A DNA stretch of 38,952 nucleotides from Betaproteobacteria bacterium (lineage in GTDB: Bacteria; Pseudomonadota; Gammaproteobacteria; Burkholderiales; SG8-41), in assembly GCA_016202615.1 (NCBI GenBank), contig JACQOI010000326.1:1-38952 (forward strand), in the 5' to 3' direction. The position numbers and the translations under genes are program-made. Positions within the stretch are counted from its first letter, which is position 1; every line of letters begins with the position of its first letter. The notes beneath the pieces are model-generated. The model was not told the origin of the DNA. It worked only from the letters and a program-made list of their open reading frames with translations, and did no database searches. Shown in pieces: positions 1 through 38,952 of this stretch.

Positions 1-1
1 C

Positions 2-1045
2 CCCGCCGGCGCCGCGCGGCTCGCGCAACCGATGACGGCACTCGCGCCGCTGCGCGGATTGGTCGTCATCGACGAAGTCCAGCGGCAGCCGGAGGTCTTC
101 CCCGTTTTGCGGGTGCTCGCGGACCGCCCGCGCGGGCCGGCGCGCTTCCTGGTCCTCGGCAGCGCCTCGCCGGACCTCGTGCGCCGAAGCTCCGAAAGTC
201 TCGCGGGCCGGGTCGGATTCGTCGACATGGCGGGCTTCGATTTGCACGAGGCCGGCGTATCCGCGCTGCGCCGGCTATGGCTGCGCGGAGGCTTCCCGCG
301 CTCCTTTCTCGCACGCAACGACGCGGAGAGCCTGGCGTGGCGCGAGGACTTCATCCGCACCTTCCTCGAAAGAGATATCGCGCAGCTTGGAATTCAAGTG
401 CCCGCGCCCACGCTGCGCCGGTTGTGGATGATGCTCGCCCACTACCACGGGCAGATATTGAATGCGTCCGAGATCGGCCGCTCGCTCGGCGAGGCGCATA
501 CCACGGTGAAGCGCCATCTCGACATATTGACCGGCGCGTTCATGGTGCGCCAACTGCAGCCATGGTTTGAGAACATCGGCAAGCGTCAGATTCGCGCGCC
601 AAAGATTTATATTCGAGATTCCGGCGTCCTGCACGCGCTGCTCGGACTGCCGAGCTTCGCCGCGCTGGAGGCACACCCCAAGCTCGGCGCATCTTGGGAA
701 GGATATGCATTGGAACAGGCGATCCTCACCGCGGGGGAGCGCAACGCCTATTACTGGGCGACCCAAGCGGGCGCCGAACTCGATCTTTTGCTGAGTATCG
801 GAGGCAGGCGCTACGGCGTCGAGGCGAAATACAGCGACGCGCCGCGGACCACCAAATCCATGAATGTCGCGATCGACGACCTGGGCTTGCACAAACTCCA
901 TGTCGTCTACCCGGGATCGCAGCGGTATGCGCTGGACAAGAAGATCGAGGTGCTGCCGCTTCACGACTCGCTGGCGGAAATCAAATCCCTGCGCGGGCGC
1001 AAGCAAAACCGGAAACCACGGCCCACAAAGCACTGGAATTCGTAA
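2..1045 (+). CDS. ATP-binding protein, AAA_14/DUF4143 family, 5'-truncated by window edge
   Basis: Frame is open from base 2; Walker-B-like 'LVVIDEVQRQPEVFPVLR', 'RFLVLGSASPDLVRRSSESLAGRV', and C-terminal DUF4143-like 'GASWEGYALEQAI...AELDLLL..GGRRYGVEAKYSD'. Confidence 0.85.
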   Translation, partial: PAGAARLAQPMTALAPLRGLVVIDEVQRQPEVFPVLRVLADRPRGPARFLVLGSASPDLVRRSSESLAGRVGFVDMAGFDLHEAGVSALRRLWLRGGFPRSFLARNDAESLAWREDFIRTFLERDIAQLGIQVPAPTLRRLWMMLAHYHGQILNASEIGRSLGEAHTTVKRHLDILTGAFMVRQLQPWFENIGKRQIRAPKIYIRDSGVLHALLGLPSFAALEAHPKLGASWEGYALEQAILTAGERNAYYWATQAGAELDLLLSIGGRRYGVEAKYSDAPRTTKSMNVAIDDLGLHKLHVVYPGSQRYALDKKIEVLPLHDSLAEIKSLRGRKQNRKPRPTKHWNS

Positions 1046-1170
1046 CCCATGGCGACCCAATACCGCCAGTCCTCCACGGCCTCGCGGGTCTCGCCATTGG
1101 CCTCGATCACTTCCAGTTGAGACAATGGGACGCCGAGCTTGCGGCCGGCAAACTGGATCAGCACGAACAT
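961..1170 (-). CDS. Small conserved hypothetical protein (69 aa), convergent with and overlapping the ATPase 3' end
   Basis: ATG at 1170: MFVLIQFAGRKLGVPLSQLEVIEANGETREAVEDWRYWVAMGYEF... resembles a recurrent small bacterial protein family; the reported ORF starts upstream at a TTG (1239). Confidence 0.5.
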   Translation of the reverse strand: MFVLIQFAGRKLGVPLSQLEVIEANGETREAVEDWRYWVAMGYEFQCFVGRGFRFCLRPRRDLISASES

Positions 1171-1240
1171 CTCGCGCGTGAGAATTATCCGGATGACCGT
1201 GAATCGGGGTCTGCGTTTCCGCAATCCGTAGAAACACAAC

Positions 1241-1594
1241 TTATCTCAAGGGCAAGAGCCGGACGCGCGACCTCGTATCATCGACGACGATCAATGCCCC
1301 AGCTTCAAGCTCCGATTCAAAGCGGCGAAGCGCGCCGATCAACATGTCTCGGAACTGCTCGGACAGCACATCCTGCGTACGAATCTGGATTTCGTACCCG
1401 TGGCCGCCAGGATAGCGGTGAAATCAAGATCGTGTGTAAGGACAGCGTAACCGTTGTCCCTCGCGTATTGCAAAATCACTTTGTCGGGCGCCGTGGGTTC
1501 GCCTACGGATGACCAATGCGCGGCCTCCCAACCATGCTTGACAAGGATCTCACGCCAAATCGGGCGAGAGATTCATGTCAATCAGGACTTTCAT
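1241..1594 (-). pseudogene. DUF5615 (PIN-like) toxin, disrupted by at least two frameshifts
   Basis: Reverse-strand pieces in different frames: MKVLIDMNLSPD / WREILVKHGWEAAHWSSVGEPTAPDKVILQYARDNGYAVLTHDLDFTAILAATG / YEIQIRTQDVLSEQFRDMLIGALRRFESELEAGALIVVDDTRSRVRLLPLR*; start ATG overlaps the DUF433 stop (ATGA). Confidence 0.8.
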
Positions 1595-1821
1595 GCGTGC
1601 CCTAGGGGGATTTCTATTTCCTCCGCGCGCCAGGCTGCATAAGCGAGGGCTTCCCTCAAGTCCTCTTTTTCGAGGTACGGATAGGCCTTCAGGATCTCTT
1701 CCTCCGTACGGCCAGCAGCAAGGAGGCCAACAATAGTACCGACCGTTACACGCAGGCCGCGAATGCAGGGCTTCCCACCCATCACGGCGGGATCAAGCGT
1801 AATTCTTCGCAATTCATTCAT
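1591..1821 (-). CDS. DUF433 family antitoxin
   Basis: MNELRRITLDPAVMGGKPCIRGLRVTVGTIVGLLAAGRTEEEILKAYPYLEKEDLREALAYAAWRA is a characteristic DUF433 sequence. Confidence 0.88.
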   Translation of the reverse strand: MNELRRITLDPAVMGGKPCIRGLRVTVGTIVGLLAAGRTEEEILKAYPYLEKEDLREALAYAAWRAEEIEIPLGHA

Positions 1822-2222
1822 ATACGACTTCGATTCGCAAATGTGCTGTCAGCCAGTGTGTGAAATCTTCGCACAACCTCCTGGCCATGCACGTTACGCT
1901 TCATTCTACGCCCGAATCGCGCTCGTCGCGCCGCTTTCAAGCTTCAGCGCAAACCCGCGTCAACGCAACAAAGGCCGCGAGTCGGGGTCCCGCCATAGCC
2001 AACCACACGCGCATTTGGAACCAAGGCCTCGAACGCCTGCAGGAAACCGGCAGCCGCCGTGACGACAGAACGCGGTGAAGGCTGTAATAGCGGTGGAAGC
2101 GCTCCATGCCCGCCCTCCCCTGCGGATCGTTTGGTTATAGACCCGCTGCAATGGCGGAAGGCAACAATAACCGGTCAGCGACCAGCATCATTGTCCGGTT
2201 GCTTTGGAGCACGCCGGGCGCG

Positions 2223-2251
2223 TGGACAATGAGCGGTAATGTGGCTACAAT
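2223..2251 (+). promoter_or_regulatory. Predicted sigma70-type promoter of the Phd/PIN operon (TGGACA-N17-TACAAT)
   Basis: TGGACA at 2223-2228, TACAAT at 2246-2251, 17-nt spacer, upstream of the antitoxin ATG at 2283. Confidence 0.6.
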
Positions 2252-2270
2252 ATCCCGTACGTAGCCACAT
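2239..2270. promoter_or_regulatory. Candidate operator palindrome ATGTGGCTAC-N12-GTAGCCACAT
   Basis: Perfect 10-bp inverted repeat overlapping the predicted -10 box and start site of the TA operon. Confidence 0.6.
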
Positions 2271-2282
2271 GGAGCGCGGCCG

Positions 2283-2567
2283 ATGGAAGTTTCGATCCGG
2301 GAAATGAAAAATCGCCTGTCGAAGTATCTCAAACTCGTGCAGGCGGGCAAGGATGTTGTGATCACCGATCGCGGCCGGCCGGTCGCCAGGTTGACGCTGG
2401 CGGGGCGCACAGTCGAGCACACCGAGACGGAGGTTATTGAACGCATCAAGGCGCTGCCATGGGTCCGGCCGGGCAACGGTGGCAAGGTGAGAGGCGCCAA
2501 GCGCCCGATTCGCCTGAAGCCGGGCGACAAGACGGCCGCGGAAATGGTGCTTGAGGATCGGATTTGA
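2283..2567 (+). CDS. Type II antitoxin, Phd/YefM family
   Basis: MEVSIREMKNRLSKYLKLVQAGKDVVITDRGRPVARLTL; TTGA overlap with the downstream PIN toxin. Confidence 0.88.
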   Translation: MEVSIREMKNRLSKYLKLVQAGKDVVITDRGRPVARLTLAGRTVEHTETEVIERIKALPWVRPGNGGKVRGAKRPIRLKPGDKTAAEMVLEDRI

Positions 2568-2995
2568 TCATATATCTCGATACCTCGGCGTTTATCAAGC
2601 TGTATGTGGACGAACCGGGTGCGGACATGGTGCGTGCCTCGGTTGCCGCGAATCCGATTCACACTCACTGGATTGCCTACGCCGAGATGCGCGCGACATT
2701 GGCGCGGTTGCATCGCATGGGATACCAGACGGCCGGGGCTTACCGGGAACACAAGCGTGAGTTCGAGGCTGACTGGAAGGCGGTCAACGCCATTCTTCCG
2801 GACGAGCAGATGCTGCGCCGGGCGGGAGAACTGGCTGAGCGATTCAGGCTGCGCGGCTACGACAGTGTGCACCTGGCCGCCGCCGAATCGTTGCGGGTCG
2901 GTCGCGCAACGGATTTTCTGCGTTTTGCGTCTTTCGATCACCTTCTCAACCAATCGGCGGAAGAACTTGGCTTGCGCCTGCTGATGGCGGACTAA
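2564..2995 (+). CDS. PIN domain toxin, VapC-like
   Basis: MIIYLDTSAFIKLYVDEPGADMV...; conserved acidic residues, 'LRGYDSVHLAAAESL'; TTG start overlaps the antitoxin stop. Confidence 0.88.
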   Translation: MIIYLDTSAFIKLYVDEPGADMVRASVAANPIHTHWIAYAEMRATLARLHRMGYQTAGAYREHKREFEADWKAVNAILPDEQMLRRAGELAERFRLRGYDSVHLAAAESLRVGRATDFLRFASFDHLLNQSAEELGLRLLMAD

Positions 2996-3266
2996 TGCCG
3001 GAAACCGCTTCGCCCTCGTCAGCCATCCCGCCGGTGGCGATCGTCTCCGGGCGGCCCGCCCAAAGACTTGGAGCGCGTTTCAAGATTGGCGGTAGCACAA
3101 ACGCTCTCGTCCGCGACCGTCATCAATGCAGGCGAGGCGCGTCCGCTACGAAATCACGTGCAATAAGGATCCCAATAAATGCGACGCCAGCTGCGGATGC
3201 GCTTGCGCGACACTACGCCGCAGCGAAGTATTGTCGAAGATTCAATGTAATAGCGCATTCCTGTGC

Positions 3267-3272
3267 TATACT
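3267..3272 (+). promoter_or_regulatory. Possible -10 box (TATACT) upstream of typA
   Basis: TATACT ~60 nt upstream of the typA start; no clear -35. Confidence 0.3.
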
Positions 3273-3306
3273 CGCGCCCTTTTCAAAAGCCTAGCTGACG
3301 CACCAA

Positions 3307-5298
<1,992 letters not shown>

Positions 5299-5378
5299 GC
5301 CGCGCGCTATGCCCGGCCACGGGCGCTTGCCACATCCGCGCGATCATCCGAGAATAAAACTTCTCCGGAGTCTGAAAG

Positions 5379-6524
5379 ATGGCCTTCGACATGAATCTTG
5401 TGCAGCGCGGCGCGCGCCTGCGCCGCAGTCCCTTTTTCGAGGCTACGCAGCGCCACGGCGCCAAGGCGTACACCGTGTATAACCACATGTTGTTCCCGAT
5501 TTGCTTCAGCGACCTCGAGGAGGAGTACTGGCATCTGCTGAATCACGTCACGCTATGGGACGTCGCGGTGGAGCGGCAGGTCGAGATCACGGGCCCCGAT
5601 GCTTTCGCTTTCACCAACCTGCTGACGCCGCGCGATCTTGCGCGCTGCGCGGTGGGCCAGGGCAAGTACGTCGTCATCACCTCGAAGGACGGCGGCATCA
5701 TCAACGATCCGGTGCTGCTGCGGCTGGGAGAAAACCACTTCTGGCTCGCGCTCGCCGACAGCGACGTGCTGCTGTGGGCGCGCGGCGCGGCGTTGAACTC
5801 CGGCTTGCGGGTGAAGATCCGGGAACCCGACGTTTCGCCCGTGCAGATCCAGGGCCCGAAGGCGAGGGAGGTGGTGCACGCGCTCTTCGGTGAGCGCGTG
5901 CTGCAATTGCGCTATTACTACTTCCTCGAAACCAGCCTGGACGGCATCCCGGTCGTCGTTACGCGCACCGGATGGTCGGGCGAAGTGGGCTACGAAATCT
6001 ATTTGCGCGACGGCAGCCGGGGCGACGAGCTGTGGGAACGCATCATGGAGGCCGGCAAGCCGCACCATATCCGCCCGACCGGCCCCTCCGACATCCGCCG
6101 GATCGAAGCCGGCATCCTGAACTGGGGCGCGGACATGACGCTGGAGAACAACGTCTATGAAGTCGGGCTCGAGCGGCTGGTGGACGATGACAAGCCCGCC
6201 GGCTACATCGGCCGCGAGGCGCTCAAGCGGATCAAAGCGGCGGGCGTCACGCGCAGGCTCGCGGGCATCGAGATTGCGGGCGAGCGGATCGAGTTCAACG
6301 CGACACCATGGCCGGTCAAGGCGGGTGACGAGCCCGCGGGCCGGGTCACTTCCGCCATCTGGTCTCCGCGTCTCAAGAAAAACATCGGCTACGCGATGCT
6401 CCGCGCGATCGCGGTTGCGCCCGGAACCGCCCTGAAAGTGCTCATACCCGGCGCCGGCGAACGCCCGGCCAAGGTGGTTCCCCGGCCGTTCGTGGACCCG
6501 AAGAAGAAAATCCCGAAAAGCTGA
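5379..6524 (+). CDS. Aminomethyltransferase family protein (GcvT/DmdA-like)
   Basis: 'RLRRSPFFEATQRHGAKAYTVYNHMLFP...LWDVAVERQVEITGPDA', 'LLTPRDL', 'DGGIINDPVLLRLGENHFWLALADSDVLLWA', 'VQIQGPKA'; pattern resembles the DmdA branch of the GcvT fold. Confidence 0.85.
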   Translation: MAFDMNLVQRGARLRRSPFFEATQRHGAKAYTVYNHMLFPICFSDLEEEYWHLLNHVTLWDVAVERQVEITGPDAFAFTNLLTPRDLARCAVGQGKYVVITSKDGGIINDPVLLRLGENHFWLALADSDVLLWARGAALNSGLRVKIREPDVSPVQIQGPKAREVVHALFGERVLQLRYYYFLETSLDGIPVVVTRTGWSGEVGYEIYLRDGSRGDELWERIMEAGKPHHIRPTGPSDIRRIEAGILNWGADMTLENNVYEVGLERLVDDDKPAGYIGREALKRIKAAGVTRRLAGIEIAGERIEFNATPWPVKAGDEPAGRVTSAIWSPRLKKNIGYAMLRAIAVAPGTALKVLIPGAGERPAKVVPRPFVDPKKKIPKS

Positions 6525-6642
6525 CCTGCCGCCTGCGGGCGACACCCGCCGTTCCCCATCACCGCCGCCGCAGGAGACCCCGAGCGACGCCATCTTAGAT
6601 GTAGATTAATACGAGTCGCAGATCGGCCTTAGTGGTTACCAC

Positions 6643-6840
6643 TAGGAGTTTGTCGGACTTAACCCCGACAAACTCCTAATGCAAAACCGGCCATAGGAGA
6701 ATTGCAGAAAAGGATTACCGATATGCTAATTCACGCGCGCTTTTCGTCAAATTCGACCGCTTCGGCTGGGTTTTTTCTGAAGTGTCAGCCGGTTTTGCTT
6801 TTAGCAGCCTGTACGGACTACTAAGTCCGACAGGCTGCTA
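6643..6840. mobile_element. MITE-like element copy A with nested terminal hairpins
   Basis: Left end TAGGAGTTTGTCGGACTTAACCCCGACAAACTCCTA...GCAAAACCGG; right end, reverse complemented, TAGCAGCCTGTCGGACTTAGTAGTCCGTACAGGCTGCTAAAAGCAAAACCGG; partly shared with 9915-10069. Confidence 0.7.
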
Positions 6841-6873
6841 GAGCGATGCCGACCCGCGCCAAGACACCACAAT

Positions 6874-7383
6874 CTACGCCGGCAACTCGTAGTACCAAAT
6901 CAACCCGGAGGGCTCGTATATCGCGAGCTGATCTTCGGGCGTGAATTCGTACGAGCTACCATCGGGATTGAACACCGTGAACTGCACGGGTGTCGTCTGA
7001 TATCCCTCCTCGTCGGAATCGAAAAATGCGGCCGGTTCCGCAGGTGTTGACTCTATGGACACCGGTTCCTCCGCGAGTGTCACCTCATCCTCAGGAAAAA
7101 GTACCGCAACCTCTGTGGACGCAAGTTCATACGACGACCCGTCAGGATTGAATACCGTGACCTGCATCGGTTCAGACTCATCAACCGCAGACTCACCAAT
7201 CGAAGCCAGGAACTCATCCCGGTCCATTGATTCCGGCACGACATAGTAGGCGAACGTCTGATACTCCGTTATCTGTTCCCTTATCGGGATTATTTCCGGT
7301 TCATCGGCGACGGCTATGCCAACCTGCGTGCCAAACAGCATAGCTGCGATCAAAACAGCAATTGGACGACGTTTTAACATCAT
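6874..7383 (-). CDS. Hypothetical secreted protein with duplicated VFNPDGSSYE motif
   Basis: AGGAGG upstream of ATG at 7383; signal peptide-like MMLKRRPIAVLIAAMLFGTQVGIAVA; two copies of 'VFNPDGSSYE(L/F)'. Confidence 0.7.
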   Translation of the reverse strand: MMLKRRPIAVLIAAMLFGTQVGIAVADEPEIIPIREQITEYQTFAYYVVPESMDRDEFLASIGESAVDESEPMQVTVFNPDGSSYELASTEVAVLFPEDEVTLAEEPVSIESTPAEPAAFFDSDEEGYQTTPVQFTVFNPDGSSYEFTPEDQLAIYEPSGLIWYYELPA

Positions 7384-7899
7384 AACCTCCTTAAATGAAT
7401 TGAGTTTCGTTCGTGCTCGTCTTTTGCGCCTTCGATCTCGCAAATAACGAACGACACGTAACGGGCATAACTCACTTACAGTGTCTCCGAGAGTCCGTTT
7501 AGCAAGTCGAGTTAGGCGCCGTCATCATATTTTTCGCAACATCCGTGCCAAAGTAAAATAATTTCATAAAATCATGATGTTAAGTTCAGTCTGCCGCCCA
7601 GCGAAAAACATGGCATTGTCGCCGCTTTGCGACGCGTAGCGTATCGCATTTACCAATTAACTGATTTATCGAATATTCCGGTGTCGCCAGTCAGCGACGT
7701 CAGAAAGCTCAGGTTTCCGCTGGAATCAAGCCGAGGGGCGTAAGCTTGCCCAGCCGTCGCATCTCAAATAGAAGTGATGCCTGAGCAGAGTTCCGTAGGG
7801 CGGAAATCCATTCCCGCCAGAAGTCACCCAGTGTCGCCGAAAATCATGCGTCCCACCACGGAGCATGCCAATGAAGCAGTCGACGCGGGCCAAGGCCGC

Positions 7900-8958
7900 C
7901 TATTCGGGCTTGATACCCGCTCCCTTGATGACCTTGAACCACCTCTCGGTCTCTGTCTTAATGAAACTTGCGAACTCCTCCGGTGTGCTCGTGACCGCCT
8001 CAGATCCATCTGCCTCTACTCTCTTCCGGGTTTCGGCGGATTGCAGACTTTTCACCAACGCGGCATTCAGCCGCATGATGGTGTCCTTGGGCGTTCCTGT
8101 TGGAGCCAATACGCCGTAACGGTTTTGGACTTCAAGCGCCGGCAGGCCGGCCTCCGCAACGGTCGGTACGCCGGGCAATGCCGATGAACGCTTCAAGCCC
8201 GTAACCGCAATAGCACGCAACCGCCCGGAGTGGACCGCCGGCACGGCCGTCAGGATATCGCTGAAGATTAAATCGGTCTCTCCCGTCATTACCGACAGCA
8301 CGCCGGGCGAAGTGCCCTTGTACGCGACATGGACCATCTTCACCTTGGCCATGGCCTGGAACAACTCGGCCGCCAAGTGGCCAAAAGCGCCGACTCCGGA
8401 CGAGGCGTAGTTCAACACGCCAGGTTTGGACTTGGATAACGCGATCAATTGAGTAAGGGTCTGGGCTGGCACGGCAGGATGAACCAGCAACACGTATGCA
8501 CTCATCGCTACCGGTGTAATAGGCACAAAGTCTTTCTGCACGTTGTACGGCAGTTTTGGATACAGAGCGGGCTGGATAATCATAGGGCCGCTACCCCCTA
8601 GCAGCAGCGTATAGCCATCGGGCGCTGAGTTCGCGACATGCTCGAAACCTACTCTTCCCCCCGCGCCAGCCCGATTGTCCACGATCGCCTGCTGCTTGAA
8701 GCTGTCGGTTAACAGCAGAGCTGTCAGGCGTCCCAATACATCCGCGCCTCCCCCAGGCGGAAAAGGAACGACCACGCGGATCGGACGATTGGGATATGTT
8801 TGTCGTGGTTGGGCCGATGCTGCAGCAACGAAAGCGGACGTGGCGACAGCCATGCCCATGAAACACCACCGGAACCAGCGAACGGCCGTGTACGGTCTCC
8901 GTGGCCACACCGCGTTTAGAAATGAATTTAAAGTTGCCTGAAGAGCCGGCGCTGTCAT
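7900..8958 (-). CDS. Tripartite tricarboxylate transporter substrate-binding protein (Bug/TctC family); start uncertain
   Basis: 'YPNRPIRVVVPFPPGGGADVLGRLTA', 'DNRAGAGGRVGFEHVANSAPDGYTLLLG'. Confidence 0.93.
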   Translation of the reverse strand: MTAPALQATLNSFLNAVWPRRPYTAVRWFRWCFMGMAVATSAFVAAASAQPRQTYPNRPIRVVVPFPPGGGADVLGRLTALLLTDSFKQQAIVDNRAGAGGRVGFEHVANSAPDGYTLLLGGSGPMIIQPALYPKLPYNVQKDFVPITPVAMSAYVLLVHPAVPAQTLTQLIALSKSKPGVLNYASSGVGAFGHLAAELFQAMAKVKMVHVAYKGTSPGVLSVMTGETDLIFSDILTAVPAVHSGRLRAIAVTGLKRSSALPGVPTVAEAGLPALEVQNRYGVLAPTGTPKDTIMRLNAALVKSLQSAETRKRVEADGSEAVTSTPEEFASFIKTETERWFKVIKGAGIKPE

Positions 8959-9058
8959 TTCAGTTATTATAAAGCAAGGCGCATGCGTAATGCGGTCCGT
9001 CGCCGACTGCTGTCGCCGGCTGCTTTACACAGCAGTTTTATGCGGATAATATTGCGAC

Positions 9059-9520
9059 ATGACTCCAGAGAATTCCCTGCATGAGGGCCTGCGCTTTGCG
9101 GGACCCTCAAAGACGCTCAACGATGCGCACTTCCTGCTCTTCTCGGGGATCACCGGCGACGTGCACCGCAGCCATTATGACGTCGAGTATGCGAAGCGCA
9201 CGAAATTCGCGAAGCCGCTTGCGCACGGCCTCTTGCTCGTCTCGATGACCGCTGTTGGTGCGTCGGAGATAAGAGAGAAGCTGGAGGGATTCGTGCTTGT
9301 AGAACAGGGGTGCCGGTACCTGCATCCCGCAGTCGTCGGCGATACCATCCGGCCGGAGTTCATTCTTGAACGAATCTGGCGGGAGGGGCGCCGTGTTTTT
9401 TACCGCTTCAAGACCGTCCTGCTGAACCAGCGCGACGAAACGTTGCTCGAGGGGTTTCACGTTTACCAGGTCGTTGCGCGGCCGCGCGGGGAAGGAAAAA
9501 GCAATGCGCCCGGATCGTGA
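9059..9520 (+). CDS. MaoC-like dehydratase
   Basis: 'DAHFLLFSGITGDVHRSHYDVEYAKRTKFAKPLAHGLLLVSM' hotdog/MaoC pattern. Confidence 0.8.
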   Translation: MTPENSLHEGLRFAGPSKTLNDAHFLLFSGITGDVHRSHYDVEYAKRTKFAKPLAHGLLLVSMTAVGASEIREKLEGFVLVEQGCRYLHPAVVGDTIRPEFILERIWREGRRVFYRFKTVLLNQRDETLLEGFHVYQVVARPRGEGKSNAPGS

Positions 9521-9950
9521 AGTCGTCGTTGGAGAAAAACAGTGGCCGACGCATTACACGTACGTGCCGGCCGTGCGAGTCGGCAACACCGTCTATCTTT
9601 CTGGAACCACCGGGACCGACGATGAGGGGCGGATTGCAATCCCCGGTGACATCGTGGAGCAGACCCGGCAAATCTACCGCAAGTTCGACCGTATTCTGAA
9701 ATCGATCGGTGGTTGTTGCGACGACATCGTCTCTACCACCGATTTTTTCACCACCACGGAAAACTACGCCAAGACAGCCGCGGTGCGCAGGGAGTTCTTC
9801 CGTAACGCCTTCCCGGCCTCGACCGGTGTGCTGGTCGCGGGCTTGCTCCGCAAGGACGCGCTGATCGAGATTTCAGCGATCGCGGTACTCGAGAGCGGAC
9901 GCGACAACAGCGCGAGGAGTTTGTCGGACTTAGCCCCGACAAACTCCTAA
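9504..9950 (+). CDS. RidA family protein; C-terminal tail encoded by an inserted repeat element
   Basis: ATG at 9504: MRPDREVVVGEKQWPTHYTYVPAVRVGNTVYLSGTTGTD...; last residues ARSLSDLAPTNS* come from the palindromic element at 9915. Confidence 0.85.
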   Translation: MRPDREVVVGEKQWPTHYTYVPAVRVGNTVYLSGTTGTDDEGRIAIPGDIVEQTRQIYRKFDRILKSIGGCCDDIVSTTDFFTTTENYAKTAAVRREFFRNAFPASTGVLVAGLLRKDALIEISAIAVLESGRDNSARSLSDLAPTNS

Positions 9951-10069
9951 TGCAAAACCGGGGCCAGTAGAATTGCCGAAGAGGACAAAAGTTATGCGAA
10001 TTTGGCCGCGCTTTTCCCCAAATTCGACCGCTAGCAGCCAGTCGGGCTAGGCACTCCAACAGGCTGCTA
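9915..10069. mobile_element. MITE-like element copy B
   Basis: AGGAGTTTGTCGGACTTAGCCCCGACAAACTCCTAATGCAAAACCGG nearly identical to 6644-6690; shared interior (AGAATTGC, CAAATTCGACCGCT) and a right hairpin TAGCAGCC...GGCTGCTA. Confidence 0.7.
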
Positions 10070-10292
10070 AAGCACACCACAATGAGGTCAGCAAGAAAGC
10101 CTCAACGCTGGAGCACGAATCGTAATGTCGGTACCTCATCACAAGGCGCATTCTTGCGACGAGCAGGCGACTGCGGCGCAGCGCTGGTTGCCCAAATGGG
10201 CAAGACGGGCCCGGCGCGCCGCCGGAGCCACGTGAAACTGCGGGTCGCATTCGAGCACGGCGTGCGTGATCTGGCGTGAACGATCTTGCCAG

Positions 10293-10739
10293 ATGAGCCG
10301 CTACTTCGAAGACTTCGAGGTTGGTGCCCGTTACCCGACGCGCACCCGCACGATTACCGATGAGGACCACGAGTCTTTCTGCCGGCTGACCGGTTACGAT
10401 GTGCCGCTGTTCCTGAACGATGAATACGCGCGAAAGCGTGGCTTGGCCGGGCGCATCTGCCCCAGCCATCTGATCATGTCGTTTTCGAGCGCGATGACGG
10501 GCGATCTGTTCGCCGAGAGCCTCATTGCGCTGGTCGGGCTTGAGCGGGCGCGCTTTCTCGCCGCGGTACGCCCTGGCGATACGGTACGGACCGAAGTCGA
10601 GGTCTTGGAAAAACGGCTGAGCTCGAATCCCGACCGCGGCGTGGTGGTGTTCCGGGACCACGTCTACAACCAAGCCAGCGAGGAAGTATTTTGTAATGAC
10701 AAGATCGTCCTCATCAGGCGGCGCAGTTCACAGCCCTGA
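10293..10739 (+). CDS. MaoC family dehydratase
   Basis: MSRYFEDFEVGARYPTRTRTITDEDHESFCRLTGYDVPLFLNDEYARKRGLAGRICPSHL. Confidence 0.9.
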   Translation: MSRYFEDFEVGARYPTRTRTITDEDHESFCRLTGYDVPLFLNDEYARKRGLAGRICPSHLIMSFSSAMTGDLFAESLIALVGLERARFLAAVRPGDTVRTEVEVLEKRLSSNPDRGVVVFRDHVYNQASEEVFCNDKIVLIRRRSSQP

Positions 10740-10882
10740 GCTTTGGGCGGCCGGCATTTGCGTTACGAACCTCGGTGGCGACCCGTCATCTGGCGGCGAA
10801 TTCAGATGTCAGGAAAACGGGAGGGCATATGCGTGCGGCGCCGTTACGCTATTGAAATAAGACGCAGCAACGGGGGAACACG

Positions 10883-12088
10883 ATGAACGAGGAAACAGCC
10901 GTAACAACCAAGGCCGCAACCGGACCGCTCGCCGGGGTCCGGATCATCGATCTCACCACGACCATTCTAGGCCCGCTGGCGACCCAGACGCTGGGCGATA
11001 TGGGAGCCGATGTCATCAAGGTCGAACCGCCGATAGGCGATCTGAATCGTCAGATCGGGCCGTCGCGCCATCCGAAAATGGCGGCGTTTTTCGTAAACGT
11101 GAATCGCAACAAGCGGAGCATCGTTCTCGACCTGAAGCGACCGGCGGCGCTTAAGGCGTTGATGCGCTTGGTCGAAGGTGCGGATGTGTTCGTCCACGGC
11201 ATGCGTCCACAGGCTGCCGAGCGGCTCGGTATCGATTATTCCGCCGTGGCAGCGTGCAACCCCGGAATCATCTATGCTTCCGCCTCGGGCTACCGCCATG
11301 ACGGGCCGCGCCGGGAGCGCCCGGCCTATGACGACATCATCCAGGGCGAAAGCGGCATTGCCGGGCTGGTCGGCAGACAGACCGGCGAACCGCGCTACAT
11401 CCCGACGATAATCGCCGACAAGCTCACCGGTTCTACTTTAGCTTGCGCCATTGGCATGGCCCTGTTCAGCCGGGAGCGCACCGGCCGCGGCCAGGAGATA
11501 CACGTGCCGATGTTCGAGACCATGGTGTCGTTCCTGCTCGTCGAGCATCTGTGGAGCGCTGCTTTTCAGCCGCAGCAAGGCAGCCTGGGCTACGTTCGTC
11601 TGCTCACGCCTTACCGCAGGCCCTTTGCCACCAGGGACGGTTTCATATGCGTGATGGCCAACACCGATGCGCACTGGAAGGGCCTGCTGACGGCTGTGGG
11701 CTGTCCCGAACTTTTTGCAGACGAGCGCTTCGCGACGCTCGCCCAGCGTTCGCGTCATTTCGATGAGAACTACGCGCTCATTGCCGAGCGGATCGGGCAG
11801 CAGGGCACCGCCGAATTGCGCGAGAAGCTGGATGCGGCAGACGTTCCGAACGGCGCCATGAATACCCTGGAGGACTTGATGAAGGACCCGTACCTTGAGG
11901 CCACCGGATTCTTTCACGATTATGAGCATCCGAGCGCAGGACCGATGCTGACGACTTCGATACCGATGCACTTCTCTGGCACCCCGGGGAGCATAAGGCT
12001 GCCACCACCGCTCTTGGGTGAGCACACGCAGGAAGTGCTGCGGGAACTCGGCTACAGCGAACCGGAAATCGCCGCGATTGCCGGGTAA
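10883..12088 (+). CDS. CaiB/BaiF CoA-transferase family protein
   Basis: 'GPLAGVRIIDLTTTILGPLATQTLGDMGADVIKVEPPIGD', 'NRNKRSIVLDLKRPAALKALMRLVEGADVFVHGMRP'. Confidence 0.95.
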   Translation: MNEETAVTTKAATGPLAGVRIIDLTTTILGPLATQTLGDMGADVIKVEPPIGDLNRQIGPSRHPKMAAFFVNVNRNKRSIVLDLKRPAALKALMRLVEGADVFVHGMRPQAAERLGIDYSAVAACNPGIIYASASGYRHDGPRRERPAYDDIIQGESGIAGLVGRQTGEPRYIPTIIADKLTGSTLACAIGMALFSRERTGRGQEIHVPMFETMVSFLLVEHLWSAAFQPQQGSLGYVRLLTPYRRPFATRDGFICVMANTDAHWKGLLTAVGCPELFADERFATLAQRSRHFDENYALIAERIGQQGTAELREKLDAADVPNGAMNTLEDLMKDPYLEATGFFHDYEHPSAGPMLTTSIPMHFSGTPGSIRLPPPLLGEHTQEVLRELGYSEPEIAAIAG

Positions 12089-12148
12089 ACGCCGGCTCGC
12101 TGCCGTTGCCCGGACTCGGTCTTCGAATTCGAGGCGCGGCGGGTGGTC

Positions 12149-13243
12149 TCAGTAACCGCCTTTTGCTTGTGGTTTAAGTGCGAGTGGTTTGTCTGGGAGG
12201 ATCATTACGGGAATGCCGTCTTGTAATTTGATCTGTCCGTCGGTGACCACGACGTCGTCTTTGCCCAGGCCTCTGATCACTTCGACTTCGCCGGGCGTGC
12301 GCGTGCCGAGTTCGACTGCCACCATTTGCACCTTGCCGGCAATGACGCGGAACACGAAATTCTTGTCGCCGCGCGGCACCACCGCCTGCTCCGGGATCAG
12401 GATCGCGTTGGCTCGAGTACCGAGGTGGAGCGTGACGCGCGCGAACATCCCGGGCTTGAGCTTGCCGCCGGGATTGGGCACCCGCGCGCGCAGCATCGCA
12501 GTGCGCGTTTTCTCGTCGACCGAGGGCTCGATCGCGTAGACCTGCCCGGTGAACTGCTGCGCTGGATAGGCGTCGACGCGCAGCGCGATCGCCTGGCTCT
12601 TGCCCATCTGCCCGAGGTAAGTCTCGGGCACGCGGAAATCGAGCTTCACAGTGTCGATGTTGTCGAGCCGCACGATGTCCTCGCCGGCCTTGAGATAGGC
12701 GCCGGCGCTGACCAGCCGCAGGCCGACGATGCCGTTGAACGGCGCGTGGATCTCGGTCTTGGCGGCGCGCGCCTCGTCTTCCTGGCGCCGCGCGGTAGCT
12801 TTCTTGTACGCCTCGCGCGCATCGTCGAGCGCCTGCTGGCTGATGAAGTTTTTCTTGTAGAGCTGTTCGGCGCGCTCGGCGCGCTGCTTATTCAGGCGCT
12901 CGTCGGCGGTGCTGCCCGCGAGCTGCGCCTTGACTTCGGCGGAGTCGAGCGTGACCAGCAGCGCGCCACGCGCCACCACCTGGCCTTCGTTGAAATTGAT
13001 CGCCGCGATGCGGCCCGCAACCTCCGGCCTTATCATCACCGACTCGTTGCCGAGCAGCGTGCCGACCGCGGACACCTCGTTGTTAACGGCACCGACTTTG
13101 ACGGGCGCCGCCTTGACCGGCGTGCCGGGCGGCGGGCCTGCGGGCGGCTTTCGCTTCTGCTCCTGCGCTGACGCGGCACCCATAAGGACGAATGCCGCAA
13201 CCGCCAACAAGATAATCGGCGTATGACTGCGTGATGTATGCAT
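12149..13243 (-). CDS. Efflux RND transporter periplasmic adaptor subunit
   Basis: Start MHTSRSHTPIILLAVAAFVLMGAASAQ (signal); 'VMIRPEVAGRIAAINFNEGQVVARGALLVTLD', 'EIHAPFNGIVGLRLVSAGAYLKAGEDIVRLDNID'. Confidence 0.92.
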   Translation of the reverse strand: MHTSRSHTPIILLAVAAFVLMGAASAQEQKRKPPAGPPPGTPVKAAPVKVGAVNNEVSAVGTLLGNESVMIRPEVAGRIAAINFNEGQVVARGALLVTLDSAEVKAQLAGSTADERLNKQRAERAEQLYKKNFISQQALDDAREAYKKATARRQEDEARAAKTEIHAPFNGIVGLRLVSAGAYLKAGEDIVRLDNIDTVKLDFRVPETYLGQMGKSQAIALRVDAYPAQQFTGQVYAIEPSVDEKTRTAMLRARVPNPGGKLKPGMFARVTLHLGTRANAILIPEQAVVPRGDKNFVFRVIAGKVQMVAVELGTRTPGEVEVIRGLGKDDVVVTDGQIKLQDGIPVMILPDKPLALKPQAKGGY

Positions 13244-13320
13244 GAGGATGTGTCCTGTGTAGCTGACGCTTTTGCAGTTGTTTCTCGTGGAATGCGAAAC
13301 TAATCTGTAACCTACCGGCG

Positions 13321-14304
13321 TCAGCCGTTGACGTTCACCACCAGCCGGCCGCGCACTTTGCCGGCGAGCAGTTCGGCCGCCGCCGGAATTGCCGCCGCGA
13401 GGTTGATTTCCTGTGAGATCGTATCGAGCTTGGCGGCGTCGAGGTCGCGCGCGAGCCGCGACCACGCTTGCACACGCAGCGCGCGCGGCGCCATCACGCT
13501 GTCGATGCCGGCGAGCGTTACGCCGCGCAGGATGAACGGCGCGACGCTGGCCGGGAAATCCATGCCTTGAGCCAGGCCGCACGCGGCGACCACGCCGCGA
13601 TAGCGCATGGCTGCGCAGACGTTGGCGAGCGTGTGGCTGCCGACGGTGTCGATCGCGCCCGCCCAACGCTTCTTCGCGAGCGGTTTGCCCGGCGCTGACA
13701 GCGTCGCGCGGTCGATCACTTCCGCCGCGCCGAGCGCTTTCAGATAATCCGCTTCGCTCACGCGCCCGGTGGAAGCGACGACGCGGTAGCCGAGCTTGGC
13801 GAGCAGCGCGATCACGACGCTGCCGACGCCGCCCGCCGCGCCAGTGACAACGATCTCGCCCTGCTCGGGTGTCACGCCGTGCTTTTCCAGCGCGAGCACG
13901 CACAGCATCGCGGTGTAGCCGGCGCTGCCGATCGCCATCGCCTGCCGCGTCGAAAATTTCTCAGGCAATGCGATCAGCCAGTCGCCTTTCAATCGCGCCC
14001 GCTGCGCGAGGCAGCCCCAGTGCGTCTCGCCCACGCCCCAGCCGTTGAGCACCGCCTTGTCGCCGGCCTTGAAGCCGGAATGCGAACTTGCGGTCACGAC
14101 GCCGGCGCCGTCGACGCCGGGCACCATCGGAAATTTGCGCACCACCGGGCCTTTGCCGGTGATCGCGAGACCGTCCTTGTAGTTGAGGGTCGAATACTCG
14201 ACGCGCAGCGTGACATCGCCTTCGGGTAGTTCGGTCTCGTTGATGTCGCGGATTGCGCATTGCTGTTTATCGTCGCTTTTGCTGATGTAGATTGCCTTGA
14301 ACAT
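13321..14304 (-). CDS. YhdH/AcuI family quinone oxidoreductase / acrylyl-CoA reductase
   Basis: '[35 protein letters not shown]', '[29 protein letters not shown]', '[28 protein letters not shown]'. Confidence 0.93.
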
Positions 14305-14323
14305 GAATACGCCATCTTCAACG

Positions 14324-14749
14324 TCAATTCTTGTCGTCCTTGAAGCCGATCACGCGGTGCGAGCCGTCGCAATAAGGCTTGGTCTTCGACGCGCCGCAGC
14401 GGCACAACGCATACTGCGCGGGATCGGGTGGCGCGACATCGCACTTCAGATCCGGCACGCCGGTGACCAAATACGGCCCGTCCTTCTTGATCCGCACGCA
14501 CGGCGCGGCGGCGGCGCTCTTACCGCCTGACGCGGACGACGACCCGCCGGACGGTGGCGGCGCTTCGCGCGCCGACTTGAAGCCGATTTTCTTGTGCGTG
14601 CCGTCACAGAACGGCTTGTTGGCGGAACCGCCGCAGCGGCATAGATAGAACGGATCTTTGACCGCGATCGCTTCGCCGCGCGAATTGCGGCATTGCGTCA
14701 CGTCTTTGACGAGCAGCGGGCCGTCGGAAACGAGTTCGATGGTTGCCAT
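14324..14749 (-). CDS. CDGSH iron-sulfur domain protein, two CDGSH-type motifs
   Basis: '[21 protein letters not shown]' and '[21 protein letters not shown]'. Confidence 0.95.
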
Positions 14750-14773
14750 GTCATGTCCTCGGCATTATGGTTT

Positions 14774-14837
14774 CAAGTCTAAGGTTTAACGTTTAAAGTT
14801 CGAACGTTAGACTTTAGACCTTAAACTTTAGACGTTG
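14774..14837. repeat. Heptad foldback repeat (GTYTAAN-type units around GTTCGAAC)
   Basis: caagtctaaggtttaacgtttaaagttcgaacgttagactttagaccttaaactttagacgttg; period-7 related units, centre GTTCGAAC. Confidence 0.7.
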
Positions 14838-14847
14838 ATGGGTCGCT

Positions 14848-15234
14848 TCACGTCTTGACGTCATCGCTTCGCTGCGCTTCCTCTTCCGCGATGTCCTGGT
14901 GGATCTTCGCCATGTCGAGCCCGCGTGCCTGCTCGATCACGCTGTCGATCCCGGCTGCGGGCAATGCGCCCGGCTGGGAGAACAGTATCACCTTTTCGCG
15001 GAACAGCATGATGTTCGGAATCGAGCGGATCTGGAAATAGCCGGCAAGCTCCTGCTGCTCTTCGGTATTGACCTTGCCGAACACGACGTCGGGATATTTT
15101 TCCGACGCCGCCTCGAACGCCGGCGCAAACGTCTTGCAGGGTCCGCACCACGATGCCCAAAAGTCGACAATAACGATATCGTTCTTCGAGACCATGTCCT
15201 CAAAGTTGTCCTTGGTTAATTCAATGGTGGCCAT
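14848..15234 (-). CDS. Thioredoxin family protein
   Basis: MATIELTKDNFEDMVSKNDIVIVDFWASWCGPCKTFAPAFEAASEKY with WCGPC active site. Confidence 0.95.
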   Translation of the reverse strand: MATIELTKDNFEDMVSKNDIVIVDFWASWCGPCKTFAPAFEAASEKYPDVVFGKVNTEEQQELAGYFQIRSIPNIMLFREKVILFSQPGALPAAGIDSVIEQARGLDMAKIHQDIAEEEAQRSDDVKT

Positions 15235-15237
15235 TCC

Positions 15238-15414
15238 TCACTCCGATATCCGTGTTTCTTGCGAATCCTGCACGCCGTTCCCGCAAACGGGCCTGCGGCT
15301 AACGAGTCCCGGCGTGCGCCCGCACCACGGCGCCCGGAAGTCAACGATCACCATGTCGTTCCTGGAAACGACGTCCTCAAAATTGTCCTTGGTCAGCTCA
15401 ACGGCAGCTATCAT
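15238..15414 (-). pseudogene. Truncated/degenerate duplicate of the thioredoxin gene
   Basis: MIAAVELTKDNFEDVVSRNDMVIVDFRAPWCGRTPGLVS matches the adjacent thioredoxin N-terminus, but CGPC is lost (WCGR) and similarity ends. Confidence 0.8.
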
Positions 15415-15473
15415 TAGTCCTAACAGCATTGATCGAGTTCTTCGACAGTACGACATCTCAAGAAGCAACCGAA

Positions 15474-15511
15474 ACACACAAAAACAAAACCCGGCTCAAC
15501 GCCGGGCTTGT
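15474..15511 (-). terminator. Rho-independent terminator (minus strand)
   Basis: Reverse strand GCCCGGCgttgaGCCGGGttttgttttt. Confidence 0.7.
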
Positions 15512-15536
15512 TCTTGGCTGCTTATCTGGCCTATCG

Positions 15537-15716
15537 CTATTTCTTCAAGCTAATGCGTTGCTCATGGGCCTTGGTGTATACAGCAGCCGTTGTTCTGCGG
15601 AGTTTCTTCGCAATCGTCCTCGCCAAGATCTTCTGACGAGCCATTTGTTTCAGTTGCTTGATGTCCAGCGCTGTCCAGTACTTGATGGTCTTTCGAGAAC
15701 GCTTAGATTTAGCCAT
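15537..15716 (-). CDS. Small basic helical protein, 59 aa (below ORF track cutoff)
   Basis: MAKSKRSRKTIKYWTALDIKQLKQMARQKILARTIAKKLRRTTAAVYTKAHEQRISLKK*; resembles small SANT/HTH-like proteins; followed by a terminator. Confidence 0.75.
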   Translation of the reverse strand: MAKSKRSRKTIKYWTALDIKQLKQMARQKILARTIAKKLRRTTAAVYTKAHEQRISLKK

Positions 15717-15842
15717 GCCCCCTCCTCACAGTTAAGAAAATACTCCTCAGTAGTCGGTAATTAGCGCGACATTGCCTTCGCTTTTCCCTCGCGGAAGGAG
15801 TGTCCGGTTTGCCGTCCAAGCTGCCGACTATTAGTAAATAGG

Positions 15843-15956
15843 TTACCTTAATCGGATGCGTTGGTCAAATAGAGGCTTACCCGCCCTGATCGGAACGATC
15901 TTCGCGACCGGCTTGCCGGCCTTGGCGATGATAACCTCCTTGCCCGCGGCAACCTC
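15843..15956 (-). pseudogene. 5'-truncated Phd/YefM antitoxin remnant
   Basis: EVAAGKEVIIAKAGKPVAKIVPIRAGKPLFDQRIRLR* matches the middle and C-terminal part of the antitoxin family; N-terminus missing. Confidence 0.7.
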
Positions 15957-15997
15957 ATCCCTCACTCCTGCTTTTTCCGTCTCTCGCCTCTCCGCGA

Positions 15998-17386
15998 TCA
16001 GCTTCCGAACCCGCTCGCAGCGGTCTGCTGCAGCAGTCTCAGCATCGCCGCCGCCTTGTCGAAGGTCTCCTGGTATTCGTCCTCGAGCCGCGAATCGGCG
16101 ACGATGCCGCCGCCGGCCGAGAAACGAATAATGCCACCCGCATAGATCAGCGTGCGGATTGCGATGTTCAGGTCCATATTGCCGTCGCAGCCGAGGTAGC
16201 CGATCGCGCCGCAGTAAACGCCGCGCCAGTGCGGCTCGAGCTCCTCGATGATCTGCATCGCACGCAGCTTCGGCGCACCAGTGATCGAGCCGCCCGGGAA
16301 ACAGCCGCGCAAGAGATCGAGCGCGTCGCGGCCCTGCCGCAGCCTGCCAGTCACCGTGCTCACCAGGTGATGTACGGTGGCAAAGCTCTCGACCTCGAAC
16401 AGCTTCGGCACCTTCACCGATCCCAACTCACAGTTCTTCGACAGGGCGTTGCGCAGCAGATCGACGATCATCACGTTCTCGGCGCGGTCCTTCGCGCTCG
16501 CCTGCAAGCCGGCAGCGAGCTCGGCATCGGGCCGCGGGTGGCCGGCGCGCGGCCGCGTGCCCTTGATCGGCCTGGTCTCGACATTGCCGCGCTCGAGCTT
16601 GAGAAAGCGCTCCGGGGATGCCGACATCACGGTGCCGTACGGCAGGTTCAGAAAAGCCGAATACGGCGCCGGGTTGATGATGCGCAGCGCCTGGTAGGCC
16701 AGCCACGGGTCGCCGGTGGCCGGCGCGGCGAAGCGCTGCGCGAGATTGATCTGATAGCAGTCGCCGGCGTGGATGTAATCGTGCACGCGGTGAAACGCCG
16801 CAGCGTAAGCGTCGCGCGACAGGTTCGATGCGAGCGGCGCGGTGATGCGGAACGGCGCGCGCGCGCGCTCCGCCGCCGGCGCGCTGAAACGCGCGACCAA
16901 GCGGTCCCACTTCCAGTCGGTGTCGGGATCGCGTCCCTGCCCGACAAGCCAGCTGCGGCGCTCGAGGTGATCGACCACCACCGCCCAGTCGTAGATGCCG
17001 ATCGCCAACTCGGGCATCTTTTCGCTGTCCTCGGCGCGCACCGGCAGGCGCTCGAAACGCCGCGCCAGATCGTAGGAAAAATAGCCGAGCGCGCCGCCGC
17101 AAAACGGCAGCTCGCATCCCGCGTCAGGATCAGTCGCCAAGTGCCGCCGCAACAACGCGAGTGGGTCCTCGCGCGACAGCTCGATTGCGTCGCCGCGGAT
17201 TTCGGTCAGCTTGCCGCGCGTAGTGAGCGTCGCATATGGCTCGGCGGCAATAATGTCGTAGCGCGACTGCGTCAGGTGATGGCCGCCGCTGTCGAGGAAC
17301 ACCGCCCACGGCAGGTCGGCGACCGCCTCGAACAGCGACGCGCTGTCGGCGCGGTAGGGTAATTCGGTGCGCAGAAGGGTGGACAT
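15998..17386 (-). CDS. pabB: Aminodeoxychorismate synthase component I
   Basis: 'RPIKGTRPR', 'ENVMIVDLLRNAL', 'VHHLVSTVTGRL', 'CFPGGSITGAPKLRAMQIIEELEPHWRGVYCGAIGYL'. Confidence 0.93.
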   Translation of the reverse strand: MSTLLRTELPYRADSASLFEAVADLPWAVFLDSGGHHLTQSRYDIIAAEPYATLTTRGKLTEIRGDAIELSREDPLALLRRHLATDPDAGCELPFCGGALGYFSYDLARRFERLPVRAEDSEKMPELAIGIYDWAVVVDHLERRSWLVGQGRDPDTDWKWDRLVARFSAPAAERARAPFRITAPLASNLSRDAYAAAFHRVHDYIHAGDCYQINLAQRFAAPATGDPWLAYQALRIINPAPYSAFLNLPYGTVMSASPERFLKLERGNVETRPIKGTRPRAGHPRPDAELAAGLQASAKDRAENVMIVDLLRNALSKNCELGSVKVPKLFEVESFATVHHLVSTVTGRLRQGRDALDLLRGCFPGGSITGAPKLRAMQIIEELEPHWRGVYCGAIGYLGCDGNMDLNIAIRTLIYAGGIIRFSAGGGIVADSRLEDEYQETFDKAAAMLRLLQQTAASGFGS

Positions 17387-17413
17387 CGGATGGTCATTGT
17401 GCCGCAAAAAAAC

Positions 17414-17606
17414 GGTGGGCGGTAAGCGGTGAATACTCTCAACTCGCTATCCGATCAAGCCCTGAACTCTCGATCCTCAATCCCGAATCCCGATGATGAT
17501 CGCTATACTATCAAACGCGCCTATTTAGCTGTCAGCGGTCGGCGATCAGCTTTTTAGTGGCGCAGCTGCCGTAGTTTTGCTGACTGCTGACTGCTGAATG
17601 CTGATT
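17414..17606. repeat. Cluster of short heptad arrays in the pabB-gluQ divergent spacer
   Basis: ggtgggc ggtaagc ggtgaat; tcgatcc tcaatcc cgaatcc cgatgat; agctgtc agcggtc ggcgatc agctttt; gctgact gctgact gctgaat gctgatt. Confidence 0.7.
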
Positions 17607-17613
17607 TTCTGAA

Positions 17614-18516
17614 ATGAATTCCAGCTATCGCGGTCGCTTCGCCCCTTCTCCCACCGGCCCCTTGCATTTCGGGTCGCTGATCGCCGCGGTTGCGAGCTAT
17701 CTCGAAGCCAAAAGCCGCGGCGGCGAGTGGCTGGTGCGCATCGAAGACCTCGACCCGCCGCGCGTGGTTGCCGGCGCGGCTGATGACATCCTGCGCACGC
17801 TCGAAACGTGTGGCATGCAGTGGGACGGAGCAATTGCGTATCAGAGCCGGCGCTCGGATGCGTACCACGCGGCGTTGCACCGGCTGCGCGCGCTCGGCAA
17901 AGTTTATCCGTGTGCGTGCAGCCGGCGTGAAATCGCGGACTCGGCAGTTAGCGGCATCGAAGGCCCGGTATATCCGGGCACCTGCCGTGACGGGCTTGCA
18001 TCGGGAAAAACCGCGCGCGCATGGCGCATCGACACCCGCGGCGCTGACATCGGCTTTGATGACGCGATACAGGGTCGCGTGGCGCAGCACCTCGAAACCG
18101 ATATCGGCGACTTCGTGCTGTACCGCGCCGACCACGTGTTCGCCTACCAGCTCGCGGTGGTCGTAGACGACGCGGAGCAAGGCATCACCGACATCGTGCG
18201 CGGCGCCGACCTGCTCGACTCGACGCCGCGCCAGATCTACTTGCAGCAGCTGCTCGGTTTCCCGACGCCGCGCTACGTGCACGTGCCGGTCGCGGTCAAC
18301 GCCGCCTGCGAGAAGCTCAGCAAGCAGACGCGCGCCGCAGCGATCGACGCACAACGGCCGCTGCCGGCGTTGCTTGCCGTGCTGCATTTCCTCGGCCAGA
18401 ACCCGCCGCACGATCCCGGCACGACGAACATTGCCGCACTATGGGATTGGGCGATAGCGAGCTGGCGCATCGAGCATGTACTGCGCTGTCGCGCGATGGA
18501 GACACGTGAGGCGTGA
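17614..18516 (+). CDS. gluQ: Glutamyl-Q tRNA(Asp) synthetase
   Basis: 'YRGRFAPSPTGPLHFGSLIAAVASYLEAKSRGGEWLVRIEDLDPPR', 'FPTPRYVHVPVAVNAACEKLSKQT'. Confidence 0.95.
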   Translation: MNSSYRGRFAPSPTGPLHFGSLIAAVASYLEAKSRGGEWLVRIEDLDPPRVVAGAADDILRTLETCGMQWDGAIAYQSRRSDAYHAALHRLRALGKVYPCACSRREIADSAVSGIEGPVYPGTCRDGLASGKTARAWRIDTRGADIGFDDAIQGRVAQHLETDIGDFVLYRADHVFAYQLAVVVDDAEQGITDIVRGADLLDSTPRQIYLQQLLGFPTPRYVHVPVAVNAACEKLSKQTRAAAIDAQRPLPALLAVLHFLGQNPPHDPGTTNIAALWDWAIASWRIEHVLRCRAMETREA

Positions 18517-18674
18517 GGAGTGAGGGGTGAAAACCAGACTAAAATTCACGCTAGTTAGCTTTGCCCTTTCCGTTTTCCGCTTACCGCTTTCCGCTTTCCG
18601 CTTTCCGCTTACCGCTTACCGCTTTCCGCTTACCGCTTACCGCTTACCGCTTACCCTTCACCCTTCACCCTTCA
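18506..18674. repeat. Heptad repeat locus: (GTGAGGN)x4 across the gluQ stop, then 15 tandem CCGCTTA/CCGCTTT/CCCTTCA units
   Basis: 18506-18533 gtgaggc gtgagga gtgaggg gtgaaaa; 18570-18674 fifteen in-register 7-mers. Confidence 0.95.
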
Positions 18675-18728
18675 GCATTCCTATCACGCCGCCTGGAGTC
18701 GTGCGATCAGGCCCGCCGGGTTTAGACA

Positions 18729-19091
18729 TTGCACATAGTGCTACTAAATGCAAGCGTGCTTGCGTATGGCGCGGCTGGCGCGCTAAAGCACCGCATCATC
18801 GAGGCACGCAGCCTGGCCATGCACTGCCTCACCGCGCAGAAAATTGAGCGCAACCTCGCGCTTCTGGATCAAGTGCGGCGGACCTTGGCGACTTGGCGCT
18901 CGCGTTACGGGGAAGACACGCCACGCGCGCTGGACGAATGGGAGGCCATCCTCCGCCGGCCGTGGCCCGAGATCGCCGCATTCATCACCGATCAGGGAGC
19001 GCGCGCCGCGCGACTGCGGCAGTCCACGCCCTTCGCGGGCGTGCTCAGCCCCCGCGAGCGGGAACGCGTGTATGCGGCGTTCCGAGCTTGA
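18729..19091 (+). CDS. Conserved hypothetical protein, N-terminus uncertain
   Basis: 'SLAMHCLTAQKIERNLALLDQVRRTLATWRSRYG...WEAILRRPWPEIAAFITDQGARAARLRQSTPFAGVLSPRERERVYAAFRA' recalls small proteins encoded upstream of nucleotidyltransferases; no good ATG/RBS at the ORF start. Confidence 0.6.
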   Translation: MHIVLLNASVLAYGAAGALKHRIIEARSLAMHCLTAQKIERNLALLDQVRRTLATWRSRYGEDTPRALDEWEAILRRPWPEIAAFITDQGARAARLRQSTPFAGVLSPRERERVYAAFRA

Positions 19092-19158
19092 GCACCTGAT
19101 CCGCGCCGCCGGGCGCATCGCGGGCGAGCGCGAGTTGGTGATCATCGGCGTCCCGTAG
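19072..19158 (+). pseudogene. Truncated nucleotidyltransferase-like gene (5' fragment)
   Basis: MRRSELEHLIRAAGRIAGERELVIIGVP* overlaps the upstream ORF; looks like the first 28 residues of a DUF6036-type nucleotidyltransferase, then a stop. Confidence 0.55.
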
Positions 19159-19190
19159 CGAGCCGGCAGGACGCATGTCAAAATAGCGCC

Positions 19191-20708
19191 ATGCCGTACA
19201 TGATGCGTAATCTGCGCGCCATTCTGGGTGTGGCGCTCACCGTGCTGCTCGGGGTGATGCTGATCGCCACGATTTACTTCACGCTGTTCGACCTGGAGTG
19301 GATCGCGTTTCTCGCCGGCGTGCTGTTCGCGGCGATTGCCGCGACCGCGAGCCAGCTCTCGAAAGCACAATGGATCATCGCGCGGCGCACCAAGCAGCTG
19401 CAGCGCGCCAGGGACGCGCTGGCGCAGGAAAGCGCGCGCCGCGAGCGCGCCGCCGAGGCGCAGAAGGTCGCTGAAGCGCGCCTGCAGCTGATCAACGACG
19501 CGCTGCCGGTGATGATCGCGTTTGTCGACCGCGACGAGCGGTGCCGATACCATAATCCCGCCTTCGCGCAGTGGCGCGGCCGTGACGGCAAGCAGATCGA
19601 AGGCCACACGCTGCGCGAGGTGGTCGGCGATGAAATCTACCGGGACCTCAAGTCGCGCAGTGCCGACGTTTTCACCGGCAAGGAAGTCCGCTACGAAGTC
19701 GAGTGGCGTCAGCCGGGCGGCGAAATCGAAAGCTGCGCTGTCACGCTGCTGCCGTACCCGCCGGACGCGGAGCGCCCCAGCGGGTTCTATGCGCTGATCG
19801 CGAGCATGGTGGGCGGCGCGGCGCCGGCGGCGACGGCGGCGCATCCGGGCGAATCGATCGGCGACGTGATGGTCGGAGCGCACGAGAGCGGCGAGACGTT
19901 CTACCTGGAGTCGATGACCGAGCAGTTGATCGGCGGCAAGGATCCGCGCGCGCAGCTGGTGCGGGCGCTGCAGGACGATCAGTTCATACTGTTCGCGCAG
20001 ACCATCCGGCCGCTCGCCGCAGCCGCACCCTGGCCGCGGCTCTTCGAGGTGCTGCTGCGGCTGCAGGAAGAAGAGCAGCACATGGCGCCGCCCGGCGGCT
20101 TCATCCCGGTCGCCGAACGCTACAACCTGATGGCGGAAATCGACCGCTGGGTGGTAAGGAACCTCCTCAAGTGGACGCTGGAAAAGCAGCGCAGCGATGC
20201 GGCGTGGCGCATGCCGCTCTACTGCGTGAACCTCGCCGGCTCCTCATTGTGCGATCCGGAATTCGCCCTCTACGTGCGCGCCGAACTGCGGCGCCAGAAA
20301 TTCACCGCCGGCAACCTGTGTTTCGAGCTCGCGGAGCCGGACGTGATTGACCACCACGCCGCGGCGCAGGCATTCATGGGCGCTCTGCGGCCGCTCGGCT
20401 GCCGCTTCACGCTCGATGCTTTCGGCTCGACCAAGGTGTCGTTCGCGCCGCTCAAGGGACTGACGCTGGATTTCCTCAAGATCGACGGCATCATCATCCA
20501 GAACATCCTGCAGGACCCAGCCGAGCTGGCGCGCACGCGGGCGATCGTGCTCGCGTCGCACAAGATCGGCATGCGCGCCATCGCCGAGTTCGTCGAAAGC
20601 GAAGAAACGCTCGCGAAGCTGCGCGAGATCGGCGTCGATTACGCGCAAGGCTTCGGCATCGGCAAGCCGGGGCCGATTGCGGAGGTATCGTGGGAAAAGA
20701 AGCGATAG
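19191..20708 (+). CDS. Membrane PAS-EAL domain protein, divergent EAL motifs
   Basis: Two N-terminal TM-like stretches, PAS-like region 'LINDALPVMIAFVDRDERCRYHNPAF', EAL region with 'FELAEPD', 'FTLDAFGSTKVSF', 'LDFLKIDG', 'FVESEE'. Confidence 0.85.
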   Translation: MPYMMRNLRAILGVALTVLLGVMLIATIYFTLFDLEWIAFLAGVLFAAIAATASQLSKAQWIIARRTKQLQRARDALAQESARRERAAEAQKVAEARLQLINDALPVMIAFVDRDERCRYHNPAFAQWRGRDGKQIEGHTLREVVGDEIYRDLKSRSADVFTGKEVRYEVEWRQPGGEIESCAVTLLPYPPDAERPSGFYALIASMVGGAAPAATAAHPGESIGDVMVGAHESGETFYLESMTEQLIGGKDPRAQLVRALQDDQFILFAQTIRPLAAAAPWPRLFEVLLRLQEEEQHMAPPGGFIPVAERYNLMAEIDRWVVRNLLKWTLEKQRSDAAWRMPLYCVNLAGSSLCDPEFALYVRAELRRQKFTAGNLCFELAEPDVIDHHAAAQAFMGALRPLGCRFTLDAFGSTKVSFAPLKGLTLDFLKIDGIIIQNILQDPAELARTRAIVLASHKIGMRAIAEFVESEETLAKLREIGVDYAQGFGIGKPGPIAEVSWEKKR

Positions 20709-20885
20709 GCGTGAGGAGAGAGGCGAAAAACTTAACCCCGAATCCGCAACCCAACCCGTCGCCACAGAGGACACAGAGTTCACCGAGGAAAACGAACTAC
20801 GGTAAGCGGTGAGCGGTGGGCCGTAAGCGGAACAGAAAAAACAAATTCAGGTTACTGTTCGCTGCTTACCGCTTACTGCTCACCC
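20706..20885. repeat. Heptad foldback plus 9-bp-type repeat in convergent spacer
   Basis: ggtaagc ggtgagc ggtgggc cgtaagc ggaacag ... gttactg ttcgctg cttaccg cttactg ctcaccc; also cacagagga cacagagtt caccgagga. Confidence 0.8.
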
Positions 20886-20905
20886 ACCCTTGATGATCTC
20901 CGCGG

Positions 20906-21784
20906 CTATCGGCTTTGTGCGGCTGCGGCGACTCTCTGCCGACGCTGTTCCTGCGTAACCTGCGCGATGCGCTCGCGGATCGCGGGCATCGCCGCGCGCG
21001 CCGCCGCCTCGCCCGCCGCGATGCTCTCGAGCTTACCCGAGAAGTCGAGCGCGCGCGTGCGCGGCGTCGCGGGCCGGATCGCGACATCGGCCGCGTCGAC
21101 GTCGTGCGAGCCGCGCCATGAAATATCGACTCCAATCACGACGTTCGCCCCCATGCGGCGCGCGACCGGCACCGGCACGCGGCTCGTCAGTCCGCCGTCG
21201 ACATATTCGGTGCCCTCAATGACGACCGGCCAGAACACGTTCGGGATACTGCTCGAGGCGCGCACCGCAAGCCCGGTATTGCCGCGATTGAATATCGTCA
21301 TGCGGCGAGTCGCGCGCTCGGTGGCGATCACCGCAAATGAGCGCTCGAGCGCCTCGATCGAGCGATTGCCGAGCGCCTTGTTGACGTAATCCTGCAGCGC
21401 TTCGCCCTGCACCGGTGCCGGCCCGAACAGCGTGAAGTCGATCAATTCGCGATCCTCGACCTTGAGCGCCATGTCTTCGAGTGCCGCAGCGTCATAACCG
21501 CCGGCATAGAGCGCGGCAACCACCGAACCCGAGCTGCTGCCGACCACCACCTGAGGCCGGATACCCTCCGCTTCGAGCACCTTGATCACGCCGACATGCG
21601 CGAAGCCGCGTGAGCCGCCGGCGCCGAGCACGAGCGCCACCACCGGATGCTCGGAGCGGATAGGCGTGATCTCAACCGCGCGCGGCGGCGCGAGTTCGGG
21701 ATATTCGTGCGGCGCCGTCGCGCAGCCCGCGAGCAGCAGCGCAATCAGGAACAGGAAAGCCGAACGAAACATAATTTTTCGCAT
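20906..21784 (-). CDS. Patatin-like phospholipase family lipoprotein
   Basis: Lipobox 'LLLAGCAT'; 'VLGAGGSRGFAHVGVIKVLEAEGI', nucleophile elbow 'GSSSGS', 'DGG'. Confidence 0.9.
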   Translation of the reverse strand: MRKIMFRSAFLFLIALLLAGCATAPHEYPELAPPRAVEITPIRSEHPVVALVLGAGGSRGFAHVGVIKVLEAEGIRPQVVVGSSSGSVVAALYAGGYDAAALEDMALKVEDRELIDFTLFGPAPVQGEALQDYVNKALGNRSIEALERSFAVIATERATRRMTIFNRGNTGLAVRASSSIPNVFWPVVIEGTEYVDGGLTSRVPVPVARRMGANVVIGVDISWRGSHDVDAADVAIRPATPRTRALDFSGKLESIAAGEAAARAAMPAIRERIAQVTQEQRRQRVAAAAQSR

Positions 21785-22024
21785 GCTCGACGGGGCACAA
21801 GGTGGCGCCGCCGAAATCAAGCATTGCGGAAACAAAAAAGGCATATGAAAGAAGAGGTTGCAGTTATACCTCGACTCGATCCAATTTCGGCCGGAGCCCG
21901 AATTGGTCGCGCCGGCGTAAGCAAAGCGGCACAGATTATTAGATTGCTTAGCCACGAGGCATCGCATATTATTCGGGTGCTTGGCCATGAGGTGTATTTC
22001 GTGGTCGCAACCTCGGAGATCACG

Positions 22025-22195
22025 ATGACAGATCAGAAAAACGACAGTTCGACTGTATCAACAGCCGGCGGCATCGAACAGCTTGGGCGTTGGGTACGCA
22101 GGATCTTATGCCTTTTGAGCTTCGGCTTCATCTATCCCATGGCGTGGGCGGAGGGTATAGATATCGCCAAGTACGAAAAGGAATCAAAAAAGTAA
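22025..22195 (+). CDS. Small hypothetical membrane protein, 56 aa
   Basis: GGAG ~7 nt before ATG; MTDQKNDSSTVSTAGGIEQLGRWVRRILCLLSFGFIYPMAWAEGIDIAKYEKESKK. Confidence 0.4.
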   Translation: MTDQKNDSSTVSTAGGIEQLGRWVRRILCLLSFGFIYPMAWAEGIDIAKYEKESKK

Positions 22196-22337
22196 GACGG
22201 GTAGCACCAAGCAATCACTCGGCCAGCCAGCCTGGCTGACGGGCAGTAATGCGTCGCTCGGGACGCGGGAAACAGTCGCATCAGGTAAATCTCAAGCGAT
22301 GTTTTCCGCGATTTCCTCAATGTACTTACTGAGCATT

Positions 22338-22396
22338 GCGGAAATGGTTGACAAACCATTTCCGCTCGACGTTCCCTTCCCCCTCGCGGGGGAAGG
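22338..22396. repeat. Two adjacent perfect hairpins
   Basis: GCGGAAATGGTT-GACA-AACCATTTCCGC (22338-22365) and CCTTCCCCC-TCGC-GGGGGAAGG (22375-22396). Confidence 0.8.
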
Positions 22397-22515
22397 GGTA
22401 GGGATGGGGGCCGGGCGACGTCAGGAATTTACGTAAAACCCGATAGGCGCGGCGGAACTGCGCGCCGAGTCGCAGCTGTACGCTGCCCCATCCCGCCAAT
22501 CCCCGGCGCTGCCGG

Positions 22516-22857
22516 CTAGCCAGGCGGCCAACGGAATCGGCGCCCGGCAAGGATGTGAATGTGAATATGAAACACGGACTGGCCGCTGTCAGCGCCGTTG
22601 TTGACCACCAGCCGGAACGCGCCGTCGATCCCGAGCTGGCGCGCAATCCTGCCCGCCGCGAGCAAGAGGTGCCCGAGCAGCGCCTGGTCTTCCGGTTTGG
22701 CGTTCGACAGCATGTCGATCGGCTGCTTCGGAATCAGCAGCAGGTGCACCGGCGCCTGCGGGTTGATGTCCCTGATGGCGAGGCATAGTTCGTCCTCATA
22801 GACGATATCGGCCGGGATCTGGCGGTTGATGATCCTGGTGAAGAGGGTGTCGGCCAT
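22516..22857 (-). CDS. HIT family protein (HinT-like)
   Basis: MADTLFTRIINRQIPADIVYEDELCLAIRDINPQAPVHLLLIPK ... 'SGQSVFHIHIHILAGR'. Confidence 0.95.
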   Translation of the reverse strand: MADTLFTRIINRQIPADIVYEDELCLAIRDINPQAPVHLLLIPKQPIDMLSNAKPEDQALLGHLLLAAGRIARQLGIDGAFRLVVNNGADSGQSVFHIHIHILAGRRFRWPPG

Positions 22858-22871
22858 TTCTGGTTTCCCTG

Positions 22872-23492
22872 TCAGTTGCCCTTTTTCTCCCGCGCCAGAC
22901 TCGCGGCGGCCCACGCCACGACCGCTTCGATCAGCTCGTCACCGGCCGCCGCCAGCGCGCGCACGCCGCCTTCGGCGTTCGCGCTCGCCGCCGCGCGCTC
23001 GACGGTAAAGCTGGTTTGTGCGAGCAGGCTGCGCCTGGCGACGTTGACAATGCTGGCGCGCGCGATAACCACTGCGCGGCTGGCATCGGCAGCATCGAAT
23101 ACCTGACTGAAGTCCTCGAGCTCGAGGCGCAGCGTGTAATCGGCGCGCGCGCTGTCGGCCACACCGATCACGCCTCCGTCACTGGCCGCCGCGAGCCTGC
23201 CGCGCAGCCGCTGCGTGAGCAGCGCGGCGGGTGCCGCGGCCCAGCGGCTGCTGGCATAAATCTGCTGCCGCGCCGCGTCCTGGTAATTGAGCCGGTAGAC
23301 GATGGCCGGCGTGTCGAGCCAGCCCGGCGCGGCGACGTTGTGAACCAGCAGGCTCGCGCGGATGCGCGGCTGGTTCGCCGCATGAGCGCGCGGCGCGCCG
23401 AGATCGTAGGTTGCAGGAGCATCCTTGCTGGCCGGACCGAGCGAGCATGCTGCAAGCAGCAGCGCAAGACTTATGATCGAAAGTTTTTTCAT
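22872..23492 (-). CDS. ABC-type transport auxiliary lipoprotein (PqiC-like)
   Basis: Lipobox 'LLAACSLG', 'RASLLVHNVAAPGWLDTPAIVYRLNYQDAARQQIYASSRWAAAPAALLTQRL'. Confidence 0.88.
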   Translation of the reverse strand: MKKLSIISLALLLAACSLGPASKDAPATYDLGAPRAHAANQPRIRASLLVHNVAAPGWLDTPAIVYRLNYQDAARQQIYASSRWAAAPAALLTQRLRGRLAAASDGGVIGVADSARADYTLRLELEDFSQVFDAADASRAVVIARASIVNVARRSLLAQTSFTVERAAASANAEGGVRALAAAGDELIEAVVAWAAASLAREKKGN

Positions 23493-24418
23493 CGCGCCCC
23501 CCGCTGCGCCGCGAACCCCGGCTCGCCGGGCCCGGGCGGAACCGGGTTCTTGCCGAATACCAGGCTGTGCGGCTGTTCGTTGATTTCATACAGCAGCCGT
23601 TCGAGCCCGCGCGAAGAGCGCTGCAGATCTTCGAGCAGCAAATTCAGGCGCGGCAGGGATTCGTTCAGCATGGCCTCCGACAACGCGGTGCCGCTGGTGG
23701 TCAGCCGCTCGGCGCCTATTGCGGCGCGCTCGAACGAATCGACGCGCTGATTCAGGTTGGCGAGCAGCGTATCGGCACGCTTCAGCACGATGCCGGTGTC
23801 GTTCATCAGCGCCGGCAGCGCCTTCACCGTCGGCTCAATCGCACCCGCCAGCGAGGCCACCTTGCCCGAGGCCCGATCGAGGTTGCGCAGCGTGCTCGCG
23901 AGCTGTTTCTGGTTGTCATCGCTCAACAGCGTATTGACGCGCTTCGCGACCTGGTTGAAATTATCGATCATCTCCTGGCCTGACGCGCTGACGTTGTCGA
24001 AAAATGATGGCCGGACTTCGATGCGCGCCAGATTATCACCTTCGCCGACCAGCGGCTCGGGTTTGCCGCCGTCGTCATCGAGGATCACGTACGACAACCC
24101 GGTCACGCCCTGCGAGCCGAGCTGCGCGAAGGTGCCGCGGGTCAACGGCGTGCCGGTCCTGACCGTGATCTCGACCAGAATCGAGCGCGGCTCGAGCGGG
24201 TCGAAATCGATGCTGATGACCTTGCCGACCGTCACGCCGCGGTAGCGCACCGGCGCCTGCGGATTGAGCCCCGATACCGCATGGCGCGACACCAGCTGGT
24301 AGTTGCTGGTCTCGATGGTCTCGCCGCTGAACCACAGCGCCGCCGCGATCACGCCCAGCCCCAGCAGCAGCGTAAACAACCCCGCCGCGAGCGCATATGC
24401 CCTGTTTTCCATCGTCAC
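23489..24418 (-). CDS. MlaD/MCE family protein
   Basis: 'MENRAYALAAGLFTLLLGLGVIAAALWF', 'VSGLNPQAPVRYRGVTVGKVISIDFDP'. Confidence 0.93.
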   Translation of the reverse strand: MTMENRAYALAAGLFTLLLGLGVIAAALWFSGETIETSNYQLVSRHAVSGLNPQAPVRYRGVTVGKVISIDFDPLEPRSILVEITVRTGTPLTRGTFAQLGSQGVTGLSYVILDDDGGKPEPLVGEGDNLARIEVRPSFFDNVSASGQEMIDNFNQVAKRVNTLLSDDNQKQLASTLRNLDRASGKVASLAGAIEPTVKALPALMNDTGIVLKRADTLLANLNQRVDSFERAAIGAERLTTSGTALSEAMLNESLPRLNLLLEDLQRSSRGLERLLYEINEQPHSLVFGKNPVPPGPGEPGFAAQRGAR

Positions 24419-24459
24419 ACCCCTTTACGTCAGATCCCGGACCCGGCCTGCGAACGGCG

Positions 24460-25242
24460 TCAGGTCAGGATAACGCTCCTGACCGCTTCCAGCGCGCGCC
24501 GGCCGCGTTCGCCCATGAAAAAATTGCGGATGAACGGGTGCGAATCGGCCACCACTTCGTCGAGCGTGCCGACGATGACCAGCCGTTGCTCGCACAATAC
24601 CGCGACCCGCGTCGACAGCGCCACCAGCGTGTCGAGGTCGTGCGTCACCATTACCACCGTCAGGTTGAGCTCGCGGTGCAGCTCCTGGACCAGCTTGACG
24701 AAGCTCTCGCTGCGGTCGGGATCGAGCCCGGCGGTCGGCTCGTCGAGAAACAGCAGTTCCGGCTCGAGCGCGAGCGAGCGAGCGAGCGCGATGCGCTTCA
24801 CCATGCCGCCCGACAATTCGGCCGGCATCTTGGTTGCATGGTACGGTTCGATGCCGACCATCTCGAGTTTCATCATCACCAGATCGTGGATCAGCTCCTC
24901 GTCGATCGTGCGCAGCTCGCGCAGCGGCAGCGCCACGGTGTCGAACACCGACAGCGCGCTGAACAGCGCGCCTTCCTGGAACAGCATGCCCCAGCGGTCG
25001 CGCAGCTTGCGCACCCCGTCCGGGTCGCTGCCGTGCAGCGACTTGCTGAATACGCACACCTCGCCGCGCGCCGGCGTCTCGAGGCCGAGCATCTGCCGCA
25101 GCAGCGTGGTCTTGCCGCTGCCGGAGCCGCCGACCAGCGACATGATCTCGCCGCGTTCCACATCGAGGTCAATGCCGCGATGAACGATATGGTCGCCAAA
25201 CTGCGTCCACAGCCCCTTGATCTCGATGATGCTGTCCGCCAT
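24460..25242 (-). CDS. ABC transporter ATP-binding protein (MlaF-like)
   Basis: Walker A 'GGSGSGKTTLLRQ', signature 'LSGGMVKRIALARS', Walker B 'ELLFLDEPTAGLDP'. Confidence 0.95.
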   Translation of the reverse strand: MADSIIEIKGLWTQFGDHIVHRGIDLDVERGEIMSLVGGSGSGKTTLLRQMLGLETPARGEVCVFSKSLHGSDPDGVRKLRDRWGMLFQEGALFSALSVFDTVALPLRELRTIDEELIHDLVMMKLEMVGIEPYHATKMPAELSGGMVKRIALARSLALEPELLFLDEPTAGLDPDRSESFVKLVQELHRELNLTVVMVTHDLDTLVALSTRVAVLCEQRLVIVGTLDEVVADSHPFIRNFFMGERGRRALEAVRSVILT

Positions 25243-26384
25243 CAGCTGATCCCCACGTCCTTGAACATGATCGCGAACACCGCATCGACGATGATAACGA
25301 CGGTGATCGAGGTCACCACCGAATTGGTGGTGCCGATGCCGAGGCTCTCGGTGTTGGGCTCGATGCGCAAGCCGAAGTGGCACGCGATGAGCGCGATCAG
25401 CAGGCCGAATACTACGCCTTTGCCGAGCCCCAGCCACAGGTTGGCAATCGGCACGGCGTCGGGCAGGCTCGACACGAAGTAGCTGTAGCCGATGCCGAGC
25501 TCGGCGCTCGCCGACACCATGCCGCCCAGCAGCGCGATCGCGTCGGTCCATAACACGATCAGCGGCATCGACACCGCGAGCGCCAGCATTTTCGGCAAAA
25601 TCAGCCGCAGCGTATGCGGGATACCCATCACCGCCATCGCGTCGAGCTCCTGTGTCACTCGCATGACGCCAAGCTGGGCGGTAATCGCCGACCCCGAGCG
25701 ACCGGCAATCAGGATTGCCGCCAGCACCGGGCCGAGCTCGCGGATCACGCTGATGCCGAGTATGTTTATGATAAACGCGTCCGCGCCGAACAGCTTCAGC
25801 TGCTGCGATGACAAATAGCTCAAAACCACGCCGATCAGGAACCCGACCAGCGCGGTGATGCCGAGCGCCTGGGCGCCGGTACGGTAGATATTGCTGGAAA
25901 TCTCGCGCCACGGAATGCGCGACGGCTGCCGCACCAGATAGGCGGTGTCGAGCACCACCTGGCCCAGCACCATGACCATGGCAGCGAGATGGTCGAGCAC
26001 GGACAGCAGCTTGCGCCCGATCACTATCACCACCCACAGCGGGTCGCGCGGCGCGTGCGGCGGCGCCGGCTCTGCCGGTATTTCAAGACGGCTGAACACC
26101 GGCTCGTGCTCGGGTTTGAGCACCAGCTTGGCGGCACGCCGCCGGCCCCACGCGCGCCACAGCAACATCGCGCCGGCATGATCAATCACGTCCACGCCGC
26201 TGAGATCCCACTGCGAAGTCTGGTCTGCCGCATATTCAGCGAGCCGCGGGGCGAGTTCGGCGAGCCGGCGCTCGAGCGCCTGCAGGTTCCAGGCGCCGCT
26301 CAATTCAAGGCGGCAGCTGCCGTCGGCGGCGATGATGCGCCGTAAATCGGGCGCCGGGGTCATCCGGGATGCGGGATCTGCCAT
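25242..26384 (-). CDS. MlaE family ABC permease with N-terminal STAS-like domain
   Basis: 'FRTGAQALGITALVGFLIGVVLSYLSSQQLKLFGAD'-type MlaE core, 'RELGPVLAAILIAGRSGSAITAQLGVMRVTQELDAMAVMG'; N-term STAS-like; ATGA coupling to the ATPase. Confidence 0.94.
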   Translation of the reverse strand: MADPASRMTPAPDLRRIIAADGSCRLELSGAWNLQALERRLAELAPRLAEYAADQTSQWDLSGVDVIDHAGAMLLWRAWGRRRAAKLVLKPEHEPVFSRLEIPAEPAPPHAPRDPLWVVIVIGRKLLSVLDHLAAMVMVLGQVVLDTAYLVRQPSRIPWREISSNIYRTGAQALGITALVGFLIGVVLSYLSSQQLKLFGADAFIINILGISVIRELGPVLAAILIAGRSGSAITAQLGVMRVTQELDAMAVMGIPHTLRLILPKMLALAVSMPLIVLWTDAIALLGGMVSASAELGIGYSYFVSSLPDAVPIANLWLGLGKGVVFGLLIALIACHFGLRIEPNTESLGIGTTNSVVTSITVVIIVDAVFAIMFKDVGIS

Positions 26385-26542
26385 AAGTGAGTGCTTATTA
26401 TAGTGCCACAGTGCGCGGAGTTTCCCGGCGTAGCCCCCTGATTGGAAAACGTTTTTATCCTATCTGTCCGGGCTGAATAAGTCAAAACCTAGTCGACCCC
26501 GGAAAAATGTGATGCGATGCAATAATTTTTTGTTGAAAAGGC

Positions 26543-26570
26543 TTGACATACCCTTTTCACGCCATATAAT
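26543..26570 (+). promoter_or_regulatory. Consensus sigma70 promoter TTGACA-N16-TATAAT of the phasin gene
   Basis: TTGACA 26543-26548, TATAAT 26565-26570. Confidence 0.85.
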
Positions 26571-26659
26571 ACGAATTGTGCAATGCAGCAAATATAGTCG
26601 TGAAACACCGGTTTCGTAGCAAGTCAATGATTGTTAAAGGTTTTTTAAAGGAGACCCCG

Positions 26660-27199
26660 ATGTATCAAGCCCCTGAACAACTGATGGCGTTGAACAAAGC
26701 CAATCTCGAAGCAGCTGTCCGCTTCGCTGGTATCGCGCTGGAAGGCGCAGAGCGCATGTTCGAACTGCAGCTGAAAGCGGCGAAAAGCGCGTTCGCCGAT
26801 GGCGTGCAGCAAGCCAAGGCGCTGGCCGAAGTAAAAGACCCGCAGGAATTCGCACAGCTCAGGAACACGCTGGTGCAGCCGAGCCTGGAAAAAGCGACCA
26901 ACTACGTCAAGAGCGTTTATGACGTGGCCGCCGCGACCCAGTCTGAAATCAACAAACTGGTCGAAGAGCAGGTGTCGGAATACAACAAGCAGGTCGTGAC
27001 GGCGCTCGATAAACTGGTGAAAACCGCGCCGGCCGGATCTGAAGTCGCGGTCGCAGCAGTGAAATCCGCGATCTCGGCGGTCAACTCGACCTACGACAAC
27101 CTGTCGAAATCGGCGAAGCAGTTTGCCGAAATGACCCAGGCCAACGTCGAAGCCGCGACCCATCAAACGATGCACGCGGGCAAGAAAAAAGCCGCTTAA
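26660..27199 (+). CDS. Phasin family protein
   Basis: AAAGGAG RBS then MYQAPEQLMALNKANLEAAVRFAGIALEGAERMFELQLKAAKSAFADG. Confidence 0.95.
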   Translation: MYQAPEQLMALNKANLEAAVRFAGIALEGAERMFELQLKAAKSAFADGVQQAKALAEVKDPQEFAQLRNTLVQPSLEKATNYVKSVYDVAAATQSEINKLVEEQVSEYNKQVVTALDKLVKTAPAGSEVAVAAVKSAISAVNSTYDNLSKSAKQFAEMTQANVEAATHQTMHAGKKKAA

Positions 27200-27266
27200 T
27201 TCTGACTTTCTTGGCGTCCTTGGCGGCTAATTCCGGTTCCACTTCAAGAGTTACATTATTTTCGCT

Positions 27267-27317
27267 GTAGGGTGCGCTTGCGCACCATCCGGCAATCGGT
27301 GCGCAAGCGCACCCTAC
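27267..27317. repeat. Perfect 20-bp inverted repeat GTAGGGTGCGCTTGCGCACC-N11-GGTGCGCAAGCGCACCCTAC
   Basis: Arms 27267-27286 and 27298-27317 are exact complements; between convergent phasin and CBS genes. Confidence 0.95.
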
Positions 27318-27355
27318 TCCACACATGCTTTTTTGATTTGGAAATGGAATAAGCC

Positions 27356-27784
27356 TCAGCGGTGGATGTACGACTCGAGCTGCTTGATCGTGAATTGCTG
27401 CTCGGAAATCGTTTCCTTGACCAGGTCCCCGATAGACAGCACCCCGATCAGCTTGCCTCCGTCCATCACCGGCAGGTGGCGGACACGCTTGTCGGTCATC
27501 AGCCCCATGCATTCCTCCACGCTTTGATCCGGATGTACGCATAAAACCTTGTCGGTCATGATCTCGCGCACCGGGGTGTCGAGCGATGACTTGCCCATGA
27601 GGATCACCTTGCGCGCGTAGTCGCGCTCGGTGATGATGCCAATCAACCGACCGGCGTCCGTCACCAGCAGCGCGCCGACGTTGTTCTCCGCCATCAGCTT
27701 GAGCGCGTCGAACACTCGCGCATCGGGCGCGATCGAAAGAATGCCGTGAGGCTTGGCCTGCAGCAGTTGCTTGAGCGTTTTCAT
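27356..27784 (-). CDS. CBS domain-containing protein
   Basis: Two CBS repeats: 'DALKLMAENNVGALLVTDAGRLIGIITERDY', 'ECMGLMTDKRVRHLPVMDGGKLIGVLSIGDLV'. Confidence 0.94.
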   Translation of the reverse strand: MKTLKQLLQAKPHGILSIAPDARVFDALKLMAENNVGALLVTDAGRLIGIITERDYARKVILMGKSSLDTPVREIMTDKVLCVHPDQSVEECMGLMTDKRVRHLPVMDGGKLIGVLSIGDLVKETISEQQFTIKQLESYIHR

Positions 27785-27869
27785 CGCGTCCTCCTTTGTG
27801 CCGTGGACCAGCAGTGCTGATCGTCTGAAGTTTAGCCCATCGGCGCGAGAAGGCAAGCGCCGGCGCGCC

Positions 27870-30800
27870 TCATGCCGAGCTGGATTTGGATTTGGCGCGC
27901 GGCTGGGAGAGCAGCCGTGCCACGGCCGCGGCGTCGACCGGCTTGCTGAAATGGTAGCCCTGCATCTCGTCGCAATCGTGATCGAGCAAAAAGCGATACT
28001 GCTCGTCGGTTTCGACCCCTTCCGCGATCACCTTCAGGCGCAGGCTGTGCGCCATCGCGATCACCGCGCACGTAATCGCGACATCGTCCTTGTCGCGGGG
28101 AATGTCAAGGATGAAGGAACGGTCGATTTTGACGCTGTCGATCGGAAAGCGCTTGAGATAGCCGAGCGATGAGTAACCGGTGCCAAAATCGTCGATTGCC
28201 ACGCTGACGCCTAATTCCTTGAGTTGCCGCAGCACATTGGCGGTGCGATCCGCGTTGTGCATCACCGTGCTTTCGGTGATTTCGAGCTCGAGCAGGCGCG
28301 GATCGAGCCCGCTTTCGCGCAGCACCGACGTGATGCTGGCGGCGAAATCCTCGCGCGCGAACTGGCGCGCCGAGAGGTTCACCGCCACGCTGATGGACGG
28401 AGCGCCTTTTTTGATCCACCCGCGTGCCTCGGTGCACGCAGTGCGCAGCACCCATTCGCCGATCGGCACGATCAGGCCGGTTTCCTCGGCCAGCGCGATG
28501 AACTGTGCGGGTGATACCATGCCGAGATCGGGATGCTGCCAGCGCACCAGCGCCTCGACACCGGTAATACGGCCGCTGCGGATGTCGATCTTCGGCTGGT
28601 AATGCAGCAGAAATTCCTGGCGCTCGACCGCGCGCCGCAGACTGGTTTCCAGCGCGAGCCGCTCGAACGTGTGCTGATTCATCTGCGCCGAGTAGAACTG
28701 GAAGGTGTTCTTGCCCTGTTCCTTGGCGCGATACATCGCGATATCGGCATTCTTGAGCAGCGCCTGCACGTCGTTGCCGTCGTCGGGATAGATACTGATG
28801 CCGATGCTCGCCGTGACGTGAAAATCCTGGCCCGACAACAGGAACTGCTGCGCCACGGTTTCCAGTATCTTCTGCGCCACACCGGCGACCTGCTGCGGAT
28901 CGCCGACTTCCTCGACCAGCACCACGAACTCGTCGCCGCCCTGGCGGCCGATGGTGTCGCCCTCGCGCAGGCAGTCGCGCAGCCGCAGCGCGAGTTCCTT
29001 GAGCAACAGGTCGCCCGCATCGTGGCCGAGCGTGTCGTTGATCACCTTGAAACGGTCGAGGTCGACGAACAGCACCGCCGCCGTCTTGTCGTAGCGATGC
29101 GCCTGCGCCAACGCCTGCGTCAGCCGTGCGTTGAACATCACGCGATTGGGCAGGCCGGTCAGCGGGTCGTGGTTGGCGAAAAAAGTCAGATGCGATTCCG
29201 CCTCCTTGCGCGCGATGAACTGGCCGATCTGGCTGCCCATGGTGTGTACGATCTGCATCAGGTCGGCATCGGGCTGCCGCACGCCGCGCCCGAAGAATTC
29301 CACCACGCCGTAGAACCGGCCGCCGATCAGGATCGGAAATCCGAACGCCGAGCGCAAACCGGCCTTGAGCGCATGCGCGCCGCGCCGCAGCGTTTTCTCC
29401 GCGGCAACGTCCGACATCCACACGGGCATGTTGATTGCCCACACCTTGCGCAACAGCCCTCCTCCTCCTCCTTCCGGCGCCTGGGTGCGCGCGCGGCTGT
29501 ATGCCGTGAACTGCTCGATCTCCGGATCCTGCACGCACCAGGTCTCGGCGCAACGCATCAGCTTCGCTTCGCCATCGAGCTCCCAGCGCGCGCCGTAGAC
29601 CCAGCCGTAGGCCCCGCCGATGATTCGCAGCACCTCCGGCAGCGCCTCGCCCACCGTGCGCGATTCGGCGAGCACGCGCGTGATCGCGTGTTCCGCCTGC
29701 AGCCGGCGCTCGATGCGCTTGCGCTCGCTCATGTCGCGGTAGGTCGCGCCGACGCCGACGATCTCGCCGCCGCCATCCCTGATCGGGAAGGCGGTGATCC
29801 AGACGTCGATCAGTCGCCCGTCCTTGGACCTGCGCACCGCCTCGTAATGACGCGGGGTGTCGGCTTGCCGGGCCTTCGCGTGGTTGATCTCAGCCAGCGA
29901 CTCTTCGCCGGGCGGGTAGATCAGCGCCGCTGCCCGCTGTCCGATGCTCTCGCGCGCGCTGTAGCCGAACATCCGCTCCGCCGCGGGGTTCCAGGTGACG
30001 ATACGGTTGTCCATGTCGGCGCTCACAATCGCATCATCGGTGCACTCGACGATTGCGGCGAGTTTCGCGTGCACCGCCGCGGCCCTTGCGCGCTCGATGA
30101 GCCGCGCCAGCGTGCCGGAAACGCTGTCGGCCGCCGCGATCAGGGCGGCATCCTCGGGCCGCGGCTCGTCCGCGAAAAACTCCAGGAAGGCAACGACCTC
30201 GTCGCGCACGATCACCGGAAGCGCGAATCCCGCTTTGATGCCTTGCGCGGCCGCGACCGACATGCCGCCGAATCCCGTAACGCGCGACAAGTCTTCGATC
30301 CACACCGGCTTCTTGTCTCGCAGCACCACGCTGATGAACTCGCCGGAATGGTCGAAGTAGTCGATGCCCTGCGAGGCGCGGACAAACTCCTGGAAGCGGC
30401 CGAGGTCTCGCGCGTGCCAAACGGAACGCTCGGGAATGCGCCCGGCCTTGCCCGGCGCATAGATGCCCAGCCGCCCCAGCGCCCAGCCCCCATGCTCGCA
30501 GATGCGCTCGAGGCAGGTGCGCATGGCAGCCTCCGGCGATGCCGCATCGTTCGCCGCGCGCGCCAGGGATTCGAGCAGGCGCGCGAGCGCGGTCTTGCGC
30601 TCCAGCTCGCGTTCGGCTTTCTTGCGCTCGGTGATGTCGGAAACCATCATCACCATGCCGTTGGGCGTGCCGTCGGCGTCACGCAGCGGCGCGGCCGAAA
30701 GGCTGACCGAAATCAGGTTGCCGTCCTTGCGCTGTCGCACCGCCTCGACATCGGCGAACTGCTCGCCGCGCAGAACCATCCGGCGGTAGCGCGCCCCTTC

Positions 30801-31712
30801 CTCCTGCTTGTCGGCGGGAACAGTCGGCACGAGTTGCCCGACCACTTGCTGCTCGCTCCAGCCGAAGATGCGCTCGGCGGCGCGATTCCAGCGTTTGACG
30901 ATGCCGTGCTCGTTCTGCACGATGATCGCGAGCGGCGATGCCTCGATCAGCGCCTCGAGCCGCGCCGTCGACTGCCGCAGCGCTTCCTCTATTTTTTTCT
31001 GCCGCTCGAGTTGCTCCGTCAGTTGGCGATTGGCGTCAACCGCCTGGCGGTTCGCCTCCGCCAGGCGCGCGACCAGCTCGCTGTTCTCGAAGCGCATGCG
31101 CAGCGAGGAAACGTGCGTTTCGTGCATGATCGGAAAAATGCCGAGCATCACCGCCGCAAACACCAGCAGCAGCACGCCCATCAACACATGAAGGTGGCCG
31201 CCCTGGATGAATACCGCGACCGTCAGCGGCAGCAGCGCCGGCAGCATGAAAGCGAGGAACGCGGGCTTCACCGGCGTCAGCACCACCAGCGCGCTCGCGA
31301 CCATGCCGCCGACCAGAAACACGATCAGGAACTGGTACAGGATCTCGCCCGGCGGAAACAGCACCGAGCCGAGCAGCCCCCACATGCACCCCATCGCGGC
31401 AGCGCCGGTGATAAAGCGGTTGGCCCAGAGTTGCGCCATCTGCGGCTGCGGTTCGCGCGCAGAGTACGCTTTATAGAGCGAGAAGCGCGCGGTAATGATC
31501 GCCGTCACCAGCACCAGCCAGACACCGAGCAACAACCGAGGCGCGACGTTCCACAGCGCAAACATCACGATCAGTGCATTGATCAGCGTGCCGGCGTAGC
31601 CCGGCCGTGACAGGCGATAGAGCAGGCGCACCTGGTCGGCATAAATCGCCGCCTCGCCGTGGTCCGGCCCTGAGCTTACCGACGTGCCGGCAGTATTTGA
31701 GATCTGAGCCAT
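27870..31712 (-). CDS. Membrane PAS/GAF-GGDEF-EAL protein (1280 aa)
   Basis: N-term TM segments, several PAS/GAF regions, 'RQGGDEFVVLVEEV', 'EALVRWQHPDLGMVSPAQFI', 'IDDFGTGYSSLGYLKRFPIDSVKIDRSFI'. Confidence 0.95.
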   Translation of the reverse strand: MAQISNTAGTSVSSGPDHGEAAIYADQVRLLYRLSRPGYAGTLINALIVMFALWNVAPRLLLGVWLVLVTAIITARFSLYKAYSAREPQPQMAQLWANRFITGAAAMGCMWGLLGSVLFPPGEILYQFLIVFLVGGMVASALVVLTPVKPAFLAFMLPALLPLTVAVFIQGGHLHVLMGVLLLVFAAVMLGIFPIMHETHVSSLRMRFENSELVARLAEANRQAVDANRQLTEQLERQKKIEEALRQSTARLEALIEASPLAIIVQNEHGIVKRWNRAAERIFGWSEQQVVGQLVPTVPADKQEEGARYRRMVLRGEQFADVEAVRQRKDGNLISVSLSAAPLRDADGTPNGMVMMVSDITERKKAERELERKTALARLLESLARAANDAASPEAAMRTCLERICEHGGWALGRLGIYAPGKAGRIPERSVWHARDLGRFQEFVRASQGIDYFDHSGEFISVVLRDKKPVWIEDLSRVTGFGGMSVAAAQGIKAGFALPVIVRDEVVAFLEFFADEPRPEDAALIAAADSVSGTLARLIERARAAAVHAKLAAIVECTDDAIVSADMDNRIVTWNPAAERMFGYSARESIGQRAAALIYPPGEESLAEINHAKARQADTPRHYEAVRRSKDGRLIDVWITAFPIRDGGGEIVGVGATYRDMSERKRIERRLQAEHAITRVLAESRTVGEALPEVLRIIGGAYGWVYGARWELDGEAKLMRCAETWCVQDPEIEQFTAYSRARTQAPEGGGGGLLRKVWAINMPVWMSDVAAEKTLRRGAHALKAGLRSAFGFPILIGGRFYGVVEFFGRGVRQPDADLMQIVHTMGSQIGQFIARKEAESHLTFFANHDPLTGLPNRVMFNARLTQALAQAHRYDKTAAVLFVDLDRFKVINDTLGHDAGDLLLKELALRLRDCLREGDTIGRQGGDEFVVLVEEVGDPQQVAGVAQKILETVAQQFLLSGQDFHVTASIGISIYPDDGNDVQALLKNADIAMYRAKEQGKNTFQFYSAQMNQHTFERLALETSLRRAVERQEFLLHYQPKIDIRSGRITGVEALVRWQHPDLGMVSPAQFIALAEETGLIVPIGEWVLRTACTEARGWIKKGAPSISVAVNLSARQFAREDFAASITSVLRESGLDPRLLELEITESTVMHNADRTANVLRQLKELGVSVAIDDFGTGYSSLGYLKRFPIDSVKIDRSFILDIPRDKDDVAITCAVIAMAHSLRLKVIAEGVETDEQYRFLLDHDCDEMQGYHFSKPVDAAAVARLLSQPRAKSKSSSA

Positions 31713-31793
31713 GCGCGCGGAGCGCCCCGAAAGGTAGCAAGACGTTGCATTGTGACACGAACCGCCCGCCGCCGAGGGATTCGCCTTCGGCTC

Positions 31794-31980
31794 GGTGAAG
31801 GGTGAAGGGTGAGCGGTAAGCGGTAAGCGGTAAGCGGAAAAAGCATACTATGCTTCGCTATTAACCACTCACTGTTCACGGCTCACCGCTCACGGCTCAC
31901 GGCTCACTGGCTTTCTCCAGCACTTCGATCATGCGCGAGAAATCGGAGTTGCCGCCGCCGCTGCCGATGAGCGCATTGAT
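31794..31980. repeat. Left arm of large inverted duplication (heptads + GarR-like gene 3' end)
   Basis: Reverse complement aligns with 33730-33900; includes ggtgaag x2, ggtgagc, ggtaagc x3 units. Confidence 0.9.
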
Positions 31981-32781
31981 CTGCTGCAGCGTCACCGCCG
32001 CGGCCGGCGCGGCCATGCCAAGCTGGTGCGCGAGATCGAGCACGATGTTCAGGTCTTTGTGGTAGAGCCGCGCATCGATGCCGTTCTCGAAATTGCGCTC
32101 GACCATGCGCTTGCCGAACAGCTCGAGCACCCGGCTCGCGGCTATGCCCCCGAGCATCACCTCGCGTACTTTGGCTGGATCGACACCACAGTGCTGCGCC
32201 AGCATCAGTGCTTCGGCCACGCCCTGCAGAGTCACCGTCAGCGCGAGCTGGTTGCACGCTTTCGTCACTTGCCCGGCGCCGTGATCTCCCATATACAAGA
32301 TCGTTTTGCCGAGGCGCTCGAACAATGGCTTCACGCGCTCGAACACCTGCGGCTTGCCGCCGGCCATAATGGCGAGCGTCGCGCCTTGCGCGCCCATCGG
32401 GCCGCCCGACACCGGCGCATCGAGGTGTTCAACACCGCGCGCTTCGAGCTCCTGGGCAATGTTGCGCGTCGTGAGGGGCGAAATGGTCGCCATGTCCACG
32501 ACCACGGTCCCCGCGCGCGCGCCTTCGATAAGCCCGTGCGCACCCAGCGTTATCTGCTCGCTGTCCGCGGAGGCGGTCACGATCGTGAAAACGACGTCGG
32601 CGGCCTGCGCGACTTCGGCGGGATTTGCAACCGCACGCGCGCCGCCCGCGACGAGTGGGGCCGCCGCTCCGGGCCGCCGCGCGTAAACCGCCATCGGATA
32701 ACCGGCTTTGATCAGGTTGAGCGCCATCGGCCGGCCCATCGCGCCGAGCCCGATGAAGCCGAGCCGGGGTTGCGCCGTCAT
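31897..32781 (-). CDS. NAD(P)-dependent oxidoreductase, 3-hydroxyisobutyrate dehydrogenase / tartronate semialdehyde reductase family
   Basis: 'LGFIGLGAMGRPMALNLIKAGYPMAVYARRP', 'DAPVSGGPMGAQGATLAIMAGG', 'KACNQLALTVTLQGVAEALML'. Confidence 0.94.
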   Translation of the reverse strand: MTAQPRLGFIGLGAMGRPMALNLIKAGYPMAVYARRPGAAAPLVAGGARAVANPAEVAQAADVVFTIVTASADSEQITLGAHGLIEGARAGTVVVDMATISPLTTRNIAQELEARGVEHLDAPVSGGPMGAQGATLAIMAGGKPQVFERVKPLFERLGKTILYMGDHGAGQVTKACNQLALTVTLQGVAEALMLAQHCGVDPAKVREVMLGGIAASRVLELFGKRMVERNFENGIDARLYHKDLNIVLDLAHQLGMAAPAAAVTLQQINALIGSGGGNSDFSRMIEVLEKASEP

Positions 32782-33596
32782 AAGCCGCACTCGAACAGCT
32801 TGCGCGCGCGCGGATTCGCCTGCCAGCCATGCTCGATGCGCGTGCGCAACTCGCCGAGCATGTTGAAGCGCGCCGTTTGCGGCATCACCCTGCGCTCGAT
32901 CAACGCGACCCCGGAAATCACGCGCGCGGCCGGATCGACACGATAGACCTTCCAATCGGCAATGGGCATGTCGTTGGCAAACACCGACGTGCGGCTTTGC
33001 TGCTGCCATAAACCGACCAGGCTCATCTCGAGCCGCCGCCCCCTGGCTGCCGGGGTCGTGTAAGCAAACGTAAGATCGAAAGCGATCTTGTCGGGTGCGT
33101 TGCGCGCGACCTTGCCGCGCACCTGCCATGGCGCGAGGAACTCGCTCGAGGAATTGCTGGCCTTGACCTTGATCGGATTGGCATCGTCACTCGCATCGAT
33201 CGCGGCTTCGCCGGTGAGCGCCTGCGGCCCCTGCGGCAGGCCGCGGTCGAGCAGCCGCAGCGCGAGCTGCAGCAGCTGGATCGGGCCGTCGAGCTCGACG
33301 GTCGCCGGGCCTTTGGCCGGCTGCAGATCCTTGAGCAGCAGCGCGCGGTTGTCGCAGATCGCCAGCACCGCGCCGCTGACCGTGGTACCCATGCGCTGCT
33401 CATTCTTGATCACGCGCGTGTCGCCGTTGTTGGCCTGGTCGAACTGCCACGAGCCCGACATTCCCACGCCTGGCTCGGTGATGCCGAGCAACACGTGGCC
33501 GGCGGTGTACCATGCCGCACCCGGACGCGGCGTCTGCGCCAAACCAGCCGCGCTGATGGCGCACACCAGCAAACCCATTATCAGCTTCACCATCAT
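32778..33596 (-). CDS. Hypothetical secreted protein
   Basis: Signal-like MMVKLIMGLLVCAISAAGLAQ; translationally coupled (ATGA) to the downstream dehydrogenase. Confidence 0.75.
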   Translation of the reverse strand: MMVKLIMGLLVCAISAAGLAQTPRPGAAWYTAGHVLLGITEPGVGMSGSWQFDQANNGDTRVIKNEQRMGTTVSGAVLAICDNRALLLKDLQPAKGPATVELDGPIQLLQLALRLLDRGLPQGPQALTGEAAIDASDDANPIKVKASNSSSEFLAPWQVRGKVARNAPDKIAFDLTFAYTTPAARGRRLEMSLVGLWQQQSRTSVFANDMPIADWKVYRVDPAARVISGVALIERRVMPQTARFNMLGELRTRIEHGWQANPRARKLFECGL

Positions 33597-33729
33597 GTTC
33601 TCCGTTGATCAGCGAACCTCAGATGGTAGCGGATCATCATAGCGGCGGCGGCGCCACCCGTCACCAGCGACATGCCATTCATCGGATCGTGCCCGGCGCA
33701 GGCGGTAGATTCAGCCAGAAACAATTGTA

Positions 33730-33900
33730 ATCCACTCTATCGGCAGCAGCAGCGGCACCTCCGATTTCCCGCGCATGATCGAAGTGCTGGAAAAAGGCAG
33801 TGAGCCGTGAGCGGTGAGCCGTGAACAGTGAGTGGTTAATAGCGAAGCATAGTACGCTTTTTCCGCTTACCGCTTACCGCTTACCCGCTCACCATTCACC
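33730..33900. repeat. Right arm of large inverted duplication (GarR-like C-terminal fragment + heptads)
   Basis: Plus strand encodes IGSSSGTSDFPRMIEVLEKGSEP*, followed by the same heptad/terminator block as the left arm. Confidence 0.9.
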
Positions 33901-33955
33901 GCTCACCTCTCACCGTTTACTTACTCCCCCTTGGCGTCCTTCGCGTCCTCTGCGG

Positions 33956-34936
33956 CTACGCTTTTGACTTGGCTTCCGGATTGAGCAGATTCGGCGGCGT
34001 GCCGCCGGTCAGCGCGGCGACCGCGTTCTTCGCCGCTGTCATCGCCATCGCGCGGCGCGTCGCCTCGGTCGAGCTGCCGATGTGCGGCACGAGCACCACG
34101 TTCTTCAACTCGAGGAACCCCGGATTGAATTTCGGCTCATCCTCGAACACGTCGAGCCCGGCGGCGCGAATCGTGCCGTTCTTTAACGCGCGGATCAGCG
34201 CCGCATCGTCGACCACGCCGCCGCGCGTCGAGTTGATGAGAATCGCGCTCGGCTTCATCTTTTTGAGTTCGGCCCCGCCGATCAGATGGTGCGTCTGCGG
34301 CGCATACGGCACCTGCAACACCACGAAATCGGCCTGCGCGAGCAGCTCGTCCTTGCTCACGTATGTTGCCTTCAAGCGCCGCTCGATGTCTGAAGCAAGC
34401 CGCGCGCGGTTGTGATAAATCACGCGCATCTCGAAGCCCAGCGCCCGTTTCGCGATCACCTGGCCGATGCGTCCCATGCCGATGATGCCGAGCGTGGCGT
34501 GGTGCACGTCGACGCCGAGCAGTTGCTTCAAGTGCCAGCCTTGCCACTGCCCCGCGCGTATATAGGCCTCCGCCTCGGTCAGGCGCCGTGCTGTCGCGAG
34601 CATCAGCGTGAACGCCAGGTCCGCCGTGCTGTCGTCGAGTACCCCTGGCGTGTTGGTCGCCATCACGCCGCGCGCGGTGCAGGCGGCGAGATCGATGTTG
34701 TTGTAGCCGACCGCGATATTGGAGGCGACTTTGAGCTGCGGGCAGTCGTGCAACAGGTTTTCATCAATGCGGTCGGTCAAACTGCACACCACGCCCTGCT
34801 TGTCGGCCAGCCGTTGCGCCAGCTGCCCGGGGCTCAACGGAATGTCCCTTTGGTTGGACTCGACCTCGCAGGCGCGTGCGAGAAACTCCAGCGTTTCGTC
34901 AAACACCTCCCTCGTCACCAGCACTTTCGGCTTCAT
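33956..34936 (-). CDS. D-2-hydroxyacid dehydrogenase (glyoxylate/hydroxypyruvate reductase type)
   Basis: 'LKVASNIAVGYNNIDLAACTARGVMATNTPGVLDDSTADLAFTLML', 'LGIIGMGRIGQVIAKRA', 'LINSTRGGVVDDAAL'. Confidence 0.94.
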   Translation of the reverse strand: MKPKVLVTREVFDETLEFLARACEVESNQRDIPLSPGQLAQRLADKQGVVCSLTDRIDENLLHDCPQLKVASNIAVGYNNIDLAACTARGVMATNTPGVLDDSTADLAFTLMLATARRLTEAEAYIRAGQWQGWHLKQLLGVDVHHATLGIIGMGRIGQVIAKRALGFEMRVIYHNRARLASDIERRLKATYVSKDELLAQADFVVLQVPYAPQTHHLIGGAELKKMKPSAILINSTRGGVVDDAALIRALKNGTIRAAGLDVFEDEPKFNPGFLELKNVVLVPHIGSSTEATRRAMAMTAAKNAVAALTGGTPPNLLNPEAKSKA

Positions 34937-36261
34937 GCTTTCCTCGCTTCGGACCAGATGTTGCGGCCGTGCGTTTCGCGCACAAAAAACGCGCTGACCA
35001 GGCCGGCCACCGCAAATGCCAGCAACACGGCAAGCGCCAGCTGGTAATCCTGCGGCGCGTACAGCCGCACGCCTTCGCGCAGCTCGCCGCGCCAGCCGCG
35101 GTCGAGTATCCATCCTACCAGCGGCTGCTGGATCCCGACACCGACGAACTGGCCGGCGTTAACGAGGCTCGTTGCCATGCCCGACAGCGCCGGGGGGCTC
35201 ACCTCCTTGGCGCACGACCACGACAGGGTGAATCCGGTAGCGCTCGCTCCCAGCGCGGCAAACAGGGCGTAACTCGCGCCGAGCGGCAGCGCAACGCCGA
35301 TCGCGAGCGGCGCCCAGCACACGACATGGATGGCGAGACTGCCGATCAGCACCGGACGCCGCCGCCCGCTGCGGTCCGACAGATACCCCAGCACGAACGA
35401 AGCCAGGGCAAAGCCCAACAACGTGACGCTGGTATGGTTGGCGGCCGTGCCGCGCGACATGCCGTGCACCTGCGTCAGGTACGGCACCGCCCACAGCCCG
35501 ACGAACGTGACGTAACTGCTGGCCACCCCGAACATCATCCAGAAGCCCGGCCAGATGGCGCGGTTGCGCACCACCTGCAGCAACCCGTCGTACCAGTGTC
35601 CGGTGTGATCCGCATGCGCCTCGAGGCCATCGAGCTCACGCAACGACGGCAGGCCGGCGGCACGCGGACTGTCGCGCATCCACAGCCAGGTCGCGACCGC
35701 GAGCAGCAGCGAAAATACGCCCACGGCGGTAAATACGTTGCGCCACGACGTGACGATCACGACGTACGCGAGCGGCGCGGCGGACAGCACCGCCCCGAGG
35801 TTCCCGATCAGGACGCCGACGCCGGTCGCGGTCGCAAATTGCCGGTCGTAGAACCATGCCGCGTTGACCTTGAGCATCGCGATGAACATCACCGACACGC
35901 CCAGCCCCGCCAGCGTGCGGCCCGCCATGGCGGCAGGCAGCGTCTGTGCCATTCCAAACACGAGCGAGCCGATCCCCGCCACCAAGGCGCCGAGCGCGAC
36001 AATCCGGCGCGGGCCGAGCGTATCGACCAGCACCCCGGTCGGCAACTGCATCACCGCGTAAACGTAAAAATAGGTTGCAGCCAGTGTACCGAGCGCGGCG
36101 CCGCTGATTTGAAACGCCTGCTGCAATTCACCCGCGATCGCCGCCGGCGCCACGCGGTGGAAAAACGACAGCACGAACCCCAGCGCCACGAGCGTGAACG
36201 CCGTCCAGCGGTAGCGCCGCAGCGCGTTCCGCACCGAAGTTTCGTCGGTCGAATGCATCAT
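34933..36261 (-). CDS. MFS transporter
   Basis: 'RRYRWTAFTLVALGFVLSFFHRVAPAAIAGELQQAFQISGAALGTLAATYFYVYAVMQLPTGVLVDTLGPRR', multiple TM segments. Confidence 0.93.
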   Translation of the reverse strand: MMHSTDETSVRNALRRYRWTAFTLVALGFVLSFFHRVAPAAIAGELQQAFQISGAALGTLAATYFYVYAVMQLPTGVLVDTLGPRRIVALGALVAGIGSLVFGMAQTLPAAMAGRTLAGLGVSVMFIAMLKVNAAWFYDRQFATATGVGVLIGNLGAVLSAAPLAYVVIVTSWRNVFTAVGVFSLLLAVATWLWMRDSPRAAGLPSLRELDGLEAHADHTGHWYDGLLQVVRNRAIWPGFWMMFGVASSYVTFVGLWAVPYLTQVHGMSRGTAANHTSVTLLGFALASFVLGYLSDRSGRRRPVLIGSLAIHVVCWAPLAIGVALPLGASYALFAALGASATGFTLSWSCAKEVSPPALSGMATSLVNAGQFVGVGIQQPLVGWILDRGWRGELREGVRLYAPQDYQLALAVLLAFAVAGLVSAFFVRETHGRNIWSEARKA

Positions 36262-36317
36262 GCCGGCGAAGACCGCATTCAGCGTCACGTGCGGCGGCGC
36301 GATGCAAACCGCGGTCG

Positions 36318-36485
36318 CTATTCGTCCTTTTCTTGGAATGTTTCCCAGAGATCCCAACCCATCATCGCCAGGCCCGCCACTATCACGACGCCGAGCGCGA
36401 TGTCCTTCATCTTCAACACGTACGGTAAGAGGAAAACGAGCAGGAGAACCACCGCCACTATTCCTGCGAAAACCTTGAAAGCCAT
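36318..36485 (-). CDS. Small membrane protein, 55 aa (below ORF track cutoff)
   Basis: AGGAGG RBS just upstream of ATG 36485; MAFKVFAGIVAVVLLLVFLLPYVLKMKDIALGVVIVAGLAMMGWDLWETFQEKDE*; two TM helices. Confidence 0.8.
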   Translation of the reverse strand: MAFKVFAGIVAVVLLLVFLLPYVLKMKDIALGVVIVAGLAMMGWDLWETFQEKDE

Positions 36486-36517
36486 GAAGCCTCCTTGAAC
36501 TCCGTGCGAAGCGCGGC

Positions 36518-37873
36518 TTAAACGCCGTCGGGCGCTTCGGCCTGTGTCTGTGCGGCCAGCCAGCGCGCCGTGCGCAACAGCCGTGCGTCGTTACCGCGCG
36601 CACCGACGAGCTGCACCCCGAGCGGCAGCCCATTCGCGCCCTGCATGAGCGGCATGCTCAATGCCGGCATGCCGGCGAGCGTCCACAGCGTACAGAACAT
36701 CGGGCTGCCGGTCGACTCCAGGCCGCGCGGCGCGGTGCCCGCTGCTGCCGGCGTCAGGATGGCGTCGTAGCGTTCAAACAACCGGGCGAATCCCTCGATC
36801 AACCGCGGGATGCGCGCCAGCGCCGTCTGATATTCCAGCGCGGTGATCCTGCGGCCGCGCTCGAGCTGCGCGCGCAGCGAATCGCTGAGCTTGTCGCGCC
36901 CCTTCTCGTATTCCACCACGTAACTGGCCGCAATATCGGCCTCCATGATGGTGCGGTGCCATTCCAGCGCATCGCGTGTGCTGTCGGGAAGCGCGAACTC
37001 CTCGACGCGATCATCGAGATGCGCGACCAATTCCCCGAATGCCTCCCGCGTTTCGGGCTCGGTCTGGTCCCAGATTGGAGTCTTCACGAACGCGAGCAAC
37101 GGCGGCAGGGGCGGCCCGTCCGTCGTAATCTGCACGAACGGGATGCGCGCACGCGGCGGCATAGTGTCCGGATCGCGCTCATCGTAGCCGACGAGTTGCT
37201 CGCACGCGAGCGCCACGTCCTCGATCGTGCGCGCGAACACGCCGAGCTGATCGAGCGTGCGCGACTGCCTGAGAACTCCGTGACGTGGGATAAACCCGTG
37301 AGTGGGCTTGAAACCGTATACACCACAGAACGCGGCCGGACGGATGACCGAGCCATTGGTCTGACTGCCGAGTGCGAGCGGCACCATGCGCGCCGCCACC
37401 GCGGCCGCCGAGCCGCTCGAGGAGCCGCCCGGCGTATGCTCCGGGTTATGGGGATTGCGCGTCTTGCCCGGGTGGTAGGTCGCGAGCTCCGTCGTAACGG
37501 TCTTCCCCATGATCACCGCGCCCGCGGCGCGCAGCCGGGCGACGATCGTGGCGTCCTCAGCCGGCGTGCGCCCCGCATGCAGCACCGTTCCGTCTTCGGT
37601 GGGCATGTCGCTGGTATCGATGATGTCCTTGACACCCACCGGCACGCCGTGCAGCGGGCCGAGCGACGCACCCTCCTTGCGCCGCTCGTCCAGCGCGCGT
37701 GCCTGGGAGAGCGCATGCTCCGGGTCGAGGAACGCCCACGCCTGCACGTCGCCATCCACCTCGCGCACACGAGCGAGGCATGCTTCGACCAGTTCCGCGG
37801 AGCTCACCGCGCCGTCGCGGATCGCACGCGCCGCATCCGCCGCCGAGAGCCAGTTGAGCCGGGATGGGTCCAT
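36518..37873 (-). CDS. Amidase signature family protein
   Basis: 'GPLHGVPVGVKDIIDTSDMPTEDGT', 'GKTVTTELA', 'TPGGSSSGSAAAVAARMVPLALGSQTNGSVIRPAAFCGVYGFKP'. Confidence 0.95.
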   Translation of the reverse strand: MDPSRLNWLSAADAARAIRDGAVSSAELVEACLARVREVDGDVQAWAFLDPEHALSQARALDERRKEGASLGPLHGVPVGVKDIIDTSDMPTEDGTVLHAGRTPAEDATIVARLRAAGAVIMGKTVTTELATYHPGKTRNPHNPEHTPGGSSSGSAAAVAARMVPLALGSQTNGSVIRPAAFCGVYGFKPTHGFIPRHGVLRQSRTLDQLGVFARTIEDVALACEQLVGYDERDPDTMPPRARIPFVQITTDGPPLPPLLAFVKTPIWDQTEPETREAFGELVAHLDDRVEEFALPDSTRDALEWHRTIMEADIAASYVVEYEKGRDKLSDSLRAQLERGRRITALEYQTALARIPRLIEGFARLFERYDAILTPAAAGTAPRGLESTGSPMFCTLWTLAGMPALSMPLMQGANGLPLGVQLVGARGNDARLLRTARWLAAQTQAEAPDGV

Positions 37874-37877
37874 GCGC

Positions 37878-38952
37878 TCAGTTCCCGTAGATCGCGCGCG
37901 GCAGCCAGAGCGAAATCTCCGGCCACACGTACACGACCAGCATCGCAACCAGCACGATGAACATGAACGGCAGGCAGCCCCAGAAAATCTGCGTGATCAG
38001 CACGTGCGGCGGCGCGACGCCCTTCAGGTAGTAGGCGGACATCGCCATCGGCGGCGACAGGAATGCGGTCTGGAGATTGAGTGCCACCAGAATGCCGAAC
38101 AGCAGCGGGTCAATCTGGAAATGCGGCAGCAGCGGCAGGAATATCGGCACGAAGATGATGATGATCTCGGTCCATTCGAGCGGCCAGCCGAGCAGGAAGA
38201 TGATGAGCTGCGAGACGAGGAGGAACGTGACCGGCGAGAGATCGAGGCCGAGCACGAACGTCTTGATCATGCCCTCGCCGCCGAGGTAGCTGAACACCCC
38301 GGCGAAAGTCGCCGAGCCGACGAAGAGAAAACACACCATGGCGGAAGTGCGCGCGGTGAGGAACACAGATTCCTTGAGGCGCCCCCAGGTCAGGGCGCGG
38401 TAGGCTGCCGAGAGCACCATGGAGCCGAGGGAGCCGATCGCGGCCGCCTCGGTCGGCGTCGCGAGGCCGAACATGATGGCGCCCAGCACGCAGAGAATCA
38501 TGACGGCTAGCGGCACGAACGACGTTAAGAGAAGCAAGAACACCTTCCCGACGGAAATGGTGACCGCCTCCTTCGGCAGGGAGGGCGCGAGCTGCGGCCT
38601 GACGAGCGCGAGGATCGTCACGAACACGATGTACATCGCGGCAAGCACAAAACCGGGAAACAGCGCTGCCGCGTAAAGCTGGACGACCGATAGCCCGGCC
38701 ATCGCGCCGTACACGATCAGCAGGATCGAGGGCGGGATCATGATGCCGAGACAGCCCCCCGCGCACACCACGCCGGAGGCGAGCCGCACGTCGTAGCCGG
38801 CTTTCAGCATCTGCGGAAACGCGAGCAGCCCCATCAGTGTCACCACCGCGCCGACGATGCCGGTCGCGGTCGCGAACATCGCGCAGGTGATCAGCGTAGC
38901 GATGGCGAGCGAGCCGGGGATGCGCCGCAGCGCGAGCTGTATGCTGTAGAAC
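37878..38952 (-). CDS. TRAP transporter large permease (DctM-like), 5'-truncated by window edge
   Basis: Frame open to the window end: FYSIQLALRRIPGSLAIATLITCAMFATATGIVGAVVTLMG...; 'PPSILLIVYG', 'AFLSPPMAMSAYYLKGVAP'. Confidence 0.92.
   Translation of the reverse strand, partial: FYSIQLALRRIPGSLAIATLITCAMFATATGIVGAVVTLMGLLAFPQMLKAGYDVRLASGVVCAGGCLGIMIPPSILLIVYGAMAGLSVVQLYAAALFPGFVLAAMYIVFVTILALVRPQLAPSLPKEAVTISVGKVFLLLLTSFVPLAVMILCVLGAIMFGLATPTEAAAIGSLGSMVLSAAYRALTWGRLKESVFLTARTSAMVCFLFVGSATFAGVFSYLGGEGMIKTFVLGLDLSPVTFLLVSQLIIFLLGWPLEWTEIIIIFVPIFLPLLPHFQIDPLLFGILVALNLQTAFLSPPMAMSAYYLKGVAPPHVLITQIFWGCLPFMFIVLVAMLVVYVWPEISLWLPRAIYGN

Follow-up and report, generated by a model that had tools for sequence, protein, structure and literature searches.

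A high-copy MITE with hairpin-duplicated terminal inverted repeats, linked to IS1182-family insertion sequences, in a betaproteobacterial genome

The 196-bp element at 6644-6839, which sits between convergent ORFs in a betaproteobacterial contig (GenBank JACQOI010000326.1; “the window” denotes the whole stretch of 38,952 nucleotides that was analysed), is a gene-less MITE that is linked to the IS1182 family of ISs and whose terminal inverted repeats (TIRs) are unusual in being duplicated as hairpins. The explanation that we favour, with a probability of roughly 0.87 for the whole, is that the MITE is mobilised by an IS1182-family transposase, inserts at CT^AG (the caret marks the insertion point), and carries hairpin ends that were made by template switching.

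The nested hairpins, the long-range repeat, and the CTAG at both boundaries that a first-pass annotation of this DNA had described are all present in the sequence (Table 1). Folded as single-stranded DNA, positions 6641-6842 reach -53.4 kcal/mol compared with a mean of -23.6 (sd 3.0) for shuffled sequences (z = -9.95; 0/200 shuffles as stable), and the predicted structure consists of the left hairpin, the long-range pairing of GCAAAACCGGC, and the right hairpin. The annotation had proposed TIRs of about 50 nt: the inverted ends are real, but the transposon TIR proper comprises just the outer ~19 nt, the GCAAAACCGG part being specific to the family, and the mobile unit is the AG...CT stretch of Table 1. 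Read inward from 6839, the outer arm of the right hairpin is the canonical TIR of the IS1182 subgroup (AGCAGCCTGTCGGACTTA), and the left end bears a variant, AGGAGTTTGTCGGACTT, of the canonical form AGCAGCCTGTCGGACTT. The substitutions reported to be matched between stem strands are also real: the stems of the two ends (GGAGTTTG/CAAACTCC vs. GCAGCCTG/CAGGCTGC) differ in 3/13 pairs, and in 3/3 of these the opposite strand matches.

Table 1. Coordinates in the window of the element, its parts, and a second copy of the family
Feature	Position	Strand	Basis
Complete miniature element, AG...CT, 196 bp	6644..6839	+	74 full copies aligned, with unrelated flanks; empty sites in congeners
Left half of target site, CT (inferred CT^AG)	6642..6643	+	Outer left dinucleotide variable, AG of element near-constant
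Right half of target site, AG (inferred CT^AG)	6840..6841	+	Outer right dinucleotide variable, CT of element near-constant
Left-end hairpin (stem of 13 bp) formed by TIR AGGAGTTTGTCGGACTTA and an inverted second arm	6644..6677	+	Fold; copy comparison
Right-end hairpin	6803..6839	+	Fold; TIR comparisons; copy comparison
Internal inverted repeat GCAAAACCGGC, left arm	6681..6691	+	One or both sides missing in deleted copies
Internal inverted repeat, right arm	6788..6798	+	155-bp subfamily and 73/74-bp copies lack it
Second family copy, internally deleted, 154 bp, right boundary CTAA	9915..10068	+	Copy alignment

Copies with defined ends are dispersed through the host genome, bearing out the initial description of the element as MITE-like, non-autonomous, and potentially multicopy. 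We scored 41 copies in this genome at 77-92% identity, and the right-end TIR TAGCAGCCTGTCGGACTTA occurs exactly 118 times, the reversed control giving 0; the copy number is at least about a hundred, in an assembly (4.23 Mb, 400 contigs) that is 80% complete and broken at repeats. When the copies are aligned, the ends are sharp and the flanks unrelated. Another genome of the same genus (G003) contains many copies, and the elements of G015-G017, which represent three further genera of the family, have conserved ends and a diverged middle. One orthologous insertion is common to the host and G003 (L030 and L294), so some copies must be old. The comparison of empty sites that had been proposed succeeded at four sites in congeners (L002/L067, L020/L068, L283/L320, and L053/L335), the second locus of each pair aligning to the joined flanks of the filled site in pairwise alignments with relatives that are only about 80-90% identical. 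Joined flanks fall in frames of at least 200 aa in 53% of cases versus 87% for random nearby points (19 sites, a small sample), which suggests a bias toward intergenic insertion sites. Within the sensitivity of blastn, the element is absent from the plasmid collection searched. At seven loci of the host genome (L004, L007, L013, L018, L019, L028, and L030), adjoining long frames stop exactly at the CTAG boundary, which supplies their TAG stop codon. Genes near the element in the window encode a BipA/TypA GTPase (3307-5298), a GCV_T-domain protein (5379-6524), a TctC receptor (7900-8958), and a CoA-transferase III (10883-12088), and are compatible with a betaproteobacterium.

The element contains no transposase and is hence non-autonomous, as first noted, and the search for a transposase with matching termini leads to an IS1182-family subgroup that includes ISAzo2: the outer ~19-bp TIR, AGCAGCCTGTCGGACTT, is the terminus of this ISAzo2-like subgroup. 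Close relatives of the subgroup transposase, first seen in G063, are encoded in 6 of 399 genomes of the order, and in 6/6 of them the TIR lies at the end or ends of the transposase locus; at L158, L160, L161, and L162 it flanks the locus on both sides. The TIR is likewise borne by ISAzo2, on an Aromatoleum plasmid, and by a complete 1.6-kb IS of Bradyrhizobium erythrophlei (L256), whose 452-aa protein matches NF033551 with 367.7 bits (E = 1e-109; cut-off 270 bits). TIR-bearing IS1182 fragments occur in congeners and other family members (G003, G004, and G018), and the TIR does not accompany the more distant IS1182 proteins that G003 and G150 encode (25-28% identity). An intact partner IS was not found in the host assembly, in which, at 80% completeness and 400 contigs, one could be missed; one of the host's IS1182 fragments (L132) contains a TIR-like stretch, which was taken as chance or undecidable. 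Scanning viral contigs with the transposase gave no match, and the TIR string was not found in the literature searched. From the shared termini, we infer that an IS1182-family transposase moves the element in trans.

Other miniature elements have the TIR in common and differ in their interiors (121, 163-165, 205, 245 bp, and more); they are found in Proteobacteria, Verrucomicrobia, and other records, most of which are metagenome bins, so that single outlying taxon names need care. Elements of a tight 163-165 bp, again with differing interiors, occur in Endozoicomonas, Undibacterium, Pseudomonas, Halothiobacillus, and a deltaproteobacterium (L192, L196, L201, L204, L220, L231, L241, and others). 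A ~205-bp element with yet another interior is common to genomes of different genera (L058, 1501-1705 of G018:C158; L101; L110). Micro-elements of ~46-58 bp, barely more than two inverted TIRs, are apparently inserted at CT^AG-like sites (L121, from 1501 of G150:C6; L181, L222, and L261).

The interior of the element is dispensable. A 154/155-bp form without the right internal repeat is present at three sites, among them the second copy in the window, whose deletion junction (GACCGC^TAGCAG) is also found at L308 and L312 (G000:C98 and G000:C8, both in the host genome). A 109-bp deleted form occurs at two unrelated sites, two copies of 73 and 74 bp comprise nothing but the two hairpins, several deleted copies are missing the GCAAAACCGG part on one or both sides, and one copy (L311) is missing the left inner arm and keeps proper ends. 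Movement therefore does not depend on a complete internal GCAAAACCGG repeat, and the deleted forms suggest that the ends alone are enough; the 73- and 74-bp copies may have transposed in their own right or have arisen by deletion in place.

The boundary CTAG had been read as a possible 4-bp target duplication, which the copies do not favour. Among the 74 full copies, the terminal AG/CT of the element deviates in 6/148 cases and the dinucleotides just outside it in 34/148, usually on a single side. An identical 4-mer at both ends is seen in 1 of the 36 copies that have at least one non-CTAG boundary, and in that copy an inner T-to-C change is mirrored in the other arm of the hairpin; CTAG at both boundaries, found in 38/74 copies, is compatible with either reading. 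Because the outer dinucleotides vary, the inner AG/CT is near-constant, and the 4-mers rarely match, insertion of an AG...CT element into CT^AG without net duplication would appear to fit better than duplication of CTAG. This reading conflicts with published reports, which give direct repeats of 4 bp for members of the IS1182 family (PMC3281130, PMC3852290) and for the IS1182-like MITEPye1 (PMC11578231). At a CTAG target, the two readings yield identical sequences, which therefore cannot separate them, and the relatives with empty sites, at only about 80-90% identity, are too diverged to decide between them.

The inverted second arm that turns each end into a hairpin is specific to this family. 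Scored as the best ungapped match between the first 16 bases and a nearby inverted copy, it reaches at least 12/16 in 70/74 left ends. Right ends score 10-16, their ungapped match being reduced by an indel of one base in the inner arm. The score is at most 11/16 in 62 other TIR-bearing elements, and the ends of autonomous ISs do not form the duplication. The outer right arm is conserved, with 53/81 right ends identical over 16 bases, and the inner arm is variable, a pattern indicative of selection for the TIR sequence rather than for pairing. Covariation at left ends is modest: three pairs are doubly changed, with 6 doubly changed cells versus 0.6 expected under shuffling, alongside 21 unpaired cells. 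At right ends, 6/10 length-variant outer arms are equal to their own inner arm, inserted bases included (L279, L290, L291, L306, L054, and L286; P about 5e-4, an estimate that is conservative as 2 of the 10 are probably misparsed substitutions), and the loops of L025 and L297 (left) and L291 (right) are exactly inverted. Arm homogenisation with spacer inversion is the signature of polymerase template switching (PMC8604942), a process that can both create and maintain stems (PMC8794818). Since the block-copied insertions and inverted loops match this signature, the compensatory changes need not mean selection, and template switching is likely to be the source of the hairpins as well as of the matched changes. 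Where the first-pass annotation had offered “selection or conversion,” the data thus favour conversion by template switching; selection on hairpin structure is possible, and the two are separated only in part.

A reading in which the element is the same MITE but direct selection keeps its hairpins, the transposase or the replication machinery making use of a folded single strand or of two TIRs stacked at each end, strikes us as unlikely. A perfect left stem of at least 13 bp is kept by 58/80 copies, and in full copies from several genera the inverted second arms are recognisable despite the diverged middle; on the other hand, the autonomous IS ends do not fold in this way, the second arm is seen in 0/62 of the other TIR-bearing elements, L311 has proper ends without its left inner arm, and block copying accounts for the pairing without selection. 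We are more doubtful still that the terminal hairpins are a functional adaptation, that is, a doubled, foldable transposase site providing a replication-coupled or higher-affinity route that would explain the high copy number, with insertion into CT^AG occurring unduplicated; if true, this would be a mode of transposition undescribed for IS1182-family elements in the literature surveyed.

A conserved structured RNA or a bidirectional transcription terminator, with compensation selected for pairing, would be in keeping with the very stable fold, the convergent-ORF setting, and the compensated pairs. It is nevertheless very improbable. No Rfam family reaches its gathering threshold in the window, and the search for intrinsic terminators (a T run after a G+C-rich stem) gave 0 sites, against 0.4 expected by chance; the first-pass annotation had named a match to such a family as what would speak against a transposable element. 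The element is moreover mobile, its copies having unrelated flanks and, in some cases, empty sites in relatives; its inner arm varies while the outer TIR arm is the conserved one; and its stem changes are often uncompensated. A secondary effect of the element on transcripts is possible. With its many copies, its CTAG/GTAG-like flank, and a spacer between two inverted palindromes, the element also recalls REPINs and BIMEs (PMC3116915, PMC2817692), in which a RAYT (Y1 tyrosine transposase) mobilises two inverted REP palindromes; the host genome holds 10 Y1_Tnp matches. Element ends lie near 0/10 of these loci, leaving no RAYT link there, and the TIR belongs to an IS1182-family IS, which makes a REPIN/BIME-type origin scarcely credible.

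In the IS1182-mobilised mechanism that we prefer, a transposase of the ISAzo2-like subgroup would recognise the outer ~19-bp TIR in trans and put the AG...CT element into the middle of CT^AG, apparently without net duplication. In this lineage, each TIR would have gained an adjacent inverted copy of itself, producing a hairpin at each end; template switching between arms probably made these copies and now homogenises them, and the homogenised arms would then appear as compensatory changes.

Known systems share parts of this arrangement. ISAzo2 and related IS1182-family ISs have the same terminal sequence as the element, CTAGCAGCCTGTCGG(A/G)CTT, but are about 1.2-1.7 kb long, carry a transposase gene, and have ends without hairpin duplication. 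MITEPye1 from Paracoccus yeei resembles the element in being non-autonomous and intergenic, with IS1182-like 18-bp TIRs and predicted folding, and differs in its low copy number (1-3), its reported direct repeats, and its alphaproteobacterial host; terminal TIR hairpins are not among the features described in the portion of its report used here (PMC11578231). The ISMac2-linked MITEs of Methanosarcina acetivorans (160/169 bp; PMC3852290) are also non-autonomous and attributed to an IS1182-family partner, but have 25-26-bp IRs, an archaeal host, and 7-14 copies. What distinguishes the element is the hairpin at each end, which the 62 other TIR-bearing elements lack.

These results connect a hairpin-ended repeat family, present at high copy number in uncultured Betaproteobacteria, with a named subgroup of transposases; the 19-bp terminus of this subgroup occurs in Proteobacteria, Verrucomicrobia, and other phyla. 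With dozens of natural replicates, the family suggests that template switching can yield compensatory stem changes, and it serves as a warning that covariation by itself is not proof of a functional RNA.
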